Positions 1 through 46,154 of a stretch of DNA of 46,154 nt are shown piece after piece. Where the stretch lies: the NCBI RefSeq assembly GCF_000469585.1, contig NZ_AWNK01000010.1:18325-64478 (forward strand). The letters run 5' to 3'. Within the stretch, counting starts at the first letter, position 1. Every line of letters begins with the position of its first letter. Under the pieces are notes generated by a model, which worked only from the letters and a program-made list of their open reading frames with translations, ran no database searches and had not been told where the DNA came from. A program made the translations under genes and the position numbers. The DNA comes from Chrysiogenes arsenatis DSM 11915. GTDB lineage: Bacteria > Chrysiogenota > Chrysiogenetes > Chrysiogenales > Chrysiogenaceae.

Positions 1-2
1 CG

Positions 3-95
3 GTTTTCTTGGTTGAGTTATTCGGCCTTGGAGGACGCGAAAAGCTTGCACCACTCCCCATTTTCAGTCTTATGGATTTTGATGTCGACGAATAA
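3..95 (+). CDS. 3' end of an unidentified gene (partial)
   Basis: An open frame runs in from the left edge and stops at TAA 93-95, giving about 30 residues that end in an acidic ...DFDVDE tail. The composition (hydrophobic, Gly-rich, then acidic) looks like a real C-terminus, and the next gene begins 66 bp downstream on the same strand. I do not recognise the family. ATP-grasp/alpha-E loci often also encode a transglutaminase-like or proteasome-like peptidase, but nothing in these 30 residues proves that. Confidence 0.35.
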   Translation, partial: VFLVELFGLGGREKLAPLPIFSLMDFDVDE

Positions 96-161
96 CGTTC
101 GATGCGTGCGCTGATTCGGTAGCCCTGCCTTTTTCGATCTTGTTGCGACAGGAGTGAAATA

Positions 162-938
162 ATGAAAATACAATGTCTTGGCGTGCACGACTCACTTGCC
201 CCCGGTAAAGGAAGCATGTGCTTGCTGATTGACGGAACGCTGGCGTTGGATGCTGGCGCTATTACTGATACGTTACCTTTTGAGCAGCAAGTTACTATTC
301 GTGATGTTATTGTATCTCATGTCCACATTGATCACGTCAAAACACTCCCGTTTCTCGCCGAAAGTTTCGCGATTTCGTTTACGGGCAATATCGTGCAAAC
401 CCTCCGTGTACACGCCAAACCAGCGATTATCCGAGCACTGAAAGCGCATCTTTTTAATAATGTGCTCTGGCCGGATTTTACCACTATCCCAAGCGTTGCC
501 GATCCCGTATTAACTCTGATTGATCAAGGGCAGACGTTTGTGGTTCAAGGGTATACCATTACGTTTATCCCGCTGACCCATACCGTTCCAACGTATGCTA
601 TCCATGTGCAGCACCGCGACAGCGAATTCCTGTATATTTCCGATACCGGGCCGACGGAACGGATTTGGCAGTACATAAATCAACTTGAACGCCCGTTAGA
701 TGCTATTTTTATCGATGTCGCCTTTCCGAATTCATTAGAAAATCTGGCATGGGCGAGTGGCCACTTAACCCCAAAATTACTTCGAGCAGAACTGGGGAAG
801 GTGACGAATATCCCCAAACATATGTACGCGATTCATTTGAAGTCGGTGTATATCGAGAAAATTAGCAAAGAGTTGGTGAGTGCGCTGGATGGATACGACT
901 ACTCTATTCCCAAGCCGATGGATATATTGACATTATAA
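162..938 (+). CDS. MBL-fold class II 3',5'-cyclic-nucleotide phosphodiesterase-like protein
   Basis: A 258-residue metallo-beta-lactamase-fold hydrolase. The metal-binding motif HVHIDH is at residues 53-58, followed by a His near 140 (PLTHT), an Asp at 161 (ISDTGPTE) and late His residues near 201 and 225. The SHVHxDH core and overall plan match the class II cyclic-nucleotide phosphodiesterase (CpdP/PDE1-like) family, which hydrolyses cAMP or cGMP with two bound metal ions. The start ATG is supported by an AGGAG just upstream. There is no signal peptide, so it should be cytoplasmic. It is followed within 45 bp by ATP-grasp and alpha-E genes, probably one operon. Cyclic nucleotide hydrolysis is a family inference; the substrate in this locus could differ. 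Confidence 0.8.
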   Translation: MKIQCLGVHDSLAPGKGSMCLLIDGTLALDAGAITDTLPFEQQVTIRDVIVSHVHIDHVKTLPFLAESFAISFTGNIVQTLRVHAKPAIIRALKAHLFNNVLWPDFTTIPSVADPVLTLIDQGQTFVVQGYTITFIPLTHTVPTYAIHVQHRDSEFLYISDTGPTERIWQYINQLERPLDAIFIDVAFPNSLENLAWASGHLTPKLLRAELGKVTNIPKHMYAIHLKSVYIEKISKELVSALDGYDYSIPKPMDILTL

Positions 939-983
939 GTACATGAATGACGATCGGGAGATATGCGAAAGGAGTGTGGTGGT

Positions 984-2447
984 ATGAACTTTAATGAGTA
1001 TGAAGTCGGTGAATTCTACGACGAAATGTTTGATGCTTCAGGAAAGCCGCGCCCTGCAACGAAATTACTCTACGAGCGGATAACGTCGCTCAAGCCGGGC
1101 GAGCTGAAAATGCGTCAGGCCGCTTCTGAAAAGGCGCTGCTAGACCTTGGGATCACATTTACCGTATATGGCAATGAAGAAGGAACCGAAAAGGTTTTTC
1201 CCTTTGATGTGTTGCCACGGGTGATTAGCGGCGAAGAGTGGCAAGAACTCGAACGTGGATTGCGCCAGCGCATTGTTGCCCTCAATATGTTTATTGATGA
1301 TGTCTATAACGATCAGCAAATAATCAAAGATGGGATTATTCCCCGCGAAATTGTGGAATCGTCCGCTGGATACTTACCAAGCTGTCTTGGCCTAAACCCG
1401 CCGCGGAACATTTGGTGCCATATTGCTGGTTCTGACTTGGTGCGCGACGAAACGGGGCAGATGTATGTACTGGAAGATAATTTGCGCTGTCCCTCCGGAG
1501 TTTCGTATGTACTGGCGAATCGCCATTTAATGAAACGAACTTTCCCGAAAGTGTTTGCTCAGCTTGAAATCCTCCCCGTGGTCGACTATCCCGCGCGGCT
1601 ACTGGATATGCTTATCAGTGTGGCGCCACAAGGTACCCCGAATCCAACCGTCGTACTGCTTACCCCGGGCAGCTACAACTCTGCATATTTTGAGCACTCA
1701 TTTTTGGCGCAACAAATGGGGATTGAATTGGTTGAAGGGCGCGATTTAGTCGTACATGAAGGATTTGTCTGTATGCGAACAACCAAGGGGTTGCGTCGTG
1801 TTGACGTTATTTATCGCCGCATCGGTGACGACTATCTCGACCCTGAAGTCTTCCGTCCAGAATCGGTACTCGGTGTTTCTGGCATTATGGACGTGTACCG
1901 TGCTGGCCGTGTGACGCTTGTAAATGCTCCCGGAGCTGGTGTGGCCGATGATAAAGTTATTTACGCCTATGTTCCAGAGATGATTCGCTACTATCTTGAC
2001 GAAGAAGCGTTGATTCCAAATGTTCCCACCTACCTGTGCTGGCGTGAAGAGGATCGCAAATACGTCTTGGCGAATCTGCCCACAATGGTGGTGAAAGCGG
2101 CGAACGAAGCTGGCGGGTATGGCATGCTTATCGGCCCCGGATCAACCAAAGAGCAGCAGGATGAATTTGCCAAAAAAATCGTGGATAATCCTCGCAATTA
2201 TATCGCGCAACCCGCACTAAAGCTTTCGCGCACACCGGTTATTGCTGGAGATACATTTGAAGGGCGACACATCGACTTGCGCCCCTATATTTTGTATGGA
2301 GACGAAATTTCCATTACCCCTGGCGGACTAACCCGTGTTGCTCTGAAAAAAGGATCGCTGGTGGTGAATTCTTCACAAGGTGGTGGCAGTAAAGACACAT
2401 GGGTGCTGGCGCCTGGACCCGTCAAGGAGGTGTTCGATGCTCAGTAG
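984..2447 (+). CDS. Circularly permuted ATP-grasp protein (DUF404/DUF407 type)
   Basis: A 487-residue protein of the circularly permuted ATP-grasp family, recognisable from the block DNLRCPSGVSYVLANR near the middle and the C-terminal VVKAANEAGGYGMLIGPG and HIDLRPYILYG segments. ATP-grasp enzymes couple ATP hydrolysis to ligation of a carboxylate to an amine or thiol. This branch is nearly always next to an alpha-E protein, as here, and has been proposed to make a peptide-like bond, though no substrate is established. An ATG at 963 is in frame, but AAAGGAG at 968-974 sits nine bases before the ATG at 984, so I chose 984. The 3' end overlaps the alpha-E start by 11 bp, implying translational coupling. 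Confidence 0.9.
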   Translation: MNFNEYEVGEFYDEMFDASGKPRPATKLLYERITSLKPGELKMRQAASEKALLDLGITFTVYGNEEGTEKVFPFDVLPRVISGEEWQELERGLRQRIVALNMFIDDVYNDQQIIKDGIIPREIVESSAGYLPSCLGLNPPRNIWCHIAGSDLVRDETGQMYVLEDNLRCPSGVSYVLANRHLMKRTFPKVFAQLEILPVVDYPARLLDMLISVAPQGTPNPTVVLLTPGSYNSAYFEHSFLAQQMGIELVEGRDLVVHEGFVCMRTTKGLRRVDVIYRRIGDDYLDPEVFRPESVLGVSGIMDVYRAGRVTLVNAPGAGVADDKVIYAYVPEMIRYYLDEEALIPNVPTYLCWREEDRKYVLANLPTMVVKAANEAGGYGMLIGPGSTKEQQDEFAKKIVDNPRNYIAQPALKLSRTPVIAGDTFEGRHIDLRPYILYGDEISITPGGLTRVALKKGSLVVNSSQGGGSKDTWVLAPGPVKEVFDAQ

Positions 2448-3393
2448 AGTTGCTGATGCTATTTATTGGATGAGTCGCTACTTAGAGCGTGCCGATAGCA
2501 CTATCCGCCTGATAGAAGCTACCGAACAGCTTTCTCTCGATTTCCCCGCCGAAAAGGGTTTTTCCCACTGGTCGGCACTCATGAACGTTTCGGGCGATGC
2601 GCAATTGTATGCCGAACGGTACAACGTTGTTCGTCCACATACTGTTTTATTGTTTTTATTGTTCGATCTTGAATGCACCAATTCGGTCTATTCTTGCATT
2701 CGCGGTGCGCGCGAAAATGCCCGTATTGTGCGCGAAATCCTTTCCCCAGAGGCGTGGGAGCAGTTGAATCTCATCTATCACACAATGAAAAATGGGATCA
2801 CTCACGTTGAATCCGTTGTAGAAAACCCATTCGAAATATGCGAGAAAATCCGCCTTGGCAGCATTATGGTTGCCGGTTTGATCGAAGACACGATGCCGCA
2901 CGAAGAGGCGTGGCATTTCTTCCGCCTCGGAAAAGCCGTTGAACGTGCCGATAAAACATCGCGTATACTTGACGTAAAAACCTACTCGCTCTTGGAATCG
3001 CTTGGTGACTTTGGCAGTTCGTTTGACGATACACTCTGGGCGGCACTCCTGCGCTCCATCAGCGCCTTAGAGCCCTATCGTCAGATTTATGGGCCGGTAA
3101 ACCCGCAAAACGTCGCGAAATTCCTATTGCAATCGCATACATACCCGCGCGCGCTTCTTTTTTGCCTGCTTTCAGCACAAAGGACACTCCATTACTTCTC
3201 AGGAAGACCGGTGGGAACCTTTGGCAATCAGGCTGAAAAAGTCGTCGGCAAATTAGTGGCAGAGCTTTCGTACACGGAAGTCGATGATATTTTGGAGCAA
3301 GGACTGCACGAGTTCTGCGACACCTTCCAAGGGCAATTGAATCAACTCGATGACGCCATTCGCGAAAGCTACTTTTACATTTCGGAGGGGTAG
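2437..3393 (+). CDS. Alpha-E domain protein (DUF403)
   Basis: A 318-residue all-alpha protein. It begins with the hallmark MLSRVADAIYWMSRYLERAD of the alpha-E family, in which a conserved Glu-rich helical core is thought to partner the circularly permuted ATP-grasp enzyme. A second family-like segment, GKAVERADKTSRILDVK, lies near the middle. The start at 2437 is preceded by AAGGAGG at 2424-2430 and overlaps the end of the ATP-grasp gene, so an upstream in-frame ATG at 2380 is unlikely to be used. Function is unknown. The two proteins probably act together as a ligase-type complex in the cytoplasm. Confidence 0.9.
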   Translation: MLSRVADAIYWMSRYLERADSTIRLIEATEQLSLDFPAEKGFSHWSALMNVSGDAQLYAERYNVVRPHTVLLFLLFDLECTNSVYSCIRGARENARIVREILSPEAWEQLNLIYHTMKNGITHVESVVENPFEICEKIRLGSIMVAGLIEDTMPHEEAWHFFRLGKAVERADKTSRILDVKTYSLLESLGDFGSSFDDTLWAALLRSISALEPYRQIYGPVNPQNVAKFLLQSHTYPRALLFCLLSAQRTLHYFSGRPVGTFGNQAEKVVGKLVAELSYTEVDDILEQGLHEFCDTFQGQLNQLDDAIRESYFYISEG

Positions 3394-3394
3394 T

Positions 3395-4138
3395 TTGCTG
3401 AAAAAGAACACAATGCTGACATGGATTCCAGACGAGGCACTCATAGGCCATGTCAAAGTTGTGCTTGAAAAAGGACTCGACGGGATCAACAAAGCAGAAA
3501 AGGATTTTGCGCGGAATGCGATTGATCCTTTTTCTGCTCTTTTCGACGCTGGTTTACAAAATATCTCTTTAGGGCAGTGGATTGCTTCCGAAAAGCGCCG
3601 TCAGGCTCAGAAAACCCTGCAAAATGCGCTGGGACATTTTCATCAAAGCATATTGTCAAGCGTTGAACACTGCTATTGTCCGCAAGAGGGGTTTGTCGAT
3701 CTGGCCAATGATCACCTGAAAATTGTGGCTGAAATCAAAAACAAGCACAATACCGTCAAAAAGTCTGATCTCAAATCCGTTTACGAAGAACTTGACGGCG
3801 CCGTTAACCACAAGACATCAAAATATCACGGATATACGGCGTATTACGTCACGGTTATTTCCGCTCGACAACAACGATTTACAAAACCTTTTACGCCACC
3901 AGATAACCGCAACAGCAGCCGGAAAACGGAGCAGCGTCGTATTCTTGAAATCGATGGGATGAGTTTTTACGAACTTCTTACCGGACAAAAAGATGCGCTC
4001 TACCAACTCTATCGTGTGCTTCCAAATGTTATTCAAACACTAATGGCAGAAGAGGGGAGTTGTACTGGTGTGAATCTTGCTCGCGATCCCCTCTTTCTTG
4101 ATTTTTTCCAGCAGACGTTCGCTCAACCCGTTCCATAG
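3395..4138 (+). CDS. Eco47II-like type II restriction endonuclease
   Basis: About 247 residues resembling the Eco47II restriction endonuclease family. Visible family features are the N-terminal LTWIPDEALIGHV, an IDPFSALFD segment, ALGHFHQ, the nuclease-like VDLANDHLKIVAEIKNKHNT (a D...ExK pattern), and the later DGMSFYELLTGQKDALYQL. Family members cut GGNCC-type sites; the exact site here is not readable. Start choice is uncertain: TTG at 3395 follows GGAGGGG at 3384-3390 and lies just after the alpha-E stop, ATG at 3413 is the alternative, and the ATG at 3350 would overlap alpha-E by 44 bp. The 3' end overlaps the convergent methyltransferase gene by 110 bp. It may be read from the upstream operon. 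Confidence 0.85.
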   Translation: MLKKNTMLTWIPDEALIGHVKVVLEKGLDGINKAEKDFARNAIDPFSALFDAGLQNISLGQWIASEKRRQAQKTLQNALGHFHQSILSSVEHCYCPQEGFVDLANDHLKIVAEIKNKHNTVKKSDLKSVYEELDGAVNHKTSKYHGYTAYYVTVISARQQRFTKPFTPPDNRNSSRKTEQRRILEIDGMSFYELLTGQKDALYQLYRVLPNVIQTLMAEEGSCTGVNLARDPLFLDFFQQTFAQPVP

Positions 4139-5336
4139 TCTCAGCATCAAAACTTCCTTCCAGCATGCCTCGCACACAGCATCCGACGTGATAGGCGAGA
4201 TTCACCGGCACGGCATTACCTATTTGCTTGTACTGGGCATTGGTTGATCCCGCAAAGTGCCATTCATCGGGAAAGCTTTGAATACGCGCATACTCACGCA
4301 CTGACAGCGGTCTTGTTTCAGAGGGGTGGCACCGTTCCGTTTGTTTTTGTGCCGGATTACACGTCAACGTTAGGCTTGGCTCCGACCAAGAGAGGCGGCG
4401 AGCCATGCCAGTTTTTCCTCCTGTATGGAAGTAACTCGCACCCATATACTCCCGTTGCACGGTGTCAGGCAAATCTCGCCAGTAGCCACCTTCGGGAACC
4501 TGCTCCATGACTTTTCGCTTTTTTTCCGTGTATTGAGCGCCATTGCTTTCGGGGACTTGATGGAGCGCTGCGCGTAGCGGAACGATGTAATTTTTCGCTT
4601 TAGGAAGAAAAAAATCACTCTCGAAGTCGCGACGTAATCCAATGATAACAAGACGTTCACGCTTTTGGGCAACATCAAGATACTGCGCTCGCAAAACTCG
4701 GTGAACTGTGTCATACCCAAGTTCGTCAAGTACTTGAAGCATTGTTTGAAGCGTATTGCCGTTATCATGATTCAGTAATCCCCTAACATTTTCCCCTACA
4801 ACTATGCGAGGGGTGGTTTCGGCAATGCAGCGAGCAAACTCAAAAAATAATGTCCCACGCGTATCTTCAAACCCAAGTCGGTGGCCTGCATAGCTAAAAG
4901 CTTGGCAAGGGAAACCACCCGCGACAACATCAGCCTGAAGACTTTTGAAATCAACCTTGCTTACATCAGCATGAACGGTAGGCCATATTGGTCGATTATG
5001 ATGGAGCGTGGAAACGGCAGTTTTATCTATTTCGACAAGCAGGCTGTGCGTAAATCCCGCGTTTTCAAATCCTAGAGCCATTCCACCCGCTCCTGCAAAA
5101 AGCTCGATAGATGAAAAACCGCTCTGTGAATCGGCTTTCAGTACTTCAAACCGATCCACCTGCGAATTTTGCATCTGCTGCCTGTGAACTCGATGAACCT
5201 CATCAAGCGAAAATACACGATGATTACATGTATCGCGGTGCGATTTGATCAATCCCTTTTTTTCCCAGCGACGAATGGTGTCTGGATGAAGATTTAATTC
5301 ATGGGCAACCTGAGATACCGAAAACAACGCTACCAT
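4029..5336 (-). CDS. DNA (cytosine-5) methyltransferase with N-terminal MerR-like HTH
   Basis: A 435-residue fusion. Residues 1-55 form a MerR-type winged helix (FSVSQVAHELNLHPDTIRRWE). From about residue 75 it is a full C5-cytosine methyltransferase: motif I ELFAGAGG near 78-85, catalytic motif IV GGFPCQ with Cys144, motif VI GENV near 181-184, motif VIII AQKRERLVIIG, then a target recognition region, motif IX RPLSVREYARIQSFP and motif X QIGNAVPVNLA. It transfers methyl groups from S-adenosylmethionine to protect the partner nuclease's sites. The HTH could bind its own promoter and set expression, as N-terminal HTHs do in some other methyltransferases, but that is inference. The ATG at 5336 follows an AGGGGG element. 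Confidence 0.92.
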   Translation of the reverse strand: MVALFSVSQVAHELNLHPDTIRRWEKKGLIKSHRDTCNHRVFSLDEVHRVHRQQMQNSQVDRFEVLKADSQSGFSSIELFAGAGGMALGFENAGFTHSLLVEIDKTAVSTLHHNRPIWPTVHADVSKVDFKSLQADVVAGGFPCQAFSYAGHRLGFEDTRGTLFFEFARCIAETTPRIVVGENVRGLLNHDNGNTLQTMLQVLDELGYDTVHRVLRAQYLDVAQKRERLVIIGLRRDFESDFFLPKAKNYIVPLRAALHQVPESNGAQYTEKKRKVMEQVPEGGYWRDLPDTVQREYMGASYFHTGGKTGMARRLSWSEPSLTLTCNPAQKQTERCHPSETRPLSVREYARIQSFPDEWHFAGSTNAQYKQIGNAVPVNLAYHVGCCVRGMLEGSFDAETMERVERTSAGKNQERGDREQDSHQYNSPLLPLVFE

Positions 5337-5350
5337 ATCATTGTACCCCC

Positions 5351-5384
5351 TGCATTATGCAATGGTTACTATATTTCACGTCAA
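5351..5384 (-). promoter_or_regulatory. Candidate methyltransferase promoter and operator
   Basis: On the minus strand TTGACG (plus coordinates 5379-5384) and CATAAT (5354-5359) are separated by 19 bp, a long spacer of the kind used at MerR-controlled promoters. The -10 lies inside a perfect dyad TGCAT-T-ATGCA at 5351-5361. This fits autoregulation by the HTH of the methyltransferase, but no binding site is proven. Confidence 0.4.
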
Positions 5385-5466
5385 CGAGAATGGCAATCAT
5401 GAAAAGCATATCCTGAGTTTAAACACTACGGAGCACCGATATCTTTTTATCAAAACATGTTTCCGC

Positions 5467-5495
5467 TTGACGAAGTGTAGGAATTTCGCTAGTGT
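5467..5495 (+). promoter_or_regulatory. Candidate sigma-70 promoter of tRNA-Gly
   Basis: TTGACG at 5467-5472 and TAGTGT at 5490-5495 with a 17 bp spacer, ending 11 bp before the tRNA 5' end. The position and spacing suit a stable-RNA promoter. Confidence 0.5.
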
Positions 5496-5506
5496 TCCGC
5501 TTCGTC

Positions 5507-5582
5507 GCGGGTGTAGCTCAGTTGGTAGAGCATCAGCTTCCCAAGCTGAGGGTCGCGGGTTCGAGTCCCGTCCCCCGCTCCA
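5507..5582 (+). tRNA. tRNA-Gly (anticodon CCC)
   Basis: A complete 76-nt cloverleaf with encoded CCA at 5580-5582. The D-arm is GCTC/GAGC. The anticodon stem TCAGC/GCTGA encloses the loop TTCCCAA, so the anticodon is CCC, reading GGG. The T-arm contains TTCGAGT. The acceptor stem pairs GCGGGTG with CCCCCGC, leaving a single T6/C67 mismatch. A terminator follows 14 nt downstream. Confidence 0.95.
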
Positions 5583-5595
5583 AAATGCGACCATT

Positions 5596-5630
5596 AAAAA
5601 AAGCCAAGCACAACAGTGCTTGGCTTTTTT
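5596..5630. terminator. Bidirectional intrinsic terminator between tRNA-Gly and fliJ
   Basis: A near-perfect hairpin with arms AAAAAGCCAAGCAC and GTGCTTGGCTTTTT around AACA. It has a T-run on both strands, serving the tRNA from one side and the flagellar operon from the other. Confidence 0.85.
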
Positions 5631-6087
5631 AGTCTTTACGCATGTTTTCGCGCATCTGCGTGTTGTAGCGGATGGCGTTGATTTCATTGAGCATTTTTTC
5701 TTCGTCCAGTTTTTCTTTTTGTAACCACGCAATATGATCGCGCTCTTTGAGCAGTTCGAGGCTTTTCTTCTCCATAAATTGTTTTTTTAGCTTTTCATTT
5801 TCGCGTTTGAGATCGGCTTCAATGCTGGCGATTTCGATTTTTTTCTGATGAATTTTCTGCATGAGTATTGGGTAATAATTACTGTAGAGCTGTGCTGTTG
5901 GCATATCGCCACTGCGGCGGTAATGGGCGGTGGCTTCGACATTTTCGGCGGCGGATTTTTCTAATTCGACGAACTGTTGCTGAGCGAGTTGCCGTTTTTC
6001 GCGCAGTGCGGCTATCTTTCGTTGTTGCTCGTCAATGAGTCTTTCTCGGTGTTCTAGCAACTTTGCGAAGCGAAATATAAATGACAA
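5629..6087 (-). CDS. fliJ: Flagellar export protein FliJ
   Basis: A 152-residue, almost wholly alpha-helical, highly charged protein with the FliJ pattern: N-terminal FRFAKLLEHRERLIDEQQRKIA followed by a long antiparallel coiled coil rich in Lys, Glu and Gln. FliJ sits in the centre of the FliI ATPase ring of the flagellar type III export apparatus and promotes export gate opening. It begins with TTG two bases after the fliI stop, with only a weak ribosome site, so it is probably translated by coupling to fliI. It is the last gene of the flagellar operon; the stop overlaps the terminator hairpin. Confidence 0.85.
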   Translation of the reverse strand: MSFIFRFAKLLEHRERLIDEQQRKIAALREKRQLAQQQFVELEKSAAENVEATAHYRRSGDMPTAQLYSNYYPILMQKIHQKKIEIASIEADLKRENEKLKKQFMEKKSLELLKERDHIAWLQKEKLDEEKMLNEINAIRYNTQMRENMRKD

Positions 6088-6089
6088 TC

Positions 6090-7403
6090 TTATTCACCAA
6101 GCGCTTTCTGCATGTGGGCAATGACCTGCTCAATCGGAGTCACTTCGTTGACGTCTTGGCGCAAAAAGGTGTTGATAGCGTCCATGCGGCTAATGGCAAG
6201 GTCGATCTGCTTATTTGTCCCTTTTACATAGGCGCCAATGTTGATTAAGTCTTCCGTTTCGCTATACACGGCTAAAAGATTGCGTAAGCGCCCTGCTTTC
6301 TCGCGATGTTCGGGGGTCGTGACTTCGCCAAAAACGCGCGATGCGCTGCCAAGAACATCAATGGCGGGAAAGTGATTGCGAGCGGCGATGCGGCGCGTTA
6401 AGACGATGTGGCCGTCTAGAATCGAGCGCGAGGCATCGGCAATAGGTTCCATCAAATCATCTCCATCGACGAGGACAGTGTAGAGTGCTGTGATGGATCC
6501 TTCTCCGTCACTGGTTCCGGCACGTTCCATCAGTTTCGGTAGAAGGGCAAAAACTGATGGAGTATATCCTTTTGTGGTTGGTGGTTCGCCAACGGCGAGT
6601 CCAATTTCGCGCTGTGACATGCAAAAACGTGTGACAGAGTCCATCATCAGCATCACATTTTTCCCTTGGTCGCGGAAGTATTCAGCAATTGCGGTGGCGA
6701 CAAATGCCCCTTGACGACGTACCAGCGCAGGTTGATCGGACGTTGCGACGACCAGAATGCTGCGCGAAAGCCCTTCTTCGCCCAAATCGCGCTCGACAAA
6801 CTCGCGCACTTCGCGGCCACGTTCACCAATCAGAGCGATCACGTTGATTTCGGCTTGAGTGTTTTTGGCGATCATCCCCAACAGTGTCGATTTTCCGACG
6901 CCGGAGCCAGCAAAGATGCCCACGCGCTGCCCTTTGCCGCAGGTCAGCAGTCCATCAATGGCGCGCACGCCGGTGCCAACGGGGGTTTCAATCCGTTTGC
7001 GGGTGAATGGGTTCGGCGGCGTTGCCAGTACGGGGTAAAAAATTTTGCAGTTTGGTTCGCCTTTGCCGTCAATGGGAGCGCCAAGTCCATTGAGGACGCG
7101 CCCAATCAACTCGGGGCCGACGCCTACGACAAATGGCTCCTTAACGGCCTCAACGCGGCTTCCTGGGCCAATGCCAACGGGATCGCCGAGCGGCATGAGT
7201 AGGATGCGATCTTCTTTGAATCCAACGACTTCAGCGTGTATTGGGCGCGCGGTGGCGATGATGGGATGAATCAGGCAGAGCTCGCCGATGGAGGCAGCAG
7301 GGCCGCGTGATTCAATCAGCAGGCCGATAATTTGCGAAACTTTTCCGACTAATTTTACGGTTTTAGTCGTGTCGATGCGTTGCTTGAGGGCGGTAATGTC
7401 GAT
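6090..7403 (-). CDS. fliI: Flagellum-specific ATPase FliI (apparent non-canonical start)
   Basis: FliI powers flagellar protein export with FliH and FliJ. The Walker A GSGVGKST is near residues 167-174, followed by [15 protein letters not shown] and the Walker B region [11 protein letters not shown]. Family-like sequence continues upstream of the first ATG (7196): residues such as [23 protein letters not shown] are encoded between 7196 and 7403, giving the usual length of about 437 residues. No ATG, GTG or TTG exists in this stretch. A strong GGGGAAGGGG element ends seven bases before ATC at 7403, overlapping the fliH stop, so AUC is my best start; AUU at 7397 and CUA at 7406 are alternatives. 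A conservative call would be 6090-7196 (368 residues), which lacks the N-terminal domain. Confidence 0.9.
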
Positions 7404-8554
7404 TAGTGTACCCCTTCCCCTTTGAGGGCGTGTGCAATTTCGCTGAGGCTCCCTTTCACGTCTGTTTGCACGGAGCCATATTCATTTTCCACAACACAAC
7501 TGCCACGGCGGAGATATTCATCGGCTTCAATATCAATCGTTTTCAGACCGCTGACTTCTTTGATAAGATCAAACTTTGCTTTACTGATAGCGTCATAATC
7601 TTCGCGTGCCACTTTAATCAGAATTTTTTCACGGTTCACGAGCTCGGCAATTGCCTTTTTGACCTGACCAACGATGACGAGGCGATTGGTTTGCAATTCA
7701 GCATTGATAATGTTCCCCGCAATATGCACGGCAAGGTCGATTAACTCGCCTTCCGCCCCAAGGTAGGTGCTTTCAAATTTCTTTGCGGCTTCGTTGAGGC
7801 GTGTGACGGCGGCAACGTAATCCTGGCGTACTTGGTCGAGTTTTTCGGCTTCGATGGTAATCAATTCTTGTTTGGCGGCTTCGTGTCCGACGACTCGTGC
7901 GGCTTCGGTCACGGCGGCGGCTTCTTCGCGCGCTTTGGCAAGTACGGTACTGGCTTCGCTTTTTGCCTGTTCGAGTGCCGATGTATGGCGCGCTTCTTCT
8001 TCAATCAGTTGATTGATTTTTGCTTCACTGGCAGCGATGTGAGCAGTCAACTCAGCAAGTTTTTTTTCGGCTTTATTGAGTTCCTGCTGTCGTGCTCTAA
8101 CTTCTGTGTCGGAGAGGTGGTGTGTATTGGCGTCCATTGGTTGGGGCGCGTTTTTTGCGGCGACATCAGTTTTTTTGGATTCTACCGCTGGTGTCGCAGA
8201 AAGGGTCGTTTTTCCATGGGAAAACGATACATAGAGTGTCTGTGTGTCTTCGGTTATTTCCTGTACTTCGCGTTGCTCCGCTTCCCCGAAAAAAGGAAAA
8301 ACGCTGGAGTCGGCTGGTGGCGGATCTACTGGTGGGCGGCCATAACTACTTTCATCTAAGAGTGGGGTAAAATCCAATTTTTTAAATATTTTCCGGCCAG
8401 CTTCGGCTTGTTGTGTTTCTTCTGGGTGTTCCCAGTGGAATTTTGGCATGCGGTAAACATCGCGGGAATCTTCGCGCTTAAACTGTTTAGAGAACTGAAA
8501 ATCATAGATTTTGACATCTTCGCGTTTATCGCCGCGCCGGATAATCTTTTTCAC
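7403..8554 (-). CDS. fliH: Flagellar assembly protein FliH
   Basis: A 383-residue FliH-type stator of the export ATPase. The middle third is a long Ala/Glu/Lys-rich coiled coil (roughly residues 150-260). It is followed by the conserved C-terminal region ([20 protein letters not shown], then [18 protein letters not shown] and [17 protein letters not shown]), which binds FliI and resembles the V/F-ATPase peripheral stalk. At 383 residues it is longer than the enterobacterial protein (about 235), with an extra Pro-rich N-terminal 140 residues. The GTG start is preceded by AGGAAGGGAA. It is followed directly by fliI. Confidence 0.9.
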
Positions 8555-8589
8555 GGTTCCCTTCCTGTTCGCTCGCTCTCACGCGGTGG

Positions 8590-9597
8590 CTACCCGATCA
8601 CTTCGTCCTGTTCGCCAAGCGTGATGACTCCTTCTTCTTCAAGTGCGCGGACAACTTCAACGACTTCCTGCTGTGCTTTTTCTACGTCACGCACTTTGAC
8701 TGGTCCAAGGAATTCCATCTCTTCTTTGAGTGTGTCGGAGGCACGTTTTGACATGCAGCCAAAGAATTTTGCTTGTAGGTCGGCATCTGCCCCTTTGAGG
8801 GCAATCGTGAGGGCTTTTTTATCGACCCGTTTCAGAATTTCGGTAATGCCCTGATCGCCAAGCATCCGTATGTCGTCGAACACGAACATCATGTCGCGTA
8901 TTTGTGCAGCCAATTCCGGTGCCAGTTTTTCCAGTTTTTCGAGTGTCGTTTTGCTGGTAGAGCGATCCATGCGGTTGAAAATTTCGGCCACGGAGCGTAC
9001 GCCACCAATTTCGACGTTGTAGGAGGTGAAGGCGTCCAATTTTTCCTCCAAAACAGTGGAAATTTTCTTGACGACTTCAGGGGAGATTTCGTCAAGATTT
9101 GCCATACGAATGGCAACTTCCGGTTGCAGGTTTTCGGGCAGTGCGGCGAGTGATTCTGCCGCTTGGGTCGGGTCAAGGTGTGCCATAATAAGCGCAATAG
9201 TTTGTGGGTGTTCGTTCTGAATGAATTTAGCCAATTGTGCAGGATCGACTTTTTGCAAGAAGGCAAATCCGCTGGATTGTTCCAAAGCGCGTGTTAAACG
9301 GTCGATGATTTTCCGCGCTTTTTCCGGCCCCAGTGATTTGTTCAGAATTGATTTCGCATATTCCAAGCCACCTTTTGTTAAATAGCCTTTGGCCATCGAC
9401 ATTTGGTGGAATTCGTCGAGTACCTGATCGACGGTTTCTTGTTCGACGTCACGCATAAGAACGATCTCTTTGGAAATCTCGCCAACTTCTTCGTCGTCAA
9501 GGTTTTCAAGGATCAGTGAACCATAATGGTCGCCCAAAGCAATCAAAAGAACCGCGGCTTTTTGATAGCCCGAAAGCATGTCATAGGTAACGCCCAT
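8590..9597 (-). CDS. fliG: Flagellar motor switch protein FliG
   Basis: A 335-residue FliG. Family landmarks are QKAAVLLIALGDHYGSLIL at the N-terminus, the middle-domain EHPQTIALIMAHLDP (EHPQ motif), and the C-terminal charged helix MFVFDDIRMLGDQGITEILKRVD that contacts the stator. FliG couples ion flow through the stators to rotor torque and binds FliF at the MS ring. It overlaps the fliF stop by one base (TAATG), so the two are translationally coupled. Confidence 0.97.
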   Translation of the reverse strand: MGVTYDMLSGYQKAAVLLIALGDHYGSLILENLDDEEVGEISKEIVLMRDVEQETVDQVLDEFHQMSMAKGYLTKGGLEYAKSILNKSLGPEKARKIIDRLTRALEQSSGFAFLQKVDPAQLAKFIQNEHPQTIALIMAHLDPTQAAESLAALPENLQPEVAIRMANLDEISPEVVKKISTVLEEKLDAFTSYNVEIGGVRSVAEIFNRMDRSTSKTTLEKLEKLAPELAAQIRDMMFVFDDIRMLGDQGITEILKRVDKKALTIALKGADADLQAKFFGCMSKRASDTLKEEMEFLGPVKVRDVEKAQQEVVEVVRALEEEGVITLGEQDEVIG

Positions 9598-11270
9598 TAT
9601 GCTCCCTTGCCTTCTTCTTTAATCCATACGCGCACCAATTGCGCCGCCATGGCTGGATTCTCTTCCACCAATTCCGAAAGTTTCTTTTTGATGACTTTTC
9701 CGCGCACTGCGTCGACGGAAAGCGAAGACTCGGAATCAATTTGATTTTCCATTTCTGATTCAAGTTCGGAAAGTGTTTTGGGGAGTTTTGTCGGGATAAT
9801 GGTTTTTGGTTTCTTTTCGCCCGTACCAAAAGTACGTTTGATTTCATCTTCAGGGCGCGTCATATCAACAACCCAGCGCATGACAGGCCGGACGACAAAC
9901 AAGAACGTAAACAGGAAGAAAAGGAAAATCCCAAGGTACTTCAGGAGTTCAGTCCACACGTCTTGCATCTCCATGATTTGATCAAACATCCCTTTCGGAG
10001 GGGTGCCAAATTCTAAGCTTGTTACGACAACGCGGTCGCCACGGTCTGGAAGATAGCCGATAGCGCTCTGCACCAGCTCGGTAATTTTCGTAAGCTCGGC
10101 TTCGTCACGGGCTTGATAGACAAGCTGGTTTTTGCCATCGTCATTCAACTGGTCAACGTACCGTCCATTGACCGCGACGCCAACAGTAATGCGCTTAATT
10201 TGCCCACGACTTCTGACGATATGGCGCGTTGTTTTGCCAACTTCATAGTTGATGGTTTCCGCTTCTTTGGAGCGTTGACGGCTAATGCCTGCTTCAGGGT
10301 CTTCTTGATCGGCAACGTTGGCGCGTACGCCTGGGATACCCCCCTCGACGTTGCGACCGATTTCTTGCTCGTTAATGCGCTGTTCGGAGCGGACGACGTT
10401 TTCGGGATCAAACGTTTCTATTTGCTCTTCAATCTTATCGAAATCGAGTTCAACCGTAACATTTGAAAACGCATTGCCCTGACCAAGGATACTCACAAGC
10501 AAGTTATCGAGTTGCCCTTTCAGCTTGCGCTCTACATCCTTTTGATAGGTGAGCTGTGTAACGGTGAGCGTATTTTCTTTATCACGCTCTTGAATCAGTT
10601 CATTCAGAATACGCCCTTTATCATCAATGACAACGACGTGCTCCGGTTTCAGCCCTTCAACTGATGAGGCAACAAGGTGGATAATCCCTTTTACTTGCGG
10701 ACCGCTTAACGTGGAATACTTGACCAACTTCAGCGCAACACTTGCTTCTGCCGGTTTTTCCTGATCAATAAACAGGGATTTTTCCGGCAGGGCAATGTGC
10801 ACACGGGCGTTTTCTATCCCATCAATCGCCATAATCGTGCGCGCTAATTCTCCTTGTAGGGCGCGGCGAAAATTGACTTTTTGGATGAATTCGGTCATCC
10901 CGAGGCTGGTATTGTCAAAAATCTCAAACCCGACACCACCGCCTTTGGGCAGCCCTTGCTGCGCTAAGTCAAGTCGTGTCTGGTATATTTTATCGCTTGA
11001 AACCACAATGGCTGAGCCTTCGCTGGTCAGCTGATATGGGATGCGCATTTCGGTGAGTTTACTGGTGATCTCGCCTGCGTCTGCAGTGGAGAGGTTGGAA
11101 TACAATATTGATTGTCCCGGTTTATTGGAAACGGCGGCCCAGATTATCAACGTCACAATCGTAATCACGGCAGCGGCCAATGTTAAGGCAATAGTAATCT
11201 TTTGTGGCAAGGAGAGCTTATCGAAGAGTGTTTTTAGCTGACTGACAAGATCTTGTATGGAAAACTTCAT
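9597..11270 (-). CDS. fliF: Flagellar MS-ring protein FliF
   Basis: A 557-residue FliF that forms the inner-membrane MS ring. A first transmembrane helix lies at about residues 25-46 (ITIALTLAAAVITIVTLIIW), followed by ring-building motifs (LYSNLSTADAGEITSKL, FIQKVNFRRALQGELARTI). A second membrane helix comes near residue 440 (YLGIFLFFLFTFLFVV). The C-terminal tail that binds FliG contains LVEENPAMAAQLVRVW. An upstream in-frame GTG at 11312 is possible, but the ATG at 11270 gives the usual N-terminus. A terminator-like hairpin separates it from fliE. Confidence 0.96.
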   Translation of the reverse strand: MKFSIQDLVSQLKTLFDKLSLPQKITIALTLAAAVITIVTLIIWAAVSNKPGQSILYSNLSTADAGEITSKLTEMRIPYQLTSEGSAIVVSSDKIYQTRLDLAQQGLPKGGGVGFEIFDNTSLGMTEFIQKVNFRRALQGELARTIMAIDGIENARVHIALPEKSLFIDQEKPAEASVALKLVKYSTLSGPQVKGIIHLVASSVEGLKPEHVVVIDDKGRILNELIQERDKENTLTVTQLTYQKDVERKLKGQLDNLLVSILGQGNAFSNVTVELDFDKIEEQIETFDPENVVRSEQRINEQEIGRNVEGGIPGVRANVADQEDPEAGISRQRSKEAETINYEVGKTTRHIVRSRGQIKRITVGVAVNGRYVDQLNDDGKNQLVYQARDEAELTKITELVQSAIGYLPDRGDRVVVTSLEFGTPPKGMFDQIMEMQDVWTELLKYLGIFLFFLFTFLFVVRPVMRWVVDMTRPEDEIKRTFGTGEKKPKTIIPTKLPKTLSELESEMENQIDSESSLSVDAVRGKVIKKKLSELVEENPAMAAQLVRVWIKEEGKGA

Positions 11271-11334
11271 GGCAGACCGCTCACAGGAGAAAATTTCTAC
11301 TGAAGTTAGCACCAGTCCGAAAAGTTTTCAAACA

Positions 11335-11370
11335 GAAAAAATTGCGGACACACGCTAAACTTGTGTCCGC
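11335..11370 (-). terminator. Terminator-like hairpin between fliE and fliF
   Basis: A perfect 9 bp stem, GCGGACACA at 11344-11352 and TGTGTCCGC at 11362-11370, overlaps the fliE stop. On the minus strand it is followed by AATTTTTT. This is a canonical intrinsic terminator placed inside the flagellar operon, so it may attenuate transcription of fliF and the genes after it. Confidence 0.65.
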
Positions 11371-11678
11371 ATAACTTCCTGGTAAGCATCGACTATTTTA
11401 TTACGAACCTGCATCATCATTTGCAAGGAGACGCTGGCTTGTTGCATTTTGATCATTGTGGAGTGAATATCTTTCGACTCACCCGCCATAAGTTCACTAA
11501 TAGCGTGATCTGCATCTTTTTGTGCGACGACCACTTCTTTCATGGACTGTTTAAGGAATTCGGAAAATTGTGGCGAATCCTTGCCGATTTCCTCCAGAGA
11601 CGGCTTCGCTTTTTCAAGCTCGGCAGTCGGTTTTGTCATCTGAAGAATCGGCATCCCGCCTATGTTGAGGCTGCTCAT
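11355..11678 (-). CDS. fliE: Flagellar hook-basal body protein FliE
   Basis: A 107-residue FliE, the adaptor between the MS ring and the proximal rod. The C-terminal half holds the signature (HSTMIKMQQASVSLQMMMQVRNKIVDAYQEVMRTQV). The middle SPQFSEFLKQSMKEV and ADHAISEL segments also fit the family. It lies three bases after flgC and was likely co-transcribed from the promoter upstream of flgB. The stop codon lies in the hairpin described separately. Confidence 0.95.
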   Translation of the reverse strand: MSSLNIGGMPILQMTKPTAELEKAKPSLEEIGKDSPQFSEFLKQSMKEVVVAQKDADHAISELMAGESKDIHSTMIKMQQASVSLQMMMQVRNKIVDAYQEVMRTQV

Positions 11679-11681
11679 GGC

Positions 11682-12149
11682 TTACCCCTTCCCTATTTCA
11701 AGAGCCTTGTTGGCCATTTGTTTGATCGTTTCAATGATGGTGATGTTCGCTTCATACGAACGGCTGGCAGTTACCATATCGGTCATCTCTTCCACAATGT
11801 TGATATTAGGAAACGCAACGTACCCTTCTTCGTCCGCATCCGGGTGTGATGGATCGTAACGGAGTGTTGGCGGATCGGTGTCCTCTATTATAGCCTGAAC
11901 CTTAACCCCTTCAAGCTTTTCTCGCCACACTTCATCAAAGGACGTGGGAAAAAGTGATTGCATGAATTCGCGAGGCTTGTCGGCATCGATGGACTGTGAT
12001 TTGTAGACAAGATCTTTTCGCTTATAGTACGTGCCGTCTTCAGTGCGGGTCGTATGCGCATTGGCCATATTACTCGAAATAACGTTCATCCGCTGACGCT
12101 GCGCAAAGAGGGCTGAACCGGTGATTTTTAATCCGTCAAAAAAACTCAT
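11682..12149 (-). CDS. flgC: Flagellar basal-body rod protein FlgC
   Basis: A 155-residue FlgC, a proximal-rod subunit. The N-terminus FDGLKITGSALFAQRQRMNVISSNMANAHT contains the rod-family ANANT-like motif. A YVAFPNINIVEEMTDMVTASRSYEANITIIE segment precedes the C-terminal coiled-coil helix. It is exported by the flagellar type III system without a cleaved signal. Two bases separate it from flgB. Confidence 0.97.
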   Translation of the reverse strand: MSFFDGLKITGSALFAQRQRMNVISSNMANAHTTRTEDGTYYKRKDLVYKSQSIDADKPREFMQSLFPTSFDEVWREKLEGVKVQAIIEDTDPPTLRYDPSHPDADEEGYVAFPNINIVEEMTDMVTASRSYEANITIIETIKQMANKALEIGKG

Positions 12150-12151
12150 GG

Positions 12152-12577
12152 TTATTTCCCTTCACGAATAGCGTTTTTCAGCCCTTCGATTTTCTTGGCA
12201 ACGATTTGCGATGCGGCATTAAACATCATCGAGTTTTCGATCATATTTCCCATCTCTTTTTCCAGCTCAACATCATTGCCGTCATTGCGAACCGTTTGAT
12301 TATTTTGCAGATCAATATATGGCACGAAAGGGATTAACCCATTGTCTGGCAAGTGATCGGGATGAGTTTTTGCCATTGGCATTAACTCTTTGTCCGCTTT
12401 GCTGCCGAATACTGCTTCGCGCAATTGGTCTTCAAACACCAATTTCTTTGCCTTGTAGTTGGGGGTTTCAGCGTTGGCTATGTTCGAGCTAATGATATCC
12501 TGGTTGCGCGAGCGTAGATCCATTACGGTACTGAGTATCGGAATTGTGCCTCGCGAAAACATGCTGTTGATGAACAT
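12152..12577 (-). CDS. flgB: Flagellar basal-body rod protein FlgB
   Basis: A 141-residue FlgB, the other small proximal-rod protein. It shows the N-terminal motif RSRNQDIISSNIANAETPNYKAKKL and a C-terminal helix (MNEMIENSMMFNAA-like: MGNMIENSMMFNAASQIVAKK). It is the first gene of the flagellar operon. A GGGGGCG ribosome site precedes the ATG, and a sigma-54-like promoter ends about 30 bp upstream. Confidence 0.97.
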   Translation of the reverse strand: MFINSMFSRGTIPILSTVMDLRSRNQDIISSNIANAETPNYKAKKLVFEDQLREAVFGSKADKELMPMAKTHPDHLPDNGLIPFVPYIDLQNNQTVRNDGNDVELEKEMGNMIENSMMFNAASQIVAKKIEGLKNAIREGK

Positions 12578-12607
12578 AGTCGCCCCCTTTCTTGCAGGAA
12601 AAAGATA

Positions 12608-12623
12608 TGCAGAAAACGTGCCA
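12608..12623 (-). promoter_or_regulatory. Sigma-54 (RpoN) promoter of the flgB operon
   Basis: The minus strand reads TGGCACG-TTTT-CTGCA, matching the -24/-12 consensus TGGCACG-N4-TTGCW with the invariant GG and GC ten bases apart. It lies 31 bp upstream of flgB and just after the gene for a sigma-54 activator. The same bases form part of a hairpin (ACGTGC 12616-12621 / GCACGT 12627-12632) followed by TTTT, which could also stop transcription of the regulator gene. Confidence 0.8.
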
Positions 12624-12633
12624 TCTGCACGTG

Positions 12634-14118
12634 TCAGTCAATGTGAATTCCCATCGCGCGGTACTCTTTGATTTTATTGAGGAGCGTTCGACTGGTGATT
12701 CCAAGCAGATCGGCCGCTTTTGTGCGGTTGCCTTGGCACTGTTCAAGTGTTTTTAGAATAAGTCTTCGTTCCATATCCTGTACGCTGGTTCCAACGCTGA
12801 CGGTAAGGCTTTCGCTGCCCGCATGATCGGGTGCATAACTGGCGACACCCTCGGTTGCGGCAACTTCAGGCACGGCGGTGGTGACGTTTATTTTTTCTTC
12901 ACTGAGCGGATTTGGTGCAAGGATGCCATGTAAGAAAAGTTTTTCCGGCGTCAACCATGGTTCACGACTAATCACAACGGCACGTTCGATAATATTTTCC
13001 AGTTCGCGCACATTACCTGGCCAATCGTGTGCCATTAACGCGGCAATTCCTTCTGGGGTGACCCCTTCTATCGCTTTATGGTTACGCGCATTGTATTTTG
13101 CGACAAAGTGAGTAACTAATTGCGGAATATCATTTTTTCGCTTTCTGAGTGGAGGAATCTCTATAGGGATGACATTGAGACGATAGTAGAGATCTTCGCG
13201 GAATTCGCGTGCCGAAATAGTTTCCAGCAGTCGCCGATTGGTGGTGGCGACAATGCGGACATCAACCTTGACGGCTTTACTGCCGCCTACGCGATCAACT
13301 TCTCCTTCTTGCAAAACTCGTAAGAGTTTTGACTGAAGGTGGAGTGGCATTTCTGTCACTTCGTCAAGTAAAAGCGTACCGCCGTCAGCCTGTTCAAATT
13401 TCCCTAGCTTACGTGCCGTGGCTCCCGTAAAAGCCCCTTTTTCATACCCAAAAAGCTCGCTTTCAAGCAAGTTTTCTGGGAGTGCGGCACAGTTGATGGC
13501 AACAAACGGCTTGTGTGCACGTGAACCACTATAGTGTACCATTTTAGCAAACAGCTCTTTGCCCGTTCCCGATTCGCCGCTCACAAATACATTGGCGCTC
13601 GAATTTGCCACATCGCGCGCGAGCTGAACTAATTCTAGGGTGCGTGGATCGCACGTAATGATGGTCACGGTATCACTTTTAGGTTCGCAACGTGGCTCAG
13701 GAGTTTCCGCTGCGGTGGCCTCTTCGTGAGCGACCGTAGCGTCAGTATAGAGGAAAATCCGTTCAAATATTGCTTCGAGTGCTTCCGGAGAAAACGGTTT
13801 CATCAGGTAATCAAAAGCACCAGCTTTCATCGCATACACGGCGGTGTCAACGGTTGCGTAGGCGGTCATGAGAACGATAGGGAGTCGCGGGTAGATATCT
13901 AACGCACGTTGCAGGAATGCGACGCCATCCATAACTGGCATGCGCAGATCGGTTATGACCGCATCAAACGTATTTTCAGAGAGTTTTTTGAGAGCATTTG
14001 ATCCGTCGAAAGCGGTAATTACGTCATATCCCGCTCGCACCAGCGTTTCGCGGAGAGCAAGGCGCATTTGATCTTCGTCGTCAACTACCAAAATCCGCTT
14101 TCTTCCGTGGCTCACCAT
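12634..14118 (-). CDS. Sigma-54-dependent response regulator, FlrC/FlgR type
   Basis: A 494-residue NtrC-family activator. The receiver domain (residues 8-120) has DD at 13-14, phospho-acceptor Asp57 (ITDLRMP) and Lys107. The AAA+ domain (about 155-390) has Walker A GESGTGKE at 181-188, the sigma-54 contact loop GAFTGA at 228-233 and Walker B LLLDEVTEM. The C-terminus is a Fis-type HTH (GNRTKAADLLGITSRTLLNKIKEY). It should activate RpoN promoters when phosphorylated. Its place directly upstream of the sigma-54 promoter of flgB makes it the likely flagellar regulator. No cognate histidine kinase gene is in the window. The ATG is preceded by GAGGAG. Confidence 0.93.
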   Translation of the reverse strand: MVSHGRKRILVVDDEDQMRLALRETLVRAGYDVITAFDGSNALKKLSENTFDAVITDLRMPVMDGVAFLQRALDIYPRLPIVLMTAYATVDTAVYAMKAGAFDYLMKPFSPEALEAIFERIFLYTDATVAHEEATAAETPEPRCEPKSDTVTIITCDPRTLELVQLARDVANSSANVFVSGESGTGKELFAKMVHYSGSRAHKPFVAINCAALPENLLESELFGYEKGAFTGATARKLGKFEQADGGTLLLDEVTEMPLHLQSKLLRVLQEGEVDRVGGSKAVKVDVRIVATTNRRLLETISAREFREDLYYRLNVIPIEIPPLRKRKNDIPQLVTHFVAKYNARNHKAIEGVTPEGIAALMAHDWPGNVRELENIIERAVVISREPWLTPEKLFLHGILAPNPLSEEKINVTTAVPEVAATEGVASYAPDHAGSESLTVSVGTSVQDMERRLILKTLEQCQGNRTKAADLLGITSRTLLNKIKEYRAMGIHID

Positions 14119-14149
14119 ATTTGCTCCTCATTGGGCGAATTTCCGTTTG

Positions 14150-14177
14150 ATTGTATATAGTTTAAGCATTTTGTCAA
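14150..14177 (-). promoter_or_regulatory. Candidate sigma-70 promoter of the flagellar regulator gene
   Basis: The minus strand reads TTGACA (14172-14177), a 16 bp spacer and TACAAT (14150-14155), about 30 bp before the ATG at 14118. Confidence 0.6.
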
Positions 14178-14183
14178 AATAAA

Positions 14184-14217
14184 GAAAGGCGGCTAAGGGT
14201 GTCCCTTGCCGCCTTTT
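14184..14217 (-). terminator. Intrinsic terminator after the YjfB-like gene
   Basis: A GC-rich hairpin, AAAGGCGGC(T)AAGGG with CCCTTGCCGCCTTT, stands directly downstream of the small gene at 14234-14425. It is flanked by A/T runs, so it may work in both directions. Confidence 0.75.
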
Positions 14218-14233
14218 TCGTGCGTAATGCTTT

Positions 14234-14425
14234 TTAGCCCCGGATATCGACACCACCGGGACCAACAACTCCCTGGCCGATTGAGTTCATCATCTCTATC
14301 ATGGCTTCACCTTGCTGCTGCGCAACATCCATCGTTTTTTTGGCCATTGTGACGGCGTACTCTTGCGAAACCCGTTGTTGGCTCATGGCAGTTGCTTGGG
14401 CTGCAATTCCAGAAAGATCGGACAT
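14234..14425 (-). CDS. YjfB-like putative motility protein
   Basis: A 63-residue protein resembling the YjfB putative motility family: an N-terminal SGIAAQATAMSQQRVSQEYAV, a central helix (AKKTMDVAQQQGEAMIEMMNS) and a short Gly-rich tail ending in VDIRG. The AMSQ...AxxxMKKxMD-like pattern is the recognisable part. The molecular role is unknown. Members are found near flagellar and chemotaxis genes and often lie in sigma-28 or sigma-D regulons elsewhere. An AAGGAGG site precedes the ATG. Its own terminator follows, so it is probably monocistronic. Confidence 0.7.
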   Translation of the reverse strand: MSDLSGIAAQATAMSQQRVSQEYAVTMAKKTMDVAQQQGEAMIEMMNSIGQGVVGPGGVDIRG

Positions 14426-14528
14426 GATGTGCCTCCTTGCTTGGTCGTTATGCCGTTGTTTCTACAAAAATAAAATAGCCGGCATATATCCTTTTCGTCC
14501 CGCAGGGAGGAGAACTTAAGGAAAGGCG

Positions 14529-15749
14529 CTACCGCTCCATGTGCTCTAAAACATCCCGCGATTTTTTTACCGACTGTAAATAGACGGCAGAGATGGCGTC
14601 AGGGTTTACCCCAAGCGGCTCGCATATTGATTCACATAATGGCCAATCGGCCTGTTCGTACGCTTCTATGAGGCGCAGCAAATTGCCTAGTGTTCCGATG
14701 CGTTTTAACAGTGCCCACTTCAGATCTTCTGCCAGCGGTAGGTCGGCAAGGAGTTCAGCGAGTGGACGTCCCATGAACGTATCAATCAGTGAAAAAACTC
14801 CTACCAGATAGGCGCTATCAGGAGGTATCGCTGTTTTTGCTGATTTAGCGAGTAAATCGCAAAAATGTCCGCGAATCAGCGTGAGTTCAATGAGTTCTTT
14901 GGGAAGCCCTTCGCCCATTTGTCCGAGCGCTACTACAGATGACCATTTTTGAACATTACTGAGTCCCAGGAGTCGTATCGCTTGGCCGACTGAAGTTACT
15001 TCGGTTCGCAAGCTGAAAACAGCCGAGTTAATCAGTTTCAGGAGTTTCATAGAAAGCGAGACATCTTGGCGGATAATCTGCTCCAACTTCTTCATGTCAA
15101 CATCAGGGCGATTGATTTCTCGCATTAAATTCATGGAGTTTAACTTGTTAGGGCCAACGTCTTTTACTTCTGTAAGAGTTGGGCGACTGAAAAAATAGCC
15201 CTGAAAGTACTCATATCCCATCGCTTTTGCCATTTCAAACATTTCTCGTGTTTCCAGTTTTTCGGCAAGAAGTTTGATGTTTTTTCCTTCTACTCGCTTG
15301 GCGGTCGCTTCCCACTCTTCTTTCGGCGACAATAAACAATCGACTTTGATAATATTGGCAAGGTCTACCAGTGGCTGCATGGATGGCTTGTATTCGAAGT
15401 CATCAAGCACGACCATGTACCCATTCTCGCGCAAGTTGCGGCAGGCGGTAAGTATTTCCGGAGTTGGCTCGACATCTTCGAGGACTTCGACATGGAGTAA
15501 TTCTTTTGGGAAAAGTGATGCCACATCGCTGATGAGCAGATTAGCGGTAAAATTAATAAAATAGCGCTGTTGCCCCGTTAAATTTGAAAGATCAAGTGAG
15601 TTAAGCGTTTCGGCAAGAACCTTTGCGGTTGCCTTGTCTCCGTCAGAGTAATCATATATTTCGGCGCCATCTATGCGAAATAACAGCTCGTAGGCATATA
15701 CTTCCATATTGAGGTCGAATATAGGTTGCCGCGCAATAAATATATTCAT
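14529..15749 (-). CDS. EAL-HDOD signalling protein (YuxH family)
   Basis: A 406-residue protein. An N-terminal EAL-type domain starts IFIARQPIFDLNMEVYAYELLFR, and residues 200-400 carry an HDOD domain (VSLSMKLLKLINSAVFSLRTEVTSVGQAIRLLG). The EAL signature is degenerate: YELLFR replaces E-A/V-L, although VVLDDFEY and a FQGYFFSRP end remain. It may bind rather than hydrolyse cyclic di-GMP. Proteins of this design often connect second messengers to motility, which suits the position after the flagellar block. GGAG lies seven bases before the ATG at 15749; the upstream GTG (15761) is less likely. Confidence 0.85.
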   Translation of the reverse strand: MNIFIARQPIFDLNMEVYAYELLFRIDGAEIYDYSDGDKATAKVLAETLNSLDLSNLTGQQRYFINFTANLLISDVASLFPKELLHVEVLEDVEPTPEILTACRNLRENGYMVVLDDFEYKPSMQPLVDLANIIKVDCLLSPKEEWEATAKRVEGKNIKLLAEKLETREMFEMAKAMGYEYFQGYFFSRPTLTEVKDVGPNKLNSMNLMREINRPDVDMKKLEQIIRQDVSLSMKLLKLINSAVFSLRTEVTSVGQAIRLLGLSNVQKWSSVVALGQMGEGLPKELIELTLIRGHFCDLLAKSAKTAIPPDSAYLVGVFSLIDTFMGRPLAELLADLPLAEDLKWALLKRIGTLGNLLRLIEAYEQADWPLCESICEPLGVNPDAISAVYLQSVKKSRDVLEHMER

Positions 15750-15911
15750 CAGAGTCTCCACTTGACGATTTTCTAAGGGATATTACCATGTGAAAATCAC
15801 AATAAAGTCCCTGCTGTAACGTGATTAAACCCTTTTTTGCGTCTAGAAGTTCAGTAGACATTTCCGAAATAATCGTGTACCAAGCCACTATTATTTTTTG
15901 AAAGGCTTTAT

Positions 15912-16103
15912 ATGTCGCCAGTAAATCCACAGTTTTTTGATGATATTGCGGAAGTTGAAGACCAGATTTTCACGATTCTTGATCGTTTTTTGCGCAAATA
16001 CCCCCAGTTGCAGCTTGAAGGGATCGCCCTCGATTTTGACGGTGACGAAGGTGAAGAAGATGCACTTATCGGTGTTTCCCTTGAAATAAGCGAAGCACTG
16101 TAA
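15912..16103 (+). CDS. Small acidic hypothetical protein
   Basis: A 63-residue, strongly acidic protein (DFDGDEGEEDALIGVSLEIS near the end) with an amphipathic N-terminal helix (FFDDIAEVEDQIFTILDRFLRKY). GAAAGG before the ATG is a plausible ribosome site. No family recognised. It lies between the divergent EAL-HDOD gene and a stand-alone receiver gene, so a role in the same signalling group is possible but unproven. Confidence 0.55.
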   Translation: MSPVNPQFFDDIAEVEDQIFTILDRFLRKYPQLQLEGIALDFDGDEGEEDALIGVSLEISEAL

Positions 16104-16188
16104 CTCAGGGAACTGTTTTTTATTGAAAGAGTAACTTGTGAAAGGTATGCTGCTTCTGGATTGGGAATAATCTTTGGTGGGGGTGATT

Positions 16189-16803
16189 ATGCAAACAGAT
16201 ACTCTTTCTTTTTATAGCAAACATTTAAATGTTCTCTATGTGGAAGATGAAATTTCGGTGTTGAAAGCAGCGGAGAAACTTCTTTCCTTATATTTCAAAA
16301 ATGTAGAGACCGCATCGAATGGGAAAATAGCGCTCGAAAAATATCAACCAGCGTTGCATCACATAGTTATTACCGACATCAACATGCCAATTATGAACGG
16401 GCTTGAGTTTATCAGGCAGATCCGCAAAATAAACCCAAGTCAACTTATTGTGGTCACCTCGGCACATAATGAAGCGGATTACCTGTGCAACCTGATCGCT
16501 CTTGGCGTTGATTTTTACCTTATGAAGCCGTTTGAAAATGAAGCGATTGTTAATACCCTTACGAAAGCCGGCTCAAAGCTCTTTCACGAAAAACGTTACG
16601 CTTATATGCGTCAAGTCATTCAACAAAATGGCGGATTATCGCAATCGAAAGCATTACTCAGTACGACCATCGACACGCTGAGTGCAATGCGTGATGAACT
16701 TGTTGTTGACCCCATGGCGATAGAGAGAGTGATTGAAAGCTTAGGTTCTATTGGTGGCACGCTCGACTATATTGATCAACTTTTTGTGGAAAACATTGAA
16801 TAG
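16189..16803 (+). CDS. Response regulator with stand-alone receiver domain
   Basis: A 204-residue protein. Residues 10-130 form a CheY-like receiver with the acidic pair in YVEDE, phospho-acceptor Asp in IVITDINMP, a Thr/Ser in VVTSAHNE and the Lys in MKPFE. The remaining 75 residues are helical (STTIDTLSAMRDELVVDPMAIERVIESLG) and match no output domain I know. No DNA-binding domain is visible, so it probably acts by protein contact. The GGGGGTG before ATG 16189 outranks an upstream in-frame start at 16174. No partner kinase lies nearby. Confidence 0.85.
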   Translation: MQTDTLSFYSKHLNVLYVEDEISVLKAAEKLLSLYFKNVETASNGKIALEKYQPALHHIVITDINMPIMNGLEFIRQIRKINPSQLIVVTSAHNEADYLCNLIALGVDFYLMKPFENEAIVNTLTKAGSKLFHEKRYAYMRQVIQQNGGLSQSKALLSTTIDTLSAMRDELVVDPMAIERVIESLGSIGGTLDYIDQLFVENIE

Positions 16804-16877
16804 CCAATAGCGCCACTCAAGTTTTTTTTGTCGCCAACCGATACATCGACATAACTCCATGGAGGGAGGGTAGTGTC

Positions 16878-16967
16878 ATGGTAGGGATAGGGACAATTCT
16901 GTTAGTGTGCTATTTCTTGGTTCTTGCGGCTTCATTTGCTATGTACGTTGCTGGTGGTACACTGTAG
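16878..16967 (+). CDS. 29-residue single-helix membrane microprotein
   Basis: A short frame with an unusually good ribosome site (GGAGGGAGGG seven bases before ATG). It encodes one hydrophobic helix (ILLVCYFLVLAASFAMYVAG) and ends with TAG. The size and design are those of small accessory subunits of membrane complexes, such as KdpF- or CydX-type peptides, but no family match is evident. It is followed 19 bp later by a strong bidirectional terminator. It is too short for standard gene callers. Confidence 0.5.
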   Translation: MVGIGTILLVCYFLVLAASFAMYVAGGTL

Positions 16968-16985
16968 CGGACACAAGTGAATATG

Positions 16986-17031
16986 CACTGACAAAAAAAG
17001 CGGGCGAGTATGCCCGCTTTTTTTGTCAGTG
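16986..17031. terminator. Strong bidirectional intrinsic terminator
   Basis: A perfect 20 bp inverted repeat (arms CACTGACAAAAAAAGCGGGC and its complement) around a six-base loop GAGTAT. T-runs lie on both strands. It ends the plus-strand genes and the minus-strand amidase-mutase operon. Confidence 0.9.
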
Positions 17032-17040
17032 TACAGACGC

Positions 17041-19323
17041 TCAGAGTGCTTTGTGCTCTGACAGCAAGAACATCAATGGCAGCTCGAGTCGTTCGCGCCA
17101 AGCCGCTTCTGAGTGCTCGGCGCCGTCAAATTTGCACGTTATCCAATCTTCATTTTCCACATATCCCGCCAGACGGATTCGTCTATCAACGACCTGCTGA
17201 TAGGCTTCATACGGCGCATCGACCCCTTCCGTTCCAAAATCAAAATAGAGCCGATGCGTTCCCGCAGGTGGCAAGTGATCAGCCAAATAGACCTCCATTT
17301 TTCCTGCAACGGCTGGCCAGTGCGTTGAAAGTGCGGCTACGCCACCAAATACGTGTGGATATTCGCACAGGCCGTAGATGGAAATAATGCCACCCATACT
17401 GGAACCCAGCAGAAACGTATTGTTTTGATCAGAAAGTGTGCGGTAATGCATATCAATAAAAGGCTTTAGCTCGTTAACGAGAAAGGCGAGATAGGTATCG
17501 CCTTTTGGTGTTCCCCATTCCTGTTGGTACGCGCGCTGCTCTACGTGACTCAGAGCGTTTTCAAAAACCCGCGTGGCATCGTATTCGTTATAACGTTCCG
17601 GTGTATTCCAAATGCCAACGACAATTGCTTCGCGGATGGCACCTTCGGCAATCAGCCGTTCCATGGTTACGCCGAATCCCCAATCGACCCCAGCAAAAGA
17701 GGTTGCTGGGTCAAACAAATTCTGCCCATCGTGAACGTACAGAACCGGATAGCGCTGGTATGCGTTGGTGGCATAGTGTGGTGGCCGCCAAATAGTGATA
17801 TGGCGTGGCGCGCAGGTTGCCGAGGGAAAGTTGGAGTGCTGAACGAGCGTTCCATGCGTAGGAGTATGACGTGGTGGGTCGATATCAATTGCGAGTTGTG
17901 GCAATCCTCTTTCGCGTAACAGATGCGCGACGAGGCAGCGATAGTGATCAAGTTGGTCCTGCGTCGTGGCTTCAAAACGACACGAAAGCGCGGCGCGTGT
18001 AGTACTGGTTCGCAGTAATACCCATCCTTCGTGAAACACGATGCGGAGCCCATCAACCGTGATGACATCGCGAATACCGTACTGTTTGCGGAACTCAGGG
18101 GAAGCACAGTCAAGAGTGAGCGCTTCAAAAAAGGTTTGCAACGACGGCACGGGCGCAAAAACATAGAGTTCGGGGGTGTTGACCACTGTTTGAAAAGGGG
18201 CAATATATTCGCCTATTTCCGCTTGGTGGGTACGAAAAAAATTGCCAAAGCGGCACGCTGCGTACAGCGCATCGTCAAGCGCCGTAGTATCATCGCCAAA
18301 GAAAATATGGCCACTTAATTCCCCGGCAAGGAGGGCGTGCTGCTCAATCATCTGTGTGCGGAGCAAAGAGCGACCGGTCTTCCCGAACATTGCCTTGATC
18401 CCAAGTTCGTGCAGCTGGTCAAAGAAAACCTGCGAGAGTTTACAATCTCCAATGGCGGTTATGGCATCTGGCCGTTGCGAACGGATATCACATGCCAGTA
18501 GCAAGAGGAGTTCTTCCATGCGCAAGCGGCCGTGGCCGCCAAGAATAACCGCCAGCCGATCGCCATCGCCATCAAAGGCAAAGCCGATATCAAGTTTATG
18601 CGTGGCGACATACCGCTCGAGTGTCATCAGATTGGTGGCAATCGCCGGATTAGGGTGATGATCAGGGAAATGACCATCGGGGACGCAAAAGAGTTCGTGT
18701 ATTTCGGCACCAAGCAAACGGAGCACGTGTGGTGCGATGATGCCACAACTGCCATGTCCCCCATCAATCGCAATGCGCAACCCATCGAGGCGAAAGGGTT
18801 TATTGGTTAAAAAATCACGGTATTGCTGGTGTACTGTTTCGCGCGCGATGGTGTCAGTCGGAAGTGAAATTTTATGCGGAGCATTGACGAAAGCTTGTAC
18901 CGCACAGGAAGCAATCTGTTGTAAATCGCTTTGGGTAGGGATTTCACCGCGCAGTGTCAGTTTGAGTCCATTGATTTCCGGCGGGTGATGACTGCCGGTT
19001 ATCATCAGCGAGACGTCAAAGCATGGTGTCGCGTAACGCGTCGCAAAGGCGGCGATAGGCGTGGTACATAACCCACCAAAATGAATAGAGCTTTGTGGCA
19101 TTTGCTGGTGCAAAGCGCATAAGACATCATGGGCGATGCGCGGCGAATGGAGTCGACTATCGTGACCGACAAAGAGTGTTGGAACCGCAACGCCGCGCCC
19201 ATGCAGCCACTGCGCTATCCCGCATACGATTGCCTGAATGGCAGCCGTATGGAGTCCGGCGCGGGCGTCACCGCGAATATCACTGATACGAAATATCGTT
19301 TGGTCGAGCGTGGCAACGTCCAT
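17041..19323 (-). CDS. Phosphohexomutase fused to an esterase (Fes/IroE-like) domain
   Basis: About 760 residues with two enzyme modules (numbering from the in-frame TTG two codons upstream). Residues 10-475 are an alpha-D-phosphohexomutase (PMM/PGM type): phosphoserine loop TGSHHPPEINGLK with Ser113, metal-binding FDGDGDR at 252-258 and sugar-binding GELSGH at 336-341. After a linker, residues 490-762 form an alpha/beta-hydrolase of the putative esterase family: oxyanion region VLYVHDGQNLFD, nucleophile GSSMG with Ser644, an Asp near 697-704 and His739 in AEHSEAAWRERL. The first should interconvert hexose 1- and 6-phosphates, the second cleave an ester. I know of no standard family with this order. 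It is downstream of amidase and SspB-like genes. ATG 19323 has only a weak ribosome site. Confidence 0.9.
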   Translation of the reverse strand: MDVATLDQTIFRISDIRGDARAGLHTAAIQAIVCGIAQWLHGRGVAVPTLFVGHDSRLHSPRIAHDVLCALHQQMPQSSIHFGGLCTTPIAAFATRYATPCFDVSLMITGSHHPPEINGLKLTLRGEIPTQSDLQQIASCAVQAFVNAPHKISLPTDTIARETVHQQYRDFLTNKPFRLDGLRIAIDGGHGSCGIIAPHVLRLLGAEIHELFCVPDGHFPDHHPNPAIATNLMTLERYVATHKLDIGFAFDGDGDRLAVILGGHGRLRMEELLLLLACDIRSQRPDAITAIGDCKLSQVFFDQLHELGIKAMFGKTGRSLLRTQMIEQHALLAGELSGHIFFGDDTTALDDALYAACRFGNFFRTHQAEIGEYIAPFQTVVNTPELYVFAPVPSLQTFFEALTLDCASPEFRKQYGIRDVITVDGLRIVFHEGWVLLRTSTTRAALSCRFEATTQDQLDHYRCLVAHLLRERGLPQLAIDIDPPRHTPTHGTLVQHSNFPSATCAPRHITIWRPPHYATNAYQRYPVLYVHDGQNLFDPATSFAGVDWGFGVTMERLIAEGAIREAIVVGIWNTPERYNEYDATRVFENALSHVEQRAYQQEWGTPKGDTYLAFLVNELKPFIDMHYRTLSDQNNTFLLGSSMGGIISIYGLCEYPHVFGGVAALSTHWPAVAGKMEVYLADHLPPAGTHRLYFDFGTEGVDAPYEAYQQVVDRRIRLAGYVENEDWITCKFDGAEHSEAAWRERLELPLMFLLSEHKAL

Positions 19324-19332
19324 GGTCAACAG

Positions 19333-19749
19333 TTAGCGAGGGAACAATTTGCGGATTTTGGGTTTTTCTTCGCCTGTTTTTTCAGATGAATCCGTTGGGA
19401 TGGGTGGCATTGATTGCGAACGATTTTCGGCAAAAATCGCATCAAGTTCTTTGGGAAAATACGCCTGACCCTGAATTTTTTCGTCAAAAATCGAATAGGT
19501 GGCGACCACTGCATCGTTTGAAATCAACACTGACGTGCGGTTCCCTTCAAACACCAACGTACAGGCAAGGCACTCGTTTTCGTAACTCCATGGTGGTTGT
19601 GTCATCGGGTTAAAAATGAGAACGACTTGTTTTTCGGCATTGAAATATTTGTCAGCAATGCCGGTACAAAGTCCGCGCGTTTTATCGACGACAAGGTAGG
19701 CGGAGCCGTAATAGCGAATAAAGCCTTCAAAAATATCGAATTTTTCCAT
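19333..19749 (-). CDS. SspB-like protein (possible ClpXP adaptor)
   Basis: A 138-residue protein. The middle follows the stringent starvation protein B plan: AYLVVDKTRGL, then VVLIFNP, then a strand with a Gly-Asn turn, then SVLISNDAVVATYS and a final GQAYFPKE. The basic C-terminus (KPKIRKLFPR) after a flexible acidic/Pro stretch resembles the SspB tail that docks on ClpX. SspB delivers ssrA-tagged proteins to the ClpXP protease. Identity is limited, so this remains a fold-level call. The ATG at 19749 has GGGAG upstream; a longer in-frame reading into the amidase gene is not likely. It sits 19 bp after amiC. Confidence 0.55.
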   Translation of the reverse strand: MEKFDIFEGFIRYYGSAYLVVDKTRGLCTGIADKYFNAEKQVVLIFNPMTQPPWSYENECLACTLVFEGNRTSVLISNDAVVATYSIFDEKIQGQAYFPKELDAIFAENRSQSMPPIPTDSSEKTGEEKPKIRKLFPR

Positions 19750-19768
19750 GACATCTCCCTCAGTATGA

Positions 19769-21607
19769 TCATTGAGCCGCATAGCGCATGATGCCGCGTG
19801 CAATATGTTCTGCAAGTAATTCGCGATAGGCAGGACTCGCCAGTAATTCCCCTTCGCGTCGATTCGAAATAAAGCCCACTTCGAGCAAAATTGAGGGCAT
19901 TTGCGCTCCGATAAGGACATAAAAAGGTGCTTTCTTCACCCCTTTATCGGGAATATCAGGATAACGCTGGCGCACACCATTTACAAGTTGCCGGTGTACG
20001 GCTTGCGCCAGTACGGTTGACTCGCTGATTTTTGAATTCATCATCAAATCTTTTAAAATACCTTGCAAGTCACTGACACTTTTTTCACTGATGGCATTTT
20101 CGCGTGCCGCCAATTCCATCGCTTCCGGGTCGGTAGCAATGTTCAGGAAGTACGTTTCAATCCCAAATGCTTTGGTATTACGGCTCGCGTTCGCATGGAT
20201 CGAGATAAACATATCGGCTTTTTTCGTATTCGCAAAGGCTGTCCGTGCTTCTAGTGGTAAAAAAACATCCGTTGTACGAGTGAGGAGAACGTCAAGGGTG
20301 GAATGGCGACGCAAGTAGTCGGCTACTTTCAGTGAAAGATCGAGCACAACATCCTTTTCGCGCAACCCGCGATAGCCTATTGCGCCTGGATCACGGCCGC
20401 CGTGGCCAGCGTCGATCACCACGCGGTTGACGTGCAAGCCAAGTTGACGCGCTAAACTCATGGAGCCGCCGGAAAGAGTTGGCGTAAGCGAAGCAATTTG
20501 GGTGGAGCTGCTGCTTGGAGTTTGTCCTGGGCGGAGTTTCCCTTTCGCGTCGACGACGGGAACGGCGGTCGATGACGAAGTGGACGGTTCAATTTTTGAT
20601 GGTGTTGCCACCGCTGCGGTGTTCATTGCTCCCGATGTCTGCTGTGTTTTCGCAACTGTGTTGCTGTTCAAGTCAATAACTAAGCGGGTTGGATTTTTGA
20701 GCGTGAAAACATTAAAATCATCAACCGTGTTGATGTCAAATACCACACGGAGCGTATCGCGATCAAAGCGGGCAGCGCGGATCGCCGTCAGTTGCGTATT
20801 ATTAAGGGTGATATTGTCGAGATTGTCATCCTTGTCGACCCCGAAAATATCGATAAATAAACGGGGAGGCTTGCCAAGCACACGATCTTCGCGAAGCCAG
20901 TGCCGCTTAAAAGAAACTTCTGCATTGTCATCTGAAAAGCGGAGCACAGCGCGGGTATAGTCATCATTCGAATAGGTATCAATGTTGATAAGGCGCGCGG
21001 AAGAATTGGATGAAGTGTTGGCTGGTGCGCTTGATTTTGCGGGAGCCTGCACTACGCTGGGGGGGGATCCGGCTACCCGGTTGTTAATACTTTCAATCCG
21101 CTCACGGGCTTTTGCCACCATATCGCCAGAAGGAAACCGATTCAGTACCTGTTCGTATTGACGTAAGGCAAGCACTAAATCACCTTTTTCGATCTCGTAC
21201 ACCTCGCCAGCCAAAAACGCACCATCATCAGCTAAGTTGCTTTCTGGATAACGATTCGAGAGCGTACGGAACGTATTTAACGCTTGCTCTAAATCGTAGG
21301 TTTTAGAAGAAAGGCGATAGAGTTTCAGGTACGCATGCGCCGCATGGTACATCGCTTTCGGTGCATTCTCACTGCGCGGGAAGTTAAAGTAGAAATACTC
21401 GAATCTTTCGATAGCATTCAGCCATGAAGAACGGTATTGCACTGCGCTGTTCTTTTCCAGCGCGCGATAATAGTTGATGGCGTTCTGATAGTATTCCGTT
21501 TCGTAATTGCTACCCCATGCAGGAGTGACCATCAAGAGCAGAATGAGAATCAATCCCCGCATACAACGCCGCACAATCCCCCCTTTATTTTTCGGAAACG
21601 CCATCAT
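19769..21607 (-). CDS. N-acetylmuramoyl-L-alanine amidase, AmiC type, with TPR and AMIN domains
   Basis: A 612-residue exported cell-wall hydrolase. An N-terminal signal sequence (residues about 14-32, GLILILLLMVTPAWG) is followed by TPR-like repeats (residues 35-180, with FRTLSNRYPES and YEQVLNRFPSG). Next come a Ser/Pro linker, an AMIN domain (about 205-310, with LFIDIFG and RLVIDLN) and the Amidase_3 catalytic domain from about 390 (VVIDAGHGG, then E in GLREKDVV, SIHAN, and LLEVGFISN). It cuts the amide between MurNAc and the stem peptide, usually during daughter-cell separation. The AMIN domain normally targets septal peptidoglycan. The TPR extension is uncommon in AmiC of enterobacteria. 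AGGAGA precedes the ATG. Confidence 0.92.
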   Translation of the reverse strand: MMAFPKNKGGIVRRCMRGLILILLLMVTPAWGSNYETEYYQNAINYYRALEKNSAVQYRSSWLNAIERFEYFYFNFPRSENAPKAMYHAAHAYLKLYRLSSKTYDLEQALNTFRTLSNRYPESNLADDGAFLAGEVYEIEKGDLVLALRQYEQVLNRFPSGDMVAKARERIESINNRVAGSPPSVVQAPAKSSAPANTSSNSSARLINIDTYSNDDYTRAVLRFSDDNAEVSFKRHWLREDRVLGKPPRLFIDIFGVDKDDNLDNITLNNTQLTAIRAARFDRDTLRVVFDINTVDDFNVFTLKNPTRLVIDLNSNTVAKTQQTSGAMNTAAVATPSKIEPSTSSSTAVPVVDAKGKLRPGQTPSSSSTQIASLTPTLSGGSMSLARQLGLHVNRVVIDAGHGGRDPGAIGYRGLREKDVVLDLSLKVADYLRRHSTLDVLLTRTTDVFLPLEARTAFANTKKADMFISIHANASRNTKAFGIETYFLNIATDPEAMELAARENAISEKSVSDLQGILKDLMMNSKISESTVLAQAVHRQLVNGVRQRYPDIPDKGVKKAPFYVLIGAQMPSILLEVGFISNRREGELLASPAYRELLAEHIARGIMRYAAQ

Positions 21608-21746
21608 AGCGATATTCTCCTACAGTCTCAATAACTTATCATGCAAGAAGTGTGCAAAAAGCAATATGTCAGGGGGGTAACTGGCCGAGCGTAAACCACG
21701 CGTTTCAGAACCATCGCAATATTATGTCACAATCGGAAGACAAAAA

Positions 21747-21771
21747 AAGGTGGGCAGAAGCCCACCAGGAT
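21747..21771 (-). terminator. Intrinsic terminator after the 43-residue gene
   Basis: The minus strand reads GGTGGGC-TTCT-GCCCACC followed by seven T. It begins a few bases after the stop codon of the small gene at 21774-21905. Confidence 0.8.
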
Positions 21772-21773
21772 TA

Positions 21774-21905
21774 CTATTTTCTCTTCTTCGTACGTTGGCC
21801 GAAATATTTGGTAGTAACGGTAAGAATACTCTCCAACCAAATGACCGCCAAAACGCCAAGAATAACGAGCGTTATGTCAATTTTCTCATCTCCGAACACA
21901 TTCAT
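21774..21905 (-). CDS. 43-residue single-pass membrane microprotein
   Basis: A short minus-strand frame encoding an acidic N-terminus (FGDEKID), one hydrophobic helix (ITLVILGVLAVIWLES) and a very basic tail (GQRTKKRK) that would stay in the cytoplasm. A strong terminator starts just past the stop, which argues for a real transcription unit. A perfect TATAAT (21908-21913) sits only two bases before the ATG, which would make the mRNA leaderless or shift the start to the GTG two codons later. No Shine-Dalgarno is seen and no family recognised. Confidence 0.5.
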   Translation of the reverse strand: MNVFGDEKIDITLVILGVLAVIWLESILTVTTKYFGQRTKKRK

Positions 21906-22225
21906 GGATTATAAACGGAAAAACCTAACCGGCACCGGAAGAATGTTCAGACATGCAATTTCTCATCTCCCCAAAGTTTGGTCGATCATATTGGGGGGCG
22001 AGATGTTTGTCAAACAGCTCTAGCAAGCAATGCGATGCCAAATCTTCTCTTCTCTCGTCTTCGCTGATCAAAACTCAGTTTCTCTTGCCTTCCCGGCTCT
22101 CTATACAAAAAATATTGCAGGCAATACGGCAAAATGCCACCATGATCCATGGAAAAAACTTATACTCGCACGCTGCTGGGCAACCCTACGAAACATCCAG
22201 CCGCCATATTGAAGGAGAAAAACCC
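21906..22225. other. Intergenic region upstream of yafJ-like gene
   Basis: 320 bp between the microprotein gene and the glutamine amidotransferase gene. Apart from the TATAAT near 21908-21913 I find no convincing gene. An open frame runs through it into the amidotransferase, but its composition is not protein-like. No complete promoter or riboswitch could be assigned. Confidence 0.4.
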
Positions 22226-23008
22226 ATGTGCGAACTGCTTGGCATGAGCGCCAATGTGCCAACCGATATATGCTTTAGTTTTCGTGGACTGATGCAGCGC
22301 GGTGGCTGCACCGGGCCGCATCGTGATGGATGGGGGATTGCGTTTTATGAAGGGAAAGGGCTGCGTTGTTTTCACGATCCGCAGCCAAGTGCCGAATCTC
22401 GGTTGGCGCAACTTATTGCGGATTATCCCATCAAAAGCGGTATTGTTATCAGCCATATCCGTCAGGCCAACGTGGGTGGCGTTTGTCTGGAAAATACCCA
22501 TCCGTTTAGCCGTGAATTGTGGGGTTCGCCATGGACGTTTGCCCATAACGGTCAGTTGAGTGCTGAATTGTTCCAGCTTCCGCTGGGGTTTTATGAGCCG
22601 ACAGGATCTACCGACAGCGAATATGCGTTTTGTTGGATGCTGGGCGAAATCCGACGCCAGTTTCCTAAGCGGCCATCAAACCTTATTGGCGTTCAAAAAC
22701 TTATCCGTGAATGTTGCGAACAGCTCCGCTTATTGGGGGTCTTCAATATGCTTTTAAGTGAATCGACCCACTTGTTTGCCTACTGCACCACGAAACTGAC
22801 ATGGATTACCCGCTGCTCACCCTTCAACCAGGCGCAACTGCGTGACTGTGAAATGGCGGTGGATTTTCAGGCCGTGACGACGCCCAACGATGTGGTCACA
22901 GTCATTGCCACGGAACCGCTGACTGATAATGAAGTTTGGCACCCGATGCAATGTGGTGAATTACTGGTGCTGGTTGAGGGAGAAGTAGCGCTGATGGGTT
23001 CTGCGTAA
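22226..23008 (+). CDS. yafJ: Class II glutamine amidotransferase, YafJ type
   Basis: A 260-residue N-terminal-nucleophile amidotransferase. The second residue is Cys (MCELLGMSANVP), which becomes the catalytic N-terminus after Met removal. Family landmarks follow: GPHRDGWGIAFYEG, a SHIRQANVGGVCLENTHPFSRE segment and WTFAHNGQL. These enzymes release ammonia from glutamine; the acceptor for YafJ proteins is not established. GAAGGAG lies upstream of the ATG. A much longer in-frame reading from 21953 is rejected because it would bury the catalytic Cys. Confidence 0.92.
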   Translation: MCELLGMSANVPTDICFSFRGLMQRGGCTGPHRDGWGIAFYEGKGLRCFHDPQPSAESRLAQLIADYPIKSGIVISHIRQANVGGVCLENTHPFSRELWGSPWTFAHNGQLSAELFQLPLGFYEPTGSTDSEYAFCWMLGEIRRQFPKRPSNLIGVQKLIRECCEQLRLLGVFNMLLSESTHLFAYCTTKLTWITRCSPFNQAQLRDCEMAVDFQAVTTPNDVVTVIATEPLTDNEVWHPMQCGELLVLVEGEVALMGSA

Positions 23009-23037
23009 AAAGTTTCCCCACAAGAATTGACCACCGC

Positions 23038-23065
23038 TTGACAATATTGCGCTTCGGTATATTGT
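23038..23065 (+). promoter_or_regulatory. Candidate promoter/operator of the copper efflux operon
   Basis: TTGACA (23038-23043), a 16 bp spacer and TATTGT (23060-23065). An inverted repeat CAATAT-N11-ATATTG (23042-23047 / 23059-23064) fills the spacer, as expected for an operator. It does not match the known CusR box, and no regulator gene lies next to the operon. Confidence 0.5.
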
Positions 23066-23131
23066 TTGCATTCGTGCTGTGCCGAAGCGTAGGCAAGCGA
23101 ACAAAATCCACAGAAAGGGGGGCAAAGCAAA

Positions 23132-23509
23132 ATGAAGATAGTGCGCACACTGATATTTGTCGTGGCCGTTTTCTCGCTCCTCTTTCAGGGAATCGGTGCA
23201 CCCTTGGCATTTGCTGCCACGCAAGGAGAATCGCCGACAGCGATTTCTATGCCTGACCATGCTCATAGTGAGGCACACCATCACGGCCATCATGCCGTTC
23301 AGGAAGAGTTTGCTGAAGCCGCCTCAGACTTCTGCCACGATGGCACCAACCCCTTGTGCGGCGATTGCATCTGCCACACCCTTTCCACATTTCACATCCC
23401 TTTCCAGCTTGCTCCACAAGAGATTCACAACACTCACCTAGCGCCACTCCGCGAGGTTCAACCCCGTATTTTTGTCAGTGTCAATCCGCGCCCTCCACAA
23501 GCATCCTGA
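23132..23509 (+). CDS. Exported His/Cys-rich protein at the head of the Cus operon
   Basis: A 125-residue protein with a cleavable-looking signal sequence (residues 1-28, ending LAFAA). It then carries a His-rich stretch (HAHSEAHHHGHH) and a Cys cluster, DFCHDGTNPLCGDCICH. These are typical soft-metal ligands, and the gene is the first of a Cu(I)/Ag(I) efflux operon, so a periplasmic metal-buffering or sensing role is likely. No named family is certain. The ribosome site AAAGGGGGG is strong. A 52 bp gap precedes the channel gene. Confidence 0.65.
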   Translation: MKIVRTLIFVVAVFSLLFQGIGAPLAFAATQGESPTAISMPDHAHSEAHHHGHHAVQEEFAEAASDFCHDGTNPLCGDCICHTLSTFHIPFQLAPQEIHNTHLAPLREVQPRIFVSVNPRPPQAS

Positions 23510-23561
23510 GTTTGTTCGCGTTTGAGTTTTTAAACCACTGACAGAACTTTGGAGTATTTCT

Positions 23562-24794
23562 ATGCTATTACCATCATTGAGCTTTGCCCGTGTCGGCAGG
23601 GCGGTATCGGTGCTATTAATCGGCGCGATTCTACCGCTGTCGGTTTTCAGTGCACCATTACTGGAGCTCTCGCAGGCCGAATCCATCGCCATCGGGCGTG
23701 ATTTGCCACGACAGCAGAGTGAGCAGATCGGGCAGGGCTATCACACCGAATCACGTGCAGCGCGATTTTTCCCCGATCCACAGCTGATTGTCGGCTATGA
23801 AGATGCGGCGACCATGTATGAATATTCCATCGGCCTGCGCCAGGAAATTCCCCGCTGGAAGCGGCTTGATCTGCGGCAAGAACAGTTGGGGCACATGGCA
23901 GAAAGTGCACAGTACCGCGCAAATATTGCCACACTGGATGCTCTGCGCGAAACGCGGCTGGCGTGGTTTGACCTGTGGTATCAGTTGCGTGCCGTCGATA
24001 TTATTGAACACCATGCCACCATTCTTGGCGAGCTTTCTCAGGTCGCCCGTGAACGCTATGCCGCCGGAGGGTTGACGCAACAACAACTCATACTGCTGGA
24101 TCTTGAAGAGCGGATGCAGCGCGATCGTTTACTGGCAGCGCAGGAAAATACCGAAGTAACCCGCGCCGCGCTGGCGCGCTTGATTGGTGCTGAGGTGGCT
24201 GAGCAGAACCTTCCCGCAACACTCCCCACCCTTCCGACCCTTTTGGCACTGGAATCTTTGGAAGCACTGTTGCCGCAACATCCGGCTGTTCTTGCCATGC
24301 AATCGGGTATCAGCGTTGCCGAAAAAGAGACGGAAATTGCTGGGCAATACTACAGCAGTACAATGGTTGATTTCCTGTACGCCAGAAATAATCGCAATAC
24401 GGAAACCTTTGGCGTCATGTTGACCGTGCCGATTCCTGTGTTCGCCAGTGCGCGTCAAGGGCGGCAGGAAGCGGCCAGCCGTCACATGGTTGAAGCAGCC
24501 AGACTGGAGCGTGCCGACCTTTTGCGCAGCATGCAGAGTGATATTGCCGTACAGCATCGCCGCTTGTCACGCCTTGACGAACGTCTGCAACTCTACCGCA
24601 GTGATATCCTGCCGCAGAGCCGCCTTGCCAGCGAAGCTGCCACGGCGAGCTATCAGCACAGCACGGATGATTTTATCAATCTGATGCGCAGTACGGTGTA
24701 TGAGCTGGAAAATGAGTTGAGCGCGGTGCAACTGCAAGTGGATCGGGCAAAAACGGTGACGCGACTCCTCTACTATCAGGATGTGCAACCATGA
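23562..24794 (+). CDS. cusC: TolC-family outer membrane channel (CusC/CzcC type)
   Basis: A 410-residue outer-membrane efflux channel. An N-terminal signal (about 1-31, ending VFSA) is followed by the long helical TolC repeats (ELSQAESIAIGRDLP..., LDALRETRLAWFDLWYQ, SQVARERYAAGGLTQQQLILLDLEERMQ), with the second repeat after residue 240. It forms the trimeric exit duct for the RND pump. It lacks a lipobox Cys at the signal cleavage point, unlike E. coli CusC. The stop overlaps the adaptor start (ATGA), so the operon is translationally coupled. Confidence 0.85.
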   Translation: MLLPSLSFARVGRAVSVLLIGAILPLSVFSAPLLELSQAESIAIGRDLPRQQSEQIGQGYHTESRAARFFPDPQLIVGYEDAATMYEYSIGLRQEIPRWKRLDLRQEQLGHMAESAQYRANIATLDALRETRLAWFDLWYQLRAVDIIEHHATILGELSQVARERYAAGGLTQQQLILLDLEERMQRDRLLAAQENTEVTRAALARLIGAEVAEQNLPATLPTLPTLLALESLEALLPQHPAVLAMQSGISVAEKETEIAGQYYSSTMVDFLYARNNRNTETFGVMLTVPIPVFASARQGRQEAASRHMVEAARLERADLLRSMQSDIAVQHRRLSRLDERLQLYRSDILPQSRLASEAATASYQHSTDDFINLMRSTVYELENELSAVQLQVDRAKTVTRLLYYQDVQP

Positions 24795-26287
24795 AAAATG
24801 CCTTTTTTATTCTCATTGCCTTTTTCCTTGGTGCGGGAGCGGCGTGGTATATCGCCTCGAGTACGGTTGATCACTCCACGCACGAAAGCGTTGCCACAAG
24901 CGATCAAAGTGAACGGAAAATCCTCTATTACCGCCATCCACACAGCCCGCGCATCACGTCAGACAAACCGATGAAGGATGAAATGGGGATGGATTACATT
25001 CCGATTTATGCCGACGGGAACGACTCTGGCGGCAATGGCATTACCATCGCGCCGGAAGTAGTGCAGAACCTTGGTGTCCGTACCGCACCGGTGAGCCGCG
25101 CCACCATAACGCCGACCATAGAAGCATTTGCTACCGTCGCGTATGACGAAAAACGGCTGTCGCATGTCCATGTGCGCGCCGAAGGGTGGATAGAGCGGCT
25201 CATGGTGCGATCGCTTGGCGAACGGGTAAAACAGGGCGATCTGCTTTTTGAATGGTACTCGCCGCAGCTCGTTAATGCGCAGGAAGAATACCTGCGCGCT
25301 TTGCGGATTGGTCAGGCGGGTGTTAAACAGGCCGCGCACGAGCGGTTGCTGGCGCTCGGCATTGCGGCATCGACCATCGAGCGACTGGAAAAGCAAGGCC
25401 GTCCGTTCCAACTCTTGCCCGTTTATGCCCGTGCGAACGGCGTGGTCAGCGAAATCGCTGTGCGCGATGGGATGTACATTACCCCCGGACTTGACATTAT
25501 GACCTTCGCCGACCTTTCCAGCACGTGGGTCTACGTTGATCTTTTTGAACATCAGGCGCGCCACGTTGCTCTTGGCCAGTCAGCGTCACTCACGCTCACG
25601 AGCCTGCCGCAAACCGTGTTGCGCGGCGCAGTGGAATACCTAGCACCGGAACTTGACCCGCAAACCCGCACGATCCGCGCCCGCTTGCGCTTTGCCAACC
25701 CAGACGAAACGATGAAGCCGAATATGTACGGTCGTGCGCATATTGCCCTGCCTGCCCGCGAAAACGTTCTGCTGATCCCACGCGAAGCGCTCATTCGCAG
25801 CGGGAATGAAGAGCGTGTTGTGCTGGCGCGTGATGCCGGACGCTTTGAAGTCGCTCGCGTCACAAGTGGCGTAGAAAGCGGTCATGAAGTGGAAATTCTG
25901 TCCGGTTTGCAGGAAAGCGATACCGTGGTGGTCTCGGCACAATTCCTGATCGACTCTGAGAGTAGCCTGAACGCGGCGTTCAAACGGATGGAACCGGTGG
26001 ATACTGCTGAAGCAGAGGCCACCGACGCACCACTGCCCGTGATGGCGGTTTGGGCAGAGGGCACCTATCACGGCGCGGGACACAAAGAAGGTACTATCAA
26101 CCTTTCACATGACCCGATTGTTGAATTTGGCTGGCCAGCCATGAAGATGGATTTGCCACTGGCGCCCGGTGTAACGCTCGGTGAAGTAGCGCCCGAAACA
26201 CCAATCCGCTTTGAACTTGAGCGGCTGGACGAAATCACCTACCGCATTCTCGCCATTAAGCCGCGCAGCGGAGGGGGCACGCCATGA
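24791..26287 (+). CDS. cusB: Periplasmic adaptor CusB with heavy-metal-binding N-terminus and fused CusF domain
   Basis: A 498-residue membrane-fusion protein anchored by one N-terminal helix (about 4-22). Residues 45-75 form a degenerate heavy-metal-binding domain (YYRHPHSPRITSDKPMKDEMGMDYIPIY) carrying His and Met ligands. The hairpin and lipoyl/barrel regions follow (YSPQLVNAQEEYLRAL, YARANGVVSEIAVRDGMYI, YLAPELDPQTRTIRAR). The last 80 residues are a CusF-like module (LSHDPIVEFGWPAMKMDL) with the His, Trp and two Met that bind Cu(I)/Ag(I). The adaptor links pump and channel and hands metal to CusA. Fusion of CusF to CusB is uncommon and occurs here together with a free CusF. Confidence 0.9.
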   Translation: MKNAFFILIAFFLGAGAAWYIASSTVDHSTHESVATSDQSERKILYYRHPHSPRITSDKPMKDEMGMDYIPIYADGNDSGGNGITIAPEVVQNLGVRTAPVSRATITPTIEAFATVAYDEKRLSHVHVRAEGWIERLMVRSLGERVKQGDLLFEWYSPQLVNAQEEYLRALRIGQAGVKQAAHERLLALGIAASTIERLEKQGRPFQLLPVYARANGVVSEIAVRDGMYITPGLDIMTFADLSSTWVYVDLFEHQARHVALGQSASLTLTSLPQTVLRGAVEYLAPELDPQTRTIRARLRFANPDETMKPNMYGRAHIALPARENVLLIPREALIRSGNEERVVLARDAGRFEVARVTSGVESGHEVEILSGLQESDTVVVSAQFLIDSESSLNAAFKRMEPVDTAEAEATDAPLPVMAVWAEGTYHGAGHKEGTINLSHDPIVEFGWPAMKMDLPLAPGVTLGEVAPETPIRFELERLDEITYRILAIKPRSGGGTP

Positions 26288-29200
26288 TTGCCGCCGTCAT
26301 TCGCTGGTCGATAGGCAACCGGATTTTCGTCCTGATTGCGGCAGTGCTGCTGACGTTCTGGGGAGTGTACGCAGTAAAGAACACACCGCTGGACGCCATT
26401 CCCGACCTGTCGGACGTGCAGGTGATCATCAAAACCTCGTATCCCGGCCAAGCGCCGCAGGTGGTCGAGCAACAGGTAACGTATCCGCTCTCCAGCGCCT
26501 TGCTGGCCGTGCCTAAAGCAGTGGCCGTGCGTGGCTATTCGATGTTCGGCGATTCGTACATCTACATCATTTTTGAAGAAGGCACTGACCTCTACTGGGC
26601 GCGTTCGCGCGTGCTGGAATACCTCAGTCAAGTTTCGGGCAATCTGCCAGAAGGGGCGACGCCGTCGCTCGGACCAGATGCCACCGGCGTGGGTTGGGTC
26701 TATCAATACGCTTTGGTTGACCGCACTGGTCGGCACGATCTGGGTGAACTACGCGCCTTGCAGGACTGGTTTTTGAAGTACGAACTGCAAACCGTGGCCG
26801 GCGTTTCCGAAGTAGCCACGGTCGGCGGCATGGTGCGGCAGTACCAAATTGTCGTCGCACCGGAAAAACTGCGCGCCTATGGCATCACCACCGATATGAT
26901 CAGCAGCGCCGTCAGCCGTGCCAATCAGGAAGTGGGCGGATCGTCGATTGAAATGGCCGAAGCGGAGTATATGATTCGCGCCAAAGGGTACATTCAGAGT
27001 GCGGATGAACTGCGCCATATTCCGCTGACACTTGGCGCCAACGGTGTGCCAGTGTTGCTGGGTGATGTCGCGGAAATCACTATGGGGCCGCAACTGCGGC
27101 GCGGCATTGCCGAGATGGACGGCGAAGGTGAAGTGGTTGGCGGCATTATCGTGATGCGCTCCGGCGAAAATGCCTTGGAAGTCATCAAGCAGGTGAAGCA
27201 AAAACTCGACGAACTGCGCCCCGGCCTCCCCGCTGGAGTGGAAGTGGTTACCACCTACGACCGCTCCGGCGTTATCGAACGCGCGGTGGAAAACCTGCAA
27301 AATACCGTTATCAAAGAATTGCTCGTCGTCGTAGCGGTGTGTGCGCTGTTTTTGCTGCATATTCGCTCTTCGCTAGTAATTGCGATTTGTCTTCCATTGG
27401 GTGTTTTGGTGTCATTTATCATTATGCACTGGCAAGGTATCAATGCGAACATTATGTCGCTCGGCGGTATTGCACTGGCGATTGGTGCCATGGTCGATGC
27501 GTCGATTGTGATGGTGGAAAATGTGCATAAACATCTGGAAAAAGAGGAGATTACGCCGCAGAATCGCTGGCGGATTATTACCGACGCGTCGCTCGAAGTC
27601 GGGCCGCCACTCTTTTTCGCACTGCTGATTATCACCGTCAGTTTCCTGCCCGTATTTACGCTGGAAGCTCAGGAAGGGCGGATGTTCGCACCGCTGGCCT
27701 ACACCAAAACCTATGCCATGGCAGCCGCCGCCGGGCTGGCCGTCACGCTGGTGCCGGTGCTGATGGGGTATTTTATCCGTGGCAAGATCATTCCGGAACA
27801 GAAGAATCCGCTGAATCGCGGACTGGTGGGGTTGTATCGTCCACTGGTCAATCTGGTACTCCGTTTTCCAAAAACCGTCATTGCGCTGGCGCTGATTTCG
27901 TGCCTCAGCGTGTGGTATCCGGTCAGTAAAATCGGCTCTGAATTTATGCCCGAACTCGACGAAGGGGATCTACTCTACATGCCGACGACGTTGCCGGGAA
28001 TTTCGCCGAGTAAAGTGGCGGAACTGCTCATGCAAACGGATCGGCTGATTTTAACCATTCCCGAAGTAGAGCGGGTGTTCGGCAAAGCTGGGCGTGCTGA
28101 AACGGCGACCGATCCGGCACCACTCACGATGCTGGAAACTACCATTAAGCTCAAGCCGCGCGAGGAATGGCGCGAAGGGATGACAACGCGCAAAATCATC
28201 GAAGAATTGGATGCCATCGTCAAGCTCCCCGGCGTTACCAACGCATGGGTAATGCCGATCAAAACCCGTATTGATATGCTGGCCACTGGGATTCGTACTC
28301 CGGTCGGTATCAAAGTTGCGGGGCCAGATTTGGCAGTGATTGAAACCATTGGCACCGAAATCGAACAGGCGATCAAAAACTTGCCCGGAACCGCGTCCGT
28401 CTATTCTGAACGGGTGACGGGTGGCCGCTATATTGATGTCGATATCGACCGCGTGGCGGCCGCACGCTACGGCTTGAACATTGCCGATGTGCAAGAAGTG
28501 GTACGCAGCGCCATTGGCGGAATGAATGTCGGCCAAACTATCGAAGGGCTGGAGCGTTACCCGATCAACCTGCGCTATCCGCGCGATGAACGCGATTCGC
28601 TGCAATCACTGCGCCAGCTTCCGGTAGCAACGCCCAGCGGTGTGTGGGTGGCGCTGGAGCAAGTGGCGAAGGTCGATATTGTCGATGGGCCGCCAATGAT
28701 TCGCAGTGAAAACGCGCGACTGAGCGGATGGACGTATGTCGACATTCAGGGGCGCGATCTGGGCGGCTATGTGCGTGAAGCGCGCGACACCGTACAGCGT
28801 TACGTAACGCTGCCGCCGGGCTATTCCATCAGTTGGTCGGGGCAGTATGAATATCTGGAGCGCGCCACCGAACGGCTGAAAATGGTGATTCCGCTGACAT
28901 TGGCGACCATCTTTTTGCTGCTCTATCTGAGCTTCCGCCGTATCGGCGAAACACTGTTGATCATGCTGACGCTACCGCTGTCGCTGGTCGGCGGCTTCTG
29001 GTATCTGCACTGGCTGGGATACAACCTCTCTGTCGCGGCTGGCGTTGGTTTTATTGCCCTCGCGGGGGTGGCGGCAGAAACGGGCATCATCATGCTGGTA
29101 TATCTCGACCAAGCGTATCAAAAACGACTTGATGCCGCGCAGCGCGAAGCGCGATCCGTATCACTGGCGGAATTGCGCGCAGCACTGGTTGAAGGGGCGC

Positions 29201-29409
29201 TGCTGCGGGTGCGTCCGAAAATTATGACCGTTGGCACCGTAATTGTCGGCCTGCTGCCGATTATGTTTAGCGAAGGCACCGGCGCAGAAGTAATGCGCCG
29301 CATCGCCGCACCGATGCTGGGTGGCATGGTAAGTGCCACTATTTTAACCCTTGTCATCATTCCGGCGATCTATTTCGTCTGGAAACAATACACTTTGAAG
29401 GAGCATTAA
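26284..29409 (+). CDS. cusA: Heavy-metal RND efflux pump, CusA type
   Basis: A 1041-residue inner-membrane pump with twelve predicted helices. The proton-relay segment NIMSLGGIALAIGAMVDASIVMVENVHKH lies in the fourth helix. The three-Met metal site that defines Cu(I)/Ag(I) pumps appears conserved as Met in LLYMP, LTMLETT (50 residues later) and RIDMLATG. The neighbouring FMPELDEGDLLYMPTTLPGIS and PIKTRID segments also match CusA. It exports monovalent copper or silver by proton antiport. Its ATG overlaps the cusB stop. Confidence 0.95.
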   Translation: MIAAVIRWSIGNRIFVLIAAVLLTFWGVYAVKNTPLDAIPDLSDVQVIIKTSYPGQAPQVVEQQVTYPLSSALLAVPKAVAVRGYSMFGDSYIYIIFEEGTDLYWARSRVLEYLSQVSGNLPEGATPSLGPDATGVGWVYQYALVDRTGRHDLGELRALQDWFLKYELQTVAGVSEVATVGGMVRQYQIVVAPEKLRAYGITTDMISSAVSRANQEVGGSSIEMAEAEYMIRAKGYIQSADELRHIPLTLGANGVPVLLGDVAEITMGPQLRRGIAEMDGEGEVVGGIIVMRSGENALEVIKQVKQKLDELRPGLPAGVEVVTTYDRSGVIERAVENLQNTVIKELLVVVAVCALFLLHIRSSLVIAICLPLGVLVSFIIMHWQGINANIMSLGGIALAIGAMVDASIVMVENVHKHLEKEEITPQNRWRIITDASLEVGPPLFFALLIITVSFLPVFTLEAQEGRMFAPLAYTKTYAMAAAAGLAVTLVPVLMGYFIRGKIIPEQKNPLNRGLVGLYRPLVNLVLRFPKTVIALALISCLSVWYPVSKIGSEFMPELDEGDLLYMPTTLPGISPSKVAELLMQTDRLILTIPEVERVFGKAGRAETATDPAPLTMLETTIKLKPREEWREGMTTRKIIEELDAIVKLPGVTNAWVMPIKTRIDMLATGIRTPVGIKVAGPDLAVIETIGTEIEQAIKNLPGTASVYSERVTGGRYIDVDIDRVAAARYGLNIADVQEVVRSAIGGMNVGQTIEGLERYPINLRYPRDERDSLQSLRQLPVATPSGVWVALEQVAKVDIVDGPPMIRSENARLSGWTYVDIQGRDLGGYVREARDTVQRYVTLPPGYSISWSGQYEYLERATERLKMVIPLTLATIFLLLYLSFRRIGETLLIMLTLPLSLVGGFWYLHWLGYNLSVAAGVGFIALAGVAAETGIIMLVYLDQAYQKRLDAAQREARSVSLAELRAALVEGALLRVRPKIMTVGTVIVGLLPIMFSEGTGAEVMRRIAAPMLGGMVSATILTLVIIPAIYFVWKQYTLKEH

Positions 29410-29412
29410 ATC

Positions 29413-29799
29413 ATGAAGAAAATCGTTACTACTACACTCGTTGTCGCTACACTTGCTTTTGGAACCACTTTTGCGCTGGCATCCAGCCACGGCAATTCGC
29501 ATGGAAGCACGCACGGAAATTCGCACGGCAGTTCGCATGGGACATCGCATGGAGCGACGCAAAAAGCGGACAAAAAAGCCAGCGTGCAAGCCGAAATTTT
29601 AGGCATTGCGGCTGATGGAAAAAGTGTGGACGTTGATCATGCGCCCATCCGTGAATTCGGCTGGCCAGCTATGCAGATGAGCCTCGAGTTGCAGAATGCC
29701 AACGTTGCCAAAGACATTGCCGTTGGCGATAAGGTGATGCTAGAAATCAAACAGAAATCAGCAACGGAATACGTGATTACAAAAATCACCAAACAGTAA
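29413..29799 (+). CDS. cusF: Periplasmic Cu(I)/Ag(I)-binding chaperone CusF
   Basis: A 128-residue exported protein. A signal sequence (about 1-24) precedes a SHG-type His-rich repeat (residues 25-48) and a CusF domain. The metal site DHAPIREFGWPAMQMSL has the expected His, capping Trp and two Met, as in CusF where the Trp shields Cu(I) from water. It ferries Cu(I)/Ag(I) to the Cus complex. The His-rich tract is an added feature not present in the E. coli protein and may buffer more metal. It starts three bases after cusA. Confidence 0.93.
   Translation: MKKIVTTTLVVATLAFGTTFALASSHGNSHGSTHGNSHGSSHGTSHGATQKADKKASVQAEILGIAADGKSVDVDHAPIREFGWPAMQMSLELQNANVAKDIAVGDKVMLEIKQKSATEYVITKITKQ
29485..29556 (+). 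repeat. 12-bp tandem repeat encoding six S/T-H-G-x units in cusF
   Basis: Six imperfect copies of a 12-base unit code for Ser/Thr-His-Gly-X. Third-codon positions differ between copies, so the repeat is old or kept at protein level rather than newly expanded. Confidence 0.85.
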
Positions 29800-29811
29800 A
29801 ACCGAAGCAAA

Positions 29812-29842
29812 GATTCCCCCTGCTATATTGGCGGGGGGAATC
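29812..29842. terminator. Hairpin after cusF
   Basis: GATTCCCCC (29812-29820) pairs with GGGGGGAATC (29833-29842) across a 12-base loop. There is no T-run, so it is either a weak terminator or an mRNA 3' end stabiliser. Confidence 0.5.
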
Positions 29843-29884
29843 TGATTGCAATGCTTGTTCGAGAGCAATTGACACGAATTTGAT

Positions 29885-30133
29885 ATGGCATTGCTGGCTA
29901 TTGTGATGTTTTTTGTATTTATGATTCTACCGCCACTCGCGGTCGTCTATCTCTTCCAATTTAAACGCCGAGGACGCAGAAACCCGCTAACATCGCAAAT
30001 GTTGCGTGCACCGGGAGAATCTATATCGCAACGCATCAAGGAGTTGAACGAAAAAATCGACTCAGACCTAATAAGTTTATATGTTTGTTGCGATTTGCGA
30101 CGAGCACGGAGTATGCCTAGCGTGAGAGGCTAG
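29885..30133 (+). pseudogene. Short N-terminal membrane fragment, probably truncated gene
   Basis: The 82-residue frame starts with a transmembrane helix (LLAIVMFFVFMILPPLAVVYLF) and then a basic stretch with NPLTSQMLRAPGESISQRIKELNEKID. From memory this resembles the head of longer membrane proteins with a NERD-like nuclease-related domain. After about residue 65 the sequence loses protein character, so the gene looks cut off. No ribosome site is seen before the ATG. It may instead be an expressed small membrane protein. Confidence 0.4.
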
Positions 30134-30135
30134 GC
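30115..30135. repeat. Hairpin downstream of the truncated gene
   Basis: A perfect inverted repeat, GCCTAGC (30115-30121) and GCTAGGC (30129-30135), around a 7-base loop. No T-run follows. It lies between the plus-strand fragment and the convergent minus-strand gene. Confidence 0.5.
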
Positions 30136-30147
30136 GTGCCATTAGCG

Positions 30148-30699
30148 TTACGCCCGCAAGCTGCCACCGGAGAGTCCAAAAAAAGAACTGATACTGCCAT
30201 CAATGCCAATTTTCATATAAACTGGAGCCTTTCCCTCGGCAATGCGTCTTTCAACCAGTGCCTCTTGTTCTTTCGGCCGGTTTTCTAGTCGAGCATATTC
30301 TTTGCTGAATGCTTCGTGCGTTTCTCCAAGATGTACCAGCATTTGATGCGAAGAGAGTTTTCGAAACTGATTGCTCAGCTCGGTCTCTTTGTCAAAAGCC
30401 TTTTCTATTCTTGATTTATCAGGATGCTCTCCGGCGACACGGACATTGCCTGCCATATCGGTGCGCAGTACTGGTTCGGGTGGAATTTTCACCCCAATGT
30501 CCCGAAATATTTGCATAATTTTACCCGAAAAATCTTCCATCTCAGCTGCAAGCGACTCGCGTGTGGGAAGTTCCAGCTTTGGCAGCGCCAACAGATCGCT
30601 ACTAAAGGGGATATCTTTCTTTTCTGTCGCTTCTTTTTTTGCGGTACTGCTGGCGACAGAGGATGTCTGAGTCAAGAAAGAGGTGTTGGTAATCTGCAT
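30148..30699 (-). CDS. Hypothetical protein, second of a sigma-54-controlled pair
   Basis: A 183-residue protein of unknown family. The first 35 residues are Ser/Thr/Lys-rich and probably disordered (TNTSFLTQTSSVASSTAKKE). A helical core follows (SLAAEMEDFSGKIMQIFRDIGVKIPPEP, IEKAFDKETELSNQFRKLSSHQ), and the end reads YMKIGIDGSISSFFGLSGG. No signal peptide is visible. The disordered N-terminus would suit a type III export substrate, but that is inference. GGAGG precedes the ATG. It lies 79 bp after the upstream gene of the pair, with a hairpin between. Confidence 0.75.
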   Translation of the reverse strand: MQITNTSFLTQTSSVASSTAKKEATEKKDIPFSSDLLALPKLELPTRESLAAEMEDFSGKIMQIFRDIGVKIPPEPVLRTDMAGNVRVAGEHPDKSRIEKAFDKETELSNQFRKLSSHQMLVHLGETHEAFSKEYARLENRPKEQEALVERRIAEGKAPVYMKIGIDGSISSFFGLSGGSLRA

Positions 30700-30721
30700 G
30701 GTTTCCTCCTGTTGCAGTCAT

Positions 30722-30752
30722 TAGGGTGGATACGCTTCACTTATCCACCCTA
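30722..30752. repeat. Intercistronic hairpin in the sigma-54 pair
   Basis: A perfect 11 bp stem, TAGGGTGGATA (30722-30732) and TATCCACCCTA (30742-30752), with a 9-base loop. No T-run follows on either strand, so it may adjust the mRNA stability or relative expression of the two genes. Confidence 0.6.
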
Positions 30753-30778
30753 CATTTTGCCATTTCACTACCCTACTT

Positions 30779-31294
30779 CTACGTTATTTCTTTTCCGTGT
30801 TTCGCTAGCCAGCGCGAATAGCTGTCTGCGCTCCCGGCAATCGCGTACGTGCGCTGTGAGCTCGAGAAGTCAAAGTGCACTTCCGGCTCCTTTGCCGCTC
30901 CAACAACACGTTTTTCCGCGGTTGACCCAAGCAACTGTTCCAGTAATTGGGCTCGCTGATCGGCCAGCTCTTTGCCACGCAGATTTCCATCTTTGGCAAT
31001 AATTGATGAATAATCTCGGTCGTTTGTGGAGCTGTAAAGAAAGCCACCTTTCGAAACAGCAGCAATTTTTTCGCCATTTTGCCAAAATTCAATGTACGGT
31101 TCCGCTGCTTCAAGTTGCTCTTGAGTTGGCTTGGGGGGTTCCGGTGCTATCTTGGGTGGAGAGGATAAGGCAACTTTTTGCAGCCCGTCAGTTGGAAGTA
31201 ATGTGGCATTGCCAGCAATTTGTTGTGCGGTTGACCGGATTTTTACGGCGGCAGGGGCATGGTTCATCGTGGTGGGCAGAGATGATGAAATCAT
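30779..31294 (-). CDS. Hypothetical protein, first of a sigma-54-controlled pair
   Basis: A 171-residue protein of unknown family. An N-terminal region rich in Ser, Thr, Pro and Ala runs to about residue 70. It is followed by a more structured part (YIEFWQNGEKIAAVSKGGFLYSS, GNLRGKELADQRAQLLEQLLG, VHFDFSSSQRTYAIAGSADSYSRWLAKHGKE). No signal peptide or membrane helix. The ATG at 31294 follows GAGGAGG. A strong sigma-54-like promoter ends 29 bp upstream, which ties this gene to an RpoN regulon, most simply the flagellar one. Confidence 0.8.
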   Translation of the reverse strand: MISSSLPTTMNHAPAAVKIRSTAQQIAGNATLLPTDGLQKVALSSPPKIAPEPPKPTQEQLEAAEPYIEFWQNGEKIAAVSKGGFLYSSTNDRDYSSIIAKDGNLRGKELADQRAQLLEQLLGSTAEKRVVGAAKEPEVHFDFSSSQRTYAIAGSADSYSRWLAKHGKEIT

Positions 31295-31322
31295 AGTTTC
31301 CTCCTCTAATAGGCAAAATATT

Positions 31323-31338
31323 AGCAAATAGCATGCCA
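31323..31338 (-). promoter_or_regulatory. Sigma-54 (RpoN) promoter of the hypothetical pair
   Basis: The minus strand reads TGGCATG-CTAT-TTGCT, with GG and GC exactly ten bases apart, an almost perfect -24/-12 element. The predicted transcript would start near 31312 and run into the gene at 31294. Confidence 0.8.
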
Positions 31339-31406
31339 AAAAATTTTGCTCTGACTTGGTGTTGAGCAGGGATTTTTCCTGACGCAGGTGCTAGGTTGTC
31401 ACGTCC

Positions 31407-31427
31407 TTTATGCAATGTTGGCATAAA
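31407..31427. promoter_or_regulatory. Dyad upstream of msrAB
   Basis: TTTATGC (31407-31413) and GCATAAA (31421-31427) form a perfect inverted repeat with a 7-base spacer, about 85 bp before the msrAB start. It could be an operator, but no regulator is adjacent. Confidence 0.35.
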
Positions 31428-31511
31428 AAGGAAGTATTGCCAAAATCACCTAGCTCCATACGTTCTACAGCGGAGCTCCACATCTGCTGGAAAGGGAATG
31501 AGGTGAGAGTT

Positions 31512-32681
31512 ATGAAACGTTATCTGTTACTGCTGTCCTCAGCAGCTATCATCGTGCTGGCGGGGTTGCCCCTAAACGCTTTCAGTAAAATGGACACGAA
31601 ATTCGCCCCCAACGACCCCAATCTGACAATGGCTACCTTCGCTGGTGGGTGTTTCTGGTGTGTGGAAGATGCCTTTGAAAAAGTCCCTGGTGTGATAGAG
31701 GCTGTATCTGGTTATAGCGGCGGCGACGAGATAAATCCGACCTATCAACAGGTTGCCGGCGGGCTGACTGGCCACACCGAAGCGGTGCAGGTGTATTACG
31801 ACCAAGCGGTGATCACCTACGAAGGGCTGCTGCAAGCACTGTGGCGGACGGCCAATCCAACAGATGCCACAGGCCAGTATGTGGATCGTGGCAAGCAATA
31901 TCGCCCAGCGATTTTTTATCACAACGAAGCGCAGAAGCACGCGGCCGAAATTTCGGTCATGGCACTGGAAAAGTCCGGCCGGTACGACGCTCCAATAGTG
32001 ATTGAGATCGTCCCTTTCAAAGCTTTTTACAAGGCCGAAGAATACCATCAGGATTACTCCGCCAAAAATCCGCTGCGCTACAAGTTCTACACCTTTAACT
32101 CGGGACGCTACCAGTTCATTGAAAAGGTTTGGGGAAAAGATCAGGCCGTAGATTACTCCCAATACCGTCCCAAAAACGGCGCTGGCGCTGAGCAAGCGGA
32201 GCGTGACCAGCAGCCAATCCAGATGGCGGGATTCAACGCTGCGACCTTTGAAAAACCAAGCGACAGGGTACTCAAAGATCGACTGACAAAAGAACAGTAC
32301 CACGTCACCCAGCAAGAGGGTACGGAGCCCCCCTTCAAAAACGAATATAATAATGAAAAGCGGCCAGGGATCTATGTGGATGTGGTATCCGGCGAACCGC
32401 TATTCTCATCCCGCGACAAATATGACTCCGGTACTGGCTGGCCCAGCTTTACCAAACCGATCAGCCCGGAGTGGTTGGCAGAAAAAGAGGATAGAACCTT
32501 TTTTTCGGTTCGCACTGAAATTCGCAGCCGCTACGCCGACTCCCATTTAGGACACGTATTCAACGATGGTCCGGCTCCAACCGGCCTGCGTTATTGCATG
32601 AACTCCGCAGCGCTGAAGTTCATCCCCATCGAGGAGATGGATGCACAGGGCTACGGCGCACTGATCAGGGAAGTGAAGTGA
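31512..32681 (+). CDS. msrAB: Exported peptide-methionine sulfoxide reductase MsrA-MsrB fusion
   Basis: A 389-residue bifunctional repair enzyme. After a signal sequence (about 1-25) comes MsrA with its catalytic Cys47 in GGCFWC, which reduces S-methionine sulfoxide. Then MsrB (about 250-375) has [10 protein letters not shown] and catalytic Cys362 in [11 protein letters not shown], acting on the R-form. The zinc-binding CxxC pairs seen in many MsrB proteins are absent. Export implies a role in repairing oxidised periplasmic proteins, needing electrons from an envelope thioredoxin-like carrier; none is in the window. The start ATG 31512 has GAGGTGAGAG upstream; the longer in-frame reading lacks a ribosome site. 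Confidence 0.95.
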
Positions 32682-32720
32682 ACAGATGGGATATCCGGTT
32701 GATGTGCTACGGCGACGGAA

Positions 32721-32831
32721 GTGCGACAGCGCTTACAGCAGGGTAACCCGTGGGAACATCTGGTGTCGGAAGGGGTTGCTACGTATTTAAAGGCATCTGG
32801 ATTCAGCGAAATATTGCGCCAGATGGGGTAA
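32721..32831 (+). pseudogene. Possible remnant of a nucleotidyltransferase-like gene
   Basis: A 36-codon frame reads VRQRLQQGNPWEHLVSEGVATYLKASG before a stop. This resembles the C-terminal pattern (IRxRLxxG...LVPxxVxxYI) of nicotinate-nucleotide adenylyltransferases. Upstream it is interrupted by a stop and there is no catalytic N-terminus, so it is at best a decayed fragment. The match is short. Confidence 0.25.
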
Positions 32832-33111
32832 GCGTGGAGCAGCCAAGGAAGAGAAGGAAAAGATCGATTTCTCCTTTGCTCATGCTTTTTCCCCTTGAAA
32901 CATACGGCCGAAAAACCCAATATTCATACGTGCTCAGCACGAAACGTCGAGACGAGAGAAGGGGTGTTTATTGCGTAGCAAGTGCCCTTCGCCTCACGTT
33001 GATCGGGCTGGTTTCATCATCGTAAAAGCGGTGCGCTGAGAAGTAACGATAGCACCCATGCAGGTCGGCATATAACCGACCGATGCAAACCGGCCCACTT
33101 ATTATTCTTGA

Positions 33112-33163
33112 GCCCACCTGTCTTGATCCTGCGCACATGGTAAGGATCGAAAAACAGGTGGGC
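33112..33163 (+). terminator. Long hairpin upstream of the kinase gene
   Basis: GCCCACCTGT (33112-33121) pairs with ACAGGTGGGC (33154-33163), and an inner GATCCT/AGGATC extends the structure. TTTCGCTTTT follows. It is either a terminator for upstream transcription or a leader structure of the kinase mRNA. Confidence 0.6.
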
Positions 33164-33230
33164 TTTCGCTTTTGTTGCTTCTGTGGCATAACATTCCGGC
33201 AAGAAATTCTACTATTAGGAGGCTCTGCGG

Positions 33231-34229
33231 ATGAAACAGTACCATGTATATGGCATTGGTAATGCCCTCGTTGATTACGAATTTTCGATAGATGATGCGG
33301 CGCTGACTGCGATTGATGTTGCCAAAGGGGTGATGACTCTCGTTGATCGGGAGCGGCAGGATTTTCTGATATCCCGCCTTGGTGGACAGGAGCACAAAAG
33401 GGCATGTGGTGGCTCCGCAGCGAACACGATTATCGGAGTGGCGCAATTTGGCGGTAAAGCGTACTACTCATGTCGCGTGGCGAACGATGAGTCGGGCGAT
33501 TTTTACTATAAAGATCTCAAGTCGCATGGTGTTGACACGAATCTTGGTTTGGCCAATCGCCCTGAAGGGGTTACTGGAAAATGTTTGGTTCTGGTGACGC
33601 CTGATGCCGAACGGACGATGAACACCTATCTTGGTATTACGGCGGAGTTATGTTGTGACGAAGTCGAGCCGGACGCTATTTCCCGTTCTGAATATCTCTA
33701 TATGGAAGGATATCTTTCGGCATCGCCCAGTGGAAAATTGGCAGTACTGGAAGCGAAAAAAATCGCCCAGCAGCATGGTGTTAAAACCGCATTAACGTTT
33801 TCCGATCCGAACATGGTGCAGTTTTTTGGCGCAGTCTTGCAAGAATTTGTGGGCGATGGCATTGATATGTTGTTTTGTAATGACAAAGAAGCGCTGCTCT
33901 ACACGAAAACTGATACCGTTGCCGGTGCCGCTGAGCAGTTAAAGAAAATCGCTACGAACTTTGCTATTACAATGGGAGCGCATGGAGCAGTTATCTGGGA
34001 TGGCACTACACTGCACAAAATCCCTGCTTTTCCCGTGAAAGCGGTTGATACCAACGGTGCGGGCGATATTTTTGCGGGTGCCTATTTGTATGCGATTACC
34101 CACGGTTATACGCAGGTGCAAGCGGGAACATTTGCGTCTCTCGCGGCCTCTCGCCTTGTAACCCGTTTTGGCCCGCGCTTGGGCGGAGCTGATGTGGTTG
34201 AGGTTTTACGGCAACTCCCCGCGCGGTAA
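33231..34229 (+). CDS. PfkB-family kinase, probably adenosine kinase
   Basis: A 332-residue ribokinase-like kinase. The N-terminal GIGNALVDYEFSIDD, the CGGSAANTIIGVAQFGG block (PfkB signature 1 region) and DTNGAGDIFAGAYLY near residues 273-287 (signature 2, with catalytic base Asp279) are clear. The general form and sequence are those of bacterial adenosine-kinase-like members, which make AMP from adenosine. A fructose or ribose substrate cannot be excluded. GGAGG precedes the ATG. Confidence 0.85.
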   Translation: MKQYHVYGIGNALVDYEFSIDDAALTAIDVAKGVMTLVDRERQDFLISRLGGQEHKRACGGSAANTIIGVAQFGGKAYYSCRVANDESGDFYYKDLKSHGVDTNLGLANRPEGVTGKCLVLVTPDAERTMNTYLGITAELCCDEVEPDAISRSEYLYMEGYLSASPSGKLAVLEAKKIAQQHGVKTALTFSDPNMVQFFGAVLQEFVGDGIDMLFCNDKEALLYTKTDTVAGAAEQLKKIATNFAITMGAHGAVIWDGTTLHKIPAFPVKAVDTNGAGDIFAGAYLYAITHGYTQVQAGTFASLAASRLVTRFGPRLGGADVVEVLRQLPAR

Positions 34230-34236
34230 GCTTACC
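34225..34236. repeat. 12-bp palindrome across two convergent stop codons
   Basis: GGTAAGCTTACC is a perfect palindrome. Its halves hold the TAA of the kinase gene (34227-34229) and the TAA of the MFS gene (34232-34234 on the minus strand), with only two bases between the genes. Confidence 0.7.
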
Positions 34237-35554
34237 TCTGAATTGAATCTGTTTCGTTTCCATTCAGAGGCGGTTGCGATCCTAGTACCGCCTCTGAAGT
34301 GCTTTCTTGATCATCGCTGGAGTCTTCCGTTTCCAAATATGTGCGGGGATCCATCTCCGCTGCAATGGTTGACGTACGCGTTACTGGTACAAACAGTCCG
34401 CGTTCGTCTTCAGGAACGGGTTCGTCAAGGTGGATTCTCCATTTAATAAACAATGCCAATCCGCAAAGCACGATAGCCAGCATGACAGGATAGCCACGGC
34501 TTCCTAATATCGACATAACAATACCTGCCATGAAGGGGCCGATGGAGGCCCCGATACCGTTCAACATCAAAAGGCCGCGTGTGCCATCAAGTATCTGACT
34601 CGCATCGAGCCGGTCGTGAGTTTGCGCTACACTGATTGCATACAGGGAAAAAGAAAACCCACCGTAGAGTAATGCGACTACCATAAAGGCGGCCATCGAA
34701 ATGGCGTGCAATATGAGGAGTAGAAGCACGAATACGGCGGCACAGATGGCAATCCAAAAGAGTATCTGACGGCGATCGCGGTTATCCGAAAGCTTCCCAA
34801 GTGGCCATTGCAGCAGCGCTCCTCCAAACACCGCAAAAGAGATAAACGTCACCACATGAGTTTCGCTGAAGCCGAGTCCATGCGCAAACACCGCCGCCAT
34901 TCCCCAAAAAGACCCTGTGATTAACCCTGAGAGCAACGAACCCACTGCGCCAACGGGTGCGGCATGAAACAGCGACTTGAGGGGGAAACTGCTTGATTCC
35001 ATTGGGGTTGGCTGCGTAGTGCGGGTCAGAGCGACAGGCATCAGCCCCAGGGAAAAAAGGATGGAGACAAGTGCGAATGAGGCGAGTGAGCCCGGCCCGT
35101 AGATCAATACGCCAAATTGTCCGACCCCAAGTGCCAGTAGGCTAATGGTCATGTAGATGCCAAAGATCTGCGAGCGTTGCTGCGTTATTTGCTCGTTGAG
35201 CCAACTTTCCATAACCATATAGAGCCCGACGAGACTGATTCCATTGAGAATGCGCAATCCCCACCAAACGTAAGGATCAACAACTAAACCATGCAGGAGG
35301 GCAACAACCGAAGAAATAGCTGCCATAACGGCAAAAGTGCGCACGTAACCGACCCGACGAATGATTTTCGGGCACAAAAGAGAACCGGCAATGTACCCGA
35401 TAAAAAATGCTGACATGATTATGCCTATTGCAGCTTCGGAAAATCCTTCTTCGCTGCCGCGCAGCCCTAAAAGCGTTCCCAGCAGGCCTGAGCCAATAAG
35501 GAGGATTCCCATGCCGGATAAAAGAGAACTGATAGAAAAAATATAATGCAACAC
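34232..35554 (-). CDS. MFS transporter, YcaD-like
   Basis: About 440 residues with twelve hydrophobic helices and a long central loop. The N-terminus (FSISSLLSGMGILLIGSGLLGTLLGLR) and the motifs GYIAGSLLCPKIIRRVGYVR and WLNEQITQQRSQIFGIYM match the YcaD-like MFS branch, whose substrate is unknown. The last 65 residues are an acidic, soluble tail (EPVPEDERG... EDSSDDQESTSE), unusual for the family. GTG 35554 follows AGGA and gives the usual N-terminus; GTG 35584 is a longer alternative. It is convergent with the kinase gene. Confidence 0.85.
   Translation of the reverse strand: MLHYIFSISSLLSGMGILLIGSGLLGTLLGLRGSEEGFSEAAIGIIMSAFFIGYIAGSLLCPKIIRRVGYVRTFAVMAAISSVVALLHGLVVDPYVWWGLRILNGISLVGLYMVMESWLNEQITQQRSQIFGIYMTISLLALGVGQFGVLIYGPGSLASFALVSILFSLGLMPVALTRTTQPTPMESSSFPLKSLFHAAPVGAVGSLLSGLITGSFWGMAAVFAHGLGFSETHVVTFISFAVFGGALLQWPLGKLSDNRDRRQILFWIAICAAVFVLLLLILHAISMAAFMVVALLYGGFSFSLYAISVAQTHDRLDASQILDGTRGLLMLNGIGASIGPFMAGIVMSILGSRGYPVMLAIVLCGLALFIKWRIHLDEPVPEDERGLFVPVTRTSTIAAEMDPRTYLETEDSSDDQESTSEAVLGSQPPLNGNETDSIQR
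34265..34296. repeat. 10-bp inverted repeat inside the MFS C-terminal coding region
   Basis: CAGAGGCGGT (34265-34274) pairs perfectly with ACCGCCTCTG (34287-34296). It lies 35 bp past the kinase stop and could fold in the 3' end of either mRNA. No T-run follows. Confidence 0.5.
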
Positions 35555-35728
35555 GGTATGTTCCTGACGGGTAGTATGGTTCACGTATTACTCAAGGCGG
35601 TAGGCAGTGGTGCCGAGTGGCCTTCTTCATCGATTGCCAAACGTGTAGCACAGCTCTTGGTGTCGTGCCACCCAAATCACAACTTTTCGCATTCGGTACT
35701 TTTTGATGGAAGCGGTTGTTTTGCTTGC

Positions 35729-35757
35729 TTGACAATAGAAACCCATCTCCATATAAT
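35729..35757 (+). promoter_or_regulatory. Consensus sigma-70 promoter of the rpmH operon
   Basis: TTGACA (35729-35734), an exact 17 bp spacer and TATAAT (35752-35757): a full-consensus promoter, as expected for ribosomal protein genes. The leader to rpmH is about 95 nt. I see no DnaA-box cluster, and dnaA is not adjacent. Confidence 0.9.
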
Positions 35758-35858
35758 GCCGCGGTTTTTGTGAATCGTCCCGAGAAATGAAAAACAACGG
35801 TAGGTAGCGATTCGCCTGGAAGTAAAATTTTTATTATTTTTTAAGGAGATACAGTAAC

Positions 35859-36002
35859 ATGCAACAAAGAACATTCCGCCCAAACAATCGGAGAAAAGTA
35901 GTAAAGCAGGGATTCCGTGCCCGTATGGCGACCGCCAATGGCCGTCGCGTACTTTCACGCAGAAGAGCAAAAGGGAGAGCTGTCCTCGCGGCCAGTGCAT
36001 AA
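35859..36002 (+). CDS. rpmH: 50S ribosomal protein L34
   Basis: A 47-residue L34: [20 protein letters not shown], then [18 protein letters not shown] and a short tail. The very basic composition and the pattern RTxxPxxRRR...HGFRxRMxTxxGRxVLxxRRxKGR are diagnostic. GlyPhe follows Gln in place of the usual His-Gly-Phe. AAGGAG lies 10 bases before the ATG. It overlaps the start of rnpA by eight bases, so translation is coupled. Confidence 0.97.
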
Positions 36003-36339
36003 TGCGAGTTACCCCCGCCAGCTGCGCTTTACTCGTTCATCCGAGTTTCAGCAAGTGTATCGCGGGGGGAAAGCGTTTCATGGGCGGTGTTTTGTGCTGA
36101 TTTGTCGCGAAAGCTCCCATGTGCAAGTTGGCGTTGTCGCCAGCAAAAAGGTTGGCAATGCGGTCGTGCGTAATCGCATGAAACGGCTGATGCGAGAGGC
36201 TTTTCGGCTGAATCGGGTCGCTTTTCAGCGTAACGCCGCCATTGTTATCGCGGCACGTCCGCCAGCGGCACAAGTGGCTGGAGCTGATGCGATTGATGAG
36301 ATAACCCAATTATTCCGCAAGGCTAGTCTTCTGGATTAG
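35995..36339 (+). CDS. rnpA: Ribonuclease P protein component
   Basis: A 114-residue basic protein. Family landmarks are [22 protein letters not shown] near the N-terminus, [29 protein letters not shown] (the RNR motif) in the centre and IVIAARPPA toward the end. It binds the catalytic RNase P RNA and helps mature tRNA 5' ends. No ATG is present near the family start; GTG at 35995, within the rpmH tail, is the best choice. The ORF opens further upstream within rpmH, but that part is not protein-like. Confidence 0.93.
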
Positions 36340-36368
36340 CCTTTTATTGTTTTGTGCTAAAGGGTGCC

Positions 36369-36611
36369 ATGAAATACCTAGCGATTTGGATTGTACAATT
36401 TTACCGTTATGTGATTTCGCCACTGAAACCACCATCGTGTCGCTTTCTTCCCACCTGTAGTGAATATTCTTTGGAATCATTCCGGCGTTTTGGTTTTATG
36501 CGGGGTAGCTATCTGACCGCGCGTCGCATTCTGCGCTGCCACCCTTTTCATCCGGGCGGAGTTGATATTGTTCCCGAAAAAATGGAGGTCTTCCGATGGA
36601 TAAAAAAATGA
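36369..36611 (+). CDS. yidD: Membrane protein insertion efficiency factor YidD
   Basis: An 80-residue protein with the diagnostic [31 protein letters not shown] and [13 protein letters not shown] segments, including conserved Cys residues. It helps YidC-dependent insertion of inner membrane proteins. AAAGGG precedes ATG 36369; an ATG at 36354 is in frame but adds an unusual tail. It overlaps yidC by 16 bp. Confidence 0.95.
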
Positions 36612-38161
36612 TTTTGGCGCTGGTGCTATCAATTATCGTATTGATTGGCTGGCAGATTCTCATCGTTGAGCCACAGTTTGAAGAACATCAGCGTCAGCTT
36701 GCGCAGAGTCAAGCTGCTGAAGCTGCCAATATGCCTGCGGCTGAAGAAGTGCCAATGGCCAACATCCCTTCGACCACGCTTCCGGCGACCCCTTCTGCGG
36801 TGCCCATGGAGATGGCCGCGACAATGGCGGCGGATGAATTTGTTGTATTTGAAACGGATGGTGCACGACTCACGTTCAGCCTTGCCGGTGCTGCGGTCAC
36901 TTCAATTCAGCTTACTGAACACCTTGCTGATGGTACGGGTGGAGAGCTAGTGGAAATGCTTCATCCGCGCCAGGCGGCGTTCACTACACTCGTAGCGGGT
37001 CATCTTTCCAGTATGAATCTTGAGCGGCAGCGTTTTGAGGTTGTTGGGCGCTCGGCTGATGCCATTGCTTTTCAAACAATTCTTCCCGATGGCGCAATCC
37101 TTCAAAAGACCTATCACTTTCCTCGTCTGAGTGAAATGAAAATACAGTACCGTGTTGAGGGCGAGAGCGCATCGGGATTGCTATCGACTATCACCACGCT
37201 TCCATCTGCGGTTATTACTAACGTAAAAACGGACACGTTTTCGTATGCGGGTATGGTGCATAAGACGCTTGATTCTGGTTTGCAAAAAGTTGGTAGTTAT
37301 GAAGATGTAAAAGCAATACAGGATATCCCGAATGCGCAATTTGCTGGAACCATGGATAAATTCTTTTTGCTGGCATTCTTGCCACAACAGGGGGAAGTAT
37401 TCCGTATTTTCCCGGGCAACACGGTTCAGGCAGGTGGTTTAATTACTTCTATCGACCGTGATGTAATCGTCTTTTATGGTCCGAAAGAGAAGTCACTGCT
37501 CCAGCGTTACGCTGGTTTAGAGATGGACAAAAGTATCGACTATGGTTGGTTTGGTTTTATTGCTGCGCCGCTTATGAGTCTGATTCACTGGTTTTACGCG
37601 CTGACGGGGAATTATGGGGTGGCGATCATTTTGTTAACCGTGGTGATTAAAATCGTATTTTTTCCGCTGACGCACAAATCATATAAGGCAATGAAGAAGA
37701 TCAGCAAGCTGCAGCCTGAAATGAAAAAGCTGCGCGAAAAGTTCAAAAATGACCCGCAAAAAATGAATGCCGCCGTTATGGAATTGTATAAAACCAATAA
37801 GGCGAATCCGATGAGCGGCTGTCTGCCTATCTTAGTGCAAATTCCGGTATTTTTTGCGCTGTATCAAAGTCTGTTGAATGCGATAGAATTGCGGCATGCT
37901 CCTTTTGCACTCTGGATTCAGGACTTGAGTGCTGCCGATCCCTATTATATAACACCGGTAATTATGGGCGCGACGATGTTCTTGCAGCAGAAACTCACCC
38001 CGTCAGCGATGGATCCAACGCAGCAGAAAATCATGCTGGCGCTTCCCGTCGTGTTTACTTTCTTGTTCTTCGGGTTCCCTGCGGGGCTTATTCTTTACTG
38101 GATTGTGAACAACGTGCTTTCGATAGCGCAGCAGTACTATATTAACAAAAAAGCCGACTGA
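36596..38161 (+). CDS. yidC: Membrane protein insertase YidC
   Basis: A 521-residue insertase of the Gram-negative type. An N-terminal membrane helix ([18 protein letters not shown]) is followed by a Pro/Ala-rich linker and a large periplasmic beta domain (about 80-320). The five-helix core begins near residue 325 ([64 protein letters not shown]). The positively charged [22 protein letters not shown] loop and [21 protein letters not shown] fit the family. It inserts proteins alone or with SecYEG. GGAGG precedes the ATG. Confidence 0.97.
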
Positions 38162-38183
38162 GAGAAACAAGGAGTACGAACGA

Positions 38184-38909
38184 ATGAAAGTGGTAGAAGT
38201 TGAAGGAAAATCGGTGGAAGAAGCTACCGAAGCGGCGCTAGAAAGACTCGGAGTAAGCCGCGACAAGGTCGTTATCGACATTCTGGAAGAGGGAGCCAAG
38301 GGGCTTTTTGGTTTAATCGGGAATCGGCCAGCGCGTGTTAAAGTGTCATACTCACCAACGCATGGCAAAGCAGAAGAAGCAAAAAATTATCTTCAGCATT
38401 TAGTTACAGCTATGGGTGTTGACGTTTCCCGCATCGACATTGAAGCTCTTGAAGAATCAGGCGAATGGAAGCTGCACATTAAGTCGACCGACGACACCGT
38501 ACTCCGTTTTCATAATGGTGAAGTGCTCGAATCGCTGGCGTTTATTATTTCACGCCTCGTGAACCGCTCTGGTGACGATGTGGTTCGCCTAGCGATTGAC
38601 TCGAACAACTTCTGGGAAGAGAGCGAGCTCGAGTTGCAGCGCTACGCCCTTGAATGCGCCACACGTGCTCAAGCTGAGCAGCATACCGTGGCACTGCGCC
38701 CGATGACGTCGCGCGAGCGTAAAATTATTCATGTGGCGCTGAAGGATATTGAAGGAATCAAAACGGTTTCAAGTGGCGAAGGGCATCGTCGCCGCGTCAT
38801 TGTTGTACCAGAAGGCGCTGATCGTCGCTACCGCTCGCGTGGTCCGCGTGATGGTGAAAGTCGTGGCGAGTATCGCCCGCGTCGTAGCCAAGAAAACGAC
38901 GGAGAGTAG
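38184..38909 (+). CDS. jag: RNA-binding protein Jag/KhpB
   Basis: A 241-residue RNA-binding protein. The N-terminal Jag-N domain (residues 1-50, [35 protein letters not shown]) is followed by a KH domain (about 80-150) with a degenerate loop ([20 protein letters not shown]). An R3H domain (about 150-215) carries [20 protein letters not shown]. The tail is Arg-rich. It is encoded in the yidC operon in many phyla and works with KhpA as a post-transcriptional regulator elsewhere; no khpA is in this window. It is 22 bp after yidC with an AAGGAG site. Confidence 0.95.
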
Positions 38910-38911
38910 CC

Positions 38912-39556
38912 ATGAAATTTTTTATTGATACCGCCAATCGTACGGAAATTCGTGAAGCGAATAGTTGGGGATTGCTGGATGGCGTCACTACAAATCCTAG
39001 CTTAATGGCGAAAGAAAAAGGGAATGCGATTGATATTCTGCGCGAAATCTGCCGTGAAGTTCCCGGCCCAGTCAGTGCCGAAGTCAACGCTACCGATTAT
39101 GCTGGCATGCTGAGCGAAGCAACTGAACTGGCGAAAATCGGTGACAATATCGTGATCAAGTTGCCGCTGACGCTTGATGGTTTGAAGGCCACGCGCTCGT
39201 TGAGCGAAAAAGGGATCAAGACAAATGTTACCCTTTGTTTTAGTGCGAATCAGGCGTTGATGGCTGCGAAAGCGGGCGCGACGTACGTCAGCCCATTTGT
39301 TGGCCGCCTTGATGATATTGGTACGGTTGGGATGGATTTAATTGCCCAAGTGCGGGCGATCTACGATAACTATGGCTATGAAACAGAGATTATCGTCGCT
39401 TCTGTCCGCTCGCCACTGCACGTCACCGACGCGGCATTAGCGGGCGCTGATATTGCAACGATCCCCTTTAAGGTGCTTGGGCAACTCGTCAATCACCCGT
39501 TAACCGATCGTGGTATTGAGGCGTTTCTGGCCGACTACGCTCGTTCACAGCAATAA
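38912..39556 (+). CDS. Transaldolase / fructose-6-phosphate aldolase-like (short type)
   Basis: A 214-residue class I aldolase of the short transaldolase family. The N-terminal [31 protein letters not shown], the Schiff-base Lys in VIKLPLT, and [37 protein letters not shown] are diagnostic. It either exchanges C3 units in the pentose phosphate pathway or cleaves fructose 6-phosphate; the two activities cannot be separated from sequence alone. It starts three bases after jag, so it probably shares the operon. Confidence 0.95.
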
Positions 39557-39605
39557 TACTGTTGTAAGCGCATCTTGCGCCTGCTTGTGTAAGGAAGCTG
39601 ACACG

Positions 39606-39634
39606 TAAACCCTCATAAATAAAATGAGGGTTTA
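39606..39634 (+). terminator. Terminator of the rpmH operon
   Basis: A hairpin TAAACCCTCAT / ATGAGGGTTTA with a 7-base loop lies about 50 bp after the transaldolase gene, followed by T-rich sequence. Confidence 0.8.
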
Positions 39635-39728
39635 TCTTTAATGGGTCAAATTATTATTTTCACTTTATTTAATAGTAATATGATAAGAAATATTTTTGTT
39701 AAATTTACTGTGTAAATAGAATTCATGG

Positions 39729-39757
39729 TTGACGATTTTAAAACAATTTTTTATACA
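39729..39757 (+). promoter_or_regulatory. Candidate promoter of the IclR operon
   Basis: TTGACG (39729-39734), a 17 bp spacer and TATACA (39752-39757) within a notably AT-rich stretch. The mRNA leader would be about 88 nt. Confidence 0.6.
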
Positions 39758-39851
39758 TGTGCTACTGCTTTTGTTGCGAGTGATTCCTCGGTGTGAGTGC
39801 CATGTGATCACGCTACAAAAGTGCTTTTATTACTTACAACAGGAATGCGTT

Positions 39852-40646
39852 ATGGTTATGCCTCGAAAAAAAACCGACTATACTGTTCAATCCGTGTCTC
39901 ATGCGCTCGATATTCTGGAAGAGTTCTGCCTGAATCGCGAGCCAGAAATGGGAGTTACTGAGCTTTCAAAAAAGCTAGAACTCCATAAAAACAATGTCTT
40001 TCGGCTCCTTGCAACGCTTGAATCGCGTGGGTACATTGAGCAGAATCAGGCAAATGGGAACTATCGCCTTGGGCTGCGCTCATTGGAACTTGGGCAGGTG
40101 TTTATCCGGCAGCTTGGCCTGGTGAAGCAAGCCCGCTCTGTGCTTGAAGAGGCTTCGCGCGAGTGCAATGAGTCTATTTATCTTGGTGTTCTGCGTGACT
40201 CTAACGTTGTCTATCTTGATATGGTAGAAACGACGCATCCTGTTCGCGTTGTGCCGCGCGTTGGCAGTATTGTGCCAGCATATTGCACGGCCATTGGAAA
40301 GGCTCAGATGGCGCACGATAGCACTGACGAGATCGCGCGTATTCTCAGTAAGTGCAAGCTTACGAAATGGACGCCCAAAACCATGGATAGTATGCCGGAT
40401 ATTTTGGAAGAGATTAAGCGGTGCGGCGAACGCGGCTACTCGCTTGACGACGAAGAGTACCAAGCCGGCGTCATCTGTGTTGGCGTCAGCGTGCGTGATT
40501 ACACAAATACCGCCGTTGCGGGAATTAGCGTGACCGGCCCTGTGCAACGCATGTCCAGTGAGCGGATTGAGAAGGAAATCATCCCGCTCGTAACGCGTGC
40601 TGGTCGCGAGATTTCGCGTCGCCTTGGGTCTGTCTACTACGATTAA
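39852..40646 (+). CDS. IclR-family transcriptional regulator
   Basis: A 264-residue regulator. The N-terminal winged helix (about 10-75) reads VSHALDILEEFCLNREPEMGVTELSKKL then HKNNVFRLLATLESRGYIEQ. The effector-binding domain (about 85-262) has LGVLRDSNVVYLDMVETTHPVRVVPRVGSIVPAYCTAIGKAQMA and a final VAGISVTGPVQRMS block. IclR proteins usually control adjacent catabolic genes in response to a small carboxylate; the next two genes are good candidates. ATG 39852 has AGGA upstream; the open frame begins earlier (39729) without support. Confidence 0.92.
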   Translation: MVMPRKKTDYTVQSVSHALDILEEFCLNREPEMGVTELSKKLELHKNNVFRLLATLESRGYIEQNQANGNYRLGLRSLELGQVFIRQLGLVKQARSVLEEASRECNESIYLGVLRDSNVVYLDMVETTHPVRVVPRVGSIVPAYCTAIGKAQMAHDSTDEIARILSKCKLTKWTPKTMDSMPDILEEIKRCGERGYSLDDEEYQAGVICVGVSVRDYTNTAVAGISVTGPVQRMSSERIEKEIIPLVTRAGREISRRLGSVYYD

Positions 40647-40664
40647 CAAAGAGGAACCCCTTTC

Positions 40665-41330
40665 ATGTATTATGCCTATTGGATGAATCAGACTACTTTT
40701 ACACCCGGTAAAATACTGTGCGTGGCGCGTAACTATCGTGATCACGCCAAGGAAATGGGGAGTGATGCTCCTTCTGAACCTGTTTTTTTTCTGAAGCCAT
40801 GCACGTCGATAGTGCCTGATCCGTCGAAGGCGATTATTCCGTCATGGACGAACGATTTCCAGCATGAAATAGAATTGGTTGTGCGTATTGGGCGCATGTG
40901 TCGTAATTGCACTGCAGCAGAGGCGGTGTCCGCTATTGATGGCGTGGCCGTTGGTATCGACTTTACTGCTCGTGATATGCAGCAGCGTCGCAAGCAAGCT
41001 GGCATGCCGTGGGAGCAGGCCAAAGCTTTCGATGGCGCTTGCCTCCTTTCTCCCTTTGTTGGAGCCGATGCGCTTGACTTGAGTGCGCTTGACCTTGATC
41101 TCTCGGTCAATGGCGTTGTGCGCCAGCAGGGAAATTCGAGCCAGATGGTGCATGATATTCCAGCGCTGATCGCGGCTGCCAGCCGCTACTTTACTCTTGA
41201 AGAAAACGACTTGATTATGACGGGAACGCCCGCCGGTGTTGGTCGATTGGAGCATGGAGATCGCGTTGTCGCCACTATTGCCGGTGTTGGTGCGCTGGAT
41301 TTTGCGGTAGTGGACGAAGGTGCGGTGTGA
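40665..41330 (+). CDS. Fumarylacetoacetate hydrolase-family protein
   Basis: A 221-residue member of the FAH superfamily. ILCVARNYRDHAKEMG at the N-terminus, PVFFLKPCTSIV, the metal-ligand region FQHEIELVVRIG, VGIDFTARDMQQRRKQAGMPWEQAKAFDGACLLSPFV and MTGTPAGVGRLEHGD are diagnostic. Members are hydrolases, decarboxylases or tautomerases of beta-keto acids; the FAHD1 branch acts on oxaloacetate. It starts 19 bp after the IclR gene and overlaps the nitrilase-family gene by one base. Confidence 0.9.
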   Translation: MYYAYWMNQTTFTPGKILCVARNYRDHAKEMGSDAPSEPVFFLKPCTSIVPDPSKAIIPSWTNDFQHEIELVVRIGRMCRNCTAAEAVSAIDGVAVGIDFTARDMQQRRKQAGMPWEQAKAFDGACLLSPFVGADALDLSALDLDLSVNGVVRQQGNSSQMVHDIPALIAAASRYFTLEENDLIMTGTPAGVGRLEHGDRVVATIAGVGALDFAVVDEGAV

Positions 41331-42100
41331 TGATTCGCCTTGCCATTTATCAAATGGATGTCGTTACCGCTGATCCTCGGGCGAATTATGAAAAAGTTGC
41401 CGCAACATTGGCGCGTACGCCATGCGATGTGCTGGTGTTGCCTGAATTGTGGAGTACGGGCTACTGTAATAAGGAATTCGCTGAGCTTGCTCCCGAGTGC
41501 GACGCAATAGAGGCAAAACTTGCCGCGCTTTCATCGCAGTATCATTGCACTATCATCGGTACGATGCTCCAGCAGCGCGGGAGTGCGATATATAATCACC
41601 TCACCGTCTGGAATAAAGGGACGCTTGAGCTTGTTTATGACAAGATCCACCTTTTTACCCTGTTGCGTGAAGAGAAATACCTGACTCCCGGTGGAGCAAT
41701 CGCGCTGAGTGACACAGGAGTTCTGGGCGCGTATGGCGTTGGCATATGTTACGATCTACGCTTTCCTGAAATGTTCCGCGCCCTTTCTACAAATGGTGCC
41801 GGTGCGCTCTTCTTGCCGAGCCAGTGGCCGCTGGCGCGTGTCGATCATTTTCGCGCCCTTTGTATTGCCCGTGCGATTGAGAATCAGGCATATTTTATCA
41901 GCTGCAATAATGTTGGCAGCCTCCATGAGAATATGCAGTTTGCCGGCAACTCGATGGTGATTGATCCGTGGGGCAATGTGCTTGCGGAAGGGAGTCGCAA
42001 TCATGAAGAGGTGCTCTGCGTCGAAATTGATCCCACGAAAAGCAGTGAAGTGCGTCGGATCATTCCGGTATTTCGCGACCGTCGTCCCGAATGCTACTGA
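41330..42100 (+). CDS. Carbon-nitrogen hydrolase (nitrilase superfamily)
   Basis: A 256-residue amidase. The catalytic triad is Glu39 (VLPELWSTGY), Lys105 (YDKIHLF) and Cys140 (GICYDLRFPE). The branch resembles YafV/Nit2 omega-amidases, which hydrolyse the amides of 2-oxo acids such as oxoglutaramate. The start ATG 41330 overlaps the TGA of the preceding gene (TGATG). Substrate is inferred from family, not from sequence detail. Confidence 0.9.
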   Translation: MIRLAIYQMDVVTADPRANYEKVAATLARTPCDVLVLPELWSTGYCNKEFAELAPECDAIEAKLAALSSQYHCTIIGTMLQQRGSAIYNHLTVWNKGTLELVYDKIHLFTLLREEKYLTPGGAIALSDTGVLGAYGVGICYDLRFPEMFRALSTNGAGALFLPSQWPLARVDHFRALCIARAIENQAYFISCNNVGSLHENMQFAGNSMVIDPWGNVLAEGSRNHEEVLCVEIDPTKSSEVRRIIPVFRDRRPECY

Positions 42101-42122
42101 TGGAATCAGCGAATATTTTCCA

Positions 42123-42151
42123 TTGCAGAGGGAAAACGGGTGTGGTAGTAT
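42123..42151 (+). promoter_or_regulatory. Candidate promoter of rpmB
   Basis: TTGCAG (42123-42128), a 17 bp spacer and TAGTAT (42146-42151), about 58 bp before the rpmB start. Confidence 0.6.
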
Positions 42152-42209
42152 CCCCTGTCGATTTTAAGGAAACAACGTTTACTTTTTATAAAGATCTGGA
42201 GGTAGGTAC

Positions 42210-42395
42210 GTGGCCAGAAAGTGTGACATCTGCGGCAAAGGACCTCAAGTTGGAAACAACGTGAGCCATGCCAACAACAGAACGAAAAAGCGCTCTCTTC
42301 CGAACTTGAAGAGCAAGTTGGTAGAAGTCAATGGCAAGCCAATGCGTATTAAGATATGCACCGGCTGCCTGAGAACCCTTGACAAGGTAAGCTAA
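42210..42395 (+). CDS. rpmB: 50S ribosomal protein L28
   Basis: A 61-residue L28. The N-terminal [33 protein letters not shown] and the later [11 protein letters not shown] are diagnostic. Two CxxC pairs (near residues 5-8 and 51-54) should form a zinc ribbon. A Zn-type L28 usually coexists with a zinc-free paralogue used under zinc limitation; none is in the window. The GTG start follows GGAGG. Confidence 0.96.
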
Positions 42396-42418
42396 GTAGC
42401 GGATTTTGTCAGAGTGTC

Positions 42419-42453
42419 AAAAGCCCAGTGGAGTGAGTCCGCTGGGCTTTTTG
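42419..42453 (+). terminator. Terminator between rpmB and mutY
   Basis: A hairpin with arms AAAAGCCCAG and CTGGGCTTTT and inner pairing across an AGTGAG loop. T-runs lie on both sides, so it can serve rpmB and the convergent mutY. Confidence 0.85.
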
Positions 42454-42462
42454 CATTTCAGT

Positions 42463-43467
42463 TTATGCTGGTGGGTCGGATTGGTGCAGGTAGGCTTCCC
42501 GCGTTAGCCGTGCCGCATTGGCAGGGAAAATCGTAAAAGCAGGTGAGCCGTCGAGTATTTGGGCATTCACCAGATCCGTTGCTACGCCAGCGTGCTGCAC
42601 ACGGGCAAACGGAGGGCGGACAGACACGTCAAGCTGCCACGTATCACGAAAGTATTGTTTCACGGCCGACCTGCCAACGTATTCAGGTGGAAGCGTAAAC
42701 GGCATGTACGCTTCGGGCGTTGCGGAGTAGTAGTGCTGGTGTTTTTCGTGCAGCCAGACGATGGTGGCGCGCGCCTGTCCTCTCCGTTGTTGTTTGATCT
42801 GTGGGTCTTGCGGGCTACGACTGACAGCGTTTGCATGGCAACACTGCGGGCGCAACGGGCAGGCCTCACAGTGTGGTTCTTTGCGGCAGACCACTCCTGC
42901 GAAATCCATCAGTAAGCCATTTAATTCCGGTAGATAGGGAAGTAAGGCTGTTTCTGCGTCAGCAAGCTCTGAGCTTTTACGTTTTTCGCCATACAGATAG
43001 CGCCCCAGTACTTTTTCGAGATTGGTGTCGCAGGCCAGTACCGCTTGCCCGAAGCCAAATGCTAGAATGGCGCGTGCGGTATACGACCCAATGCCGGGCA
43101 GGCGGCGCAGGGCGGTTTCATCGTTGGGAAACATTCCACCGTATTCGTGGCAGAGGCGTTGCGCGCACAGGAGCATATTGCGGCCGCGTTGATAGTAGCC
43201 AAGCCCGGCGTAGTAGGGCAGAAATTCTTCCCATGGCACATTTTGCAGGTCATGCAGTGAAGGGAAGCGGGTGATAAACCGCGTGTAGAAAGGGGTGACT
43301 CGGCTGACTTGCGTTTGTTGCAGCATCACCTCGCTCACCCAGATATGATATGGGCTCGCCGTGGCAGTACGCCAGGGGAGCCCTTCGCGACGAAACAGAG
43401 GAGCGTGAGCAGTGAGTGTGGCTCCTAGGAAATCGAGCGTCTCTGTGATCAGCACGCCCCAGCCCAT
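42463..43467 (-). CDS. mutY: A/G-specific adenine glycosylase MutY
   Basis: A 334-residue DNA glycosylase. The catalytic Glu46 in VSEVMLQQTQV, the helix-hairpin-helix LPGIGSYTARAILAF and a catalytic Asp near 147 (ACDTNLEKVLGR) are present. The [4Fe-4S] ligands are Cys194, 200, 203 and 209 (C-x5-C-x2-C-x5-C). It removes adenine opposite 8-oxoguanine. The usual DGN at the Asp site is DTN here, as in other known adenine-glycosylase branches, and the C-terminal NUDIX-like domain is short. The gene overlaps the preceding one by 19 bp. Confidence 0.93.
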   Translation of the reverse strand: MGWGVLITETLDFLGATLTAHAPLFRREGLPWRTATASPYHIWVSEVMLQQTQVSRVTPFYTRFITRFPSLHDLQNVPWEEFLPYYAGLGYYQRGRNMLLCAQRLCHEYGGMFPNDETALRRLPGIGSYTARAILAFGFGQAVLACDTNLEKVLGRYLYGEKRKSSELADAETALLPYLPELNGLLMDFAGVVCRKEPHCEACPLRPQCCHANAVSRSPQDPQIKQQRRGQARATIVWLHEKHQHYYSATPEAYMPFTLPPEYVGRSAVKQYFRDTWQLDVSVRPPFARVQHAGVATDLVNAQILDGSPAFTIFPANAARLTREAYLHQSDPPA

Positions 43468-43844
43468 TGCGTAAAATTCTGTAAGTCTTGCTCGATCATC
43501 CCTTGCAGCATGGCGCTTATACCGACACCCTCTTCGGCGCCATCTAAGTGCGGAAAATCAACCGTAATGATAGCGCTATCGCTGTCGGCACCTGCTTCAA
43601 CGCCAAAGCGACTCAGAATAGACATGCCAAGTGCCTGATAGGTCGCCTCAACACGCCGTTCCGCATCATGGCACTGCCATGTAAAGGGAATTGGCCCCAT
43701 CATGGTGATGGCACTCCACGAGCCGTTGGTTTGTGGCTCGACGGCGTCGATCATCATTGACCATTCCGGGTAGGCCGAAGGGTCTTTCAGCATTGCATAG
43801 ACCTGATCTGGCGGGAGAGCTATCGGATAACGGCTCTGGTTCAC
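43449..43844 (-). CDS. SRPBCC/START-like small protein
   Basis: A 131-residue protein. The N-terminal pattern PPDQVYAMLKDPSAYPEWSMMIDAVEP is typical of SRPBCC (polyketide-cyclase/START-like) ligand-binding folds, and the centre (WSAITMMGPIPFTWQC) would fit the beta-sheet grip. Ligand unknown. GTG follows GGAGG and overlaps the stop of the reductase gene (GTGA). It lies between a reductase and mutY, possibly in the same transcript. Confidence 0.7.
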   Translation of the reverse strand: MNQSRYPIALPPDQVYAMLKDPSAYPEWSMMIDAVEPQTNGSWSAITMMGPIPFTWQCHDAERRVEATYQALGMSILSRFGVEAGADSDSAIITVDFPHLDGAEEGVGISAMLQGMIEQDLQNFTQWAGAC

Positions 43845-44779
43845 GCTTTTCCTCCAAGACGGGTTAGGTATTCGGTCAAGCGCAAGGCGGCTTTACTTCC
43901 CTCGCCGACAGCAATGCCAATTTGCTTGTATTTGACGCTTGTGACATCGCCTGCAGCAAAAATCCCCGGTACGTTGGTTTCGTTGAGGCCGTTGACAACG
44001 ATTTCGCCCATTTCATTTGTTTCTAATAAGTTATCTGCAAGCGCAAAGTTTGGTGAACGGCCGATTTCGACGAAAACACCATCAGTTGTAATTTCTTTGG
44101 TAACGCCGGTGTTCTTTTCTTTAATACGAATAGCGGTCAGGTATTGGCCATCGCCGATGATTTCGTCTGGGATATAATTTTCATACACATTGACGGGCAG
44201 CTCGGCAAGGCGATCCATCAGAATTGGTTCGCCGCGCAGTTGACTGCGGACAATAAGGTTAACCTCGCTGGCAATCTTCGCCATCTCCAGCGCAGCTTCG
44301 ACGCCAGAAGTGCCGCCGCCGATGATAGTAACCACTTTTTTGCGGTACAGTGGGCCGTCGCAGGTGGTGCAGTAGGTTAATCCTTTGCCGTTATATTCAT
44401 CTTCACCAGCGACGTTGATTTTCTTGGGTTTTGCCCCAGTCGCGATGATTACCGATTTGCCGGTATAGCGTTTGCCGTCAGTGGTGATGAATGTTTTTGT
44501 GTCGCCATGATCTTCAATTTTTTCGACAGCGGCACCGAGCTCGATATCGACGGCATATTTCCGGACGTGCTCTTCAAAGAGCATTGCCATTTCCCAGCCA
44601 GTGGAGTGGATAATGCCCAGATAATTTTCGACATCAAAGGTTTTGGTCAACTGTCCGCCGGAATCATAGGCCACAATCAGGGTAGAAAGGTTTTTGCGCG
44701 CAGTGTAAATGGCGGCCGAGGCACCCGCAGGGCCGAGTCCGGCAATAATGACATCATAGATTTTTTCGGTCGTATTCAT
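43841..44779 (-). CDS. Thioredoxin reductase-like flavoprotein, AhpF type without N-terminal domain
   Basis: A 312-residue FAD/NAD(P) pyridine nucleotide-disulphide reductase. GLGPAGASAAIYTARKN binds FAD. The redox Cys pair is Cys137-Thr-Thr-Cys140 (YCTTCDGP). GGGTSGVEAAL at 154-164 is the nucleotide-binding loop. The C-terminal FVEIGRSPN, ETNVPGIFAAGDVTSV and YKQIGIAVGEG closely follow AhpF, more than classical TrxB. The usual NADPH-binding HRRxxxR is replaced (VRSQLRGEP), so NADH or another donor is possible. No AhpF N-terminal thioredoxin-fold domain is present. GGAGGAG precedes ATG 44779. Confidence 0.85.
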   Translation of the reverse strand: MNTTEKIYDVIIAGLGPAGASAAIYTARKNLSTLIVAYDSGGQLTKTFDVENYLGIIHSTGWEMAMLFEEHVRKYAVDIELGAAVEKIEDHGDTKTFITTDGKRYTGKSVIIATGAKPKKINVAGEDEYNGKGLTYCTTCDGPLYRKKVVTIIGGGTSGVEAALEMAKIASEVNLIVRSQLRGEPILMDRLAELPVNVYENYIPDEIIGDGQYLTAIRIKEKNTGVTKEITTDGVFVEIGRSPNFALADNLLETNEMGEIVVNGLNETNVPGIFAAGDVTSVKYKQIGIAVGEGSKAALRLTEYLTRLGGKA

Positions 44780-44802
44780 GTATGACTCCTCCATAGAACA
44801 AG

Positions 44803-46131
44803 TTAAAATTGCACAACGGCACTGCCGTGTCCGCGCCGGATTTCCATTTTTCCGCCACCCTGAGCGCGGGCAGCCAATAAGGCCTCTACCAACCGAGGCA
44901 AAGTGCCGACTTCTTGCCCATTGATGGACATAATAAAATCGCCCTGCACTAACCCAGTTTTATCACCCCAGCTACGGCGAAGCACTTCTTTTATTTGCAT
45001 CGCACGTTGTTGATAGGGCTCAACGCGCAATCCTAACCACTCTTCCAGTACTTTCAGGCCGTATTCAATCGGTAATGAACGCGCGGCCACCGGAATGCGC
45101 AGGAGTTCGCCGCGCCGCACAATGGTCAGCGTAATCGTGTCGTCCGGCGTGTAGTCGCCCACTTGCTCTAGAAAATCGGCTTCACTGGAAACGGGAATAT
45201 TGCCAACTTGGATGATAATATCCTGTGGTTGTAACAAGCGTTGTGCGGCAAGTTGCTGGTCGATAATACGGCTGACGAGTACGCCATACGGCAGCGTATG
45301 GCCGCCAAACACGGTGCGCATCTGCTCGTTCAACTCCTGCACTTCTATGCCAATCCATGCCCGTTCAACTCGCCCATGACGTACCAGCGAGCGGTACACG
45401 CGCAGTGCTTTGTTTGAAGGAATGGCAAAGCCAATCCCCTGTGCATTGCGATAAATAGCCGTATTAATACCGATTAGATCGCCATTGATATTCAGGAGTG
45501 GCCCGCCACTATTGCCAGGGTTGATCATGGTGTCGGTTTGGATCAGATTGTTGAACATTCGGTCGTTATCCTGAATGGAGCGTCCTGTAGCGGAAACGAT
45601 TCCCGTGGTTACGGTGTTTGAAAAGCCAAACGGATTACCGATGGCGACAACTGGTTCGCCAATCAGAATATGATCGGAATCAAATGGGCGGATGCACTGG
45701 AGCGGTTCGCCAGGGCTTGCTTGAATGCCCAATACGGCGATGTCGCTACGGCGGTCAAGTCCAATGAGTGTGGCAGTATAGCTACGGTTGTTGCTGGTGA
45801 AGACCGTGATCTCTGTCGCGCCATCGACCACATGCGTGTTGGTGAGAATGTGCCCTTGGCGGCAGTCGATAATTACTCCTGAGCCAAGCGAGCGGGCGCG
45901 ATAGGTGCGGCGTGGATCGCGGAAAAAATTGCCAAAGAATTCTTGAAATACCGGATCATTAAACACAAACGGCACTGACTGTGTTTGCTTGACCGTTACC
46001 GTGGATATGTTGACAACGGCGCCGCCAACCTTTTCCACAACCTCAACCACCGGCGTGCGACGTGGATCGCCAAAGGCATTTGGCGTTATCGCTAAGTATA
46101 TAATGAGGAAAAGTAAAAGAATACGGCTCAT
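44803..46131 (-). CDS. Periplasmic serine protease HtrA/DegP family
   Basis: A 442-residue protease. A signal sequence (about 1-21) precedes the trypsin-like domain with catalytic His100 (LTNTHVVDG), Asp130 (RRSDIAVL) and Ser208 (NPGNSGGP). Two PDZ domains follow (about 265-345 and 360-442; GVLVSRIID, TGLVQGDFIMSING). It degrades or refolds misfolded envelope proteins. A distinctive PFVFNDPVFQEFFGNFFRDPRR loop lies before the protease core, as in DegP/DegQ. ATG 46131 follows AAGGAT; a longer in-frame start at 46149 is less likely. It precedes the reductase gene on the same strand. Confidence 0.94.
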   Translation of the reverse strand: MSRILLLFLIIYLAITPNAFGDPRRTPVVEVVEKVGGAVVNISTVTVKQTQSVPFVFNDPVFQEFFGNFFRDPRRTYRARSLGSGVIIDCRQGHILTNTHVVDGATEITVFTSNNRSYTATLIGLDRRSDIAVLGIQASPGEPLQCIRPFDSDHILIGEPVVAIGNPFGFSNTVTTGIVSATGRSIQDNDRMFNNLIQTDTMINPGNSGGPLLNINGDLIGINTAIYRNAQGIGFAIPSNKALRVYRSLVRHGRVERAWIGIEVQELNEQMRTVFGGHTLPYGVLVSRIIDQQLAAQRLLQPQDIIIQVGNIPVSSEADFLEQVGDYTPDDTITLTIVRRGELLRIPVAARSLPIEYGLKVLEEWLGLRVEPYQQRAMQIKEVLRRSWGDKTGLVQGDFIMSINGQEVGTLPRLVEALLAARAQGGGKMEIRRGHGSAVVQF

Positions 46132-46154
46132 AGATTGATCCTTACGCAAAAAAC

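Follow-up and report, generated by a model that had tools for sequence, protein, structure and literature searches.

In Chrysiogenes arsenatis DSM 11915, an arsenate-breathing bacterium, a phosphohexomutase and an esterase are joined in one protein, and this fusion is genuine and lineage-specific. Judging from sequence, the protein most probably (with a rough probability of 0.55) combines a working esterase with a mutase whose activity is being lost or altered. The gene occupies positions 17041-19323 on the minus strand of the window (the whole stretch of 46,154 nucleotides that was analysed), which lies in contig 8, a 158 kb contig of a draft genome of 2,825,161 bases in 22 contigs. From the ATG at 19323 to the stop at 17041 a protein of 760 amino acids is encoded; an in-frame TTG two codons upstream would extend the frame to 17041-19329 (762 aa). 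The reading of the open frames and the Pfam matches showed that a single uninterrupted frame runs through the complete set of four phosphohexomutase domains and on into an esterase domain of family PF00756. This agrees with the initial annotation, which had described one continuous frame carrying both enzymes and had proposed a domain search of the full protein; in that search PGM_PMM domains I-IV and PF00756 were matched along the 760 codons. The catalytic motifs it named were correctly located, its Ser113 and Ser644 being counted from the TTG and corresponding to Ser111 and Ser642 from the ATG.

The linker between the two parts (17809-17937, minus strand) contains no ATG or GTG start for a separate esterase. 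The only candidate at the junction was a TTG at codon 474, directly abutted by the purine run AGAGGA, a spacing too tight for a normal ribosome site, and thus no convincing internal start of the esterase was found. A chance frame is excluded, since each half is a full-length homolog of a known family. GC3 was 0.53 in the mutase part and 0.50 in the esterase part, with similar values in the neighbouring genes, so that base composition gives no sign of a foreign origin.

The mutase part (17938-19296, minus strand) comprises Pfam domains I (18913-19296), II (18544-18825), III (18202-18513) and IV (17938-18060), found at residues 12-464 with E values of 1.7e-18, 7e-20, 6.2e-12 and 1e-5, respectively. 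The four models (PF02878, PF02879, PF02880 and PF00408) scored over their gathering thresholds and the phosphoserine, the DGDGD metal loop and the GExSGH loop are all present, as it is required for the alpha-D-phosphohexomutase superfamily. Against the PgmG equivalog NF046027 the fusion reached 265.6 bits with a curated cut-off of 600, a threshold that does not discriminate by itself because both family orthologs (369.5 and 358.7) and L016 (519.1) also fall below it.

The active site was compared in an alignment of 50 relatives including the P. aeruginosa PMM/PGM, whose numbering is used here. The equivalents of R20, S108, H109, K118, D242, D244, D246, R247, K285, E325, S327, H329, R421, S423 and T425 are kept. 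Among these features are the phosphoserine Ser111 (P. aeruginosa Ser108; 18991-18993, minus strand) and the DGDGD metal-binding loop (residues 251-255; 18559-18573, minus strand). Six active-site positions that are conserved in the relatives are changed: N110H, H308R, W/Y336T, N424T, T/Q426R and P427A; apart from W/Y336, they are fixed or nearly fixed. Asn110, His308 and Asn424 are invariant in the 50 sequences, and Pro427 is present in 49 of them. In the protein, His112 after the phosphoserine is followed by His113 in place of the invariant Asn, Arg318 (18370-18372, minus strand) replaces the invariant His308, and the phosphate-binding loop (residues 438-444; 17992-18012, minus strand) reads RTSTTRA, being RASNTQP in relatives. 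Consequently the signature of an active PMM/PGM (N110, H308 and a loop of the form RxSNTxP) is absent, with H, R and RTSTTRA found instead. When columns conserved in at least 95% of the sequences were considered, the C. arsenatis mutase departed from them 27 times versus 9 and 7 for the two orthologs, and every other aligned sequence showed 11 or fewer departures. The view that both catalytic sets are intact therefore stands for the esterase, whose Ser and His are present, but not for the mutase, altered at N110, H308, N424, T/Q426 and P427. Nothing usable was found in papers on the effect of these exact substitutions, including His308 and Asn110 mutants.

As the mutase of the AlgC/PgmG class from P. 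aeruginosa (PDB 1k35), the fused part has four domains, the phosphoserine, the metal loop, the GE-SGH sugar loop and the same fold. It differs by its lower identity (about 31%, compared with 38% for the family orthologs), by the substitutions N110H, H308R, N424T, T426R and P427A and, alone among these proteins, by the C-terminal esterase. When the mutase part was modelled with its own alignment, AlphaFold gave a pLDDT of 90.7, and the best PDB match of the model was the P. aeruginosa PMM/PGM (TM 0.84-0.88), indicating that the fold is preserved in prediction. The full-length model showed low confidence in mutase domain III, which is probably due to an alignment that mixes both families. A mutase fold with kept core residues and substrate binding that is catalytically silent has been described in PGM5, where phosphate-binding loop 4 is the least conserved (PMC7761743). 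PGM5 differs from the fusion in being a vertebrate, unfused protein in which other residues are changed.

The mutase of C. arsenatis is accelerated with respect to its two orthologs. In the tree, the mutase part grouped with both of them (SH-aLRT 99), although the program warned that long branches meet; despite this warning, orthology is supported by the shared gene order. The end branch was 2.96 in C. arsenatis versus 0.69 and 0.84 in the orthologs. Relative-rate counts with three outgroups gave 62-82 changes unique to C. arsenatis versus 33-44 in either ortholog (chi2 3.1-16.1). The glycogen synthases of the same three genomes, used as a control, gave 27-31 versus 26-29 changes (chi2 below 0.5). 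Pairwise identities alone did not reveal the acceleration, as the amidase and the small ORF upstream drop by similar points, but the outgroup test did show it. The acceleration may reflect adaptation to a new substrate instead of loss.

The esterase domain (PF00756; 17086-17808, minus strand) was matched at residues 508-748 with an E value of 8.9e-24 and 85.1 bits, well over the gathering cut-off of 22, and most of it has a pLDDT over 90 when the whole protein is modelled. The nucleophile Ser642 in GSSMG (17398-17400, minus strand) and the catalytic histidine His737 in GAEHSEAAW (17113-17115, minus strand) are invariant in all 33 relatives; candidates for the acid of the triad are the acidic residues at 695, 699 and 702. 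The end branch of the fusion esterase was ordinary (0.61). A relationship to the Fes/IroE enterochelin esterases, as first suggested, was rejected, since NCBIfam PRK10439 gave only 24.6 bits versus a cut-off of 222 and the nearest relatives are esterases linked to alpha-amylases. No signal peptide is apparent on the fusion protein, so the esterase should work in the cytoplasm.

Three phyla were searched with the esterase: that of G054 (291 genomes), Verrucomicrobiota (338 genomes, through L021) and Bacillota (299 genomes, through L023). Two others, to which G051 and G056 belong, held too few genomes to be informative. The best matches, with 46-52% identity, lie in Verrucomicrobiota open frames of 1,160-1,220 codons (L110-L114). 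Two of these five were scanned for domains and consist of a GH13 alpha-amylase, an Ig-like domain and the esterase; the other three are equal in length and layout. As in the fusion, the esterase is located at the C-terminus, but the partner is an amylase, apparently secreted, whereas that of C. arsenatis is a cytoplasmic mutase. Two of the five genes were confirmed to adjoin TonB receptors and one to be near a GH31 enzyme. The fusion esterase, the five GH13-linked proteins and two stand-alone ones formed a clade with a support of 100/99, which was still 99/99 after the addition of stand-alone proteins from Niveispirillum and Persicobacter. The stand-alone members (Niveispirillum, Persicobacter and two in the phylum of G054) lie in no clear glucan context. 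A separate, more distant branch of the same family carries the starch-binding domain CBM20 (L115-L117 and L124), and one of these genes, L117, adjoins GlgB and a GT5 synthase. By its sequence, the esterase is of a foreign type with its nearest relatives in other phyla. The link to alpha-glucans, drawn from relatives only, is suggestive and not general. Papers on starch-type esterases offered nothing usable, and the substrate of the GH13- and CBM20-fused esterases was not found in the literature searched.

The fusion gene is the third of a putative operon on the minus strand, after an AMIN-Amidase_3 N-acetylmuramoyl-L-alanine amidase gene (19769-21607) and a small conserved ORF of 139 aa lacking a Pfam match (19333-19752), and it is immediately followed by a terminator-like hairpin (16990-17022, minus strand). 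A promoter-like site lies ahead of the amidase gene, two genes upstream of the fusion; overall, promoter matches were no commoner than in shuffles. The small ORF is present in all three family genomes. In both others the order is amidase, small ORF, mutase and pilT (a PilT-type ATPase), with an unfused mutase and no esterase match in the genome. C. arsenatis keeps the first three genes, has the esterase at the end of the mutase and carries its PilT-type ATPases elsewhere. The possibility that relatives encode the two modules as separate adjacent genes was thus not borne out in the two family genomes. As the amidase neighbourhood predates the fusion, it is uninformative on the esterase, and the cell-wall role that had been proposed from this neighbour was dropped.

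No second mutase-esterase fusion was detected in about 1,000 other genomes, a survey lying outside Pseudomonadota, Bacteroidota, Actinomycetota and metagenomes. To this extent, the remark that no standard protein has this pair holds. None of the esterase relatives seen in the three phyla surveyed was fused to a mutase, and a genome-wide scan with the whole fusion as query returned esterase relatives only. Five esterases were found in a plasmid scan, none of them with a mutase, and the two closest, which were read, are stand-alone. When another phylum (77 genomes) was searched with the mutase, no frame with an extension of esterase size occurred among those followed up, two frames over 600 codons being left out. 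Phosphomannomutase-type matches in frames of 624 and 646 codons (usually 460) were noted in L077 (G366:C23:6174-7505) and at G386:C130:2663-3961.

Two other mutases are encoded in the genome: GlmM and, in an apparent GDP-mannose/GDP-fucose cluster, a ManB-type enzyme, which could relax the demand on the fused mutase. There is also a glycogen synthase of family GT5 and a phosphorylase of family GT35, the latter in pieces that lie where contigs C6 and C12 end; the product of GT35 glucan phosphorylase is Glc-1-P. GH13 enzymes were not found in the genome. The canonical GlgP (PF00343, E = 0 in both relatives, G001 and G002) had no match in the window's genome (G000), a loss that is only provisional because a contig gap could hide the gene. 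In the same genome, a HepT-like RNase (PF01934) is in frame with the ManB-type phosphohexomutase (L051:3724-5406; G000:C22, about 248723-250405). This junction has no start codon and the frame is preceded by an overlapping MNT-type nucleotidyltransferase, within the apparent GDP-mannose/GDP-fucose cluster; a further nucleotidyltransferase/HepT pair is found at L051:6745-7459.

The comparison shows that the mutase half, a phosphohexomutase of PMM/PGM type, was inherited vertically as a member of the operon of amidase, small ORF and mutase. In the favoured scheme, an esterase was joined to the C-terminus of the mutase in the Chrysiogenes line, where relatives have pilT; the difference itself is seen in the comparison and its direction is inferred. 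The esterase belongs to a family whose other members mostly stand alone or are linked to alpha-amylase or starch-binding domains. It is most likely active and would deacylate a sugar or a fragment of a glucan. The mutase domain would keep its fold and probably its binding of phosphosugars, with its mutase activity weakened or changed. Here a housekeeping mutase has clearly taken up a catalytic domain of foreign type, and its own active site has changed strongly; the unfused orthologs in the two sister genera offer natural controls. Should esters of glucose or maltodextrin be the substrates of the esterase, it would also point to a poorly described alpha-glucan-linked class with GH13- and CBM20-fused members.

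A coupled sugar-ester and phosphosugar step is possible. The protein could, less probably, be fully bifunctional, with an esterase that deacylates hexoses or their phosphates and a mutase that interconverts the freed hexose 1- and 6-phosphates; such an enzyme would connect glycolysis with storage glucan or with the precursors of the envelope by channelling sugar. The core catalytic residues of both halves are kept, both fold in prediction, the nearest esterases include alpha-amylase fusions and the genome has glycogen synthase and a phosphorylase releasing Glc-1-P. On the other hand, the six changed active-site positions (N110, H308, Y/W336, N424, T/Q426 and P427) and the lack of a match to the canonical GlgP of both relatives argue against it. 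To our knowledge, no acylated substrate is known in C. arsenatis.

It is unlikely that the fusion is a neutral accident, in which the mutase stop was lost beside an acquired esterase gene and the two parts work independently and uncoupled. Its occurrence in one species only, without another example among the searched genomes, and the odd in-frame HepT-ManB fusion would fit such an accident, but the linker of about 40 residues, devoid of a start codon, and the preservation of both domains suggest that the joined form has been retained over some time. It is quite doubtful that the protein is a new two-domain carbohydrate enzyme whose remodelled mutase site recognises acylated sugar phosphates for deacylation by the esterase; this would add a so far undescribed acyl-sugar-phosphate reaction to the metabolism of glucans or of the envelope. 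A sequencing or assembly artefact (a missing stop or a frameshift) is very improbable: the assembly is a draft whose contig breaks split another gene, but frame and codon make-up are continuous over a junction inside a 158 kb contig, the esterase has no remnant start codon, and pilT is not adjacent to the esterase, which implies a change larger than a one-base error.

Elsewhere in the window, a CusCBA-like efflux set was observed at 23562-29409, consisting of an OEP protein, an HlyD_D23 protein with a C-terminal CusF domain and an RND pump.
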